The notes below the pieces were generated by a model. That model was given only the letters and a program-made list of their open reading frames with translations, had not been told where the DNA came from and ran no database searches. Below, one piece after another: positions 1 through 52,897 of a stretch of DNA of 52,897 bases; within the stretch, counting starts at the first letter, position 1, and the number at the start of each line of letters is the position of its first letter. The position numbers and the translations under genes were made by a program. Source of the DNA: an uncultured Clostridia bacterium (lineage in GTDB: Bacteria > Bacillota > Clostridia > Christensenellales > Borkfalkiaceae). The stretch lies in NCBI GenBank assembly GCA_944372525.1, contig CALVZL010000009.1, positions 1-52,897 on the forward strand. The letters run 5' to 3'.

Positions 1-120
1 GTGAGTCCCGCAACATTAAAAAAGAACCTGGCGTTAATTAACGCCAGGCCTAAGAAAGTTTTGCATTACCATACACCACAAGATTTGTTCATTGAAAATC
101 TCTCTTTGTGTTGCACTTGA
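1..120 (+). CDS. IS30-family transposase, C-terminal fragment (partial at window edge)
   Basis: The first 120 bases are the last 39 codons of an open frame that ends in TGA at 118-120 and enters from outside the window. The encoded tail contains LINARPKKVLHY followed by TPQDLF, the arrangement typical of the C-terminus of IS30-family DDE transposases (N-x-RP(R/K)K-x-L-x-Y-x-TP-x-x-x-F). The catalytic core is not visible. A related but diverged copy sits at the other end of the window on the opposite strand, so this is not simply the same copy read twice. Whether the element is intact cannot be judged. Confidence 0.8.
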   Translation: MSPATLKKNLALINARPKKVLHYHTPQDLFIENLSLCCT

Positions 121-131
121 TTTGACAATTC
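109..131 (+). mobile_element. Terminal inverted repeat of the left IS30-type element
   Basis: The transposase stop is followed by GCACTTGATTTGACAATTCAT. The reverse complement of 52772-52794 reads GCACTTAGTTTGACAATTCAT, and similarity stops just beyond it on both sides. A terminal repeat overlapping or directly following the transposase stop is usual for IS30-family elements. The exact end is uncertain by a few bases. The stop codon of the neighbouring membrane-protein gene starts only five bases away, so the insertion may have set or trimmed that gene's 3' end. Confidence 0.6.
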
Positions 132-135
132 ATCA

Positions 136-1581
136 TTATTTTTCCTCCGTTTCCGTCCTTTTCCGCTGTAATTCGAATGTGTCGGAGCATTCCGCACACA
201 CGAGCAACATGGAATAGAGCAGAGCGGGCCCTATGTTGAACAGATGGCAGTCAAGCAAACTGGTAAGAAGTACGATCGCCGCGCTCAGCCCCAAAAAGGT
301 CTTTTTCAGCGCGGGACGGCGGAAGAACAGCATTACCGTCTGGACCCGATGCACGAGATAACCGGCGAACGCCACGATGCCGCCCGAAGCGAGCAGTTGG
401 ATAAAGGTGTTATGATAGCGATCCGGAATGAAGTATGTCGCGTCGGGCCGTGTTTCCCAAACTCCCGAAAAAGGACATTGATAAAAGCCGACGCCGAAGA
501 AGGGATGGGAGAGAAACTGTTCCCAGCCCGTGGCGTAGAGGTTTCCCCGACCATTTCCGTCCAGTCGCAGCGCGCTGCCGAACAGAGAGCCGACTTGCTC
601 GCGAAAAACGAGAAAGGCAATGAGCACCCCCGTCAGCACGACTGCCGCCACGGCGAGATGTTTGATCCGTTCTCCGTCCCGCGTGCGGAAGAGCAAAAAA
701 ACGGCGCACACCAGGAAAAGGGCTCCTCCGAACAAAACAGAATTTCGGCTCTGCGTCAACAATGTGCCGAACAAAAAGAGGCAGGCGACGGAGGAAAAGA
801 TCCATCCCTCCCGCCTCGTGACCGCAAAATAGAACGCCGCTGGAATGCAGATCGCGATCATGCAGCCGACGTTGTTATACATTCCCCATCCCGTCACAAG
901 TTTGCTGCGATCCACATTGCCCTCGCCGTCGAAGACACCCGGCAGACAGTACATCCCGACGATTTCGACCAGCAATCCGAACCCGAGGGCAAGCATGACT
1001 TTGAGCAGATATTCCGAATCCGCCCGCGTCCAATCGACGGTGTAATAAAAGAGAAAATAAAATGCGCAAAGGGAAGCCGTCACGATAAACCCGAATCCCG
1101 CAGTTTTCAGATTGTAAAACCCGCTGAATGCGCCGCCCGCGATCAGCGCCGCTCCGAGAAGCAAAAAACCCGTCCAAAGACGCGGAGCACGCCGCCTGCG
1201 CGTTCCGTCGTGCGCAAGCGCAAAAATGAGTCTCGCCAAGAGTCCGGCCACCGCAAGAGCGCCGAGCACGAAGATCTGTGCCAAAAAAACGGGCTGATAA
1301 AACTGTGATTCGGCCTGATGCGCAGCAGGATTGTTGTACGCCGAAACGGACATATAACAGCCGCACACCAACGGCGCGACGGGGAGCATATCTTCCGAAA
1401 AGAGCAGGATCCCGAAACAGAGCAAAAAATAACAATAATAGACGGGAAGCTCGAGTGCAAACACATTCGCGCACGCCATCAACGCAACGACAATCGCAAG
1501 ATACCAGGGCGTACGGTAAAATGCCTGCAATGAACGGACCCACGCCCGCTCTCTCATCTTCGGAAAACATACACATATCAT
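136..1581 (-). CDS. O-antigen ligase/polymerase-type integral membrane protein
   Basis: This 481-residue protein is almost entirely hydrophobic, with about ten or more predicted membrane segments. It has a larger extracytoplasmic loop around residues 330-395 ending in RYHNTFIQLLASGGI, the H-N-x-x-I/L-x-x-L-x-x-x-G signature of the Wzy_C (O-antigen ligase/polymerase) domain. Family members join or polymerise lipid-linked glycans at the outer face of the membrane; in a Gram-positive-type cell this suggests capsule, teichoic-type polymer or exopolysaccharide assembly. No glycosyltransferase genes are nearby, so the substrate is unknown. The ATG at 1581 is seven bases after a TATAAT box and has no Shine-Dalgarno sequence, so the mRNA is predicted to be leaderless. 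The gene stops a few bases from an IS30 end and could be slightly truncated. Confidence 0.75.
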   Translation of the reverse strand: MICVCFPKMRERAWVRSLQAFYRTPWYLAIVVALMACANVFALELPVYYCYFLLCFGILLFSEDMLPVAPLVCGCYMSVSAYNNPAAHQAESQFYQPVFLAQIFVLGALAVAGLLARLIFALAHDGTRRRRAPRLWTGFLLLGAALIAGGAFSGFYNLKTAGFGFIVTASLCAFYFLFYYTVDWTRADSEYLLKVMLALGFGLLVEIVGMYCLPGVFDGEGNVDRSKLVTGWGMYNNVGCMIAICIPAAFYFAVTRREGWIFSSVACLFLFGTLLTQSRNSVLFGGALFLVCAVFLLFRTRDGERIKHLAVAAVVLTGVLIAFLVFREQVGSLFGSALRLDGNGRGNLYATGWEQFLSHPFFGVGFYQCPFSGVWETRPDATYFIPDRYHNTFIQLLASGGIVAFAGYLVHRVQTVMLFFRRPALKKTFLGLSAAIVLLTSLLDCHLFNIGPALLYSMLLVCAECSDTFELQRKRTETEEK

Positions 1582-1587
1582 ACTTTT

Positions 1588-1616
1588 ATTATACTTCTTT
1601 TCGAGGGGAATGGCAA
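1588..1616 (-). promoter_or_regulatory. Promoter of the O-antigen ligase-like gene, leaderless
   Basis: On the minus strand TTGCCA (1611-1616), a 17-base spacer and TATAAT (1588-1593) form a good SigA-type promoter. The predicted start site, seven bases after the -10 box, is the A of the ATG at 1581, leaving no room for a ribosome binding site. Confidence 0.75.
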
Positions 1617-1634
1617 GCCTTTTCCAAAATAAAA

Positions 1635-1689
1635 ATGATATTATACAATAGGCGTGTCAGTTTGAGACACGCCTATTGTATAATATCAT
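1635..1689. repeat. Perfect inverted repeat, 24-bp arms, 7-base loop
   Basis: Bases 1635-1658 are exactly complementary to 1666-1689, with the loop AGTTTGA between. The arms contain the core CAATAGGCGTGTC. A 14-base direct repeat, TCCAAAATAAAAAT, lies at 1623-1636 and again at 1691-1704, overlapping the palindrome's left edge. It is upstream of the -35 box of the leaderless promoter. It could be a bidirectional terminator-like hairpin, a regulator target or a tiny palindromic insertion; the direct repeats favour the last reading, but this is inference. Confidence 0.85.
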
Positions 1690-1704
1690 CTCCAAAATAA
1701 AAAT

Positions 1705-1944
1705 CCGCAGGCTAAGGCGGTGAAGTTTTATTGCGCGCCGTCAGGCCTGATCCTGCCGACGGCGTGCCCCTATGCCTGTCAGGAGACGGATCCGGCTGCC
1801 CGCGAACGAACTTTTCTGCATTTCATTCTGTTATCGGAGAATTTTTTATCGGGATATTTGCCTCTTGCATACTGTTTTCATCTTGCTTGCCGACCTTGGC
1901 TCTTCCCCTTTTTTTGCCTGACTGCCTCCTTTTTTCCGTCGGCA
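1705..1944 (+). repeat. Dispersed intergenic repeat, copy A (degenerate head)
   Basis: Starts with CCGCAGGCTAAGGCGGTG, sharing GGCTAAGGCGGTG exactly with copy C but with a decayed left hairpin arm. Later shared blocks with copy C include GCTGCCCG..AAACG(A)A, TTTTTCTGC.TTCATT, CTCTTGCAT and TTGCCGACCTTG, then a pyrimidine-rich tract and a TCGGCA box. It is oriented like the other three copies. Confidence 0.6.
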
Positions 1945-1985
1945 AAGCCTCTCCGTCCCCCGAACAGCACTCGGATTTCCGACAC

Positions 1986-2020
1986 CAAAAAGACGCCGCT
2001 TTGCAACAGCGTCGTCTTTT
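1986..2020 (-). terminator. rsmI terminator
   Basis: On the minus strand AAAAGACGACGCT and AGCGGCGTCTTTTT pair around a TTGCAA-type loop and run into a T tract. The rsmI stop codon (2019-2021) is at the foot of the stem. Confidence 0.8.
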
Positions 2021-2822
2021 ACAGATCAAGCGTCTGTTTATAAATTTCGCTCTTGGATACCCCGCGGTCTCCCGCGGTGCGGCGAAGCGCCTCTTTTTTC
2101 TCCATCCCCTGCTCCATATAATAACGCACATGTTCGCGGACAGAGAGGCGGCAGAGCGGGTTCTCGCTTTCCGGCGCCCCCGCAACGAGCAAAACATATT
2201 CCCCGCGCTTTTCCCCCAAAAGCCCTTCTGCGAGACGAAAAGCACGGCTTTCCTCGTGGATCTTCGTGATCTCGCGTACGGCGCAGGCGGCACGGTCGCC
2301 GAAAACTTCGTACAAAGAGGCGATGTCGCGGTCGACGTCCTGCGGCGCGCTGTAAAAGACAAGCGTTCCCCCGTAAGAGACATATCGTCCGAGCAGCTTT
2401 TTCCGCTCGCCCGCCTTGTCCGGCAAAAACCCGACGAAGGCAAAGGCGTCGGCGGGCAGCGCGGAAAGGACAAGCGCGCAGACAAAGGCGCACGCGCCCG
2501 GAAGGACGGTGTACGGTTCCCCCGCCTCTTTCAGCACGCGACAGACGACGTTTCCCGGATCGGAGATGACCGGCATCCCGGCATCCGAAACGATCGCGAT
2601 CTCCTTCCCCTCCCGCGAAAGCGCCAGAATCTTCTCCGCCGCCTCCCGTTCGTTGAACTTATGGCAGCTCAGAAGCGGCTTTTTGATCTCATAGGCGGAC
2701 AGAAGTTTGAGGGTATGGCGGGTATCTTCGCAAAAGATGACATCCGCGCCGCGAAGCGCATCCAGCGCGCGCAAGGTGATATCTCTGAGATTGCCCACGG
2801 GCGTTGCCACAAAACAGATCAT
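2019..2822 (-). CDS. rsmI: 16S rRNA (cytidine-1402-2'-O)-methyltransferase RsmI
   Basis: RsmI 2'-O-methylates C1402 in the ribosomal P site using S-adenosylmethionine. The 267-residue protein starts with the tetrapyrrole-methylase-fold signature FVATPVGNLRDITLRAL, followed by ADVIFCEDTRHTLKLL and the SAM-binding stretch SDAGMPVISDPG, all at the family's usual positions. The C-terminus carries the expected small basic helical part. The ATG overlaps the trmN6 stop by four bases (ATGA), indicating translational coupling. It is the last gene of the run that starts with the acetyltransferase. The pair trmN6-rsmI matches the Bacillus yabB-rsmI neighbourhood. Confidence 0.95.
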   Translation of the reverse strand: MICFVATPVGNLRDITLRALDALRGADVIFCEDTRHTLKLLSAYEIKKPLLSCHKFNEREAAEKILALSREGKEIAIVSDAGMPVISDPGNVVCRVLKEAGEPYTVLPGACAFVCALVLSALPADAFAFVGFLPDKAGERKKLLGRYVSYGGTLVFYSAPQDVDRDIASLYEVFGDRAACAVREITKIHEESRAFRLAEGLLGEKRGEYVLLVAGAPESENPLCRLSVREHVRYYMEQGMEKKEALRRTAGDRGVSKSEIYKQTLDL

Positions 2823-3520
2823 GATCTCTCCTCTCCGATCCCGCTCGTCGCGCTTCCGCGCGCATTGACGAAAGTCGGCAGCACTTCCACGCCCGCCTTT
2901 CCGCCTTTGACGGCGCTGATCAGAACGGCGTACGGATTCGCCCCTTCTTTTCCCGCAACAAACTGCAGCTTTTTCGGCTCAAGCCCTTCGTCATGCAGAG
3001 CGCATATCACCTCGCAGATGCGATCGGCGCGATGAATGAGCACAAACCGTCCGCCGCAGCGCAGACATCTCCGCGCGGCGGCGCACAGTTCCCGAAAGGG
3101 AAGCCTCAGCTCCTTGCGGCAGATCGCTTTTTCGGGATCGGCATTCTCAAATCCGCCGCGCTCATAGGGAGGATTGCACAAAATCAGCGTAAACGCCTCC
3201 GCATATGTGCTCTTGGGCATACGCACGTCCCCGCACTCCACGGTAAATTTATCTCCTATGCCGTTGAGCGCAATCGTGCGCTCGCTCATGCGGGCAAGCG
3301 GCTCCTGCAATTCAAAGAGGGTAACGTGTTCGATCCCCCGGTTCTCCGCAAAAAAATGCAGTCCGACGATCCCGCTTCCCGCGCAAAAATCGGCGACCCG
3401 CTCTCCGCGCCGCGCCCGCACAAAACGGCTGAGCAAAATGGAATCGGAAGTAAACCGATAACCCTCCGTGTCTTGGAGAATGCGGTATTTTCCGATCATC
3501 AGCGATTCGCAGATTTCCAT
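2819..3520 (-). CDS. tRNA1(Val) (adenine-37-N6)-methyltransferase-like protein
   Basis: A class I SAM-dependent methyltransferase of 233 residues. It shows the TrmN6/YfiC start (YRFTSDSILLSRF), the SAM motif ADFCAGSGIVGL and the amino-methylating motif NPPY at about residues 116-119. The family methylates A37 N6 of tRNA1(Val), or other adenine or nucleic-acid targets, so the exact substrate is inferred. I chose the ATG at 3520, seven bases after GGAGG, over the adjacent GTG at 3523. It lies 40 bases after the acetyltransferase and overlaps rsmI by four bases, the same order as in Bacillus. Confidence 0.85.
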   Translation of the reverse strand: MEICESLMIGKYRILQDTEGYRFTSDSILLSRFVRARRGERVADFCAGSGIVGLHFFAENRGIEHVTLFELQEPLARMSERTIALNGIGDKFTVECGDVRMPKSTYAEAFTLILCNPPYERGGFENADPEKAICRKELRLPFRELCAAARRCLRCGGRFVLIHRADRICEVICALHDEGLEPKKLQFVAGKEGANPYAVLISAVKGGKAGVEVLPTFVNARGSATSGIGEERS

Positions 3521-3560
3521 CACAGTTCCTCCCCGAATTGATTGCGTTCTGCCGGAAACG

Positions 3561-4175
3561 TCAAGGCCTCAATTCCTCGTTCAATGTTCTGTCCCTGAAA
3601 TAATAGAGACGGTCCCGCTCTCCCACCTCTCTCAGCACGCGGCAGGGGTTTCCGACCGCAACGACGTTCGAGGGCAGATCCTTCGTCACCACGCTCCCCG
3701 CGCCGACGACCGTATTGTCACCGATCGTAACGCCTGGCAGAATGACCGCTCCTGCGCCGATCCAGCAGTTCCTTCCGATGCGGACGGGCGCGTTATACTG
3801 ATATCCCTTCTCCCGCAGAGCGGGAAGTACGGGATGTCCCGCCGTCGCAACCGTGACGTTCGGCCCGAACATGGTGTAATCCCCCACGTAGATGTGCGTA
3901 TCGTCCACAAGAGTTAGATTAAAATTTGCATATACAAATTTGCCGAAATGGACGTGCCTGCCCCCGAAATTCGCATGAAAGGGCGGTTCGACGTAACACC
4001 CTTCGCCAAGTTCCGCAAACATTTTTTCCAGCAGCTTCCGACGCTTTTTCGGTCGGGAAGAGCGGGTCCCGTTATATACGCGCAGCAGCTCCAAACAGTC
4101 GGTCTGCACGGAAAGGATCTCCCGATCCGACGGAAGATACAACTCTCCCGCATGCATTTTCTCCCAAATCGTCAT
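3561..4175 (-). CDS. Maltose/galactoside-type O-acetyltransferase (left-handed beta-helix)
   Basis: A 204-residue hexapeptide-repeat acetyltransferase. Residues 1-60 form the short helical N-terminal Mac domain (MHAGELY). From about residue 75 it has imperfect [LIV]-G-x4 repeats, including GGRHVHFGKFVYANFN, the catalytic-His region VATAGHP, and RIGRNCWIGAGAVI followed by TIGDNTVVGAGS. Members transfer acetyl from acetyl-CoA to a hydroxyl of a sugar; the physiological substrate is usually unknown. It is separated from the ferredoxin gene by a terminator and has its own GAGGG ribosome binding site, so it probably begins the transcript with trmN6-rsmI. Confidence 0.85.
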   Translation of the reverse strand: MTIWEKMHAGELYLPSDREILSVQTDCLELLRVYNGTRSSRPKKRRKLLEKMFAELGEGCYVEPPFHANFGGRHVHFGKFVYANFNLTLVDDTHIYVGDYTMFGPNVTVATAGHPVLPALREKGYQYNAPVRIGRNCWIGAGAVILPGVTIGDNTVVGAGSVVTKDLPSNVVAVGNPCRVLREVGERDRLYYFRDRTLNEELRP

Positions 4176-4212
4176 GTTTTCCCTCGTTGTTCTGTGTGTC
4201 GGAGAAAAGACG

Positions 4213-4241
4213 GACGGGAGAAGCGCTCTGCTTCTCCCGTC
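4213..4241 (-). terminator. Terminator downstream of the ferredoxin gene
   Basis: GACGGGAGAAGC (4213-4224) pairs perfectly with 4230-4241 around a five-base loop; the minus-strand transcript then runs into CGTCTTTTC. It separates the ferredoxin gene from the acetyltransferase gene. Confidence 0.85.
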
Positions 4242-4259
4242 GGAACTTTCCTTTCGTCC

Positions 4260-4430
4260 TTACTCAGCCTGAATTGCTCCCGTGGGGCATCCGTCCTCGC
4301 AAGCGCCGCAGTCGATGCAAACGTCCGCATCCACGACATATGTCGTATCGCCGGGCGCGATCGCTCCGACGGGGCACACTTCCGCGCACGCGCCGCAGGA
4401 TACGCAGGCATCCGAAATTTTGTGAGCCAT
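4260..4430 (-). CDS. 2[4Fe-4S] ferredoxin, short clostridial type
   Basis: A 56-residue ferredoxin with two complete cluster motifs: C9-x2-C12-x2-C15-x3-CP and a second CIDCGACEDGCP. This is the classic low-potential electron carrier of anaerobic clostridia, used for example by pyruvate:ferredoxin oxidoreductase and hydrogenases. The start was placed at MAHKIS, preceded by GAGGGAGGTGCTGTC. A longer frame reaching 4487 is rejected because the extra residues lie in the promoter region. A consensus promoter directly upstream and a terminator downstream make it a single-gene unit, consistent with high expression. Confidence 0.95.
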   Translation of the reverse strand: MAHKISDACVSCGACAEVCPVGAIAPGDTTYVVDADVCIDCGACEDGCPTGAIQAE

Positions 4431-4458
4431 GACAGCACCTCCCTCAAATCTTGTCTGT

Positions 4459-4487
4459 ATTATATCATAACTTTTTGCAACTTGCAA
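4459..4487 (-). promoter_or_regulatory. Ferredoxin promoter
   Basis: Minus strand TTGCAA (4482-4487), 17-base spacer, TATAAT (4459-4464). The predicted transcript has a leader of about 20 bases carrying GGGAGG. Confidence 0.8.
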
Positions 4488-4496
4488 ACCTTTTTT

Positions 4497-5360
4497 TTAT
4501 TCTTTTTCGGCGTTTTCCAAATTTTCCTCGTCTTCCTCGCGCTCCTCTTTCTCTCCTCCCCTCTTGAAACGGAGATCCGCCACCGGAAAATCCCGATAGA
4601 CGAGTCCGCCTTCCCGTTCGATCTTTACGCGCACCTGCATATTCAGCATATTGACGGAGACGACATTCCCCGTCCCCTCCGGCGTCGCGACCGCGCTTCC
4701 GATCTTGGGCATCTTTTTATATGCAGTCGCATAATAATCACTCTCATAGGACAGACAGCACATGAGCCGCCCGCAAAGTCCGCTGATCTTTCCCGGATTG
4801 AGAGAAAGCCCCTGCGTCTTTGCCATTTTGATGCTCACCTTCCTGAAATCCGGCATGCAGCTTGCGCAGCAGCATTCTCTTCCGCAGGGAGCTATCCCGC
4901 CCAGGATGCGCGTCTCGTCGCGGATGCCGATCTGCCGCAATTCGATGCGGTTTCGAAAGACGGAGGCGAGATCTTTGACCAGTTCGCGGAAATCCACCCT
5001 CCCCTCCGCAGAGAAATAAAAGACGACTTTGCTTCCGTCGAAAGTAAATTCGCAGTCGATGAGCTTCATGGCAAGCCCTCGCTCCGCAATCTTCTGGCGG
5101 CAGATCTTCATCGCCTGCGGCCGGTTCGCCTCATTGCGCGCCACGGTCTCCTCGTCTTTCTGCGTCGCGATCCGTATGACGGGCTTGAGCGGAGAGACGA
5201 TCTCATCCGTCTCCTTCTCCGGATTGACGACCGTCGCGAATTCGATTCCCCGCGTCGTCTCCACAATGACATTCTGCCCCTGTTTTAACGTGAGCCCGCC
5301 CGCACTGAAATAATAAGGTTTGCAGCTGTTTTTGAACTTGATTACGACAACCTTTGCCAT
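4497..5360 (-). CDS. ricT: PSP1-domain protein RicT (YaaT)
   Basis: A 287-residue PSP1-domain protein. In Bacillus subtilis RicT (YaaT) acts with RicA and RicF to promote RNase Y-dependent mRNA maturation and supports Spo0A phosphorelay output. The family's many cysteines are present: PCGRECCCASC at about residues 160-170 and GLCGRLMCCLSYESDYY at about 195-210, which in the Ric complex help bind Fe-S clusters. The C-terminal 25 residues are an acidic E/K-rich tail. I start at MAKVVVIKF, preceded by GGAGG; a 15-residue upstream extension in frame lies inside the holB end. Its start overlaps the holB stop by 19 bases, as in the conserved holB-ricT pair. Confidence 0.92.
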   Translation of the reverse strand: MAKVVVIKFKNSCKPYYFSAGGLTLKQGQNVIVETTRGIEFATVVNPEKETDEIVSPLKPVIRIATQKDEETVARNEANRPQAMKICRQKIAERGLAMKLIDCEFTFDGSKVVFYFSAEGRVDFRELVKDLASVFRNRIELRQIGIRDETRILGGIAPCGRECCCASCMPDFRKVSIKMAKTQGLSLNPGKISGLCGRLMCCLSYESDYYATAYKKMPKIGSAVATPEGTGNVVSVNMLNMQVRVKIEREGGLVYRDFPVADLRFKRGGEKEEREEDEENLENAEKE

Positions 5361-6280
5361 TTGATACGATCCTCCCCGATCCCGATCGCAAGCGAATACA
5401 GGCATTGCCCGAAATTTGCGTTGAATCGAATTTGTTTTTCCGCCTCCCTCGTCCGTTCGAGCGCGGCAATCACCGCCCCCGCCGGATATTCGGCGGCAAG
5501 CACCCGCAGGGACTCGCCCCCGAGCGCGGCATAGCGTTCCTGTCCCGTTCTCAGAAAGAGCAGTTCTCTGAGCAGCAGGGTGAGCGCCGCAAAAAACCCG
5601 CGTTTGTCCTCATAATCGGCATTTCTGCGACAGAACGCCTCCGGTTCCTTCCCCGACAAAAACGCCTCGGCGAGCCGAAATGCCTCCCCGCCCCCCGAAA
5701 GCAGGCTCTCCGCGAGAGAATAGATCCCTCCGCTCGCGGCCGCGGCGGCCTTCGTCTCCGCGCCGGGATGTGCTCTTAAGAGCGCGCGCGCAATTTCTTC
5801 CTCCGAAAAAGGCGGCACGACAAATTTTTTCGCACGGGACAGGACAGTAGGAAGCACGGAAAATTCCGTCTCCGCGCCGAGCAGAAACCACGTCCCCTGC
5901 GGCGGCTCCTCAAGCACTTTGAGCAATTTATTCTGTACAAGAGGGGTCACCGAGGAAAATGCGTCGAGCACGAAGAGCTTTTTGTCTCCCTCCACGGGGC
6001 GAAGCAAGCTCTCGTCGAGTATGCGCGTCCCCTCTTCCGCCGTCAGTTTTGCCCCCTCCGCAGGGAAAAAGAGACAGTCGGCATAGCGCTCTTTCTCGAT
6101 CAGTTCCGCCGTCCGTCCCCCTTCCGCCGCGCCGAAAAAAGCCTTGGCGCACTCCCGCAGCAGAGGACGCAGAAATTTTCCGTCCGGGAAAAGCACGAGC
6201 ATTGTCTGCGCTGCGCACCCGTTCGCAACGTCTGCGGCGATCCTGCGATAGGCGCTGCATCCTCGCAGAAGTTCCCTCAT
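5342..6280 (-). CDS. holB: DNA polymerase III delta' subunit (clamp loader)
   Basis: A 312-residue clamp-loader subunit. Recognisable blocks are LLRECAKAFF (N-terminal AAA-like part), KKLFVLDAFSSVTPLVQNKLLKVLEEPPQGTWFLL, the sensor-1 type helix-strand seen in delta' and DnaX proteins, and PTVLSRAKKFVVPP. There is no intact Walker A motif, as expected for delta', which does not hydrolyse ATP. It loads the beta sliding clamp together with DnaX and delta. The ATG overlaps the stop of the decarboxylase gene (ATGA), and the 3' end overlaps ricT. Bacillus has tmk, yaaQ and yaaR between the decarboxylase and holB; here they are absent. Confidence 0.85.
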   Translation of the reverse strand: MRELLRGCSAYRRIAADVANGCAAQTMLVLFPDGKFLRPLLRECAKAFFGAAEGGRTAELIEKERYADCLFFPAEGAKLTAEEGTRILDESLLRPVEGDKKLFVLDAFSSVTPLVQNKLLKVLEEPPQGTWFLLGAETEFSVLPTVLSRAKKFVVPPFSEEEIARALLRAHPGAETKAAAAASGGIYSLAESLLSGGGEAFRLAEAFLSGKEPEAFCRRNADYEDKRGFFAALTLLLRELLFLRTGQERYAALGGESLRVLAAEYPAGAVIAALERTREAEKQIRFNANFGQCLYSLAIGIGEDRIKWQRLS

Positions 6281-7518
6281 GAGTCATCCCTCTCTTTCGA
6301 AAAGACGAGGACGCGTCCCCCGTCCAGTCCGTACGTATTTTCTGCCTTCAACAGGCGCACGATCCCCTCCCGCGTCAGCCGCTCGCCCGTGCAAAACACG
6401 GGCAGGCAGGGCGGAAACATCCCGCATTCCTGCGCACAGATCTTTCCCTCCGCCTCGCCGAGCGGAAGAAAAACCCTTTCCCCGTCTCCCGCGGCGCGCT
6501 CCCGCGTCCGATCCGTCAGCCTGCCCCGCGGAAGCTTGTTCACGAGACGGCGCAGTTTTCTCAGATCCCGCAGCCGCGTACAGGGGGAAAGATAAAACAT
6601 CAGATAATTCCCGTCGTTGAACTCGGGGAAGATCCCGTGCCGCTCCAGTTCCGTCTGCGCCTGCGCGCACTTTTCCCCGAACAAAATCAGCACTTTGCTC
6701 CAATCCGCGTTCCGAACGGCGCCCAGCTCTCGCTTCAACGTCTCCGCCGCCCGTTCGACCGCAGGATTTCTCGGATATTTTACGGCGTATTCCACGCTCG
6801 CCATGATCGGATATGAGGGGGACGTCGTACGAAAAGCCGTCACGCCTTCCCGCAGACGTTCCGCCCACGGCCCCCGCGCGGATACGACCGCGCCCTGCGT
6901 GAGCGCAGGAAGGGACTTGTGCACGCCGTCCACCCAGAGATCGGCGAACCGCCCCGCATAGTCGGAGGAAAAGTGCAAATGCGCCCCGTGCGCGCCGTCA
7001 ATGACGAGCGGTTTCCCCGCCGCGTCGCACAATTTCCTCGCAAAATGCAGGGGCGGAAAGTTTCCGTAGTAATCGGGAGAAGTCAGCAAAAGCGCGTCCG
7101 CGCGTTCGAGCGCTTCGGCAAGCTCTCGTTCGGTCGGCTGAAGCGGGATCCCCTCTTCCCGAACGGGCGGGATCGTCTCCGTCTCCAGCCCGAGGATCCC
7201 GCATCCCTCCGTCACGCTTCGGTGGGAAAAGGCGCTCAGCGCGATCCTGCGCACGCCCGCCCGCTTGAGCGCATAGAGTATGGCGTGCACGCCGCAGGTG
7301 CTTCCGTCGGTGAGCAGAAAGCTCCGCGCGGCGCCCAAGATCTCCGCGATCTCCCTTTCCGCCGCGGCGAGAACGCCGCTTGGAGAAAGCAAATTGTCGG
7401 AATAGGAAAGCTCCGTGATATCCGCACCCGCCCGCTTATGTCCCGGCGTATGAAAAGAGAGATGCCCCCGTCTCTGCGAGGCAAGCATCTCCGCAATTCG
7501 GCAGGAAAGCCGCTTCAC
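6277..7518 (-). CDS. Orn/Lys/Arg decarboxylase-family PLP enzyme (YaaO-like)
   Basis: A 413-residue fold-type I PLP enzyme of the basic amino acid decarboxylase group. It opens with HLSFHTPGHKRAGA, the family hallmark, and has STCGVHAILYAL and VIDGAHGAHLHF with the PLP-binding Asp. The PLP lysine is K201 in DGVHKSLPALTQGA. The short C-terminal domain is characteristic of the small YaaO/SpeA-like form. The predicted reaction is decarboxylation of arginine or lysine, feeding polyamine synthesis; specificity cannot be read from sequence. It starts at GTG with GGGAGGAAC upstream, overlapping the preceding stop (GTGA). Its position next to holB-ricT matches Bacillus yaaO. Confidence 0.85.
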   Translation of the reverse strand: MKRLSCRIAEMLASQRRGHLSFHTPGHKRAGADITELSYSDNLLSPSGVLAAAEREIAEILGAARSFLLTDGSTCGVHAILYALKRAGVRRIALSAFSHRSVTEGCGILGLETETIPPVREEGIPLQPTERELAEALERADALLLTSPDYYGNFPPLHFARKLCDAAGKPLVIDGAHGAHLHFSSDYAGRFADLWVDGVHKSLPALTQGAVVSARGPWAERLREGVTAFRTTSPSYPIMASVEYAVKYPRNPAVERAAETLKRELGAVRNADWSKVLILFGEKCAQAQTELERHGIFPEFNDGNYLMFYLSPCTRLRDLRKLRRLVNKLPRGRLTDRTRERAAGDGERVFLPLGEAEGKICAQECGMFPPCLPVFCTGERLTREGIVRLLKAENTYGLDGGRVLVFSKERDDS

Positions 7519-8441
7519 TGTTCCTCCCCGTACGTCTCCGCAAGATAGCGCAGGAAGGAAACCGTCTCGAAGCGAAGGTCGTGCTGTGTCTCTGCGCCCG
7601 CTCCCGCGTCGTAGTCGTTGCGGAACAGCAGCATGCAGAGATCTTCCGCAGAGCGGACCGTCGCACCCTCTTCTTCATACGTATAATAAAACAAATCGGA
7701 AATCCCGGGCAGCCCGCCCACTCCGATCGCATAGCTCTTGCGCTCGCCGTCGGCATTCTCCGCCTCGATCAGCGTAAACGTCTGATTTTCAAAACATTCG
7801 AGCAGGAAAATATAGTCGGTGCGCAGTTTTTCCAGCCTCGCCTTCTCGTCTTCGATGCCTTGCGCACGTTTCTCTTCCGAACGGTAGCGATTGTCCTCCG
7901 CGTTGCGCGCCAAAAAACAAGCCTCCGCCTCCTCTTCATCGAGCGTCCCTGCTCGCCAATCCTCTCCGAAAAAACGTTGCAAATAGCTTTCGCAATCCTC
8001 CAGCCACTGCGCCACGTCGAGCGCCAGTCCATCCTCATAGGAACCGATCAGCGTTCTGAATTCAGAGGTGACTTCCTCTTCCTCGGAAAGAGTTTCCCGA
8101 TTGTTGACGAACATCACCGTTCCCTCGCCCGCCATGCGGCGCGCGGTATAGGCCGCCTCGCTGTACTGTCCCGTGCCGAACACCTCGACGGAAACATCGG
8201 CGATGTCATAGGAGAAAACCTGATTGCGGAGCAGAATCTCCGAGACCGTGCCTTCGTCTTCCCCCGCAGACACCGTACCGTAGGCATAGATCTTGTACAG
8301 CCTCTCCTCGCCTGCACGCGTCGCGATCGTCGTGAAAAGCACGCAGATCAAAAGCACCGCCGCAGCGATCGCGCCGATGATCTTCAGCCAGTCATAGGAA
8401 AGCAAATTGGAAAGCCTTGTCTTGGTGATTCTCGCGTCCAA
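7515..8441 (-). CDS. Conserved-looking single-pass membrane protein, unknown function
   Basis: I do not recognise a named family. The 308-residue product has one membrane segment at about residues 19-40 (WLKIIGAIAAAVLLICVLFT) after a short basic N-terminus, so most of the protein is probably outside the membrane. The exported part is acidic, with a helical, charged stretch around residues 160-215 and scattered aromatic residues, and has no obvious catalytic motif. The start is TTG at 8441, six bases after AAAGGAG. It is in the lysS-to-holB run: 33 bases after lysS and overlapping the decarboxylase start by four bases. It occupies the operon where Bacillus carries other genes. Confidence 0.75.
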   Translation of the reverse strand: MDARITKTRLSNLLSYDWLKIIGAIAAAVLLICVLFTTIATRAGEERLYKIYAYGTVSAGEDEGTVSEILLRNQVFSYDIADVSVEVFGTGQYSEAAYTARRMAGEGTVMFVNNRETLSEEEEVTSEFRTLIGSYEDGLALDVAQWLEDCESYLQRFFGEDWRAGTLDEEEAEACFLARNAEDNRYRSEEKRAQGIEDEKARLEKLRTDYIFLLECFENQTFTLIEAENADGERKSYAIGVGGLPGISDLFYYTYEEEGATVRSAEDLCMLLFRNDYDAGAGAETQHDLRFETVSFLRYLAETYGEEQ

Positions 8442-8474
8442 AGCAACTCCTTTTGCGGCAGAGAGGCGCCGCCG

Positions 8475-9974
8475 TCATTTTTTCGGTTTCATCGTGGGAA
8501 AGAGCAGCACGTCGCGGATGCTCGCGCTGTCCGTGAGCAACATCACGAGACGGTCCACCCCGATCCCCAGCCCGCCCGTGGGCGGCATGCCGCGCTCCAG
8601 TGCGTCGAGAAATTCCTCGTCCACCTGCGCGTTTGCGCCCTGTGCGCGCTTTTTTTCCGCCTGCGCCGTCATACGGGCGCGCTGATCGATGGGATCGTTG
8701 AGTTCGGAAAAGGCGTTCCCCATCTCCATTCCCATGATGAAATATTCAAACCGTTCGGTCATAGAGGGGTCTTCCGGCTTGCGCTTGGCAAGCGGAGAGA
8801 TCTCCACGGGATAATCATAGATGAACGTGGGCTGGATCAGCTTGTCCTCGACAAACGCATCGAAAAAGGCGGCAAGAATATGCCCCTTGCTCCGCTTGCC
8901 TTCCTCCGTCTCCACGCCTTTCTCTTCCGCGAGCGCCAGCGCTTCTTCGTCCGAATTTACTGCGGCAAAATCCACGCCCGCGTACTGTTTGACCGCCTCG
9001 ACCATAGTGAGTTTTTCCCAATGTGCGAAATCGAGCAACGTACCGCGATAGGAGATCTCCGTCTTGCCGCAAGCCTGCACCACGACATATCGGCAGAGCT
9101 CTTCGACAAAGTCCATGACTTCGAAGTAATTTGCATAGGCCTGATAGATCTCTACCGTCGTAAACTCGGGATTGTGTCTGGAATCCATTCCCTCGTTGCG
9201 GAAGATCCTTCCCATCTCATATACTTTTTCAAACCCGCCCACGATGAGTCGTTTGAGATACAGCTCCGTCTCGATGCGCAAATACATATCCAGATCGAGC
9301 GCGTTGTGATGGGTCTTGAACGGGCGGGCATCCGCACCGATCTCCAGCGGAAGCAGAATGGGAGTTTCCGCTTCGATGAATCCGTGCCCGTCCAAAAAGT
9401 CGCGTATGCTTTTGACGATCTTTGCACGGCGCACAAAGGTCTCGCGTATGTCGGCATTCATGATGAGATCGAGATGGCGCAAACGGTACTTCATGTCCAC
9501 GTTGGCCAGCCCGTTGTGTTTTTCCGGCAGAGGCAGCAGCGCCTTGGTGAGCATTTCGAGATGCGTCGCGTGAACGGTCACCTCCCCCGTCTGGGTGCGG
9601 AATACGGTGCCGCGCACGCCGACGATATCTCCGATATCGTAGTCCTTTTTATACGCGGCATAGGTTTCCTCGCCCACGTCCTGACGGGTAATATAAATCT
9701 GCAACAGACCGTCTCGGTCGGAAATATGCGAAAAAGACGCCTTCCCCATGATGCGGCGGGACATGAGCCGACCCGCCACAGAAACCTCTTTTCCTTCGTA
9801 CGCTTCAAAATTGTCCTTGATCTGCGCAGATTTCGCCGTCACGTCGTATCTCGTTTTTTCATAGGGGTTCTTCCCCTCCGCAATGAGTTTCGCCAGTTTT
9901 TCGCGGCGGATCTGCGCCTGTTCGGCGAGTTTTTCCTCCGTCTGCGCGGCAGTCTGTTCCCGAATTTCTTCCAT
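8475..9974 (-). CDS. lysS: Lysyl-tRNA synthetase, class II
   Basis: A 499-residue class II aminoacyl-tRNA synthetase charging tRNA(Lys). An N-terminal OB-fold anticodon-binding domain (about residues 55-165; KEVSVAGRLMSRRIMGKASFSHISD) is followed by the catalytic core. Motif 2 is visible as KVYEMGRIFRNEGMDSRHNPEFT, and motif 3 as GLGIGVDRLVMLLTDSASIRDVLLFP near the C-terminus. Length and domain order are normal. It follows greA by seven bases; greA-lysS adjacency is common in Firmicutes. The start at MEEIREQ carries a GGGAGATATGG-type ribosome binding site. Confidence 0.97.
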   Translation of the reverse strand: MEEIREQTAAQTEEKLAEQAQIRREKLAKLIAEGKNPYEKTRYDVTAKSAQIKDNFEAYEGKEVSVAGRLMSRRIMGKASFSHISDRDGLLQIYITRQDVGEETYAAYKKDYDIGDIVGVRGTVFRTQTGEVTVHATHLEMLTKALLPLPEKHNGLANVDMKYRLRHLDLIMNADIRETFVRRAKIVKSIRDFLDGHGFIEAETPILLPLEIGADARPFKTHHNALDLDMYLRIETELYLKRLIVGGFEKVYEMGRIFRNEGMDSRHNPEFTTVEIYQAYANYFEVMDFVEELCRYVVVQACGKTEISYRGTLLDFAHWEKLTMVEAVKQYAGVDFAAVNSDEEALALAEEKGVETEEGKRSKGHILAAFFDAFVEDKLIQPTFIYDYPVEISPLAKRKPEDPSMTERFEYFIMGMEMGNAFSELNDPIDQRARMTAQAEKKRAQGANAQVDEEFLDALERGMPPTGGLGIGVDRLVMLLTDSASIRDVLLFPTMKPKK

Positions 9975-9981
9975 ATCTCCC

Positions 9982-10449
9982 TCAGCTGATCTTGATGATT
10001 TTGAGCTCGTAATCCCCGTCCGGCGCCTTGACGGTCACCACATCGCCCGTCCTGTGCCCGAGCAGCGCCGCTCCGACGGGGGACTCGTTGGAGATCACAT
10101 TGTTCATGGGATCCACTTCCGTAGTCCCCATGATCGAATATGTCACGGTTTCCTCCATCTCTTTGTCATAAACGGTTACGGAGGCGCCGATGTGCACGAC
10201 AGAAGTATCTTCGCTCTCCTCGATGATCACCGCGTTCTTGACCTTGTAGTCCAGCTCGACGATCTCCCCCTCGTTTGCCGCCTGTTCGTTGCGCGCGGCG
10301 TCGTACTCCGCGTTCTCGGACAGGTCCCCGTGGCTCCTCGCCTCCGCGATCCGCTCCACGATCTCCGCCCGCTTGACAGTCTGGAGATACTCGAGCTGCT
10401 TTTTCGCCGCTTCGTACCCCTCCCTTGTCATATAAAACTGATCTGCCAT
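9982..10449 (-). CDS. greA: Transcription elongation factor GreA
   Basis: GreA rescues backtracked RNA polymerase by stimulating transcript cleavage. The 156-residue form starting at MADQFYMTREGYEAAKKQL has the full family architecture: an N-terminal coiled coil with the tip acidic residues in HGDLSENAEYDAARNEQ, and the C-terminal FKBP-like domain ending in NNVISNESPVGAALLGHRTGDVV. GGTGAGG precedes this ATG. A GTG at 10527 with a strong AGAAGGAG signal would add 26 residues in frame and sits in a hairpin; this is treated as a leader or alternative start. It heads the greA-lysS transcript. Confidence 0.95.
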   Translation of the reverse strand: MADQFYMTREGYEAAKKQLEYLQTVKRAEIVERIAEARSHGDLSENAEYDAARNEQAANEGEIVELDYKVKNAVIIEESEDTSVVHIGASVTVYDKEMEETVTYSIMGTTEVDPMNNVISNESPVGAALLGHRTGDVVTVKAPDGDYELKIIKIS

Positions 10450-10502
10450 ACTCTCTACCTCACCTATCGCGCCCGTTTGCGCGTTGTTTTTCATAAAGAG
10501 GA

Positions 10503-10529
10503 CCGTGATTTCCCCGACGGAAATCACGG
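10503..10529 (-). promoter_or_regulatory. Hairpin covering an alternative greA GTG start
   Basis: CCGTGATTTCC (10503-10513) pairs with GGAAATCACGG (10519-10529), an 11-bp stem with a five-base loop. On the minus strand the stem contains an in-frame GTG at 10527 that follows AGAAGGAG by about eight bases. This could limit initiation at the upstream codon, act as a leader peptide start, or stabilise the greA mRNA. Confidence 0.5.
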
Positions 10530-10548
10530 CGATACTCCTTCTTGTCTC

Positions 10549-10577
10549 ATTATAAGCTGTTTCGGAAATTTTGTCAA
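10549..10577 (-). promoter_or_regulatory. greA-lysS promoter
   Basis: Minus strand TTGACA (10572-10577), 17-base spacer, TATAAT (10549-10554): perfect consensus hexamers. The -35 box overlaps the last codons of the aminotransferase gene. Confidence 0.85.
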
Positions 10578-11788
10578 CCGCTTCCTTCCCGATTGCACAA
10601 TTTTTCGGCCTCTTTTCCTTCCCTCATACGAGCGGAAAACCGCGCGATCCGTTCCGCCGCCTCTTCCAGTTCCGCCATGCCCGTCGCGTAGGAACAGCGG
10701 ATGTTGTATTTCCCGCAAGCTCCGAATGCATCCCCAGGAACAACGGCAACGTGTTCCTCCCGCAGCAGCCCGGTCGCAAATTCCTCTGCCGTAAGCCCGG
10801 TGCTCCTGACAGACGGAAAGGCGTAAAACGCCCCCTTCGGCTCAAAGCAGGAAAGACCCGCTTCCGAAAACGCGCGCAAAAGAAAGCGTCGGCGCACATC
10901 GTATTCTTCGCGCATATGCGCAACAGAGGCAAATCCGTCTTCAAACCCCGCGGAAAGCGCGGCGACCGCCGCATGTTGGGAGACTCGGGGCGCACAGAGT
11001 GCGGTATATTGATGGATTTTCAGCATGGCGCCGTCCAAAATGGCGGGCGCGCAGACAAATCCGATCCGCCAGCCCGTCATGGCAAACGCCTTGGAAAATC
11101 CGCCGATCAAAACGGTCCGCTCTTTCATGCCGGGCAGGGAAGCCGCAGAACAATGACGTCCGCCGTAGGTCAGCTCGGCATAGATCTCGTCGGAAATGAC
11201 CAGCAAATCATGCCGCTCGATGACAGAAAGGATCGCCGTCAGTTCCTCTTTCGTCATAATGCCGCCCGTGGGGTTGTTCGGATAGGCAAGGATCACCGCC
11301 TTGGTCTTCGAAGTGATCGCCTGCTCCATTTGCTCCGGCGTAAGAATAAAGCCGTTTTCCTCGCGGCAGGGAACGCTGACGGGCGTCCCGCCGCAAAGCG
11401 TGACGATGGGCGCATAAGAGACATACGCGGGATCGGGGAGCAAGATCTCGTCGCCGAATTCGCATACGGCGCGCAGCGCAAGATCGATCCCCTCGCTTGC
11501 ACCCACCGTAACGATGGTATGTTCCGGAGCATACTCCGCCCCGAAGCGGTCGAAAAGATAACGGGAAATGAGCTCCCGCAATTCTGCAAGTCCGCGGTTT
11601 CCCGTATATTGCGTATATCCGCGCTGCAGCGAGCGGATGCCCGCGCTGCGGATTTCCCAGGGAGTGACAAAGTTGGGCTCGCCGACGCCGAGGGAGATGA
11701 CGTCCGGCATTTGCTCGACGATGTCGAAATATTTCCGAATGCCGCTCGGGGCAAGCCCCAGAACGCGGCGGTTGAGAAACTCTCTCAC
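10574..11788 (-). CDS. Class I/II PLP-dependent aminotransferase
   Basis: A 404-residue fold-type I aminotransferase of the AspC/PatA group. It shows ISLGVGEPNFVTPWEI, TVGASEGIDLALRA, the substrate and PLP motif AYPNNPTGG, VISDEIYAELTYGG, the PLP lysine in IGGFSKAFAMTGWRIGF, and the carboxylate-binding arginine in NIRCSYA. Amino donor and acceptor are not identifiable. The start is taken as the GTG that overlaps the stop of the upstream Lrp gene (GTGA); the longer frame would run 33 codons into that gene. Translational coupling to an Lrp/AsnC regulator suggests control by an amino acid. Confidence 0.9.
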   Translation of the reverse strand: MREFLNRRVLGLAPSGIRKYFDIVEQMPDVISLGVGEPNFVTPWEIRSAGIRSLQRGYTQYTGNRGLAELRELISRYLFDRFGAEYAPEHTIVTVGASEGIDLALRAVCEFGDEILLPDPAYVSYAPIVTLCGGTPVSVPCREENGFILTPEQMEQAITSKTKAVILAYPNNPTGGIMTKEELTAILSVIERHDLLVISDEIYAELTYGGRHCSAASLPGMKERTVLIGGFSKAFAMTGWRIGFVCAPAILDGAMLKIHQYTALCAPRVSQHAAVAALSAGFEDGFASVAHMREEYDVRRRFLLRAFSEAGLSCFEPKGAFYAFPSVRSTGLTAEEFATGLLREEHVAVVPGDAFGACGKYNIRCSYATGMAELEEAAERIARFSARMREGKEAEKLCNREGSG

Positions 11789-12273
11789 GGCTGAACGGAC
11801 AGACGCCCCCGCTGCCGTTCTTTGATCGCCGCTCCCTCTATTTTGTATTTCTTCAAAATGAAATGCGTCGCCGTAGAGATCACGCAATCGAAGGTCGAAA
11901 TGCAGTCGGAAATAAAGCGGGAAATTCCGCGGATCGAACCCGATCTTACGATGACGGCAAAATCATATGCCCCGCTCATGAGATAGAGATTTTTGACTTC
12001 AGCATGCTGCGCGATCTCCGACGCGATCCCGTCGAATCCGGATCCCGTCTGCGGCGTGACCTTGACTTCGATGAGCGCTTCGGCGCAGTCGTCCTCCTCT
12101 TCGTCGAAATCGGTGATCGCACAGTATTTTACGATCACCCCCCGCCGTTCGAGCGCACGGATCGTCTCGTCGATCCGCTCCGCGCTCTCCCCGAGCATGA
12201 CGGACAGCTTTTCTGTCGGAATGCGGCAGTCCTCAGAGAGAACGGAAAGCACCGCTTGTTCGAGTTTTGTCAT
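11785..12273 (-). CDS. Lrp/AsnC-family transcriptional regulator
   Basis: The 162-residue protein has an N-terminal winged helix-turn-helix (LEQAVLSVLSEDCRIPTEKLSVMLG, then IRALERRGVIVKYCAITD) and a C-terminal RAM (regulation of amino acid metabolism) domain with VKVTPQTGSGFDGIASEIAQ, LMSGAYDFAVIV and FISDCISTFDCVISTATHFILKKYK. Such proteins form octamers that sense amino acids and often regulate their own promoter and neighbours. It sits first in a two-gene operon with the aminotransferase, which is its likely target. The ATG is preceded by AAAGGAGGCGGAAG, a near-perfect ribosome binding site. Confidence 0.92.
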   Translation of the reverse strand: MTKLEQAVLSVLSEDCRIPTEKLSVMLGESAERIDETIRALERRGVIVKYCAITDFDEEEDDCAEALIEVKVTPQTGSGFDGIASEIAQHAEVKNLYLMSGAYDFAVIVRSGSIRGISRFISDCISTFDCVISTATHFILKKYKIEGAAIKERQRGRLSVQP

Positions 12274-12296
12274 CTTCCGCCTCCTTTTTGATCTTC

Positions 12297-12325
12297 ATTG
12301 TACCCAATCGCAAAAAAATTGTCAA
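12297..12325 (-). promoter_or_regulatory. Promoter of the Lrp-aminotransferase operon
   Basis: Minus strand TTGACA (12320-12325), 17-base spacer, TACAAT (12297-12302). Its -35 box lies only six bases from the -35 box of the divergent plus-strand promoter, so one bound regulator could affect both. Confidence 0.8.
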
Positions 12326-12331
12326 ACAGAT

Positions 12332-12359
12332 TTGCTTTTTCCGAAAAAAATCCTATAAT
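12332..12359 (+). promoter_or_regulatory. Leaderless promoter of the 85-residue gene
   Basis: TTGCTT (12332-12337), 16-base spacer, TATAAT (12354-12359). The ATG at 12366 is seven bases after the -10 box, the expected transcription start. Confidence 0.7.
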
Positions 12360-12365
12360 AGAGAT

Positions 12366-12623
12366 ATGTTTCGCATTTGGGCAAAAGTCCTCAAAGAGGG
12401 ACGCATTCAAAGACAGACGGTCTATGTTCGGGAGGAAACGTTCTCCTATTCGGACTTTTTCGGATATCTCGCGGAAATCTGCGGAGAACTGGACGTCCCC
12501 ACGCCCGTCTTGCTCAAAGACCACCTCTTCCGCTACGCAAAATTCAACCGCGTCGTATTCCGTCCCTCCGACTTCATGGAAGAGATCTCCTTCGATCGGC
12601 TCGAGCTGGAAAATCTTCTCTGA
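12366..12623 (+). CDS. Small protein of unknown function (85 residues)
   Basis: I do not recognise the family. The product is mixed alpha/beta, with a basic start (MFRIWAKVLKEGRIQRQ), aromatic-rich middle (FSYSDFFGYLAEIC) and acidic end (SFDRLELENLL). It looks soluble and probably cytoplasmic. The ATG choice rests on a promoter whose start site coincides with it and on the lack of any Shine-Dalgarno sequence for the longer frame that begins inside the lrp gene. It is followed after 49 bases by the DUF378-like gene and then by queT. Confidence 0.7.
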   Translation: MFRIWAKVLKEGRIQRQTVYVREETFSYSDFFGYLAEICGELDVPTPVLLKDHLFRYAKFNRVVFRPSDFMEEISFDRLELENLL

Positions 12624-12672
12624 CCGCAAAGCATCCGAGAATGATTTTCGCGCGGATGCGCATACTCACGGC

Positions 12673-12882
12673 ATGAAACTGACCACCCATCTGTGTCTTG
12701 CCTGTCTTGTGTTCGCAGGACTGTGCGCGGGGATCCGCGCCCTGACCGGGTTTGATCCTCTGCTCTTTCTCTGCGGCGGCAAAGAGATCCTGCGCCGCGT
12801 CTTTTTCTCTTTCGAGGGCGTTTGCGCGCTCTGGCTCATCTATTGGTTTTTTGCCTTTCGTCCGACAAAATCGCTTTCCTGA
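12673..12882 (+). CDS. DUF378-like small membrane protein
   Basis: A 69-residue protein with two hydrophobic segments, about residues 5-25 (THLCLACLVFAGLCAGIRAL) and 43-63, separated by a short loop with GFDPLLFLCGGKE. The pattern is that of the YuzA/DUF378 family, which has an N-terminal helix, a GFD-L-x-x-x-x-FGG-like loop and a C-terminal helix. The function of that family is unknown. No strong ribosome binding site is visible before the ATG, which lowers confidence in the exact start. Confidence 0.6.
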   Translation: MKLTTHLCLACLVFAGLCAGIRALTGFDPLLFLCGGKEILRRVFFSFEGVCALWLIYWFFAFRPTKSLS

Positions 12883-12929
12883 GCGAAAACGCTTGACGAA
12901 TCCTCCGAAAAGAAGTAAGATCGTGAGCA

Positions 12930-12971
12930 CGGAAGGTTTTCGGAGAACACTTCCGAATAAAAAAACCGAGG
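12930..12971 (+). promoter_or_regulatory. preQ1-I riboswitch upstream of queT
   Basis: CGGAAG (12930-12935) pairs with CTTCCG (12950-12955) to make P1. The loop contains UCGG (12940-12943), complementary to CCGA (12966-12969) in the A-rich tail AAUAAAAAAACCGAGG, making the H-type pseudoknot P2 of class I preQ1 aptamers. The tail includes GAGG, nine bases before the queT ATG, so ligand binding should hide the ribosome binding site and repress translation. The downstream gene, a queuosine-precursor transporter, is the expected target. Confidence 0.85.
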
Positions 12972-12980
12972 TATTTTCAT

Positions 12981-13574
12981 ATGAAGTTCTTCACCGCAAG
13001 ACGCATCTGCCGCGCAGGCGTTATCGCCGCGCTGTACGTTGCGCTCACCTACGCCTTCGGCGCGCTCTCTTATCAGGGATTCCTGCAGATAAGACCCGCC
13101 GAGGCGCTTTGTATTCTTCCCCTCTTTTTCCCCGAGGCGATCCCCGCACTGTACATCGCATGCATGCTGAGCAATCTCGCCTCTCCCTTTCTCGTCTACG
13201 ACGTATTCATCGGCTCGTTGGCGACCCTCGCCGCCGCGGCGCTCACCGGGATCGTCGGCCGCACCGTGGGAAACTTTGCCCTGAAAGCGGGACTTGGCGG
13301 GCTCTTTCCCGTGCTCTTCAACGCATTTGCCATTCCCGCCGTCATTGTCTTCTTGTGCGGCGATCTCTCCTACGGAACGGCGGCGGCAAGCTATTGGACC
13401 TATTTTGCCTCCATGCTCGCCACCGAGGCGCTCTGGGTATACGCGCTCGGCATCCCGCTCGCCCTCTTCGTCGATCGCATGCGAAAACGCGGCGTTTTCG
13501 CATGCGATCGACGGGCCAAAATCCTCTGCGGACCATACCTGCGCTCCGTAACGCAAGGAAAAACCACCGGCTGA
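12981..13574 (+). CDS. queT: Queuosine precursor transporter QueT
   Basis: The 197-residue membrane protein has about five or six helices and the QueT pattern: ICRAGVIAALYVALTYAFGALSY, then GFLQIRPAEALCILPLFFPEAIPALYIACMLSN. This is the substrate-specificity (S) component of an energy-coupling-factor transporter that imports the queuine precursor preQ1. The preQ1-I riboswitch directly in front supports the assignment. After about residue 170 the tail is basic and cytoplasmic. The stop codon TGA (13572-13574) lies inside the hairpin of the dispersed repeat copy B, so the last residues (KTTG) are encoded by that element. Confidence 0.92.
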   Translation: MKFFTARRICRAGVIAALYVALTYAFGALSYQGFLQIRPAEALCILPLFFPEAIPALYIACMLSNLASPFLVYDVFIGSLATLAAAALTGIVGRTVGNFALKAGLGGLFPVLFNAFAIPAVIVFLCGDLSYGTAAASYWTYFASMLATEALWVYALGIPLALFVDRMRKRGVFACDRRAKILCGPYLRSVTQGKTTG

Positions 13575-13812
13575 GCCGGTGGTTTTGCTGTTTCGGGCTG
13601 TTTATCTCGAGGTTCCCGGCGGCACGCAAGAACGCCCATGTCGGTCCATCGGTCATGCAATGGTTGTTTTCTCCCCGTAAACGGATCGCTTTCGTGCGTA
13701 TTCCGACTTGCTCCCTCTTTCCGTCTTGTTTTTTCCGTTGGCTTTTATATTAACTTCTTTTTTCTCTTTGCTTTTCTGCCGTTTCCTCTTTTTCCCATCG
13801 GAAAAGCCGATT
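13561..13812 (+). repeat. Dispersed intergenic repeat, copy B, with terminator-like head hairpin
   Basis: Begins with AAACCACCGGCT/AGCCGGTGGTTT, 12-bp arms with one central base, followed by TTTT, so it can terminate queT transcription. Downstream it shares the CCCGTAAACGGAT box with copy C, then a long pyrimidine-rich stretch and an ATCGG-AAAAG-CCGAT mini-hairpin at the end. Confidence 0.7.
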
Positions 13813-13879
13813 TCGCACCCGGGGACGATGCGGGATTTCCTGGTGCAAGAAAAGAGCCTTCCCCGACGGGAAGGCTCTT
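13575..13879. other. Intergenic region between convergent genes
   Basis: Filled by repeat copy B and the shared terminator at 13851-13880. The lysine-rich frame on the minus strand and the hydrophobic frame on the plus strand are products of the pyrimidine-rich tract; neither has a convincing ribosome binding site. Confidence 0.7.
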
Positions 13880-13880
13880 T
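13851..13880. terminator. Bidirectional terminator
   Basis: AAAGAGCCTTCCC (13851-13863) and GGGAAGGCTCTTT (13868-13880) form a perfect 13-bp stem with a four-base loop. It can terminate the minus-strand 67-residue gene and any read-through from queT. Confidence 0.85.
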
Positions 13881-14083
13881 CACCAATCCTGCTTTTTGAG
13901 CGAAGAATCCTTTATGTCGTCATATTTTTCAAAATAGCGCGCCTTCCATTCCGCAGGAGAAAGGGCCTCCTTTTCGCTTCGGACCGCCCTGAGATACTCC
14001 GCAAGCTCTTCGGGAGTGAAGTCTCCTTCCGAGACCTCCCCGTCATAGGCGGAAAACAGCTTCATCAGATCGTAACGAGACAT
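13880..14083 (-). CDS. Small acidic protein, unknown function (67 residues)
   Basis: Not recognised. The product begins MSRYDLMKLFSAYDGEVSEGDFTPEELAEYLRAV and looks helical and acidic, with no cysteine pairs or membrane segment. The ATG is preceded by CAGGAGGACTGAA, a strong ribosome binding site that overlaps the last codons of the alpha/beta hydrolase gene, whose stop is one base upstream. Coupled expression with the hydrolase is therefore likely. A frame extending 12 codons further upstream is rejected because it runs into that gene. Confidence 0.75.
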   Translation of the reverse strand: MSRYDLMKLFSAYDGEVSEGDFTPEELAEYLRAVRSEKEALSPAEWKARYFEKYDDIKDSSLKKQDW

Positions 14084-14084
14084 T

Positions 14085-15134
14085 TCAGTCCTCCTGAAAA
14101 AAGGCGTCGATCTTCTCAAAGAGCGCGGGATCCGGCTCGGAGAGCGCGATCCTTGCCGCGCGGTCGATGGGCGCGAAAAACACTTCTTCCTTCTTTTCGC
14201 TCATGAACCCCCGCTTCCCTTTCATGATCTGCCTTGCCCGTTCGTCCTGTTCTCTGTCCAACGCAAGGGAAGCAGGCGAAAGCGTCGCATTGAGATGTCC
14301 TCTTCCCGGCAGAAGTTCGAAACGGACGCGCGCGCAGGCGCGTTTGGAATGCAATGCATAGATCCCCGCCCCTTCCGCACGGATCACCTCGTCCTCCTGC
14401 GCGTGAAGGATGAGGAACCTGGTGTCCTGCGCTAGCGCGATGCCTTTATCCGCCGTCAGGTACATTCCTCTGCCGAAGCGGAGAAATTGCATGAGACGCA
14501 GCACGGGATAGACAAACCGTCCGAAATGTACGGATTCCGTCGCCACCCCCTCGAAAAGCATTTTGCAGGAATCGTTATATCCCGAGAGCGAGCAGACCGC
14601 GCGCACCCGCGGATGAGGATGAATGCGGAATACGGCGCAGACCGCATATCCGCCCCAGCTGTGACCGAACAGACAGAACGGAAGTCCGTCGAACGCCTTC
14701 TGCCGCTCTGCCCAGCGAAGCACGCGGTCCAGATCGATCGCCGACTGCGGCAAACCGCGCTGCGACCTGCCGGAAGAGGCACCGCTCCCCGTCGCGTCGT
14801 AGAGCAGCACACGGTATCCCTGCCGCAAAAAACCCCGCGCCTCCAAAAAATATCCCTCGCCGCGGTCCCGGATCCCGTGAGAGACGACGACGAGCCCCTT
14901 CGTGTTCTCCTGTCCCAGCAAATATACGCAGAAATGCTTTTTTTTGCCGTAGGATACGACGGAGCGGTCGATAGGAATGTGCGGAAGATCCGAAAAAAGG
15001 GCGCGGCGGGAATGAGCGTGAGAAGTCCTTCCGTATATCACGGAAAAGACGATCCCCACACAGAGCATCGTCAGCAGATAATAGAGCGCCACCGCACAGA
15101 CAATGCCGACGGCGACCCACAATACGACTTCCAT
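14085..15134 (-). CDS. Membrane-anchored alpha/beta hydrolase
   Basis: The 349-residue protein starts with an N-terminal membrane helix (about residues 2-30, VVLWVAVGIVCAVALYYLLTML) and continues as a serine hydrolase of the alpha/beta fold. The oxyanion region is VVVSHGIRDRGEGY, the nucleophile elbow is LFGHSWGG (catalytic Ser in GHSWG), the acid is probably in LHAQEDEVI and the His in GRGHLNA. The substrate is unknown; related proteins are esterases, lipases or peptidases. The start at MEVVLW follows GAAGGAGGGGAA; the 26-residue longer form overlaps the DUF4250 gene. Confidence 0.85.
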   Translation of the reverse strand: MEVVLWVAVGIVCAVALYYLLTMLCVGIVFSVIYGRTSHAHSRRALFSDLPHIPIDRSVVSYGKKKHFCVYLLGQENTKGLVVVSHGIRDRGEGYFLEARGFLRQGYRVLLYDATGSGASSGRSQRGLPQSAIDLDRVLRWAERQKAFDGLPFCLFGHSWGGYAVCAVFRIHPHPRVRAVCSLSGYNDSCKMLFEGVATESVHFGRFVYPVLRLMQFLRFGRGMYLTADKGIALAQDTRFLILHAQEDEVIRAEGAGIYALHSKRACARVRFELLPGRGHLNATLSPASLALDREQDERARQIMKGKRGFMSEKKEEVFFAPIDRAARIALSEPDPALFEKIDAFFQED

Positions 15135-15159
15135 TTCCCCTCCTTCCCCGGCGGCTGCG

Positions 15160-15342
15160 TCACAGCGGGCGGAACGCGTTCTGCTCCTCCCGATAGACAT
15201 ATCCCGCCGCAAGCAGACGCTCCTTCAGTTCCTCGCAGGAGACGGACAGATCTTCGCAGAGGCTCTCCGGCGAATCGTATCCGTCGCGCAGCTTCATATT
15301 GACAAAACTCACCAGCATTGCGATCTCTTCGGGAAGTTTCAT
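15160..15342 (-). CDS. DUF4250-family protein
   Basis: The 60-residue protein matches the pattern of the small DUF4250 family common in Clostridia: MKLPEEIAMLVSFVNMKLRDGYDSPESLCEDLSVSCEELKERL ending in a short GYVYREEQNAFR tail. It has a compact helical character, possibly DNA-binding-like, but the function is unknown. It is the first gene of a three-gene set with the alpha/beta hydrolase and the 67-residue protein, with AGAGGTG before the ATG. Confidence 0.85.
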   Translation of the reverse strand: MKLPEEIAMLVSFVNMKLRDGYDSPESLCEDLSVSCEELKERLLAAGYVYREEQNAFRPL

Positions 15343-15358
15343 TTCACACCTCTAAAAA

Positions 15359-15387
15359 AGGATAGCACAATCTCAAAAAAAAAGCAA
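15359..15387 (-). promoter_or_regulatory. Promoter of the DUF4250-hydrolase operon
   Basis: Minus strand TTGCTT (15382-15387), 17-base T-rich spacer, TATCCT (15359-15364). The hexamers are imperfect but spacing is ideal and the leader is short. Confidence 0.55.
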
Positions 15388-15424
15388 CTTCCTCTGCATA
15401 TGAAAACTTATTCGGCAAAAAATA

Positions 15425-15460
15425 CGCGGTCCGCAGACATCTCTTCGTCTGCGGACCGCG
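15425..15460 (-). terminator. ypeB terminator
   Basis: CGCGGTCCGCAGAC (15425-15438) is fully complementary to 15447-15460 around an eight-base loop. On the minus strand the stem is followed by GTATTTTTTG. Confidence 0.85.
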
Positions 15461-15481
15461 GTGCATATGCGCCGCAAACCG

Positions 15482-17308
15482 TTATTTCAGATAGCTTCCC
15501 ATCGCCCCGTCGTGTACGCGATAGATCTGCACTTCTTCGCCCGTATACGCGTCGAGATAGAGAATAAATTCTTCCTCTCCGCAGTTGCAGGCAAACTCAT
15601 GCACGAGAACTTCTTCGCCGTCGATCGGAACAAGCGCAAGATGCGCGCTGTAAGGAACGAGTTCCGCGCTCAATTTTTCCTGCGCCTGTTCGCGCGTGAG
15701 CGTTTCCCCGAAGCTGCGTTCCGCATGATTGAGCCAATAGTTCATCGCGTCGACTCCGATCACGCTCCCCTTGCTCTCGCAGACGCGGACGCGGATCCTG
15801 TCCGGATAGACGCGAATCCCGTTCTGCACTCCCACATAGGTGAGATCTGCCACGCCGTCTCCGTCTGAAAGCCAAACCGCATCCACTTCTTCGATCCCCA
15901 GCTTTGCAAGGAATTCGCGCGCCAGCGCATCGCAGGCTCCAAGGTCAAAGTTTTTCTGTCCGCAGCGTTCGTAAGTGTCGAAGAAAGCAAGTTTTCCGCC
16001 CGCCTTGGTGATTTGCGCAAATTTCTCTCCGCTCTTTCCGTCGGTGAGCACAAAATTATAACACGTTGCATTTCTTGCGACCGTTTCACCCGCATAGCGA
16101 ATTTCGGAGAGATTTTCCTGCGCGAAATATTCCCGAACCAGCTCTTCCGCCCGCGAGATACTCACTTCTTCCATCCCCTCGAGACGGTTGATTCCCACAT
16201 TTCCTTCCCGAGAGAAGGGTGCATCCACAATTTCTTCGGGTTCCTGCAAAGTTGCCAACCCCATCTGATCGAATTTTTGTGCGATTTCGCCCCCTTTCCC
16301 CGCGAGGAATTCGGTAAATTCCTTTCGGGAAAGATGGGTGGAGAGTGCGTTCATCTCTCCGTAGAGCGCGGCGTTGATCTGCTCGAGATAGGCAATCGTA
16401 TTCTTCTCCGTCTCACTGAGCGCCTCTCCCGCAGAGACTTTTTTCAAAAGCATTCTCGCATAATTTCCCGTACGGTTGACAAAGTCTGAAAGTTCTGTTC
16501 CTGCCGCCGAACTTACGGGCAGTCTCTCGAGTACGCTCTCCCAGAGCGCGCTGTCTACGATCAGATCCGTGAGCAGCTTCTGCTGTTCTTTTGCCCCCGT
16601 GGAGATACGCAATTTGCTCAGATTGTCATCCATTTCACCGGACACGGAGACCATTTCGTAAAGAGTCGCGCGATATCCGCCCGTCCGTTCGTTCGCCATA
16701 TCTTTTATCCGAACCGCTCCCGTCGTCACGACGGCGGCGAGCACGAGACAGGCGGCGCCCAACGAGATGACTGCGGCAAGCCATCCGCCGAAACCGGGCG
16801 TACGCTTTCTGCGCGCCCTGTCTTCTTCCCGTTTCTTGCGACGCTCCTGCGCTCTCCGCTCGTGTGCCGCTTCGCGCGCCTGCATTTTCTGTGCGCGCGC
16901 TTTTTCCTGCGCCTCCCGCCGCTGTCTGCGGAGCGCTGCACGCTCCTTTTTCTCCCGTGCCAGCCGCTTCTGCCGCTCGATCTGCGTTTCGCTCGCAAGC
17001 AATTCCCTGCGGGCCAGCTGTTTCTGTCTTTTTTCAATGCGGCGGCGTCTGACTTCTGCGGCGTGCGCCTCTCTCTTTTGCCTGCGTTCCGCCCGTTGTT
17101 CCGCGCGCTTTTTCGCCTCTGCAAGCCGCTCTTTTGCCGCACGCGTTTCCTGTTCTTTCGCGCTCGTCCCGCTCTTGGACGCAACGCGTTTTTTCTGCGT
17201 GCGCTCCGTCTCGGCTTCGCCGCTGCGCACATCGGCTTCGCGCTCTATGATCGTTTCGACCTTCTGCGCGCCGCTGGATTTATTTTTTCCGATCTGATTC
17301 TCTTCCAT
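15482..17308 (-). CDS. ypeB: Germination protein YpeB with long charged N-terminal extension
   Basis: YpeB is needed for assembly and stability of the cortex-lytic enzyme SleB in spores. From residue 170 on the 608-residue protein follows the family: a membrane helix at about 174-197 (GWLAAVISLGAACLVLAAVV), the N-terminal helical domain (RATLYEMVSVSGEMDDNLSKL), and C-terminal PepSY repeats, for example VQNGIRVYPDRIRVRV and LTREQAQEKLSAELVPY. Residues 1-169 are unusual: an almost uninterrupted K/R/E/A-rich, probably helical segment (RRRIEKRQKQLARRELL and similar) on the cytoplasmic side. The usual length is about 450 residues. It lies nine bases after sleB. Confidence 0.9.
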   Translation of the reverse strand: MEENQIGKNKSSGAQKVETIIEREADVRSGEAETERTQKKRVASKSGTSAKEQETRAAKERLAEAKKRAEQRAERRQKREAHAAEVRRRRIEKRQKQLARRELLASETQIERQKRLAREKKERAALRRQRREAQEKARAQKMQAREAAHERRAQERRKKREEDRARRKRTPGFGGWLAAVISLGAACLVLAAVVTTGAVRIKDMANERTGGYRATLYEMVSVSGEMDDNLSKLRISTGAKEQQKLLTDLIVDSALWESVLERLPVSSAAGTELSDFVNRTGNYARMLLKKVSAGEALSETEKNTIAYLEQINAALYGEMNALSTHLSRKEFTEFLAGKGGEIAQKFDQMGLATLQEPEEIVDAPFSREGNVGINRLEGMEEVSISRAEELVREYFAQENLSEIRYAGETVARNATCYNFVLTDGKSGEKFAQITKAGGKLAFFDTYERCGQKNFDLGACDALAREFLAKLGIEEVDAVWLSDGDGVADLTYVGVQNGIRVYPDRIRVRVCESKGSVIGVDAMNYWLNHAERSFGETLTREQAQEKLSAELVPYSAHLALVPIDGEEVLVHEFACNCGEEEFILYLDAYTGEEVQIYRVHDGAMGSYLK

Positions 17309-17317
17309 ATCTCCTCC

Positions 17318-18061
17318 TTATATTGCAAACACGTGTCTGCCGATGACCGTCACCGTTTGTCTGTCGAAGATCCAGGCGCTCGTCGCCACAGCGGGATTGT
17401 AATAGTAAAGACATCCGTATGTGGGATCCCAGCCGTTCATGGCGTCCCGCGCGGCATTGTATGCCGTCTGATCGGGCTCCAGATTGATCTGCCCGTCGCT
17501 CACAGCCGTAAACGCGCCGGGCTGATAGACAACGCCCGCGATCGTGTTGGGGAACGACGAACTTTTTACGCGATTGAGAACGACCGCGCCGATCGCAACC
17601 TGCCCCGTATAAATCTCCCCTCTTCCCTCGGCATAGATCACCTTTGCCAAGAGGTAGAGATCGGAAGAGACACTCGCCGAACCTCCCGAAGAAGAAGGAG
17701 TATTCCCCTCCAGCACACGGTAAGAATCGTTCATGCCCAGTGCGGCATAGGTCGATTTCCCCACGACTCCGTCTGCGGTCAGTCCGTTCTTTTTTTGAAA
17801 GGAGATCACCGCCTTCCGAGTTTCGACGCCGAAAACCCCGTCCAAAGCGCCCGAATAATAGCCCCAAAGTTTCAATCTGCGCTGGACTTCCTTCACCTCG
17901 CCGCCCGTGCTGCCCTGTCTGAGGACGGCGGCTTCGACGACGGCAGTCTGCGCCGTATCGGCTGCGCTCCTTACGCCCGTGACCGCCTGCACCGCGAACG
18001 GAGTCGCGGCGAACGCGGCAAGCGCAAACGTCAACGCGCCGGTTGCCAAAATTCTCTTCAT
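17318..18061 (-). CDS. sleB: Spore cortex-lytic enzyme SleB
   Basis: A 247-residue secreted lytic transglycosylase that opens spore cortex peptidoglycan at muramic-delta-lactam sites during germination. It has a signal peptide (about residues 1-26, cleaved near VQA), a peptidoglycan-binding domain (about 46-110; GSTGGEVKEVQRRLKLWGYYSGALDGVFGVETRKAV) and the Hydrolase_2 catalytic domain from about 135 (LAKVIYAEGRGEIYTGQVAIGAVVLNRV, catalytic Glu in AEGRGE). CAGGAGGAAG precedes the ATG. The sleB-ypeB pair is the conserved arrangement and implies expression in the forespore. Confidence 0.95.
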   Translation of the reverse strand: MKRILATGALTFALAAFAATPFAVQAVTGVRSAADTAQTAVVEAAVLRQGSTGGEVKEVQRRLKLWGYYSGALDGVFGVETRKAVISFQKKNGLTADGVVGKSTYAALGMNDSYRVLEGNTPSSSGGSASVSSDLYLLAKVIYAEGRGEIYTGQVAIGAVVLNRVKSSSFPNTIAGVVYQPGAFTAVSDGQINLEPDQTAYNAARDAMNGWDPTYGCLYYYNPAVATSAWIFDRQTVTVIGRHVFAI

Positions 18062-18075
18062 AACTTCCTCCTGCC

Positions 18076-18106
18076 TGTAATGTTTGCAACCGCAGAAAAA
18101 TTATGC
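18076..18106 (-). promoter_or_regulatory. Possible forespore (SigG-like) promoter of sleB-ypeB
   Basis: Minus strand GCATA (18102-18106) and CATTACA (18076-18082), separated by 19 bases, resemble the SigG elements G-x-ATR and CAT-x-x-TA, with one -10 mismatch and one base too much spacing. sleB is forespore-expressed in Bacillus, which supports the idea, but the match is weak. Confidence 0.35.
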
Positions 18107-18362
18107 GTGATCCCTCGCCTCCTGTCGGTCACAAAGCCGTTTCAAACCGTCGTCCTCCTTTCTGGCGGAAGCGGCAAGCCGCATACGGGGCGATTCGTCC
18201 GCCGCGCGACGCTTCCCCGCTCCCGTCAGCGAAGCTTCCGCCCCTGTCGTTCCCGCGTCAACGGTTTGCTTGCTTTTTCCGATCTCTTGTCTTTTCATCG
18301 GCTCGTTTGCTCTCGCAACAAAACCTGTCCCGCAGACGATCCGCGGGTTTTGCGATACAAAA

Positions 18363-18396
18363 AAACCGTCTTCGCGCCGCGGCGCGGAGACGGTTT
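18363..18396 (-). terminator. spoIIR terminator
   Basis: AAACCGTCT-TCGCGCC/GGCGCGG-AGACGGTTT forms a long stem (18363-18396); the minus-strand transcript continues into TTTTTTTG. It is just beyond the spoIIR stop. Confidence 0.8.
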
Positions 18397-18403
18397 CCCT
18401 TTT

Positions 18404-18934
18404 TCATTTTCCGAAAAAATCCGCAATGATTTCTGCGATCTTGCTCCGATAGACCACGTTCTGCTCGCCGCCCGCAAAGCAGAGCGGCGGATAGACGACG
18501 CACCACCAGTTGTCGCCCGCCCCCTCTCCGAGCTCGACGATCAGCGCGTCGTAAACTCCGGAGGGCAATGTCACGCTCTCATAGACGCGGGTGGGAAACT
18601 TTTCCTGCCGCAGGCTCGCCCGCGCTCCGTACTCAAACCCGTTTTCCTTCAGCGTCCGCTCCGCTTCCGCCTCCGCGCCGCCGAGCGCCTGCCCGATCGC
18701 CCGTATCGCCTCCTCTTTTGTTTCGCTCGCCGCAACGACGGGAGTGAGATACGCCACGATTCTGTCCCGCACAAGGTATTTGACCGCCTGATCTGCTTCC
18801 TCGTTGGAATTTGCCCGGATGTGAACGCGCAGGTATGCCGCAGGATTCGAGCTCGAAGGCTTTTCCCCTCCGAAACAGACTGCGATCAGAGCGATCGATG
18901 CAATCAGCAAACAAATTACGGCTGTCTTCTTCAT
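18404..18934 (-). CDS. spoIIR: Stage II sporulation protein R
   Basis: SpoIIR is the forespore-made, secreted signal that triggers SpoIIGA-dependent processing of pro-SigE in the mother cell. The 176-residue protein has an N-terminal signal or anchor helix (residues 4-21, AVICLLIASIALIAVCF). The family core follows: LRVHIRANSNEEADQAVKYLVRD, then ASLRQEKFPTRVYESVTLPSGVYDALIVELGEGAGDNWWCVVYPPLCF. The GDNWWCV-x-x-PPLCF end is diagnostic. Length is close to the minimal family size. It is monocistronic, with a SigF-type promoter and GGAGGAGAGGAA before the ATG. Confidence 0.95.
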   Translation of the reverse strand: MKKTAVICLLIASIALIAVCFGGEKPSSSNPAAYLRVHIRANSNEEADQAVKYLVRDRIVAYLTPVVAASETKEEAIRAIGQALGGAEAEAERTLKENGFEYGARASLRQEKFPTRVYESVTLPSGVYDALIVELGEGAGDNWWCVVYPPLCFAGGEQNVVYRSKIAEIIADFFGK

Positions 18935-18955
18935 TTCCTCTCCTCCGTCCGCCTC

Positions 18956-18985
18956 AATGATTGCCTGAAAAAAAACTTTTTATAC
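18956..18985 (-). promoter_or_regulatory. SigF-type promoter of spoIIR
   Basis: Minus strand GTATA (18981-18985), exactly 15 bases, then GGCAATCATT (18956-18965). The SigF consensus is GYWTA-N15-GGNRANANTW; only one -10 base deviates. SigF control of spoIIR is established in Bacillus. Confidence 0.75.
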
Positions 18986-19058
18986 TTTCCCGCCGCAGAT
19001 TACCCCTTTTTGCAAAGTTTGGACTTTGCCGATTCGAACCGCACCTTCTGCGAAAAAC

Positions 19059-19086
19059 AAAAAAGAGCGCCTCCGCGCTCTTTTTT
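19059..19086 (-). terminator. tRNA-Arg terminator
   Basis: AAAAAAGAGCGC, loop CTCC, GCGCTCTTTTTT (19059-19086), directly after the tRNA 3' end on the minus strand. Confidence 0.85.
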
Positions 19087-19089
19087 GTT

Positions 19090-19165
19090 TGGTGTGTCCG
19101 CCGGGGCTCGAACCCGGACCGAAGGCGTCGGAGGCCTTTATGGTATCCAATTCCACCACGGGCAC
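19090..19165 (-). tRNA. tRNA-Arg, anticodon CCG
   Basis: The minus strand reads GTGCCCG at the 5' end (19165) and CGGACAC-A-CCA at the 3' end, with the CCA encoded (19090-19092). The D arm is GTGG/CCAT, the anticodon stem AAGGC/GCCTT encloses CTCCGAC (anticodon CCG, reading CGG arginine codons), the variable loop is CGGT and the T arm is CCGGG-TTCGAGC-CCCGG. All lengths are canonical. The only flaw is a C-A mismatch at the fourth acceptor pair (4-69). A terminator follows immediately. Confidence 0.92.
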
Positions 19166-19294
19166 CTGTCGCGGACAAACACGTTCTCTTTTTGCCCGCT
19201 CTTGACCATTATAACACATTTCCTCAGAAAATGCTTTCTATTTTCGGGCATTTGTGGTATAATTTTAGAAAAATTTTTTCGGGAGGGCGCTCAA

Positions 19295-20380
19295 ATGCCT
19301 CAAAAGACGGTCGTTGTCGGCATGAGCGGCGGAGTAGACAGTTCGGTTGCCGCACTTCTGCTTCAAAGACAAGGATACCGCGTCGTCGGGCTGTTCATGC
19401 GGAACTGGGAAGAGCGCGACGAAAACGGCGTCTGTTCCGCTGAGGAGGATTTCGAGGACGTAAAGCGGGTCTGCGGAACACTCGGCATTCCCTATTTCGT
19501 CGCGGACTTTTCCAGAGAATACCTCGACCGTGTCTTCTCTCATTTTCTCAACGAATACCGTGCGGGCAGGACCCCCAACCCCGACGTGCTGTGCAACCGC
19601 GAGATCAAATTCGGTCCGTTTAAGGAATATGCCCGCAAACTGGGCGCAGATCTGGTGGCGACCGGTCACTATTGCGGAATTTCGCATGAAGGGGAAATTC
19701 ACCGACTTCTGAAGGCACGAGACCGAAACAAAGATCAAACGTATTTTTTGAATCAGCTTTCCCAAGCGCAGCTCAAAGACGTTCTCTTCCCTCTTGCCGA
19801 CCTTTCCAAAGAAGCGGTGCGCCGCCTTGCGCGCGAAAACGCATTGTCCACGGCAAAAAAGAAGGATTCAACGGGGATCTGTTTCATCGGCGAACGCAAT
19901 TTCCGCAACTTCCTCCGCCAATACCTTCCCGCGCAGCCCGGAAAAATTCTTACGCTGTCCGGAGAAGAAGTCGGCGAACATCTCGGTCTCATGTATTATA
20001 CCCTCGGACAGCGGCGCGGGCTGGATCTCGGGGGAAAACAGGGCGAGACGGGCAGATGGTTCGTCGTAAAAAAAGACCTCACACAGAATCTCCTCTATGT
20101 TTCCCACGGCGATGAGAGCCCCCTGTATTCGGACGGCTGTCTGGTGGAAGAGATGAACTTCATTCCCTCGCCGCCCGCTCAGACCCGCTTCCGCTGTCGG
20201 GCAAAGCTGCGCTACCGCCAAGAAGAACAGAACGTGACGGCAGAACAGACGGGAGACCGCACGATGAAACTGCTCTTCGACAAGCCGCAGCGCGCGGTCA
20301 CGGAAGGGCAATACGCCGTCCTCTACGACGAACGGCAATGCCTCGGAGGGGGAGTGATCGTCTCCTCTTTTTCCCTTTGA
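19295..20380 (+). CDS. mnmA: tRNA-specific 2-thiouridylase MnmA
   Basis: MnmA makes the 2-thio group of wobble uridine 34 in tRNAs for Lys, Glu and Gln, using ATP and a persulfide. The 361-residue protein shows the PP-loop GMSGGVDSSVAALLL at residues 8-22, the first catalytic cysteine in NPDVLCNREIKFG, the tRNA-binding middle region with ATGHYC and KDQTYFLNQLSQ, and the second cysteine in STGICFIGERNF. The C-terminal beta-barrel is complete. The ATG is preceded by GGGAGGGCGCTC. Upstream in-frame sequence is open for a long way only because it is antisense to ypeB and sleB. Confidence 0.96.
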   Translation: MPQKTVVVGMSGGVDSSVAALLLQRQGYRVVGLFMRNWEERDENGVCSAEEDFEDVKRVCGTLGIPYFVADFSREYLDRVFSHFLNEYRAGRTPNPDVLCNREIKFGPFKEYARKLGADLVATGHYCGISHEGEIHRLLKARDRNKDQTYFLNQLSQAQLKDVLFPLADLSKEAVRRLARENALSTAKKKDSTGICFIGERNFRNFLRQYLPAQPGKILTLSGEEVGEHLGLMYYTLGQRRGLDLGGKQGETGRWFVVKKDLTQNLLYVSHGDESPLYSDGCLVEEMNFIPSPPAQTRFRCRAKLRYRQEEQNVTAEQTGDRTMKLLFDKPQRAVTEGQYAVLYDERQCLGGGVIVSSFSL

Positions 20381-20390
20381 AAAACGCGTG

Positions 20391-20632
20391 AACCCCACCG
20401 GCTAAGGCGGTGGGGTTTATGTAAGGCTGTCATCCATGATCCTGCAAGCGCGCAAGGGCGCCTGCGACGGGTTCGGCAGTCAGGCGATGGTTCCCCGCTG
20501 CCCGTAAACGGATTTTTCTGCGCTTCATTTTTTACCGGGATTTTTTCTCTTGCATGGCTGTTTTTTTCTTGCATGCCGACCTTGCTTGCCTCTTTTCTTT
20601 TTCCGACTGCACCCCTCTCTTTTTCATCGGCA
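20391..20632 (+). repeat. Dispersed intergenic repeat, copy C, with terminator-like head hairpin
   Basis: AACCCCACCG (20391-20400) pairs with CGGTGGGGTT (20408-20417), followed by a short T run, so it can end mnmA transcription. Then come a GC-rich part with internal GCGCAAGGGCGC, the CCCGTAAACGGAT box, TTTTTCTGCGCTTCATTTTT, CTCTTGCATGGC, TTGCATGCCGACCTTGC and the CATCGGCA end box. It is the best preserved reference copy. Confidence 0.7.
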
Positions 20633-20636
20633 TTCA

Positions 20637-20670
20637 AAACCCGCGGACGAGGCCTTCCGTCCGCGGGTTT
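20637..20670 (-). terminator. Terminator of the lipoprotein gene
   Basis: AAACCCGCGGAC (20637-20648) pairs with GTCCGCGGGTTT (20659-20670); on the minus strand the stem ends in GGGTTTTG. Confidence 0.85.
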
Positions 20671-20681
20671 CTGTCTCTGCG

Positions 20682-21920
20682 TTACGATACGGCTTCTCCG
20701 TCCGTACAGAGCACTTGGAATTGTGCTCCGCCTCGCCAAAGATCCCCTTTTGAAACAGCTTCCCACTGCGCGACTGTCCCGTCATAGCGCACCGTCTTCA
20801 GATTGCCGCACCCGTAGAAGGCGGCAGATCCGATGCGGACAAGCGTACGGGGCAGATCCAGCTCGGCGACGTGATCGTTATTGAGAAATGCGTTGTCGCC
20901 GATCTCTCGGATCCAGTCCGGAATCTCCGCGTCCGCGCCGCCCACGATCAGAAGCGCGTTCTCCCGTTCGACGAGGCAATTTCCCTCCGACGCATAAACC
21001 GCATTTTCTTCGTCGACGAAAATGTGTTCAAGCGAACCGCAACCGTAAAACGCACTTCGTCCGATTTCCTTCACCGCACTTCCGATCGAGAGAGACCTGA
21101 GCGCCCTGCATCCGTAAAAGGCCTCCGCTCCGATCTCGCAAAGACTTTCCGGCAACACCGCCTCCGTCAGCGCAAAACAACCGCGGAATGCAGAGACACC
21201 AAGACGCTCCGCGGCGGCATAAACGGTTGCGCGAGTCAAAGAACTGCAGTCACGGAACGCCCCGTCGGCAATCTCGAGGACGGGCAGCCCTTCATGATAA
21301 TACGGGACAAAGACCTGTTTCGCCGTCAGGATGTCCTCCGAAGAGACGGAATATCCGACTGTGCCGCTCTCGCCGCTGATCTCCGTAAAGACGAGACCGT
21401 CCGTGACGGGGCAAGCATACGAACAGACACTGCAGACGTTATTTGTGTCCCAGTTATGCGCTTCCATCGGGATGGAGACCGTTTCCGTTTTGGAACAGAC
21501 GACGCAAGTGCGCACCTTTTCCCCCTCCCTGGTACAGGTTGCGTTCTGCGTGATGACATAAGACTTAAAAATATGGCCCTCCGCGGGGATCTCCTCCCGC
21601 AAGACTTCCTGCCCGCAGCGAAGACAGACCGAGTGCCGCAATCCCGCCTCTTCGCAAGTCGCTTCCAAAATCGTCTCCGAGACAAGATTATGACCGAGCG
21701 CGGGAATCCCGATCTCCGTCGCGGGAAGATTTCCCTCCTCGTCGTAAAAAAGCGCTCCGCATATCTCGCACTCCCAGTGCTCCTGCATTCCGTTCTCCGT
21801 GCAGGCGGGTTCCACCGCGCCGCAATACCTCAGCACATGACTGTGCTCTTGGGCGCATCCCGCCGCAAAGACGCACAACACCAACGCAAGCGCCAACGCC
21901 GCTCCTCTTTGTCTTTTCAT
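20682..21920 (-). CDS. BspA-type leucine-rich-repeat lipoprotein with cysteine-pair modules
   Basis: The 412-residue exported protein has a lipoprotein signal (about residues 1-23, lipobox AAGC). Residues about 28-165 hold four similar modules, each with a TC-x(3-5)-G element and a C-x-x-C pair (CEICG, CLRCG, CVVCS, CSVCS) spaced by GH motifs, a zinc-ribbon-like layout seen in Clostridia surface proteins. From about 200 to the end are BspA-type LRR_5 repeats, with repeated AFYGC/AFRGC and L-x-x-I-x-x-x-AF. Such proteins are surface adhesins or binding proteins. The start follows GAGGCGG by seven bases. Confidence 0.85.
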   Translation of the reverse strand: MKRQRGAALALALVLCVFAAGCAQEHSHVLRYCGAVEPACTENGMQEHWECEICGALFYDEEGNLPATEIGIPALGHNLVSETILEATCEEAGLRHSVCLRCGQEVLREEIPAEGHIFKSYVITQNATCTREGEKVRTCVVCSKTETVSIPMEAHNWDTNNVCSVCSYACPVTDGLVFTEISGESGTVGYSVSSEDILTAKQVFVPYYHEGLPVLEIADGAFRDCSSLTRATVYAAAERLGVSAFRGCFALTEAVLPESLCEIGAEAFYGCRALRSLSIGSAVKEIGRSAFYGCGSLEHIFVDEENAVYASEGNCLVERENALLIVGGADAEIPDWIREIGDNAFLNNDHVAELDLPRTLVRIGSAAFYGCGNLKTVRYDGTVAQWEAVSKGDLWRGGAQFQVLCTDGEAVS

Positions 21921-21948
21921 CTTTTGCCGCCTCATATGTATCGAACTT

Positions 21949-21977
21949 ATTATAAAGGCTTTTGCCCTGTTTGTCAA
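21949..21977 (-). promoter_or_regulatory. Promoter of the lipoprotein gene
   Basis: Minus strand TTGACA (21972-21977), 17-base spacer, TATAAT (21949-21954); leader of about 20 bases. Confidence 0.85.
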
Positions 21978-22090
21978 GACGGAGGATTTGAAAATGTCTC
22001 TGCCGCACTCGCCTCTGTGCGTTTTTGCGCTTCCCGGGCAAAATTTTTGCGATCCGCTTGCAAAAAACGAAATTATTTTTCCCCTCCCCC

Positions 22091-22118
22091 TTGATTTTTT
22101 CCGAAATTTCTGTATAAT
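22091..22118 (+). promoter_or_regulatory. Promoter of the EF-G-like gene
   Basis: TTGATT (22091-22096), 16-base spacer, TATAAT (22113-22118). The predicted leader is about 75 bases and contains GGCGG-rich sequence before AAAAGGGGT. Confidence 0.7.
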
Positions 22119-22198
22119 GGAGGGTACGGGGATTTTTGCCGCACAGCGCGGCGGCTGTTTTTCCGATACGACATCTAACCAAAAGGGGTACCATAACT

Positions 22199-24247
22199 AT
22201 GAGCATATCCGCAAGCAACATCCGCAACATCGCCATCATCGGTCACAGCGGCGAGGGCAAGACCACCCTTTGCGATGCCATTCTCTTCAACGGCGGCACG
22301 ATCGAACGCATGGGGAAAACCGATCTCGGAACGACGGTGTCCGACTTTGACGAACAGGAGATCGCACGCAAGATCTCCATTTCCCTCTCCGCCGCCTATA
22401 CGACCTGGATGAACGTCAAGATCAATCTTCTCGACGTGCCCGGTTTCTACGATTTCGAAGGCGAATTCAACGAGGCGATGCGCGCCTGCGGCGCGGCGAT
22501 CGTCGTATGCGGTGCGAACGGATCCGTAACGGTCGGCGCAGAGAAGGCGATCTCCCAATGCCTCAAACACAAAAAGCCGCTCATTATCTTTATCAACGGC
22601 ATGGACAAGGAGAATGCAGACTACACGGGTACCGTACGGGCGCTGCAGGAAAAATACAAGAACCGGATCGCCCCCATTCAGATCCCCATGATGGAGGGGA
22701 ACAAGATGGTCGGCGTTGTGAACGCGCTCACCGAGCGTGCGTTCCGCTTCACGGGAACGGGTCCCGAACAGATCTCCGTGCCCGAAGAGTACGCGCGCGA
22801 CTTCGAGACGATGAAGATGGCGCTCATGGAAACGGCGGCAGAGAACGACGACGTTCTGCTCGAAAAATATTTCGAAGACGGGTTCCTCAACAAAGAAGAC
22901 ACCATCCACGGCATTCGGAAAGGCATTTATAACATCAATGTCATTCCCGTCATGGCGGGCAGCGCCCTGCAAAACAAGGGCGTCATCAACCTCATGAACG
23001 AGATCGTAAAATATCTTCCCGAAGCGGCGGAACGCAGCGAGCTTCCCGCGACCGATCTCAAGACGGATACCGTGATCGGCATCCGCTGCGAAGAGGACAA
23101 GCCCTTTGCGGGACAGGTGTTCAAGACGGCGGTCGACCCCTTCGTCGGAAAACTCAACTATCTCCGCGTCTGCCGCGGAACCCTGAAATCGGGCATGACC
23201 GTTCTTAATCCCAATACGGGCACGCAGGAACGCATCAACGCGATCTATCTCATCAACGGAAAGAAACAGACTCCGGTCAACGAGCTCAACGCAGGAGACA
23301 TCGGCGCCGTGAACAAACTCACGAATACGAGCACGGGCGACACGCTCTGCGATGAGAACGCGCCCGTAAAATTCGATCCCATCCCCTTCCCCAAGCCCGT
23401 CATCTATATGGCAGTTTATGCAAAAGTGCGCGGCACGGAAGACAAGGTCTTTTCCGGGCTTGCGCGGCTTGCGGAGGAAGACAAGAGCTTCTGCGTGGTC
23501 AAAGATCCCGAAACGGGAGAGACGCTTGCGGGCGGACAGGGCGAAGTGCAGCTCGACGTCATCCAGAAGAAACTCAAATCCAAGTTCGGCGTGGAAGCGG
23601 ATCTGAAAACGCCGCTGATCGCCTACAAAGAGACCATCCGCGGCAAGGCGCTTGCGGAAGGGAAATACAAAAAACAGACGGGCGGGCACGGACAGTACGG
23701 TCACTGTAAGATGCGTTTCGAACCGACGGAAAAAGACTTCGAGTTCGCAGAAGAAGTCGTCGGCGGAACGGTGCCCAAGCAATACATCCCCGCCGTGGAA
23801 AAGGGCATTATCGAATGCCTGCCTCACGGCGTGCTTGCGGGATATCCCGTCATCCGCATGAAGGCCGTCCTCTACGACGGAAGCTACCATGAAGTCGACT
23901 CTTCGGAAGCGGCGTTCAAGTCGGCGGCAGAGATCGCCTTCAAAGAGGGCATGAAAAACGCCTCCCCCGTCCTGCTCGAACCCATCTCCAGACTGAAGAT
24001 CGCCGTTCCCGAGCAATATGTCGGAGACGTCATGGGCGATCTGAACAAGCGCAGAGGGCGCATCCTCGGCATGGACGCACAGGAAGACATGCAGGTCATC
24101 ACGGCGGAGGCGCCCAAATCCGAAGTGCTCACCTATGCGACGACGCTGCGCTCCATGACGCAGGGAAGAGGCCGCTTCTCCGAGGCGTTCGCACGCTACG
24201 AACAGGCGCCCGACACCGTGCTGCAGGGGCTTAAACCGCAGGCATAA
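22199..24247 (+). CDS. Elongation factor G-like GTPase (FusA paralogue type)
   Basis: The 682-residue protein has the five-domain layout of EF-G: a P-loop GHSGEGKTT at residues 15-23, the G3 motif DVPGF, the G4-like NGMD, domain II, and domain IV (KKQTGGHGQYGHC) and V (SRLKIAVPEQYVGDVMGDLNKRRGRILGM). It belongs to the divergent EF-G-like subgroup rather than the translation factor in the str operon. The P-loop has S-G-E where EF-G has D-A, and the catalytic histidine of DTPGH is replaced by phenylalanine. A ribosome-associated role is inferred; GTP hydrolysis may work differently. Start chosen at MSISASN after AAAAGGGG. Confidence 0.88.
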   Translation: MSISASNIRNIAIIGHSGEGKTTLCDAILFNGGTIERMGKTDLGTTVSDFDEQEIARKISISLSAAYTTWMNVKINLLDVPGFYDFEGEFNEAMRACGAAIVVCGANGSVTVGAEKAISQCLKHKKPLIIFINGMDKENADYTGTVRALQEKYKNRIAPIQIPMMEGNKMVGVVNALTERAFRFTGTGPEQISVPEEYARDFETMKMALMETAAENDDVLLEKYFEDGFLNKEDTIHGIRKGIYNINVIPVMAGSALQNKGVINLMNEIVKYLPEAAERSELPATDLKTDTVIGIRCEEDKPFAGQVFKTAVDPFVGKLNYLRVCRGTLKSGMTVLNPNTGTQERINAIYLINGKKQTPVNELNAGDIGAVNKLTNTSTGDTLCDENAPVKFDPIPFPKPVIYMAVYAKVRGTEDKVFSGLARLAEEDKSFCVVKDPETGETLAGGQGEVQLDVIQKKLKSKFGVEADLKTPLIAYKETIRGKALAEGKYKKQTGGHGQYGHCKMRFEPTEKDFEFAEEVVGGTVPKQYIPAVEKGIIECLPHGVLAGYPVIRMKAVLYDGSYHEVDSSEAAFKSAAEIAFKEGMKNASPVLLEPISRLKIAVPEQYVGDVMGDLNKRRGRILGMDAQEDMQVITAEAPKSEVLTYATTLRSMTQGRGRFSEAFARYEQAPDTVLQGLKPQA

Positions 24248-24258
24248 ATTTGACGGCA

Positions 24259-24299
24259 GACAAAGAGCCGCGGTCCTTCCGGGACCGCGGCTCTTTGTC
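24259..24299. terminator. Bidirectional terminator between convergent genes
   Basis: An 18-bp perfect stem: 24259-24276 pairs with 24282-24299, loop TTCCG. The outer arm GACAAAGAGCC/GGCTCTTTGTC gives a U-rich 3' side in both directions. Confidence 0.85.
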
Positions 24300-24313
24300 G
24301 TTATTTCCGTTTT

Positions 24314-25657
24314 TCAGCGGAAGATCTCTTCTCCGTTGCTCTCGATGACTTTCTGATACCAGGACGCACTCTTCTTCGGCGTCCGTTCCCCCGTCGCGTA
24401 ATCGATGTGGATGAGGCCGAATTTTTTGGAAAATCCTTCCGCCCATTCAAAATTGTCCATCAGAGACCAGTAAAAATATCCCTTCACGGGGATCTCCTGC
24501 GCCGCTCTGTGCAGGGCGCGCAGATACCGTTTTTCGAAATCGATGCGGCAGTCGTCGTTGATCTCCCCGTTGAGATCCTTCCACTCGGTAAGCGCGACGC
24601 CGTTCTCCGTATAAACGATGGGCAGACCGTAGCGCTCATAGACATATTTGGGTCCGTAATAGAGGACATCGGGATAGACATTCCAACGCATGTCCGTCTT
24701 GGGAACGGTGGGCGGGACCGCGGGCACGACTTCCTTTCCGTCTTGCTCGGTCAGATAGCTTCCCGAGTAGGTATTCAGCCCGTAGAAGTCAATCTTGCTC
24801 TGAATGGTTTTCATGTCCTTTTCGTCAAAAGAGAACCCTTCTTCTTTCATCCACGAGAGCGCATCCTCGGGATATTTCCCGAAGATGAGAGGATCCGTCC
24901 AATAGGTAATTCCCCAGAAATCGCGCGCGCAGGAGAGCGATTTTTTCTTTGCGAGCTCGTATTCCGAGTCCTTCGTCGGCATGACAGGCGAATAAGCCTG
25001 CGCGAATCCGATCTGCACCGGATGAGAACAGACCGCGCGGATGCGTTTCTCGGCGCGTCCGCACGCCAGCAGCACGTTGTGCGCGCAGAGCATGACCTCT
25101 TTCGTAGGAAGGGTGAGAAACGGAGCGTGTCCGCCGTAGGCATATCCCAACCCGATGAAACACTGCGGCTCGTTGATGAGAATAAATTTATTCGTATATG
25201 CCCCGAACAATTCGGCACAGACGGCGGCATACTCCTCAAACCATGCGGGACTGTCCGGATTCAGCCAACTTCCCCGCAGATAGAGCGCATAAGGATAATC
25301 CCAGTGAAAGAGGGTGATCCAAGGTTCGATGCCCGCAGACGTAAGCTCCTCAAGCAAATCGAGATAGAACTTCTTCCCTGCCTCGCTGACTTTTCCCGTC
25401 CCGTCCGGCATGAGCCGCGCCCAGTTGATCGAAAACCGATACGCCTGCAGGCCCATCTGCTTCATGAGAGCGACGTCCTCGCGGAAACGGTGAAAATGAT
25501 CGCATCCGACCTCCCCGGAGTGCCCCTCGAAGATCTTTCCTTTCGTGGCGGAGGCGACATCCCAAATGTTCAGCCCCTTGTCCGCGTCATATGCGGCGCC
25601 CTCGATCTGATAGGAAGCGGTCGCCGCTCCCCAGACAAAACTTTTATCGAAACTCAT
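24314..25657 (-). CDS. Glycoside hydrolase family 1 beta-glucosidase
   Basis: The 447-residue single-domain TIM barrel is a retaining GH1 enzyme. Motifs are FVWGAATASYQIEGA at the N-terminus, YRFSINWARLMP, the acid/base Glu163 in LINEPQ and the nucleophile Glu351 in YTENG, with the end motif YFYWSLMDNFEWAEGFSKKFGLIHID. It has no signal peptide, so it acts on imported sugars, probably aryl- or cello-type beta-glucosides; a phospho-beta-glucosidase is less likely. The start at MSFDKS follows CGGGAGG by five bases. It is 31 bases after nadE and could be the tail of that operon; a terminator follows. Confidence 0.93.
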   Translation of the reverse strand: MSFDKSFVWGAATASYQIEGAAYDADKGLNIWDVASATKGKIFEGHSGEVGCDHFHRFREDVALMKQMGLQAYRFSINWARLMPDGTGKVSEAGKKFYLDLLEELTSAGIEPWITLFHWDYPYALYLRGSWLNPDSPAWFEEYAAVCAELFGAYTNKFILINEPQCFIGLGYAYGGHAPFLTLPTKEVMLCAHNVLLACGRAEKRIRAVCSHPVQIGFAQAYSPVMPTKDSEYELAKKKSLSCARDFWGITYWTDPLIFGKYPEDALSWMKEEGFSFDEKDMKTIQSKIDFYGLNTYSGSYLTEQDGKEVVPAVPPTVPKTDMRWNVYPDVLYYGPKYVYERYGLPIVYTENGVALTEWKDLNGEINDDCRIDFEKRYLRALHRAAQEIPVKGYFYWSLMDNFEWAEGFSKKFGLIHIDYATGERTPKKSASWYQKVIESNGEEIFR

Positions 25658-25688
25658 AGCATCCTCCCGATCATTTACAATCTTTTCG

Positions 25689-27593
25689 TTATAAATTCTC
25701 CGCTTCTTCCAGCCAAAGCGCGGCGGAAGCGTCCGACGGCATCCTCCAGTCGGCACGCGGAGAGAGACTGACCGAACCGATCTTCACGCCGTCCGGAACG
25801 CAGTTGCGCTTGAACTGCTGAGAGAAAAACCGTCTGTAAAAGTTCACAAGCCACTTCTTCAGCGTCGCCCGATCATAGCGATCCCGAAAGGCGATCTGTG
25901 CGAGAAAGAACGTCTTTGCGGGCGGATCGCCGCGCCGCAAAAAGGAATAGAGATAAAAATCGTGCAGCTCATACGGACCGATGAGGTCCTCCGTCTTTTG
26001 AGCGATCTCCCCCCTTTCATCGGGCGGAAGCAGCTCGGGCGAAATCTCCGTATTCAGCACCCCCCGCAGAACGGCTTCGATCCTGCCGCCCAACCTTTTC
26101 CCCTCGTACGCCACCAAAGACTTCACGAGCGTCTTCGGCACCGAACAGTTGACGGCATACATGCTCATATGATCGCCGTTGTAAGTGCACCAGCCCAGCG
26201 CCAGTTCGGACAGATCTCCCGTCCCAATGACAAGCCCGCCCGTTTCGTTGGCAAGATCCATCAAAATCATCGTCCGCATGCGCGCCTGTGCGTTTTCATA
26301 CGTCACATTTCGATCCTCGGGATCATGCCCGATGTCCTTGAAATGCCGATTGACCGAACCGCCGATGTTTATCGTCCGCATCGAGACGCCCGTTGCCTGC
26401 ATGAGCGCCATGGCGTTGTTCTTTGTCCGAAGCGTCGTTCCGAACCCCGGCATCGAGACGGCGAGTATGCCTTCCCGCGGCCGCTGAAGGAAGTCGAACG
26501 CGCGCACGGCGACAAGCAGCGCCAGCGTGGAATCCAGTCCGCCCGAAATCCCGACGACCGCCGTCTTCGCCTTCGTATCCTCTAGGCGCTTGGCCAACGC
26601 GCTCGACTGAATGGAGAGAATGAGTCCGCAGCGCTTCTCCAGCTCTCTGCCCTGCGGCACAAAGGGTTCGGGATCGACCTTCCGCGTAAGTTCCCCTTCC
26701 CGGTTTCCTGCGGAAAAGGAGAGCACGGTATAGCCGCCCTCCTCCGTGCGGAACGTCGTCAGACGTCTCCGCTCCCGTTCGAGAAATCCCGCGTCGATCT
26801 CGCTCTCCGCACGCCCGCCCGAAAACGGCAGACTCTCCGAAAGCAGTATCCCGTTCTCGGCGATGAGGTTGTGCCCCGCGAACGCCATGTCCGAGGTCGA
26901 CTCCCCCCGACCGGCATCCGCATAGACGTACCCGCAGCACAGCTTTCCCGACTGCGATTTTACGAGCAGTCTGCGATAGTCGAGTTTCCCCACCGTCTCG
27001 TTGCTCGCGGAGAGGTTGACAATGATATTCGCTCCCGCCGCCGCATGAGAAAGGGAGGGCGACACCGGCGCCCAGAGATCTTCGCAAATCTCGCAGCCGA
27101 CACAAAAGGCAGGGTTTTGCTCATTTCTGAACAGGATGCGCGTTCCGAACGGGATATGTTCTCCGCAGAAAAAGACGGTTTTTGTCTCTTTGTCCGCGGC
27201 AGTAAAATGCCGCGGCTCGTAAAATTCTCCGTATCCGGGAAGACAGGTCTTCGGAATGAGCGCAAGCAGTTTTCCTCCGAACAGAGCGGCCGCACAGTTA
27301 TAGAGATTCGCTCCGATGGCAACGGGCAGCCCGACAAAGACCAGCTGCCTTTTCCCTTCCGTCGCCCCGACAACCGTACGAAGCGCCCGCTCGCATCCTG
27401 CGAGCAGTTCGCCGTGCAGGAACAGATCGCCGCAGGTATATCCCGAAAGCGAAAGCTCGGGCAAGACGAGCAGCTCTGTTCCGTCCTCTTCCGCGCGCGC
27501 GATCTCCTCCGCGATCCGCTCTGCATTGAACTGCGGATCCCCCACGCGAAGCGCGGGCGAACTTGCGCGTACCTTCACAAATGCATGTTTCAT
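25689..27593 (-). CDS. nadE: Glutamine-dependent NAD+ synthetase
   Basis: The 634-residue two-domain enzyme makes NAD+ from nicotinic acid adenine dinucleotide, ATP and glutamine. Residues 1-270 are a nitrilase-type glutaminase with the E-K-C triad in LPELSLSGYTCGD, PKTCLPGYGEFYEPRHF and VGCEICEDLWAP. The synthetase domain has the PP-loop GISGGLDSTLALLV and GTGDLSELALGWCTYNGDHMSMY. Length and order match the bacterial fused type. The start at MKHAFVKV follows GGGAGG, 13 bases after recA. Upstream in-frame sequence is the shadow of recA. Confidence 0.95.
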   Translation of the reverse strand: MKHAFVKVRASSPALRVGDPQFNAERIAEEIARAEEDGTELLVLPELSLSGYTCGDLFLHGELLAGCERALRTVVGATEGKRQLVFVGLPVAIGANLYNCAAALFGGKLLALIPKTCLPGYGEFYEPRHFTAADKETKTVFFCGEHIPFGTRILFRNEQNPAFCVGCEICEDLWAPVSPSLSHAAAGANIIVNLSASNETVGKLDYRRLLVKSQSGKLCCGYVYADAGRGESTSDMAFAGHNLIAENGILLSESLPFSGGRAESEIDAGFLERERRRLTTFRTEEGGYTVLSFSAGNREGELTRKVDPEPFVPQGRELEKRCGLILSIQSSALAKRLEDTKAKTAVVGISGGLDSTLALLVAVRAFDFLQRPREGILAVSMPGFGTTLRTKNNAMALMQATGVSMRTINIGGSVNRHFKDIGHDPEDRNVTYENAQARMRTMILMDLANETGGLVIGTGDLSELALGWCTYNGDHMSMYAVNCSVPKTLVKSLVAYEGKRLGGRIEAVLRGVLNTEISPELLPPDERGEIAQKTEDLIGPYELHDFYLYSFLRRGDPPAKTFFLAQIAFRDRYDRATLKKWLVNFYRRFFSQQFKRNCVPDGVKIGSVSLSPRADWRMPSDASAALWLEEAENL

Positions 27594-27606
27594 GCCGCGT
27601 CCTCCC

Positions 27607-28641
27607 TCAGACCGTCGCCTCCTCGCCGCCCGCGATCGCATCGACAGGGCTTCCTTTCGCGGCAAGGCGGATTTTCTCCTCGATTTCCTTCGCCAATTCC
27701 TCGTTGTCCTTGAGGAACTGCCGCATCTTTTCCCTTCCGTTTGCGAGTTTGCTGTCGTTGTAGCTGTACCACGCCCCGCTCTTTTTGATGATGTCGTACT
27801 GCACGCCGAGATCGAGGATACAGCCTTCCTGCGAGATGCCCTCGCCGTACATGATATCAAATTCTGCCTGGCGGAACGGCGGTGCGAGCTTGTTTTTCAC
27901 CACTTTGGCGCGCGTACGGTTGCCCGCCGCGCCCTCCGTATCCTTGAGAATATCCGTCTTGCGCACATCGATGCGGACGGAGGCATAGAACTTGAGCGCC
28001 TTTCCGCCCGGCGTCACCTCCGGATTTCCGAACATCACGCCGACTTTTTCGCGAAGCTGATTGATAAAGATCACGCAAGTCTTGCTCTTATTGACAATCG
28101 CCGTCAGTTTTCTGAGTGCCTGACTCATCAGGCGGGCCTGCAGCCCGACATGCGAATCCCCCATGTCCCCCTCGATCTCCGCTTTGGGCGTGAGCGCCGC
28201 AACCGAGTCCACGACGATGATATCCACTGCGGAAGAGCGCACCAACGCGTCGACGATATCGAGCGCCTGCTCCCCCGTATCCGGCTGTGCGACGTACAGT
28301 TCGTCCAGATTGACTCCGAGTTTTTTGGCATAGACGGGATCGAGCGCGTGCTCCGCGTCGACAAACGCCGCAATGCCGCCGAGTTTTTGCGCTTCCGCCA
28401 CCGCGTGCAGGGCGACCGTCGTTTTTCCCGAAGATTCCGGTCCGTAAATTTCCACCATTCTGCCGCGGGGAAGCCCGCCGATCCCGAGCGCAAGGTCAAG
28501 GGAGAGACATCCCGTCGGAATGACTTCCACGTCCAGCTCCCCTCCGTGTTCCCCGAGTTTCATGATCGCGCCCTTGCCGTAAGATTTTTCGATCTGCGAC
28601 AATACGGCGTCGAGCGCCTTTCTCTTTTCTTCGTTAACCAT
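27607..28641 (-). CDS. recA: Recombinase RecA
   Basis: A 344-residue RecA of normal length. The Walker A motif is GPESSGKTT at about residues 66-74, MAW-type core [39 protein letters not shown] includes loop L1, and the L2 region begins with [20 protein letters not shown]. The C-terminal regulatory domain is short. It pairs homologous DNA and activates LexA cleavage in the SOS response. GGAAGGAG precedes the ATG. It lies between cinA and nadE; cinA-recA adjacency is classic in Firmicutes. Confidence 0.98.
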
Positions 28642-28682
28642 ATTGCTCCTTCCGTTGTCTTGGATTTGTATGTAACGGCGTT

Positions 28683-29765
28683 TCAGCCGTTGATCTCTTT
28701 ATAGGCGAGGAAGAGCGCGAGATTGACCGCGCGGTTCATGATCGTCTCCCGCTCTCCTTCCAGCTGAAAGCGGAACACTCTGATCCGTTCGGCAGTTCCG
28801 ACGCCGATAAAACACAGCCCCACGGGTTTGTCTGTCCCGTCCGACTCCGGCCCCGCAATGCCGGTCGTCGAAAGCGCCACGTCGCAGTGCCCGCCTTTGA
28901 GCAATCCCGCCGCCATTTCGTAGGCAGTCTCGCTCGAAACGGCGCCTTTCGTGCGCAACGTATATTCTGAAACGCCGAGCCGTTCCTTTTTGGAGTCGTT
29001 GTCGTAGGTATTCAGCCCTTCATAGAAAACTTTGCTCGCTCCCGCAACGGAGACGATCTCGTGACACACGCCGCCCCCCGTAAAAGATTCCGCCACAGAA
29101 ATGCGCAGACGGTGCAGACGCAAAACATCCGCCAGGCGCTGCTTGATGCTCACATCCTCCATCGCATAGACATAGTCGGAAAGCTCGCTCGCGAGAATGC
29201 GGGTCGCCTCGTCCACGGTCACTTTGGGCGCGCGCTGATTGTAGAGAAGCTCGATTCTGCCGCAGCCGTCCTCTTCGCTCATATGAAAGACGACCTCCTC
29301 GCCTGCCGCATCCTGCGCGGCGGAGAGCGCGGAAAACACACGCTCCGAAGGCGCGGACATTGTGCGGATCACCGTACGGGAAAAACTCTCTCCCCGCCGT
29401 CTGTCCACAGCGGCGACAACCTCCTCCTTTACGATCTCCGCACCCCGTTCCCCGGCGGGAAGCACGCCGAAAAGACAAACGGGCGTATCGAGCAGATAGC
29501 CCCCCGCAAACGGCTTTCCCGCCGCAACCGAAAGGGCGGCGCGCGCCAAAGAGAGCAGCACCTTGTCGCATATGAGAAAAACCCCGTCGCACTGCACGCA
29601 TAGCCGGGAAAGCGCAGAAGAAACCGCCTCCTCATCGTCATAAGACAAAAAGACGACCTCGTCGAACACGATTCCTCCGGAAAGAAAAGCGTCCGTCACG
29701 ACGCCGTACCGCACGGAAGACAGGGAATTTCTTTTGTTGCGAAGCACCGCCGCCGCGTATTTCAT
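28683..29765 (-). CDS. CinA-like protein with degenerate N-terminal domain
   Basis: The C-terminal half (about residues 200-360) is a clear CinA nicotinamide-nucleotide amidase domain: [46 protein letters not shown] and [23 protein letters not shown]. The amidase recycles NMN to nicotinate mononucleotide. The N-terminal half aligns in position with the COG1058 (MoaB/Mog-like) domain but lacks its usual GGLGPT-x-DD signature and is about 50 residues shorter overall. The predicted start is the ATG before KYAAAV, nine bases after pgsA. Position between pgsA and recA fits CinA. Confidence 0.85.
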
Positions 29766-29773
29766 CTCGCTCC

Positions 29774-30388
29774 TTATTCTTTGGTCTCTTCCTCGGGTCC
29801 GCTCTGAAGAACCCGTCTGTTTTTCACGATGTAATTGATCCCCGAAATCAGAGTAAATACCAGCCCGACAACGAACAGCGCCATGCCGCCGATTGCCGCG
29901 ATCTCTCCGACAATGCAATCGAGCAAATCGGAAGCCGCCAAAAGCACGGTGATCGCGATGTCCTGAAAGGTCGTCTTGAGTTTTCCGTAGCGATCCGCGG
30001 CGAGCACGACGTTCTTTCCCGCCGCGACCATGCGGAATCCGCTCACGATCAGCTCCCGCGCCAAAATAACGGCAATGGATATGCCGGCGAAGGTGATTCC
30101 CCAGCCCGCAAGAAAAGAAACTTCAAATACGGCGGGACGCGTCAGCAGCAGAATCAAAGCGGTCGAGACCAGTACTTTGTCTGCGATCGGATCGAGAAAC
30201 TTTCCCAGATCGGTCACCAATCCCCGCGAACGCGCAATGTGTCCGTCCAGAAAATCGGTGAGCGCGGCGACCGCGAACACCGCTGCCGCAATCAGGAAAT
30301 GATAGGGAATGACGTCAAGATAAAAGACGACGGCAAATACCGGGATCATAAGGATCCGCGTCAGCGTAATCTTGTTCGGCAAATTCAT
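29774..30388 (-). CDS. pgsA: CDP-diacylglycerol-glycerol-3-phosphate 3-phosphatidyltransferase
   Basis: PgsA makes phosphatidylglycerol phosphate, the committed step to phosphatidylglycerol and cardiolipin. The 204-residue membrane protein contains the CDP-alcohol phosphotransferase motif D-x2-DG-x2-AR-x8-G-x3-D-x3-D, seen as TDFLDGHIARSRGLVTDLG followed by KFLDPIADK. Five to six membrane helices are evident. The start MNLPNKITLTRI is typical. It overlaps the rimO stop by four bases and precedes cinA, matching the common rimO-pgsA-cinA-recA order. Confidence 0.96.
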   Translation of the reverse strand: MNLPNKITLTRILMIPVFAVVFYLDVIPYHFLIAAAVFAVAALTDFLDGHIARSRGLVTDLGKFLDPIADKVLVSTALILLLTRPAVFEVSFLAGWGITFAGISIAVILARELIVSGFRMVAAGKNVVLAADRYGKLKTTFQDIAITVLLAASDLLDCIVGEIAAIGGMALFVVGLVFTLISGINYIVKNRRVLQSGPEEETKE

Positions 30389-31710
30389 GCTTGGTTCACC
30401 TCTGTATGTCCGTATAGATCATAAATATCGGCGCGATCGACCGTCACGTCACAGCTTTCCCCTTCTCGTGCGCGGGAAGAGGTGAAATAGACGAGTCCGT
30501 CTGCTTCGGGCGCCTGAAAATACGCCCGCCCGAAAAAACAGGATTTCTCGTAATCGATCCCGTCGCAGACGACGCGCAGCGTTTTTCCCACGAAATTCTG
30601 CAAAAAAGCGCGGGAGATCTCCCTTTGCACCGCGTATAATTCCCGCACCCGCCGTTTGCGCACGGAGACGGGAACTTGTTCCTTCATGCGAAACGCGGCC
30701 GTCTCCGGTTCGCGCGAATAGGCAAAAAATCCGCAGTTCTGCAGGTTTGCCTCCTCCAAAAAAGAGCAGAGCGCCCGATGCTCCTCCTCGGTCTCCGAAG
30801 GGAATCCCGCGATGAAGGTCGAACGGAGCGCAATGCCGGGGACCTCTCGCCGAAGCTTCCCCAACAATTCAAGATAGTCTGCACGCGTTCCCTTTCTTCC
30901 CATAAGCCGCAGAATGCGGTCTTCCGAATGCTGCAGCGGCAGATCGAGATACTTCACAAGCTTGGGATTGCGCGCCAACTCGTCGATCAGCTCCTGCGTG
31001 ATCCGCTCCGGATAACAGTAAAGCAACCGAACGGAATGCACCGTCTCGAGCGACGTAAGGCGTCTGAGCAGAGTAACCAGTTCGTTCTCACCCCGATCTT
31101 CGCCATAACGGGTCACATCCTGCGCCACGAGGATCAGTTCTTCCGTCGGACCCAGTTCTTCCGCTTCGGAAAGCAGCGCATCCTGCGGATAGGAACGAAA
31201 GGGACCGCGGATGCGCGGGATCAGGCAATAGGTGCAGTGATTGGAACAGCCTTCCGCAATCTTGAGATATTTATAGTGCGCGGGGGTCGTGAGAACCCGA
31301 GGCAGGAGCGCGCCGTGCAAACCCGTCCCGACGGCGTTCACCCGCTCCCCCGCAAAAGAGCGCTCCAGCGCGGGAAAGAGTTCCGAAACATCGTCGATGC
31401 CCAAAAACACGTCCGCCTCCGTGAGCGCCGGATACAGCTCGTCTGCAAATTTTTCGGGCAAACAGCCCGCAACGACGATGCGTTCGAGTTTGCCCTCTTT
31501 CCGATAGCGGTTGCCCTCCAGCACGGTATCGATCGCTTCCTTGCGCGCCTCGTTCAGAAACGCGCAGGTGTTCACGATGAGCACCTCCGCCTCGGCAAGA
31601 TCGTCTGTGATCTTGCAGCCATGCCTTCGGATCTCCCCCAAAAGCCGCTCTCCGTCCACACGGTTTTTGTCACATCCGAGCGAGATCATCCCGAACGTCT
31701 TCTGCATCAA
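30385..31710 (-). CDS. rimO: Ribosomal protein S12 methylthiotransferase RimO
   Basis: RimO adds a methylthio group to a conserved aspartate of ribosomal protein S12 using two [4Fe-4S] clusters and SAM. The 441-residue protein has the N-terminal UPF0004 domain (GMISLGCDKNRVDGERLLG, VNTCAFLNEARKEAIDT), the radical-SAM cysteines in CSNHCTYCLIPRIRG (C-x3-C-x2-C) and a C-terminal TRAM domain. The motif NRVD-x-E distinguishes it from MiaB. The gene overlaps ftsK upstream and pgsA downstream by four bases each, so translation is coupled along the operon. Confidence 0.95.
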   Translation of the reverse strand: MMQKTFGMISLGCDKNRVDGERLLGEIRRHGCKITDDLAEAEVLIVNTCAFLNEARKEAIDTVLEGNRYRKEGKLERIVVAGCLPEKFADELYPALTEADVFLGIDDVSELFPALERSFAGERVNAVGTGLHGALLPRVLTTPAHYKYLKIAEGCSNHCTYCLIPRIRGPFRSYPQDALLSEAEELGPTEELILVAQDVTRYGEDRGENELVTLLRRLTSLETVHSVRLLYCYPERITQELIDELARNPKLVKYLDLPLQHSEDRILRLMGRKGTRADYLELLGKLRREVPGIALRSTFIAGFPSETEEEHRALCSFLEEANLQNCGFFAYSREPETAAFRMKEQVPVSVRKRRVRELYAVQREISRAFLQNFVGKTLRVVCDGIDYEKSCFFGRAYFQAPEADGLVYFTSSRAREGESCDVTVDRADIYDLYGHTEVNQA

Positions 31711-34700
31711 TCCAAGCTCCCGTATTTACTCTCGTATTCCTCTTTGGTCAAAAGCACGGTGCGCGCCTTCGCCTTCCCGTCGAAGGGAGAGACGTAGCCC
31801 ATCAGCTCCATCCACTCCATGATCTTGCCCGCATGATTATACCCGACCGAACACTTGCGCTGAATCAGGGAGATGGACGCGGACCCGAGTTTGACGGCAA
31901 TCCCCAGCGCCCTGATATACTGCGGATCGACAGATCCGTCGTCGGTATAGTCTTCAGAACCTTCGCCGCCGCTCTGCTGCTCTTCGCGATTGATATAATC
32001 CGCTACGTTGGGATCGAAATAGCATTCGTTGTTTTGCTTGATGTCCTCAACGATCGTCTGCAACTCCTTGGAGTCAAGAAACGCGCCCTGTACGCGCAGA
32101 CAGTTGAACATGCCGCCCGTCTTGAACAGCATGTCGCCCGCGCCGAGCAGCTTTTCTGCGCCCGACTCGTCGAGAATGGTGCGGGAATCCACCTCCTGAA
32201 TGACGCGGAACGCAATCCGAGTGGGCAGATTTCCCTTGATGACGCCCGTGATGACGTCGACCGAAGGCCGTTGCGTAGCCAATACGAGATGGATGCCCGC
32301 CGCACGTGCCTTTTGCGTGAGCCGCTGGATCCGCTCCTCGATGTCCTTCTTTGCAACCGACATCAGATCGGCGAGCTCGTCCACCACAATGACGATCTTG
32401 CAGAGTTTCTGCTCGTCCCCCACCAGATTGAGATTGTATTCGTCGACGTTCCGAACCGCATAGCCGGACTGCGTCTTTTGTTTGAACAGATCGTACCTGC
32501 GCTCCATCTCCTTGATCGCCCAATTCAGCGCGGAGATCGCCTTCTGTGCGTCCGAGATGATCTCGTTGATCATCAGATGCGGCAGCCCTTCAAAGACCGT
32601 GAATTCCGTCTTCTTGGGATCGACGAGGATCAGCCGCAGATCCTCCGGAGAGTATTTGCAGATCAGACTGATCAGCATGGCGTTCAGGCAGACGCTCTTT
32701 CCGGCGTTGGTCGTACCCGCGACGAGGATATGCGTCATCTTGACGATATTCCCGCAGATATTTCTTCCTTCGATGTCCTTTCCGATGGCGAACATCAGAG
32801 ACCCCGGCTTGGCGTTGCGATAATCTTCCGACTCCATCACCGAACGAAGCCCGACCGTCGCGCGGACGGCATTGGGGACCTCGACGGAGACTGCGCCGAT
32901 CTCCGAATTGGAGTACATGTTTACGCCGTCGCGGGCATGCAGACGCAGAGCGATCTCCTCATCGTGTTTGGTGACCATGCGCACGGTCATATTGCGGGGG
33001 ATATCGATATCGTACCGCGTCACCGACGGACCGACCGTCACCTTCACGACCTCCGCATCCACGCGGAATCCCGCCAGCGTCTCCACAATGATCGCAGAGT
33101 TGCGGTCTACCTCGTCCTGGGAAACGCTCGCCACGCCGTCATATTGCTGCAGCAGATCGAGCGAAGGCGGATTATATTGCTTATAGATGTGCCGTGCGGG
33201 CTTGGGAGCCTCCTCCGCTTCTCCCCCGCCCGAAAAGAGATCGTCCTCTTCGCGGTCTTCCTCTTCGTCGAAAAGGTTTGCGCTGGATCTTCTCCCGCCG
33301 GAGAGCGCATCGGGAACTCTGCTCTCAAAGGCCGGCCGCTCCTCGGAACGGTCGGACATTTCCCCGCCCCCGAAACTTCTCCTGAGAAGGGCGTCGTCCT
33401 CCGAAGGAAATTCGACGGGCGTCCGTACACTGCCGGAAGCAGATCGGGAAAAGAGGCTGCGGAACTGTTCTCCGCTCGACGGCTCCGTCTTTTCCTCGTC
33501 GGCCGCAGGTTCCTGCGGCAGTTCCGTGCGACGGGTACGGGACACGGGTTCGGATTTGACCGGCTCCGGTTCGGGCTGTGCTGCGGCACGGCGAAGCCCG
33601 CTCCTGCTCTCCTGCTTCCCGCCGCCAAGCTCCGTCTTTTCCGTCTCTTCCCGCGCGGAATTTTCTCCGGGAAACATCACTTCTTCGTCGTCGATGTTGG
33701 GCGCGGAAGAGAGACCGGTCTCCTCCGCCTTCACGTCGTCGTAAAAATCGGGATCTTCCGCAGGTGCGGCCATCTGCTCGGGCACCTTATACGAGGGGAT
33801 CTGCGGATAATTGATGTCCTCCGTCCGAAGAGAATAGCTGCTGTCGCGCGCAGGCTTTTGTTCCACAATCCTGCGCGGCATGGCGGGCCGCTCCTGTTCC
33901 GCCTGTCTGCCGTATCGATCGAGATAGCCCGTCTCCGAACGGGGCGCCGAGGGAGAGGGCTGCGGCCGAACGGACTCCGAACGCTCCGCTCCCCGTTCGT
34001 AAACGGAGGAAAATCCGTCCGCGGCGGCCTGCGCCTGCGAACTGTTCGGCTCCACACTGCTGCGCCTCGTTCTCGTATTGAAATAAGAATCTTTGTCGTA
34101 GATCAAATTGCTTCTGTAATTGTTCCCCGGATCGGAAGAAAAGAGAATGTCCCGTCCGGATCGGGGCGCGACGGGCGTTTCGGGTGCGGAAGGCTCTGCC
34201 CCATAATATCCCGTCTGTCCGTAACCGTTCCCTGCCCGCGGAGGATACTCTTCCTTTCTGTCCTGCGGAGCGTAGCCGCTCCATTCTCCCATGCGGCTTC
34301 CACGCGGCGCATAGCCTTCCCCGCTTTGCGGAACGTACCCCGTCGGATTTCCCGCGCGGCTTCCCTGCGGGGCATAACCTTCCCCGCTTTGCGGAACGTA
34401 CCCCGTCGAAGGCTCTTCCCAAACCTCGCCCTGCCTCCTGCGGGAAGAAGGCGCAGAAGAGGCACTCCTCTCCCGCATCTGCCCCTGTGCTCCGTTTTGT
34501 ACATACGCCCCGCGGCTCCCCTCTTCCCGCACGGGAAGTTCCTCAAAGGAAACAGGCTTGGGTTCTTTCCGTCTCTTCTGTTTCCGCTCCGCTTTTTCCG
34601 GACGGGCAAAGAGAGCGCGAAGCACACCCGTCCCGCGCACAAAGAAGAACAGGGATCCCGCCGTCAGGCAGGAGAAAAAGATATAGGCGCCGATCTCCGA

Positions 34701-35162
34701 GAGCAGCGCATACACGGGATAGACCACGACGCCGAAGATCACGCCGCCTCCCGTAGAATCGGCGACTCGCTCCGAAGCCGCCTTCCAGCAACCTCCGAGG
34801 TATTCCCCGTACCCGCCGCCGAAAAAGCGCGCGCTCGTCGCAAGATGAACAAGGAAAAAGACGCTTACGGCAAGCGCCGCCATGCGCAAAATCCAGCGCA
34901 ACGAGACAAATTTTTTCCCGGAAATCATGACGAGCGACTCATAGATGCAAAAGAGCAAAAACGGATAGACAAAATAACCGAACGTCCCCAAAAGGAACGC
35001 CGTGATCGCCACGCCGATCTCTCCGAATATGTATTGTCCTATCACCGCGATGACGAGCAGAATCAGACTGAACAGCAAAAGCGTCATGCCGAACGTCTCT
35101 CTCGTCATGACGGACGCTTTCTCATGGTTCTGATTGTCTTCTCCGCGACCGTAACCGTTCAA
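31707..35162 (-). CDS. DNA translocase FtsK/SpoIIIE
   Basis: An 1151-residue septal DNA pump. About four membrane helices occupy residues 20-170 (MTLLLFSLILLVIAVIGQYIF and following). A long, disordered, Ser/Pro/Arg/Glu-rich linker of about 500 residues follows, including a 21-residue near-repeat TGYVPQSGEGYAPQGSRAGNP around residues 245-310. The motor has Walker A (GTTNAGKS, about 816-823) and Walker B (IVIVVDELADL, about 922-932); a C-terminal winged-helix gamma domain (about 1080-1151) reads orientation sequences. The usual family length is near 800. The start is TTG at 35162, six bases after GGAGG. In a spore-former it pumps the chromosome into the forespore. Confidence 0.93.
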   Translation of the reverse strand: MNGYGRGEDNQNHEKASVMTRETFGMTLLLFSLILLVIAVIGQYIFGEIGVAITAFLLGTFGYFVYPFLLFCIYESLVMISGKKFVSLRWILRMAALAVSVFFLVHLATSARFFGGGYGEYLGGCWKAASERVADSTGGGVIFGVVVYPVYALLSEIGAYIFFSCLTAGSLFFFVRGTGVLRALFARPEKAERKQKRRKEPKPVSFEELPVREEGSRGAYVQNGAQGQMRERSASSAPSSRRRQGEVWEEPSTGYVPQSGEGYAPQGSRAGNPTGYVPQSGEGYAPRGSRMGEWSGYAPQDRKEEYPPRAGNGYGQTGYYGAEPSAPETPVAPRSGRDILFSSDPGNNYRSNLIYDKDSYFNTRTRRSSVEPNSSQAQAAADGFSSVYERGAERSESVRPQPSPSAPRSETGYLDRYGRQAEQERPAMPRRIVEQKPARDSSYSLRTEDINYPQIPSYKVPEQMAAPAEDPDFYDDVKAEETGLSSAPNIDDEEVMFPGENSAREETEKTELGGGKQESRSGLRRAAAQPEPEPVKSEPVSRTRRTELPQEPAADEEKTEPSSGEQFRSLFSRSASGSVRTPVEFPSEDDALLRRSFGGGEMSDRSEERPAFESRVPDALSGGRRSSANLFDEEEDREEDDLFSGGGEAEEAPKPARHIYKQYNPPSLDLLQQYDGVASVSQDEVDRNSAIIVETLAGFRVDAEVVKVTVGPSVTRYDIDIPRNMTVRMVTKHDEEIALRLHARDGVNMYSNSEIGAVSVEVPNAVRATVGLRSVMESEDYRNAKPGSLMFAIGKDIEGRNICGNIVKMTHILVAGTTNAGKSVCLNAMLISLICKYSPEDLRLILVDPKKTEFTVFEGLPHLMINEIISDAQKAISALNWAIKEMERRYDLFKQKTQSGYAVRNVDEYNLNLVGDEQKLCKIVIVVDELADLMSVAKKDIEERIQRLTQKARAAGIHLVLATQRPSVDVITGVIKGNLPTRIAFRVIQEVDSRTILDESGAEKLLGAGDMLFKTGGMFNCLRVQGAFLDSKELQTIVEDIKQNNECYFDPNVADYINREEQQSGGEGSEDYTDDGSVDPQYIRALGIAVKLGSASISLIQRKCSVGYNHAGKIMEWMELMGYVSPFDGKAKARTVLLTKEEYESKYGSLD
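34245..34412. repeat. 63-bp tandem repeat within ftsK
   Basis: The block GCATARCCTTCCCCGCTTTG, continuing into the same 3' sequence, occurs at 34309 and 34372, period 63 (21 codons), with a third partial unit to the left. It encodes the GYVPQSGEGYAP repeats of the linker. Confidence 0.75.
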
Positions 35163-35214
35163 GCCCTTCCTCCGATTCCGAAAATTTGCAGATGCAGTCA
35201 ATTTCTCATGGTAC

Positions 35215-35243
35215 AGTATAACATTTTTGCCCGAATTTTTCAA
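35215..35243 (-). promoter_or_regulatory. ftsK operon promoter
   Basis: Minus strand TTGAAA (35238-35243), 17-base spacer, TATACT (35215-35220). The leader is about 45 bases with GGAGGAAGG before the TTG start. Confidence 0.7.
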
Positions 35244-35333
35244 CCATATCCAAACAAATTTTTTACGAGTTTTGTACTTTTCTCGGCTTTCCTGGCGAAC
35301 TTCCCCCTCCCGCAAAGGGATAAAAAAAAGGAC

Positions 35334-35361
35334 GGCGGCAAATTTTGGAAAATTTGCCGCC
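35334..35361 (-). terminator. Terminator of the pseudopilin gene
   Basis: GGCGGCAAATTTT (35334-35346) pairs perfectly with 35349-35361; the minus-strand transcript then has GTCCTTTTTTTTA. Confidence 0.85.
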
Positions 35362-35390
35362 CTTTGCCTGTTTTTTCTGTTTTACGGCGC

Positions 35391-36812
35391 TCAGACGTCG
35401 GGATACTCGATCACGACCCGTGCGGAGGCGCCTGCCCCCTCCACGCTTACCGTGCACTTGTCCCGACAGGACTCCGCAACCATCGAACGCCATTCGGCTT
35501 CCATATAATCGCAGTATGCCTTTCCGTTGAACGTACCGCCCGTGATCTCAACTCTGCTGTTTCGGGTAAGGCTGAAACTGATCTCGCTTCCGTTTTCCGC
35601 GACGTACGTTCCCCCCGAAATGTTGAGCTTGGCGGCATTGTAATTGTAACTGCCGTCCGTCTGCAGGACAAAGAACGCATGCTCGTTTTGCTGTGTCTTG
35701 GTGTACGTGCCGCCCTTGAGATTGAGGATTCCGCCGCTCGAAAACACATAGGCAATGTGATTTTCTCCCGTATACGTTCCGCTGTTCACGTTCAGTGTTC
35801 CGCCGTAACAAGCGGCAAATACGGAACTCGTGAAATCGGCATACCCCGTCTGCGTGAAGACGCAGTCGTCGACCGTCGTCACGCCCGGTTTCATAACACC
35901 TCCTTCGTAAACCCCGCCCGCTTCGACACAGCCGCCTGTCACGGAAATGATCGTTGTGTTTTTCAAATTCGCGACGCCGTCCAATGTTTTGACGTTCATC
36001 CCGTTCTTCCGATAATTATACAGCGTCGTCCCGACTATATTTGCCGTTCCGTTCTTTTCGACGCGGACGGAGCCGTAAGAACCGTCCGTACCCGAACTTT
36101 TTGCGTCGATCACGCCGCCGACGATATTGAGGGTCGCGCCGTTTTTCACTTCAAACGCGCGCTTTCCGCCGAACTCGGCCGCCCCTTCGTTGATCGTGAC
36201 CACATCGGAGAGATTAAGCGTGATCGTTTTGTCTGCTCCGTCGATACAGAACGCCTTTGTCACAGGATCGGACACGGAAATCGAATCCTGAATATACACC
36301 GTCTGCGTGCCCGTAAGTTCGCTCACCTCTTCCAGCAGATCCTCCGATTTGGGCACGAGCGTGACGGAGCCGCCCGCCGCCGTCACTTTCGCCTGTTCCT
36401 CCGACGTCGAGACCGCAAAATGCCAATTGGGATTGATCGTCTCGGAAGAAAGCGTCTTGGAGCAGTAGATCACGCCAAACGACACGTCCAAATACAGAAT
36501 TTGATTCGTTTCGCTGTCCCAGGCGAAATAGTTGCCCTCTGCCGTCGGGTTCAGGTTGGAAAGAACGAACCCGCCTTCTTCCAAAATGCCGATGACTTCG
36601 GAAAATTCCTTCGGTTGAGATTGCGCGCTTTCCGCCGTAAGAACGGTGTTCATGTTTCTCGCCATCGCAATGTCGTTGGATTCTCTTGCCTTGTTCACAA
36701 CAGTGACAAACGTCGGGATCAATACTGCCGCCAAAATGGCAATTACCGCAATGACGATCACAAGCTCGGTGATCGTAAACGCTCTCTTTGTTCTGCGTCC
36801 CTTGTTCTGCAT
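35391..36812 (-). CDS. Type IV pilin-like protein with beta-helix-like C-terminal region
   Basis: The 473-residue protein begins with a prepilin leader and N-methylation domain: basic MQNKGRRTKR, then FTITELVIVIAVIAILAAVLIPTF with the conserved Glu five residues after the processing site. From about residue 190 onward it has short strand repeats rich in Gly, Thr and Asn (GATLNIVGGVIDAK, GTLNVNSGTYTGEN, GGILNLKGGTYT, KLNISGGTYV, RVEITGGTF) that suggest a right-handed parallel beta-helix. It is presumably processed by a prepilin peptidase and displayed at the surface. No other pilus or secretion genes are in the window. The start is supported by GGGGAGAG. Confidence 0.8.
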   Translation of the reverse strand: MQNKGRRTKRAFTITELVIVIAVIAILAAVLIPTFVTVVNKARESNDIAMARNMNTVLTAESAQSQPKEFSEVIGILEEGGFVLSNLNPTAEGNYFAWDSETNQILYLDVSFGVIYCSKTLSSETINPNWHFAVSTSEEQAKVTAAGGSVTLVPKSEDLLEEVSELTGTQTVYIQDSISVSDPVTKAFCIDGADKTITLNLSDVVTINEGAAEFGGKRAFEVKNGATLNIVGGVIDAKSSGTDGSYGSVRVEKNGTANIVGTTLYNYRKNGMNVKTLDGVANLKNTTIISVTGGCVEAGGVYEGGVMKPGVTTVDDCVFTQTGYADFTSSVFAACYGGTLNVNSGTYTGENHIAYVFSSGGILNLKGGTYTKTQQNEHAFFVLQTDGSYNYNAAKLNISGGTYVAENGSEISFSLTRNSRVEITGGTFNGKAYCDYMEAEWRSMVAESCRDKCTVSVEGAGASARVVIEYPDV

Positions 36813-36878
36813 GTTCTCTCCCCGCCGGAAAAAAATCAGCTTTGAAAATACTTTTTTCACGGCTTATGATTTTTTTTC

Positions 36879-36906
36879 ATTATAATACCCCCCCTCCCCA
36901 TGTCAA
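36879..36906 (-). promoter_or_regulatory. Pseudopilin promoter with G-rich spacer
   Basis: Minus strand TTGACA (36901-36906), 16-base spacer, TATAAT (36879-36884). The spacer reads TGGGGAGGGGGGGTAT, an exceptional run of eleven guanines broken by one adenine between two consensus hexamers. Confidence 0.75.
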
Positions 36907-36939
36907 ATGTTTTGAATAAACTTTTTTGATTTTGAAAAA

Positions 36940-36965
36940 AAGAAGCCGCCTGATGGCAGCTTCTT
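36940..36965 (-). terminator. ligA terminator
   Basis: Minus strand GAAGCTGCC, loop ATCA, GGCGGCTTC with one mismatch, followed by TTTTTTTC. It is 20 bases beyond the ligA stop. Confidence 0.75.
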
Positions 36966-36983
36966 CGCGCTTGTTTGCGATCT

Positions 36984-41217
<4,234 letters not shown>

Positions 41218-41224
41218 GCGCTTT

Positions 41225-41253
41225 ATTATAACACAGACGAGAAAAAATGACAA
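41225..41253 (-). promoter_or_regulatory. Leaderless promoter of pcrA-ligA
   Basis: Minus strand TTGTCA (41248-41253), 17-base spacer, TATAAT (41225-41230). The ATG at 41217 is the eighth base after the -10 box. Confidence 0.8.
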
Positions 41254-41301
41254 GTTTTTGCGCCGCACTCAAGCCGCCGCACCGCGAAAATCAAAGGGCG
41301 C

Positions 41302-41700
41302 TCAGCGCGTCCCGTTCTTCCCCTTTTCAAACAGATACTCCCGCTTGAACCGTTCGAGCGCGCGGAGATATTTTTCGGACAGTTCCAGCGTATAGCGTTG
41401 TTTTTCGGAATATGAAAGCGTCTCATAGTACTCGCGGTCTGTAAGTCTTCCGATCGCATCGGACACCTCGCCCTCCGAAAGAAGCAGGTCGCGTACCTTG
41501 AGATAAAATTCGTCCGGCGTTTCTCCGCGGATCTTGGTCGTCACTTTTTCCTGGAAATAACGTTCCATTTTGCTCTCGTTGATCCCTTGCTCCCGCGCAT
41601 CTCGGCGGCGGGCATCGAGTTCCTCCTCGCATTCCCGCCAGAAGCCCTTTTTCATCCGCAGTTTTGCCTCTTTCGCAAGCATTTTCAGCGATCGCTCCAT
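41302..41700 (-). CDS. Helical charged protein of unknown function (132 residues)
   Basis: Not recognised. The product is rich in Lys, Arg and Glu, predicted almost fully helical (MLAKEAKLRMKKGFWRECEEELDARRRDAREQG), with no membrane segment or cysteine pairs; the C-terminal part is ELSEKYLRALERFKREYLF. GGAGGGG precedes the ATG by four to five bases. It follows rpsU and its terminator by about 50 bases, so it is either expressed by read-through or from its own weak promoter. Confidence 0.7.
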   Translation of the reverse strand: MERSLKMLAKEAKLRMKKGFWRECEEELDARRRDAREQGINESKMERYFQEKVTTKIRGETPDEFYLKVRDLLLSEGEVSDAIGRLTDREYYETLSYSEKQRYTLELSEKYLRALERFKREYLFEKGKNGTR

Positions 41701-41750
41701 AACCCCTCCGATGGCAGACTGTCGGCGCCGTTCGACATTTTTCGCATAAA

Positions 41751-41776
41751 AAATCCGCAGCCGTGGCTGCGGATTA
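41751..41776 (-). terminator. rpsU terminator
   Basis: AATCCGCAGCC (41752-41762) pairs with GGCTGCGGATT (41765-41775); the minus strand continues with TTTTTTATG. Confidence 0.85.
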
Positions 41777-41779
41777 TCT

Positions 41780-41956
41780 TCAGTTTCTGCTTCTCTTTCT
41801 CGCGGCTTCCGCCTTCTTTCTCTTCTTGACGGAAGGCTTCTCGTAGAACTCCTTTCTGCGGAGATCCCCGATGATGCCGTCGCGGGAACATTTCCTCTTG
41901 AAACGGCGAAGCGCGCTTTCCAGATTTTCATTTTCACCGACTTTGATCGTGGACAT
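41780..41956 (-). CDS. rpsU: 30S ribosomal protein S21
   Basis: The 58-residue basic protein begins [19 protein letters not shown] and continues [23 protein letters not shown], ending in a lysine/arginine-rich tail, an exact S21 pattern. S21 binds near the anti-Shine-Dalgarno region of the 30S subunit and supports initiation on Shine-Dalgarno mRNAs. GGAGGG lies 11 bases before the ATG. A perfect promoter and a strong terminator make it monocistronic. Confidence 0.96.
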
Positions 41957-41999
41957 ACCTTTTCAACCCTCCTTCGCCGCAGCACTTATTCACCCGCTT

Positions 42000-42028
42000 A
42001 TTATAGCAAACGCAGACTTCCCTGTCAA
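42000..42028 (-). promoter_or_regulatory. rpsU promoter
   Basis: Minus strand TTGACA (42023-42028), 17-base spacer, TATAAT (42000-42005): perfect consensus. Confidence 0.88.
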
Positions 42029-42073
42029 TTTTTTTCGGGAAGATTTTTGCATTTTTTTGCACGGATTTTGTCC

Positions 42074-44488
42074 CTATACGGAACGGATCGCCTCGATCGG
42101 CTTCTTACGGGCGGTCAGCGCCACGGGGACGGAGACGGCGAACAGCGCCGTGAGCAGAGAGATCCCCAAAAGGATGAGCGCATTGACCCAATCGAACAGG
42201 AAGAAGGAAAACGAAAGCACGTTTCGGCTCATGAGTACGTCGTTGGCAATCCGGCAGACGAGCAAACTCCCCCCGCACCCCAGCGCAAAGCACAGGAGTG
42301 CGACGATCAGCCCTTCCACGATAAAGATCTTGAACACATCGACGCCGCGCGCCCCCACGGCGCGGAGCACGCCGATGTCCCGCCGCTTGGCGTTGATGCT
42401 TCCGGAGATGAATCCGAATTGCAGCAGCGCCGCAAAAACGGCGAGCGCCGCGGCAACCGAGCCGACGATCGCAAAGATATCGTCGAAAAGAGTGTCTCCC
42501 TGTACGAGATCGGACACGAAGGCATACGGTACGCTGTAACAGACGTCTCTTTCTTCGTCTTCCAGATCGTAAAGGAGAAGCATGAGCGTCTTCGCCCTCG
42601 TTCCGTCGTCAAACGCGCGGGCGGCATAGAGATACTGATACCGCCTTCCGTCCGCAGGATTTTCTGAGTATTTGGTCGTCGCGCCGTATTCCTGCGTAAA
42701 CGAGTTCATCGCGGAATTGTACAATCCGCGGGTCAGATCCCTGTTCGAATTCGCCTCGTAAAATGTATCCGCCACATAACAGAGCGACGCCATCGAATAG
42801 GTAAAGATCTCGTCCAGCTCGCGCTGCAATTCCAGCTTTTCCGAGGCATCGAGCGGAGAATCCTCCCCGATGAGCAGCTGCTCGTAATCGGAAAAATCCT
42901 CTCCCGTGTCAAAAACGCCGACAACCTTGAGGGAGATCGCCCCGCCGATCCCGACGGAGACGGAGATCCATTTTCCGAGCAGATCTTCATACGACGCGAT
43001 CGGATGAATCGTGCCGTCCGGATTCTTGAACCCGCAGAAAGCAAAACTTTCGAACAGCAGTTCGGAAACGACGCACTCCTCGACGCTCTGCGGCTGTACG
43101 CCCGCAGCAAGGCGCCCCTCTTTTCCCGTCATGCGGGAAAATTCCGCAAATCCCGCAAAACTTGTGATCGCATCATAAAACGCTCCGCGCGACGTCCCCT
43201 GATTTCCGGAAAACGACAGCATCGTCCGTCCGAAATCATACACGGGAATGAAGTTCATCTGATCGTACTCCGCAGAAAGCGCCTCCGCTTCGTCCGTCGT
43301 AAAATAGGCGCCGTAATTTCCCGTGGAGAGCTTGCGCGTCTCTCCGTCCGAATAGTGCATGATCGCTTTTTTCGTCAGGACCGCCGCCCCGTAATCCGCT
43401 TCGGCAAGCGTCTCCGCGCCGATCTTATTGACATTGTATGTAAGCAGCGTAGAAAATACGCCGAACACGAGAAACGCGACCGCCGCAAGCAAGACGGTGA
43501 ACACAAGCCGCACGGGTTTGACTTTAAGCCCCGCGACCCCCATCTTGACGGCATAGCGCATCGGAAATTTGGAACGGAGGAAGGAGACCGGTTCTTCCGT
43601 TTCCTCCTTCGGCGCGAGGACGGTCTCACGAAAGATTCCCGCCGCACCGGAAGCGCTCTCCCGCACGTCCTCTTCTGCCGCGGACAACACCATTCTCTTC
43701 TTGTTTCGGCGGACAAAGGCGAGAATGCGCGCCCCCTCTTCTTCCGTGAGCGCCGCGCCGCAATCGATTGTCAGCTTGTCCGCGGACAGTTCCGCAACGT
43801 TGCTGCGCACGCCTTCTTCCCCCCGAGTGACGTCTGAGATGATTTTGCCGTCCCGAAGTTCAATGATCCGATCGGCATAGCGCTCCGCAAATTCTCTGTC
43901 GTGCGAGACGACGACCACAAGGCGGTCGGCGGAGAGCTTTTTCAAAGTGTCGAAGACCTGAACGCCCGTCGCGGAATCGAGAGCGCCCGTCGGTTCGTCC
44001 GCCATGATGATCTTCGGGTCCTTGATGAGCGCCCGCGCGATCGCAACGCGCTGTTTTTGTCCTCCGGAAAGAGTATTGGGACGGCGGTCTCCGTAGTCCC
44101 CGAGATCGACCTGCCCGAGGATCTCCCTCACGCGGACGAGATCCCGCTCGCCGCCCTGCAGCTCCACGGCAAGCGCAATGTTTTCCGCTACCGTCAGTTC
44201 GTTGAGAATGTTATATTCCTGAAAGACGAATCCGACATAGGTATTGCGATAGGAATCGTAATCTTCCCTCGTAAACTGCGCGGAAGACTTTCCGCCGACG
44301 ATGAGCTCTCCCTCATCCGGCGCGTCCAGTCCGCCTGCGATATTGAGCAATGTGGACTTTCCGCTTCCCGACTTCCCGAGCAGAAACACCATGCCGCGCT
44401 CCGGAAAGTCCACCGAGACATCGTTGAGCGCCTCGATCGTTCCCCCCTTCGCAGCATATCGTTTGACAATGTTTTTCAGCCTCAGCAT
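42074..44488 (-). CDS. ABC exporter, ATPase fused to FtsX-type permease (MacB-like)
   Basis: The 804-residue fusion has an N-terminal ATPase of the LolD/MacB/BceA group (about residues 1-225): Walker [11 protein letters not shown]-loop FQEYN, signature LSGGQKQR and Walker [13 protein letters not shown]. The permease part has one helix at about 317-340 ([22 protein letters not shown]), a roughly 300-residue external domain and three C-terminal helices, the FtsX topology. Such transporters export or detach peptides, lipoproteins or antibiotics without transporting through the whole bilayer. It starts 38 bases after the isomerase-like gene, with GGGGGG as ribosome binding site, so co-transcription with the araM group is possible. 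Confidence 0.88.
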
Positions 44489-44526
44489 ATCCCCCCCTGC
44501 AGACCGCTGTCTTCGGACGCGCTTTT

Positions 44527-45321
44527 TCAGACCCGATAGCGCGCCGCCTTTTCCGCGAGAAATCCATATGATTGTTTCAGCTCGGACAGCTCCGCATAAT
44601 CTCCCTTGTAATTTTCAATGAGCACGGGACCGGAAAATCCCACATCGCGCAGACGCGCGAACAATTCGTCGAAATCAAAGACGCCCCGTCCCGGAAGACA
44701 CATCTTTCCGTCTTCATCGAGGTCGCTGACGTGAACGTGAGAAAGGCTCTCCCCCATCTCGTTCAGATAGTCCCGATAATCGTATCCCGAAATGCGCGCC
44801 TGCTTGAGGTCGAGCACGCCTCGAAGTTCGGGACAGCGCCGTTTGAGTTCGGAAAACACCCCGGGGCGGTTATAAAACGCCCACTCCACGTTTTCATAGC
44901 AGAGCGCAACGCCGCGTTCTCGGCAGAATGCCGCGATCTCCCGCGTGCGCTCCCCCGTTGCGGAAAAATTTTCCCTGTAAGTCCGTTTGAGTCGGGCGAT
45001 GCCGTGAAACGTATACGCCTTTGCGCCGAGGATCTCCGCCGCACGCATCGCCTTCTCCAGCCAGCCGAACGCGTCCGCCCGCACACGGGGATGTTCGGCA
45101 TAGAGCTGCGGTTCGAATTGCGTATTGAGCACGTGTACGGACCAGACCTGCGTTCCGTTTCCCAGGCGGGATTTCACCAGCTCCGCGAAGGAAGCCTCGT
45201 ATTCGCAGAAAGAGGTGAGAAAGACCTCCGCGGTCTCCACGCCCCATTCCGACAGGAGCGCGGCCGCATCTTCGTTGTTTCGACGCAGAAAGAGCGTCGC
45301 CGTCGAAATTCCCGCCTGCAT
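44527..45321 (-). CDS. Sugar phosphate isomerase/epimerase-like TIM barrel
   Basis: The 264-residue protein is an AP-endonuclease-2/xylose-isomerase-type TIM barrel. It has GVETAEVFLTSFCEY at strand 2, the metal-ligand regions KAYTFHG, CYENVEWAF, GVLDLKQARISGYD and LSHVHVSDLDEDGKMCLPGRGVFD, and the terminal VLIENYKG. The conserved Glu, Asp and His residues needed for a divalent metal are present. The substrate is unknown. Its ATG shares a base with the araM stop (TGATG), so translation is coupled to the glycerol-1-phosphate dehydrogenase; a related sugar- or glycerol-phosphate substrate is a reasonable inference. Confidence 0.82.
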   Translation of the reverse strand: MQAGISTATLFLRRNNEDAAALLSEWGVETAEVFLTSFCEYEASFAELVKSRLGNGTQVWSVHVLNTQFEPQLYAEHPRVRADAFGWLEKAMRAAEILGAKAYTFHGIARLKRTYRENFSATGERTREIAAFCRERGVALCYENVEWAFYNRPGVFSELKRRCPELRGVLDLKQARISGYDYRDYLNEMGESLSHVHVSDLDEDGKMCLPGRGVFDFDELFARLRDVGFSGPVLIENYKGDYAELSELKQSYGFLAEKAARYRV

Positions 45322-46457
45322 CAGTAAAACCTCTCCAACAGTTCGTCCGCCGTTTTTTCCATCAGCCCGTACTTGCAATAGAGCGTGAGAATGGTAAAGC
45401 GATCCCGGATGCGATACGCCTCGAACAGCATCCTGCGCACCGTCTCCCGCGAAACGTCCAGCGCGGAAAAGCGGGTCGGACAGCCGAATTTTTCCAGAAG
45501 ATCCAGCACATAGTCGCTTGAAGGAAGGCGTTCTGCCTCCTCATAAGCGCAGAAAAACTCTCTGCGCTCCGTACGTGCGCGCAATGTGCGATAGAGATAA
45601 AGAGAAACCGCCGTTCCCAGCCCGACCTTGATCCCGTGCAGGGGAATCCGTTCTCCGCGCGCAAGAAAATCCATTTCAAGGAAATGGCTCATGTGATGCT
45701 CCGCTCCCGACGCGGGACGGGAATTCCCCGCGATCGCCATGGCAAACCCCGATACAAGCAACGCCTCCGTCAGTGCCCGCACGCCCCTTTCCCGCTCGTT
45801 CGTCTCCTTTCCGAGCAACTGAGGAACGCTCTCTTCGCAGCGCTTCAGCGCCTCGGCGGTCAATCCCGCCGCTTCGGCGTCATGGCGCTCTCCCGTCATG
45901 GCGGCGCCCAGCCGCCAGTCGGCAAGACTGCAATGCTTTGCGAGAATGTCCCCCACGCCCGCGCCGATCATCAGAGAAGGCGCCGAGGAGAGCAGACCGT
46001 AATCGAGCAGAATGTCGCCCGCAAGCTGAGCCTGCCGCGTGATCTTGAACCCGTTTTCGATCAGGGGCGTGACACCGGAAGCATAGCCGTCCATAGAGGG
46101 CGCGGTCGCAAGCACGGCGCTCGGCTTTCCGAGGAGAAAGCCCGCCCGTTTGCACAGATCGTTGAGGGTTCCCGCACCGACCGCAAGCAGCAGATCGCAG
46201 GAAGAAGCGGCACGCACGACCCTTTCCACCGTCGGGATATCTGCGACCGGCTCCCGCTCCGGAAGACAGAACACGGAAAACGCCGTCCCTTCCGCGCGCA
46301 GGACTTCCTGCAAAGACGCCGAAAGAGGCAGCGTTGTTTCATCCGTCAGAATCAGCAGCCGTTTGCCCGTCGCGCGGCGAAGAAAACAGGGGAAGTATCC
46401 CCCGGCACCCTCCTCGGCATTGACGCCGAACCGCTCCGCCAGTTGCCCGATTTCCAT
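45321..46457 (-). CDS. sn-glycerol-1-phosphate dehydrogenase (AraM/EgsA-like)
   Basis: The 378-residue iron-alcohol-dehydrogenase-fold enzyme has the AraM pattern: nucleotide-binding VGAGTLNDLCKRAGFLL, TAPSMDGYASG, the metal-binding Asp in IGAGVGDILAK, and the histidines of SGAEHHMSHFLEM and HGIKVGLGTA. The family reduces dihydroxyacetone phosphate to sn-glycerol-1-phosphate, the archaeal-type stereoisomer; in Bacillus it feeds heptaprenylglyceryl phosphate synthesis. Whether this organism makes such lipids cannot be told from the window. The gene is directly after the ArsR-type regulator and coupled to the TIM-barrel gene. Confidence 0.88.
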   Translation of the reverse strand: MEIGQLAERFGVNAEEGAGGYFPCFLRRATGKRLLILTDETTLPLSASLQEVLRAEGTAFSVFCLPEREPVADIPTVERVVRAASSCDLLLAVGAGTLNDLCKRAGFLLGKPSAVLATAPSMDGYASGVTPLIENGFKITRQAQLAGDILLDYGLLSSAPSLMIGAGVGDILAKHCSLADWRLGAAMTGERHDAEAAGLTAEALKRCEESVPQLLGKETNERERGVRALTEALLVSGFAMAIAGNSRPASGAEHHMSHFLEMDFLARGERIPLHGIKVGLGTAVSLYLYRTLRARTERREFFCAYEEAERLPSSDYVLDLLEKFGCPTRFSALDVSRETVRRMLFEAYRIRDRFTILTLYCKYGLMEKTADELLERFY

Positions 46458-46475
46458 TCTTTCCTCCGGATCTGA

Positions 46476-47390
46476 TTATTTACAGATAAAATTGCAGACG
46501 ATCCCTTCGCCGTAATCTCCGAAACTCCGTCCGAACAGCGTAATCCCGCCGCAGTGCGGAGCATCCTCCGACACGAAAATGCGGAAGCGGATCTGATCGC
46601 CTGCCGCAAGCCCGAGATCGGAAAGACGGATGTCCGACGCCTTGAACCCGCAGATAAACGTCCCCTCTTCGTTGACGGCAACGACCACTTTTTTGCCGTA
46701 TTGTCCCAAATTGCCGTACCACCAGGACGGATTGCAGTTCCCCGCGCGGTCATTGTATTCTCCCTTGCTCAAATAAGTCCCGAGCGGATGCCCGTTGACG
46801 GAAAATCCGATGTCGCTCGGATAATATGCCGAATAGCCGGGCGCCTCGCTGGCGACTTCCAGAGAAAATTGCAGCTCCACAAGCTCCGTGCGCTCGTCCA
46901 GATAGTTGGGAACGAGATACTCCACATACCCGTATGCGAGCCAGAGAATTCCCGCATGGATGCGCTCGGGATAGGAAAAACAAGCGGGGTCGTCGAACGT
47001 TCCGATCACTTTTTCCGCCGTCGCGAGCCCGCAGGTGGGATGCACTTCATACCCGATATAGTGCCCGATGTCGATGCGCGCCGTCTCGACGACTCTTCCC
47101 TCCGTCTGGCTGCGCGCAAGAAAATCGATCACGATCTTATCCGTCGCCAAACGGCAGATCTTCTGCGTGCCCCGTCTTCCGGAAGAAGTGGAAATCTCGA
47201 TCAGTCCCGCCTCGTGCAATTTTTTGATGTGTGCGGTGATCGCGCCGTTGGAAATATCAAACCGCTGCGCAAAATGAGCGAGGTTGAGCTCTCCGTTTTT
47301 GAGCAGCTCCTCCAAAATTCCGAGTCTTATGTCCGAGTCCAGTGCCTCGTAAAGCAATTTCCCCTGTTTGAAATCTTTCAGATAAATCAT
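46476..47390 (-). CDS. ArsR-type winged-helix regulator with large C-terminal sensor domain
   Basis: Residues 1-90 of the 304-residue protein are an ArsR-type winged helix (DSDIRLGILEELLKNGELNLAHFAQRF, then DISNGAITAHIKKLHEAGLIEI). The rest is a beta-rich domain with GFSVNGHPLGTYLSKGEYNDRAGNCNPSWWYGNLGQYG and FRIFVSEDAPHCGGITLFGRSFGDYG, a layout like a jelly-roll sugar-binding fold, with no ArsR metal-binding cysteine pair. I infer a small carbohydrate or polyol effector. Being first in the operon with araM and the TIM-barrel gene, it probably regulates them. The start at MIYLKDF has GAGAGG upstream. Confidence 0.85.
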   Translation of the reverse strand: MIYLKDFKQGKLLYEALDSDIRLGILEELLKNGELNLAHFAQRFDISNGAITAHIKKLHEAGLIEISTSSGRRGTQKICRLATDKIVIDFLARSQTEGRVVETARIDIGHYIGYEVHPTCGLATAEKVIGTFDDPACFSYPERIHAGILWLAYGYVEYLVPNYLDERTELVELQFSLEVASEAPGYSAYYPSDIGFSVNGHPLGTYLSKGEYNDRAGNCNPSWWYGNLGQYGKKVVVAVNEEGTFICGFKASDIRLSDLGLAAGDQIRFRIFVSEDAPHCGGITLFGRSFGDYGEGIVCNFICK

Positions 47391-47426
47391 GCCTGCCTCT
47401 CTTCCGCGCCTCCTTTTCCCGTTACG

Positions 47427-47455
47427 ATTATAAGGCAGCCAAACAAAAAAGTCAA
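47427..47455 (-). promoter_or_regulatory. Promoter of the ArsR-araM operon
   Basis: Minus strand TTGACT (47450-47455), 17-base spacer, TATAAT (47427-47432). Confidence 0.8.
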
Positions 47456-47491
47456 TGCAAACGGGGGGAAGTTGCAAAATTCCCCAAAAAA

Positions 47492-47530
47492 AAGAGAGGT
47501 CCGCGCAGAAAAAGCGCCGATTCCTCTCTT
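47492..47530 (-). terminator. Terminator downstream of the TrhA-like gene
   Basis: AAGAGAGG (47492-47499) pairs with CCTCTCTT (47523-47530) with further partial pairing inside; the minus-strand transcript ends in TTTTTTTTGG. Confidence 0.75.
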
Positions 47531-47553
47531 CGTACACCCGGCCGTGCGTTTCG

Positions 47554-48258
47554 TCACAAAAGCAGAAAAAGGCTGACAAACTGCAACGCCGTCCCCGCAA
47601 GATCAAACAAATGCCATACGCAATGGAAATATCGCACTTTTTTCCCGAGCGCAAAAAAGACAATTCCCACCGTATAGGCGATCCCGCCGGCAAGCAGATA
47701 TCCCATGGAAAGAGCCGGAATTCCCGTTCCGAAATAGGGAAAAAGAAAGAGCGCAAGCCAGCCCATGGCGACATAGAGCGCCATGGAGATCCCCTTAACC
47801 GCCCGATGGTTCATTGCGATCGCGTTCATCGCAATGCCTGCCGCGGCACACGCCCATTCCGCAATCAGTACCGCCCTCCCGACCGCCGTTCCCTCCAGCG
47901 CGATCAGACAGTAGGGCGTATAGGTTCCCGCGATGAGCAGGAAGATCGTACAGTGATCGAAGACACGAAACACCCCCTTCGCCCTGCCCGCCGGCAGAGA
48001 ATGGTAGAGCGCGCTCATCGTATATAAAATGACGACGCAGAGCGCGAAGATCCCCATCGCCGCCATATGCGGCGGCGCAGACGCCGCCAAAATGCCGAAC
48101 ACGCCCGCAAGAAGCCCGAGCACCCCGCCGCAAAAATGCGATACGGCGTTGAAGATCTCCTCTCCCCTTGTATAAAATCCGGAAAAACCGCCTTTTTTGC
48201 GCGCAGCCTCTCCGACGTTCTCCTGTAAAAATCCTCCCTGTCTTCCGATGGCTTCCAT
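47554..48258 (-). CDS. Hemolysin III/PAQR-family membrane protein (TrhA-like)
   Basis: The 234-residue protein has seven predicted helices and the family's histidine and aspartate signatures: EIFNAVSHFCGG, TMSALYHSL, VFDHCTIFLLIAGTYTPY and the final HCVWHLFDLAGTALQF. Bacterial members (TrhA, YqfA) are implicated in membrane-energetics and lipid homeostasis; the name hemolysin III is historical. The ATG is preceded by GGGGGAGGAAC. A promoter is upstream and a terminator downstream, so it is a single-gene unit. Confidence 0.92.
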   Translation of the reverse strand: MEAIGRQGGFLQENVGEAARKKGGFSGFYTRGEEIFNAVSHFCGGVLGLLAGVFGILAASAPPHMAAMGIFALCVVILYTMSALYHSLPAGRAKGVFRVFDHCTIFLLIAGTYTPYCLIALEGTAVGRAVLIAEWACAAAGIAMNAIAMNHRAVKGISMALYVAMGWLALFLFPYFGTGIPALSMGYLLAGGIAYTVGIVFFALGKKVRYFHCVWHLFDLAGTALQFVSLFLLL

Positions 48259-48303
48259 TCCGTTCCTCCCCCGCGGCGCGCTTTCTCGCCGCCTCTCTCT
48301 TTC

Positions 48304-48332
48304 AGTATAGGAATCTGCCGCCGACCTGTAAA
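48304..48332 (-). promoter_or_regulatory. Promoter of the TrhA-like gene
   Basis: Minus strand TTTACA (48327-48332), 17-base spacer, TATACT (48304-48309). Confidence 0.65.
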
Positions 48333-48427
48333 CCGATAAATCGTCTTTTCTCCGCTACTCTTGCGCCCGAAAACTCCACTCCTTTTTCCGTCCCATTCCA
48401 CCCGAAAAAAAACGTTTCTATCAAAGA

Positions 48428-48462
48428 AAAGGAGCGCTCTACTATGAGTAGAACGCTCCTTT
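48428..48462 (-). terminator. Terminator of the zinc-ribbon gene
   Basis: AAAGGAGCG (48428-48436) pairs with CGCTCCTTT (48454-48462), with an inner TCTA/TAGA pairing; the minus strand continues with TCTTTG. Confidence 0.75.
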
Positions 48463-48488
48463 TCCTTCGGCGCAGCCAAAGCGCCGAC

Positions 48489-48764
48489 TCATTTCACAAA
48501 AAAAACGAGGATCACGATTGCCACAGCCATGAGCACGACAAACAATATGCCGCGGATGAGAAGAAGTTTTTTCTTGCTCATGGGCGTATATCCCGCCGGC
48601 GTGAGCTTCCCGCCGCAGTAGGGACATTTTTCCATGTGATCGAGGACACCCCGTCCGCACTGCGGACAGGCTACGGTATGCTTGCGCGCATATTCCTCCG
48701 CCCGACGGCGGCGTTTTTCCTCTCTTTCGAGTTTGTCTTCGTAGACCGTTGTCTTTTTTTTCAT
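48489..48764 (-). CDS. Zinc-ribbon membrane protein, unknown function
   Basis: The 91-residue product has a charged helical N-terminus (residues 1-27, EDKLEREEKRRRRAEEYARK), a zinc ribbon with CPQCG and CPYCG at about residues 33-50, and a single C-terminal membrane helix (about 68-90, LLLIRGILFVVLMAVAIVILVFF). It is probably tail-anchored with the ribbon in the cytoplasm. The ATG is the seventh base after a TATCAT box and has no Shine-Dalgarno sequence. It lies 60 bases after the glycyl-radical gene, so it may also be reached by pfl-operon transcripts. Function unknown. Confidence 0.75.
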   Translation of the reverse strand: MKKKTTVYEDKLEREEKRRRRAEEYARKHTVACPQCGRGVLDHMEKCPYCGGKLTPAGYTPMSKKKLLLIRGILFVVLMAVAIVILVFFVK

Positions 48765-48770
48765 GAAGCA

Positions 48771-48799
48771 ATGATACCATATCGGTGCGGAAAACGCAA
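48771..48799 (-). promoter_or_regulatory. Leaderless promoter of the zinc-ribbon gene
   Basis: Minus strand TTGCGT (48794-48799), 17-base spacer, TATCAT (48771-48776). The predicted start site is the A of the ATG at 48764. Confidence 0.6.
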
Positions 48800-48824
48800 C
48801 GGTTTCCGCGCCGCCTGCCACCAT

Positions 48825-49061
48825 TCACATGCTCTCATGAATGGTACGGGAAATGACGTCGTCCTGCTGTTCCTTGGTGAGCTTGACGAAATTGACCGCA
48901 TATCCGCTCACGCGGACGGTGAGCTGCGGATATTTTTCGGGATGCTGCTGCGCGTCGAGCAAGGTGTCCCGATTGAATACGTTGACGTTGAGATGATGCC
49001 CGCCGCTTTCGACATAGGCATCGAGCATGCTGACTAAATTTTCCGTTTGCTGCTTGGACAT
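48825..49061 (-). CDS. Separate glycyl-radical domain of pyruvate formate-lyase (GrcA-like)
   Basis: The 78-residue protein corresponds to the last part of Pfl[29 protein letters not shown], then the glycyl-radical loop RVSGYAVNF with Gly53, and the canonical end [18 protein letters not shown]. Autonomous proteins of this type (GrcA/YfiD) are known in Enterobacteria as spare radical domains that repair oxygen-cleaved PflB. Here the upstream pflB lacks this domain, so this gene is expected to be an essential subunit rather than a spare. It has its own AAAGGTGAGG ribosome binding site and starts 104 bases after the pflB stop. PflA should place the radical on Gly53. Confidence 0.92.
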
Positions 49062-49165
49062 ACCTGTTCCCTCACCTTTCCTTTTTTATTCTTGCGGAAT
49101 GGCTCCGCGGTCCGATCTTCGTTCTGCGCAAAAAAGCTTTTCAGCCGTATCCGCGCGTCGCCCCC

Positions 49166-51199
49166 TCAATCGTCCTTGCCCAACGACTGCGGCGTCACGG
49201 AAAAGGTGTTCGAAATCCCGTCGCGCGAAAATTCATACGGGATCTTCGCGACCGATTCGAGCGAGGCGAGCGCGCCGTGCGTATCCCGTCCGTGCATGGG
49301 GTTGGCGCCCGGCGCAAAGGGGTCTCCCTTTCTTCTGCCGTCCGGGGTATTGCCCGTATTTTTCCCGTAGACGACGTTGGACGTGATCGTAAGAATGGAC
49401 ATCGTCGGAACAGACTCCCGATAGGTCGTATGGCTGCGGATCTTGTTCATAAACGTTTTTACAAGCCACACGGCGATCTCGTCGACGCGGTCATCGTTGT
49501 TGCCGTATTTGGGATAGTCTCCCTCGATACGGAAATCCGTCGCGATCCCGTCTTCGTTCCGAAGCGGATACACCTTCGCGTAGCGAATCGCCGAAAGACT
49601 GTCGACCGCGCAGGAAAGCCCCGCGACCCCCGTCGCAAAAAATCGGCGCACCTGCGAATCATGCAGCGCCATCTCCAGTGCTTCGTAGCAGTATTTGTCG
49701 TGCATGTAATGGATGACGTTGAGCGTGTTGACATACAGTCCCGCAAGCCAGGTCATCATCTGATCGAACTTTGCGATCACGTCGTCGTAGACCAGCGGTC
49801 CGTCTCCGAAAATCGGCATGAACTCGGGCGAGACCTGCAGCGGTTTTCCCGTCGCGCGGTCCTTGACCAGTTCGTCCTTCCCCCCGTTGATCGCATAGAG
49901 CAGACACTTGGCGAGATTGGCGCGCGCGCCGAAGAACTGCATGTCCTTCCCCACCCGCATGCTCGAAACGCAGCAGGCGATACAGTAGTCGTCCCCCATC
50001 TCGGGGCGCATCAGATCGTCGTTTTCATATTGAATCGCCGACGTCGTGATCGAAATCTCCGCACAGAATCGCTTGAATCCCGCGGGAAGACGGGGGCTCC
50101 AGAGCACCGTGAGGTTGGGTTCGGGCGCAGGACCGAGATTGACAAGCGTGTGCAAAATGCGGAAGCTGTTTTTGGTAACGAGCGGTCTGCCGTCCACCCC
50201 CATGCCCCCGATGCTCTCGGTCACCCAGGTGGGATCGCCGCTGAACAATTCGTTGTATTCGCGGATGCGCATGAATTTGATCACGCGGAGTTTCATGACG
50301 AAATGGTCCATCAGCTCCTGGGCCTCCGTCTCCGTGATCCTGCCCGTCCGAAGATCGCGTTCGAGATAGATGTCGAGGAACGTGGAATTTCTTCCGATGC
50401 TCATCGCGGCGCCGTTCTGATCTTTGACTGCCGCAAGATATCCGAAATACAGCCACTGAATCGCCTCCTGCGCCGTCGCCGCGGGACGGGAGAGATCGAA
50501 CCCGTACTCCGCCCCCATTTCCTTGAGGGCGCGCAGCGCTTTGATCTGCTCCGCAAGCTCTTCGCGATCGCGAATCCTGTCCGGAAGCATGTCCCCCAAA
50601 AGGCGCGCTTTGTCCTCTTCCTTCTTGCGGATGAGATAGTCTACCCCGTAAAGCGCGACGCGGCGATAATCCCCCACGATCCTGCCCCGTCCGTAGGTAT
50701 CGGGCAGACCCGTGAGAATGTGCGCCCGCCGCGCGTTGCGCATCTCGGGCGTATAGACGTCGTACACGCCCTCGTTGTGCGTCTTGCGATAGTGGGTAAA
50801 AATATCGTCGACGCGGGAATCGATCTGATATCCGTACATTTCCAGCGCCTCCTCCGCCATGCGGATCCCTCCGAACGGCTGCAGCGCCCGCTTGAACGGC
50901 TCATCTGTCTGCAATCCCACGATCTTTTCGAGCGATTTGTCAAAATATCCCGCCTTGTGGCTGTTGACGCGCGAAACGATGGAGGTATCCGCATCGTACA
51001 CGCCTCCCCGTTCCCGCTCTTTTTTCGTGTATCCGAGGATGATGTTCCAGAGCTTTTTCGTCGCCTCGGTCGCAGGCGCAAGGAAGGCGCCGTCTCCCTC
51101 ATACGCCGTGTAGTTTCTTTGAATAAAGTCGCGCACGTCGATCTCGTCCGTCCACTTTCCTGCCTCGAACCCTTCCCAGGCATCAAAAAACTCTCTCAT
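49166..51199 (-). CDS. pflB: Pyruvate formate-lyase core subunit lacking the glycyl-radical domain
   Basis: The 677-residue protein has the full PflB catalytic barrel: [23 protein letters not shown] near the N-terminus, [23 protein letters not shown], and the active-site pair Cys409-Cys410 in [17 protein letters not shown]. It ends ...[19 protein letters not shown] followed by TGA. In one-piece PflB (about 740-760 residues) GKDD runs on into the glycyl-radical domain; here that domain is the next gene. With it, the enzyme converts pyruvate and CoA to acetyl-CoA and formate. The ATG overlaps the thioredoxin-like gene (ATGA). I see no frameshift that would rejoin the two parts. Confidence 0.93.
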
Positions 51200-51486
51200 T
51201 TCACCCCTCCTTTTTCATTGGTATCTCCGAGTTTGGCGTCCAGCCAAAGAGAAAGAATTTCTTCGGGCTGATAACCGCAGCAGCGCGCAATTTCCTCTCC
51301 GTCCCGAACGACCAACAGCGTCGGCAAACGGTCGATCGCAAGCCGCGCAAGCATCTCCTGCGTCTTTTCTCCCGCCTCCAGCCTGCGAAAGGCAACATTC
51401 CGTTCCCGTGCGAGCTTCCTCGCGATCGGCTCCGCCGCTTCACAGCCCGCGCAGCCCTCTCCGCTCACCAAAATCATCTCTGTCAT
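51196..51486 (-). CDS. Thioredoxin-fold protein with CxxC, inside the pfl operon
   Basis: A 96-residue thioredoxin/glutaredoxin-like protein: strand MILVSGEGC, redox pair Cys12-Ala-Gly-Cys15, and the cis-proline strand with the [22 protein letters not shown] pattern of thioredoxins. The C-terminal tail is short. It probably reduces a disulfide or delivers electrons to a partner. It overlaps pflA upstream and pflB downstream by four bases each, so it is made with them; reduction of the PflB Cys-Cys pair or of PflA is an attractive but unproven role. Confidence 0.82.
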
Positions 51487-52217
51487 ATGCTCTCCCCGTA
51501 TTTTCCCGCGCGCAGAATTTTTTTTGCGTTCTCCACCCTCTCTCGGGAAGGCGGCTGCGTTCCCTGCAAGCGATAAGGGATCCCCAGATTTCGATATTTG
51601 ACCTCTCCCATCGTGTGATACGGAAGCACTTCGATCTTTTCCACATTGGACAGCGTGTCCAAAAACGCCCGCGTACGGAGGAGCGCGCCGTCGTCGTCCG
51701 TGATCCCCGGAACGAGCACATGACGGATCCAGACGGGTTTTCCGCGCTCGCTCAGATATCGGGCAAACGCGCGGGGATTCTCCCCGGACTGCCCCGTGAG
51801 CGCCCTGTGCGCCTGCTCGTCGATATGCTTGATGTCGAGCAAAAACAGATCGGTCACCGCAAGCAGTTTTTCAAACCGTTCGTCCGCGCCGCCAAACGCG
51901 ATGCCGGACGTGTCGATACAGGTGGAAACGCCCGCTCCTTTGAGCAACGAAAACAACTCGGTCAAAAAAGAGATCTGCATGAGCGGCTCTCCCCCGCTCA
52001 CCGTCACGCCTCCCGTCTGCCCGAAATAGCGCCGATATTTGAGCGCTTCCCGCGCAAGTTCCTCCGCCTCCGCCTCCCGTCCGCCGGAAAATTCCCAGGT
52101 GTCGGGATTGTGACAATAGGCGCATCGCATCGGGCAACCTTGCAAAAAGATCACGAAACGGATTCCCGGTCCGTCCACCGTGCCGAACGATTCCAGCGAA
52201 TGAATCCGTCCCTTCAT
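51483..52217 (-). CDS. pflA: Pyruvate formate-lyase activating enzyme
   Basis: The 244-residue radical-SAM enzyme uses a [4Fe-4S] cluster and SAM to generate the glycyl radical. The start is typical (MKGRIHSLESFGTVDGPGIRFVIFLQGC), the cluster motif is C-x3-C-x2-C in CPMRCAYCHNP, and TVSGGEPLMQ and DIKHID are present. The ATG follows GGAGAGGAGAG. It is the first gene of the operon, behind a ZTP-type riboswitch, and overlaps the thioredoxin-like gene by four bases. Its substrate Gly is on the separate 78-residue subunit. Confidence 0.96.
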   Translation of the reverse strand: MKGRIHSLESFGTVDGPGIRFVIFLQGCPMRCAYCHNPDTWEFSGGREAEAEELAREALKYRRYFGQTGGVTVSGGEPLMQISFLTELFSLLKGAGVSTCIDTSGIAFGGADERFEKLLAVTDLFLLDIKHIDEQAHRALTGQSGENPRAFARYLSERGKPVWIRHVLVPGITDDDGALLRTRAFLDTLSNVEKIEVLPYHTMGEVKYRNLGIPYRLQGTQPPSRERVENAKKILRAGKYGESI

Positions 52218-52257
52218 CCTCTCTCCTCTCCGTCTCCTTCGCCGACGGCGAAGGAAT

Positions 52258-52298
52258 ATAAAAGGGCAGTCTCCCGGTTTTACCAAAAAGGACTGCCC
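52258..52298 (-). terminator. Riboswitch-associated terminator in the pflA leader
   Basis: Minus strand GGGCAGTC (52291-52298) pairs with GACTGCCC (52264-52271), followed by TTTTATATTCC. The 5' arm overlaps the GGGC of riboswitch stem P3, so the two folds exclude each other: ligand should favour P3 and read-through into pflA. Confidence 0.8.
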
Positions 52299-52365
52299 AG
52301 ACGAACGGCATTGCATCCTCCCTGCGGTTTCACGCGGTGCTCCGCTCAATCGTCAGTCGCCGCAG
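52294..52365 (-). promoter_or_regulatory. ZTP (pfl-motif) riboswitch
   Basis: Minus-strand leader: P1 CTGCGG...CCGCAG, the conserved internal-loop sequence CGACTGACGA, P2 GCGG-AGCA-CCGC, a linker GGGAGGATGCAAT, and P3 GCCGTTCGTCTGGGC, with the diagnostic CGTCTGGGCA. These match the ZTP/ZMP riboswitch family in order and spacing. The class senses ZTP/ZMP, alarmones of folate (10-formyl-THF) shortage, and commonly controls pfl and purine or one-carbon genes. Here it should turn on formate production when one-carbon units are scarce. Confidence 0.88.
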
Positions 52366-52382
52366 AGGTTTCATCTGCGGCT

Positions 52383-52411
52383 ATCATATCACAGGCGCGG
52401 CGCTTTGTCAA
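52383..52411 (-). promoter_or_regulatory. pfl operon promoter
   Basis: Minus strand TTGACA (52406-52411), 17-base spacer, TATGAT (52383-52388). The leader is about 160 bases long and contains the riboswitch and terminator. Confidence 0.85.
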
Positions 52412-52452
52412 GCGTTCCGAGAAAAATTATTTGGAAAATTTTTTCGAAAACC

Positions 52453-52471
52453 ACAAAATACAGTATTTTGT
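52453..52471. promoter_or_regulatory. Possible operator, 19-bp palindrome
   Basis: ACAAAATAC-A-GTATTTTGT, nine-base perfect arms, centred 51 bases upstream of the pfl -35 box in an AT-rich stretch. Position suits an activator. No regulator can be assigned. Confidence 0.45.
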
Positions 52472-52557
52472 ATTGAAAATAAACACAAGATATAGTTTAT
52501 CTTCGATTTTCGTGCCGCAACGGAAGCGAAACGGAGCCATCGGGCAAAATAAACATC

Positions 52558-52745
52558 CCCCGATGAGCCGGCGGTTTTTCCCTTTCGGGCCGTTCCCCAT
52601 GATTGCTGCCCGCCAGCGGGCCTCTCTCGCGCATGGCGCGCCTCGCCAATTGCTTCGCTTCGTCTTTCCTTCTTGTTTTTTATCTTTTGGCTGTTCCCCT
52701 CTCTTCTCCCTCTTGTTTGGCATCGGGAATGCTGATCTCGGACGC
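52558..52745 (+). repeat. Dispersed intergenic repeat, copy D (shortened)
   Basis: Begins CCCCCGATGAGCCGGCGGTTTTT, sharing the right hairpin half TGAGCCGG-x-GG with copy B but with a decayed left arm. Later it has the same CTTCTTGTTTTTTATC...TCTTCTCCCTCTTGTTT pyrimidine tract and a CATCGGGA end box. The central CCCGTAAACGGA box is missing or unrecognisable. Confidence 0.5.
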
Positions 52746-52771
52746 GCGAACGGTCCAAGGAGCGGATATAA

Positions 52772-52794
52772 ATGAATTGTCAAACTAAGTGCAA
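52772..52794 (-). mobile_element. Terminal inverted repeat of the right IS30-type element
   Basis: Reverse complement TTGCACTTAGTTTGACAATTCA follows the transposase stop and matches the left end with two differences. The boundary with copy D DNA is within a few bases of 52772. Confidence 0.6.
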
Positions 52795-52897
52795 CAGTTG
52801 AAAAGATTTAGTTCGAATAAATCTTGCGGAGTATAGTAGTGCAAAACTTTTTTGGGCCTGGCGTTGATTAACGCCAGGTTCTTTTTTAATGTTGCGG
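52785..52897 (-). CDS. IS30-family transposase, C-terminal fragment (partial at window edge)
   Basis: Minus-strand frame entering from beyond the window and ending in TAG at 52785-52787. It encodes KKNLALINARPKKVLHYYTP-QDLFELNLFNCCT. About four fifths of the visible residues equal those of the left copy, with many synonymous and some amino acid differences, so the two are different insertions of related elements. Catalytic residues lie outside. Confidence 0.8.
   Translation of the reverse strand, partial: ATLKKNLALINARPKKVLHYYTPQDLFELNLFNCCT

Follow-up and report, generated by a model that had tools for sequence, protein, structure and literature searches.

We found that the genes for pyruvate formate-lyase (PFL) in the window, by which we mean the whole 52,897-nucleotide stretch of DNA analyzed here, from an uncultured Clostridia bacterium, very probably encode a constitutive two-subunit enzyme with an obligatory, possibly exchangeable radical subunit. 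PFL, a key enzyme of anaerobic sugar breakdown, is usually seen as one chain that is cut and killed by oxygen, with GrcA as a rescue accessory. From sequence, we infer complex formation, radical installation, activity, and exchange along the following lines. The large subunit would supply the substrate barrel and the Cys409-Cys410 pair, and the 78-amino-acid (78-aa) subunit (GrcA3) would supply a helix-forming stretch at its N terminus, the last strand, and the Gly53 loop, docking into the core in the manner of the residues beyond about 678 of one-piece PflB. Gly53 would receive its glycyl radical from the neighboring PflA, and oxygen would destroy the small subunit only, which could then be swapped without remaking the core.

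Anatomy of the locus and of the divided enzyme

The genes of the locus lie on the minus strand in the order pflA, thioredoxin-like gene, PFL core, 104-nt gap, small gene, and zinc-ribbon-like gene, with the following features.

52383..52411, minus strand: promoter-like site TTGACA-17-TATGAT with TG, upstream of pflA (consensus match only)
51483..52217, minus strand: pflA, PFL-activating radical SAM enzyme, 244 aa, ATG at 52217
51196..51486, minus strand: thioredoxin-like protein, 96 aa, CAGC motif, with a 4-nt overlap with each of pflA and the core gene
49166..51199, minus strand: pflB core, catalytic large subunit of the split PFL, 677 aa, Cys409-Cys410, ends SLGKDD-stop, type A (see below)
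49062..49165, minus strand: gap of 104 nt separating core and small gene; contains AAAGGTGAGG, the Shine-Dalgarno-like site of the latter
48825..49061, minus strand: glycyl radical subunit, 78 aa, Gly53 in RVSGYA, NCBIfam NF038360 GrcA3
48489..48824, minus strand: zinc-ribbon-like protein of 111 aa, whose gene immediately follows the small gene

The sequence-only reading of this DNA had pflB end after GKDD and placed RVSGYA on a separate 78-aa gene 104 nt downstream with its own Shine-Dalgarno-like site. Coordinates and profile alignments agree with this account, and AAAGGTGAGG sits 8 nt before the small-gene ATG. With an ATG-to-ATG distance of 2 mod 3, the core and small genes are read in different frames, so one base change would not simply join them. 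Against the PFL model TIGR01255, the core matches positions 1 to 663 with 1068.6 bits (cutoff, 994.2) and thus reaches the model score alone; the small protein matches positions 665 to 744 in a protein scan and 664 to 744 in a genome search. By alignment, the core corresponds to residues 8 to 678 of Escherichia coli PflB and the small protein to residues 684 to 759. The Pfam Gly_radical model is also divided, with positions 1 to 48 in the core and 51 to 106 in the small protein.

The core carries the adjacent catalytic cysteines, Cys409-Cys410, and its chain is without the glycyl radical site, which is on the separate 78-aa protein; the earlier claim that all catalytic features are kept across the two chains is thus confirmed. 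The same was found in relatives, since the CC-V-S pair is present in all 111 near-complete split core rows (some places being entered twice), and the small proteins of those rows have the radical motif RVSGYAV in 110 cases and RVSGYAI in 1. The small protein also retains the stretch before the last strand, which, from PFL structures, we take to be a helix; GrcA aligns only from small-protein residue 19. The small gene is under purifying selection, with dN/dS values of 0.03 to 0.18 in 19 comparisons with relatives from the genus. Distances among cores and among small subunits are correlated (Mantel r of 0.78 over 99 pairs, with 0 of 999 permutations as high), a correlation that would also follow from shared ancestry alone.

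We found no one-piece PFL in the assembly (1,375,091 bases, 40 contigs, 88.7% complete), where a TIGR01255 search matched only the two split pieces. This is in keeping with the earlier proposal of a constitutive split, with the proviso that, at 88.7% completeness, an intact pflB could be missing from the assembly. The Gly_radical matches comprised the two pieces and one 724-aa frame on contig C30, which is taken to be a class III ribonucleotide reductase, and neither of these two profile searches revealed a further copy of the small gene in the assembly at that completeness. A gene for formate-tetrahydrofolate ligase is present. The assembly also has a PFOR gene (locus L276, contig C29 of G000), so the split PFL need not be essential; this gene matches positions 2 to 707 of 1167 and lies within about ten bases of the locus end, which is probably a contig end.

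A PFL-type activating enzyme is encoded nearby, as the window PflA scored 306.2 bits against TIGR02493 (cutoff, 231.75) in scans whose input was 3 bases longer than the 244-aa open reading frame. A sigma-70 scan of positions 48700 to 52500 gave a sole promoter-like site, at 52411 to 52383 upstream of pflA, a count that is not above chance because shuffled sequences average 1.7 such sites. In the 104-nt gap, the sigma-70 and hairpin scans found no promoter-like or terminator-like site on this strand. The earlier suggestion that the split sets the dose of the radical subunit separately from that of the core therefore finds no support in the window, with its one promoter-like site upstream of pflA; translational tuning of the small gene through its own Shine-Dalgarno site is possible.

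Distribution and origin of the split

The earlier reading had called for a survey of relatives; among 103 genomes from the genus, 30 have the same split (threshold E of 1e-15, with individual loci inspected afterwards). Of the remainder, 6 have a fused PFL, 1 (G126) has a fused PFL with an internal stop, 6 have only other glycyl radical enzymes, and 60 gave no match. Two of the 30 (G082 and G079) have the pieces on different contigs. Six genus members with a full-length match and an internal stop proved to have split genes in one frame, and G011, seemingly one long frame, has stops between the core and the small gene. The fused PFL of G126 (L021) carries its in-frame stop inside the glycyl radical domain and is not a split of the conserved type.

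Public genomes held at least 592 matching stretches, at least 584 of them encoding a relative. The best 80 of these, a sample biased by being picked for similarity to a stand-alone protein, comprised 79 stand-alone genes and 1 fused gene, from Enterococcus casseliflavus. Two further samples are less biased. Among 393 genomes of the class searched with NF038360 at an E value of 1e-36, 125 matched; 22 places in 21 genomes were short frames (78 to 274 aa) scoring at least 152 bits, and the longer frames scored at most 151.5 bits. Among 386 genomes from the phylum of a Gastranaerophilales member, searched at an E value of 1e-30, 102 matched, 55 with stand-alone genes (15 of them with two copies) and 47 with long frames. 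Stand-alone and long-frame matches never occurred together in one genome of the class or phylum sample at the E values used. Claveliimonas bilis, whose chromosome is complete, has a split PFL and, elsewhere, a one-piece PFL.

The 161 core rows that we collected, in which some places are entered twice and most fused rows were chosen because they are fused, include 118 with a separate same-strand small gene, 40 fused, and 3 without a small gene in the locus. Split cores come in two forms. Type A cores, like that of the window, stop 0 to 3 aa past the alignment end at GKDD, and type B cores have an extra 11 to 53 aa, often with VFxGDLD and acidic residues and sometimes GCC (this range leaves out L083, whose alignment ends at residue 595). 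The type B tails after GKDD, e.g., those of L065, L082, L104, and L126, are acidic and sometimes Cys-rich (VFMGDLDI...GCC), and such a tail is possibly a docking element for the small subunit. The median gap between core and small gene is 23 nt in 50 type A rows versus 111 nt in 68 type B rows.

Neighboring genes were counted in the 59 loci of L048 to L127 that have a near-complete split core (24 of type A and 35 of type B). A pflA gene is present in 45 of them (23 of the 24 type A loci and 22 of the 35 type B loci). Relatives of the thioredoxin-like gene at 51196 to 51486 occur in 20 of the 24 type A loci and in 0 of the 35 type B loci, so this gene may serve the type A PFL. The zinc-ribbon-like gene has a relative in 2 of the 59 loci, and its membership in the operon is uncertain.

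All split cores fall in one clade, and thus share a common origin, in both trees that we built, a quick one with 143 cores (support, 100) and a careful one with 53 (100/100), and types A and B form supported groups within this clade (100/98 and 100/100, respectively, in the careful tree, each including nested fused rows). The fused rows within the split clade are L020 and L026, from the window's genus; L236, inside type B; and L086 and L192, which stand beside A and B in a branching order that the tree does not settle, L192 being a long branch. Both trees need a minimum of 3 changes between fused and split. The direction of the split is read from the fused PFLs outside the clade.

We also looked at the small domain apart from the core tree, after dropping duplicate loci and L021 with its stop. 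At position 38, all 108 split rows and all 4 rows set aside as re-fused (L020, L026, L236, and L086) have Q, and the 34 other fused rows all have M, Y, or L. At position 67, D occurs in 100 of the 108 split rows and in all 4 set-aside rows, with no D among the residues shown for the other fused rows (32 of 34). Placement in the core tree was the reason for setting aside L020, L026, and L236, and L086 was set aside because of its position next to the split clade and its appearance and is therefore not an independent test of the signature. The nesting of these fused PFLs in the split clade, together with Q38 and D67, suggests re-fusion, which we regard as probable. The pattern fits one origin of the split followed by at least two later re-fusions, although separate origins of A and B are possible. 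The data support a split that is conserved, old, and no artifact, and in which the catalytic residues are kept.

Unlinked and phage-borne copies of the small gene

Stand-alone small genes were also found away from a core. Among the non-viral loci, 23 of 152 stand-alone rows had no same-strand core in the locus; these come to 19 places after removal of duplicates, at some of which the locus ends at a contig end. At 10 of the 19, all in Gastranaerophilales records, the bacterial record L061, or the phylum sample, the small gene is divergent from a gene for a protein like the Crp/Fnr-type regulator of L055. Five of these neighbors were scanned, and each has a cNMP_binding and an HTH_Crp_2 domain; a stretch similar to CTSMCQNAC is conserved. 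Ferritin genes lie near 3 of the 10 places (L063, L071, and L273). The intergenic regions between the Crp/Fnr-type gene and the small gene of L059, L063, and L273 share a palindrome-like TTGTTGTATAAACAAC / TTGTTGTAAAAACAAC followed by a TATAAT-like sequence. In an Anaeroplasmataceae genome (L067:3427-4225), a second small-gene copy starts 28 nt after a rubrerythrin gene, and another copy adjoins the core. The other 8 places have neither type of neighbor. None of the core-bearing loci among L048 to L127 and L190 to L275, many of which are short, matched the three neighbor queries. The Crp/Fnr-type and rubrerythrin neighbors may point to control by oxygen.

Small genes of this type also occur on viral contigs. 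Of 62 IMG/VR loci, 15 (L128 to L142, with near-copies L133/L142 and L137/L138) have stand-alone genes whose products are 72 to 85% identical to that of the window; 12 of the 15 have no core in the locus, a core being present in L131, L133, and L142, and L143 to L145 are fused. A terminase match in L132 and a major head protein match in L136 were found; the neighbors in L131 look bacterial, so not every contig need be viral. The gene order is nrdD-small-nrdG in L128 (1803-4796) and nrdD-nrdG-small in L134 (1233-4228), with nrdD and nrdG confirmed by PHROGs, in which the families of the phage small protein (phrog_1209 and phrog_21327) are labeled "unknown function." For L128 and L134, use of the small protein as a replacement radical domain for the phage NrdD is ruled out, as both NrdDs keep RRTCGY. 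We suggest, from the biochemistry of class III reductases, that the phage NrdD might use formate made by PFL. In L133 (4255-6261) and its near-copy L142 (3808-5814), a PFL core downstream of the small gene contains three in-frame TGA codons. Aligned to the window core, they fall at or beside tryptophans 16, 51, and 325; on these contigs, TGA may encode Trp.

Among annotated phages, 1539 of 50,697 records matched the small protein, and 86 of the 1539 cover at least 80% of the query; one human-fecal phage fragment matches residues 5 to 78 at 80%. Phages with GrcA-like genes, T4 being among the matches listed, likewise carry a small glycyl radical protein, but the match starts at residue 15 to 20, as in GrcA, in 38 of the 40 matches listed, whereas the genes of L128 to L142 are of the split-PFL type.

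These copies bear on the earlier idea that the split makes the radical part cheap to replace, for which the second copies beside Crp/Fnr-type regulators or rubrerythrin and the phage copies are indirect support, and they lend similarly indirect support to separate dosing outside the window. They also bear on the strongest alternative, that the enzyme has two subunits but the split is neutral, an ancestral accident kept by chance with no role in repair or dosing. We give this a substantial chance, somewhat short of even; it is a subcase of the same anatomy, so its probability overlaps with that of our preferred reading. The single clade in the core trees, the fused forms nested inside it (the split thus seems reversible without obvious loss), the single promoter-like site for all genes in the window, and the lack of a second small-gene copy in its assembly are all in keeping with neutrality. 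Indirect evidence against it comes from other lineages, in the unlinked copies beside Crp/Fnr-type regulators or rubrerythrin, and from phage contigs that carry the small gene alone.

Relation to GrcA proteins, solved cores, and gut anaerobes

The window small protein belongs by score to GrcA3 (NF038360; 161.1 bits against a cutoff of 158), and many other split small proteins fall just below that cutoff. The family name, "autonomous glycyl radical cofactor GrcA3," implies a stand-in cofactor; the window protein, in contrast, would be the sole radical domain for a core that lacks one. The sequence-only reading had the anatomy right but lacked both this match and the two PDB cores described below. 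E. coli GrcA (YfiD), also encoded apart from PflB and small, shares the fold region and RVSGYAV and restores PFL activity, but its N-terminal half is disordered and matters for binding, and it serves an otherwise complete PflB (PMC8683613). In that study, YfiD binds the oxygen-cleaved core 1-733; with a core of residues 1-695, binding was undetected and the glycyl radical yield was 32-fold lower, yet activity equaled that of the wild type once the radical was installed. A two-chain PFL is thus catalytically possible, but a cut in this region does not work automatically. The cut in the window, at the equivalent of E. coli residue 678 and before the helix, differs from both the 695 and the 733 cuts.

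Two PDB entries titled "Formate acetyltransferase" fall within the split clade, so cores of this kind have already been solved by others. Entry 38la (687 aa) ends with SLGKED exactly at the type A stop and is in type A, grouped with Erysipelotrichaceae type A cores (subgroup support, 92/77). Entry 38lb (739 aa) is sister to a Collinsella split core (100/99) and has 53 residues beyond the core that, like type B tails, have no match to the small protein. The chain in either entry could have been cut by design. Our PDB search found no chain of the small-subunit type, alone or with these cores.

A second alternative, which we consider very unlikely, is that the small protein is a spare part of the GrcA/YfiD type for a damaged one-piece PFL and that the short core is a decayed or truncated pflB. 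Homology to GrcA (PDB 6owr) and the NCBI name speak for a spare part, as does the one-piece PFL of C. bilis, where such a role is possible. In the window's assembly, however, there is nothing to repair, given that no one-piece PFL was found at 88.7% completeness, and the small protein scored 92.7 bits against the GrcA model TIGR04365, under the cutoff of 170. The lack of any genome with both stand-alone and long-frame matches in the class and phylum samples, at the E values used, also argues against it. Decay is contradicted by the catalytic pair in every near-complete split core row and by cores that end at or shortly after the same site.

The chance that an assembly or sequencing error broke a one-piece pflB is negligible, since, although the window comes from a single draft assembly, the genes are in different frames with a 104-nt gap, and the split recurs in 30 of the 103 genus genomes and in other phyla, including the complete C. 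bilis chromosome. Joining of the window's two genes by a frameshift or by read-through is ruled out by the frames, the gap, and the conserved split.

The two-subunit PFL is known in part, in that the small family is already named at NCBI and cores of the clade are in the PDB. A search of open-licence PMC literature, without preprints and by titles and abstract starts, turned up no article about a PFL that is split or encoded by two genes, nor one about GrcA3; the passage on a "separate gene" in PMC12288474 is unrelated to a split PFL. As far as this search shows, the pair as one enzyme, its probable single origin, the two forms, the re-fusions, the second copies, and the phage-borne subunits are new.

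If PFL is here a core plus a radical subunit, then binding, activation, and exchange of that subunit become directly measurable, and the split enzymes offer a natural comparison for the E. coli core cut at 695, which is poorly activated with YfiD (PMC8683613). An annotated "truncated PflB" beside "GrcA" may be one enzyme. The design recurs in many gut bacteria, and some phages carry the small part alone. We tentatively propose, as an idea that could well be wrong, that gut anaerobes of several phyla run PFL on a consumable radical cartridge. The core would be durable, and the 78-aa subunit would be spent by oxygen and resupplied from the operon, from stress-controlled second copies, and even from phages, which would bring the cartridge only. 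In some phages its gene lies beside those of an anaerobic ribonucleotide reductase, an enzyme that may need formate from PFL. A two-subunit PFL could explain the recovery of formate production after oxygen in some gut anaerobes.
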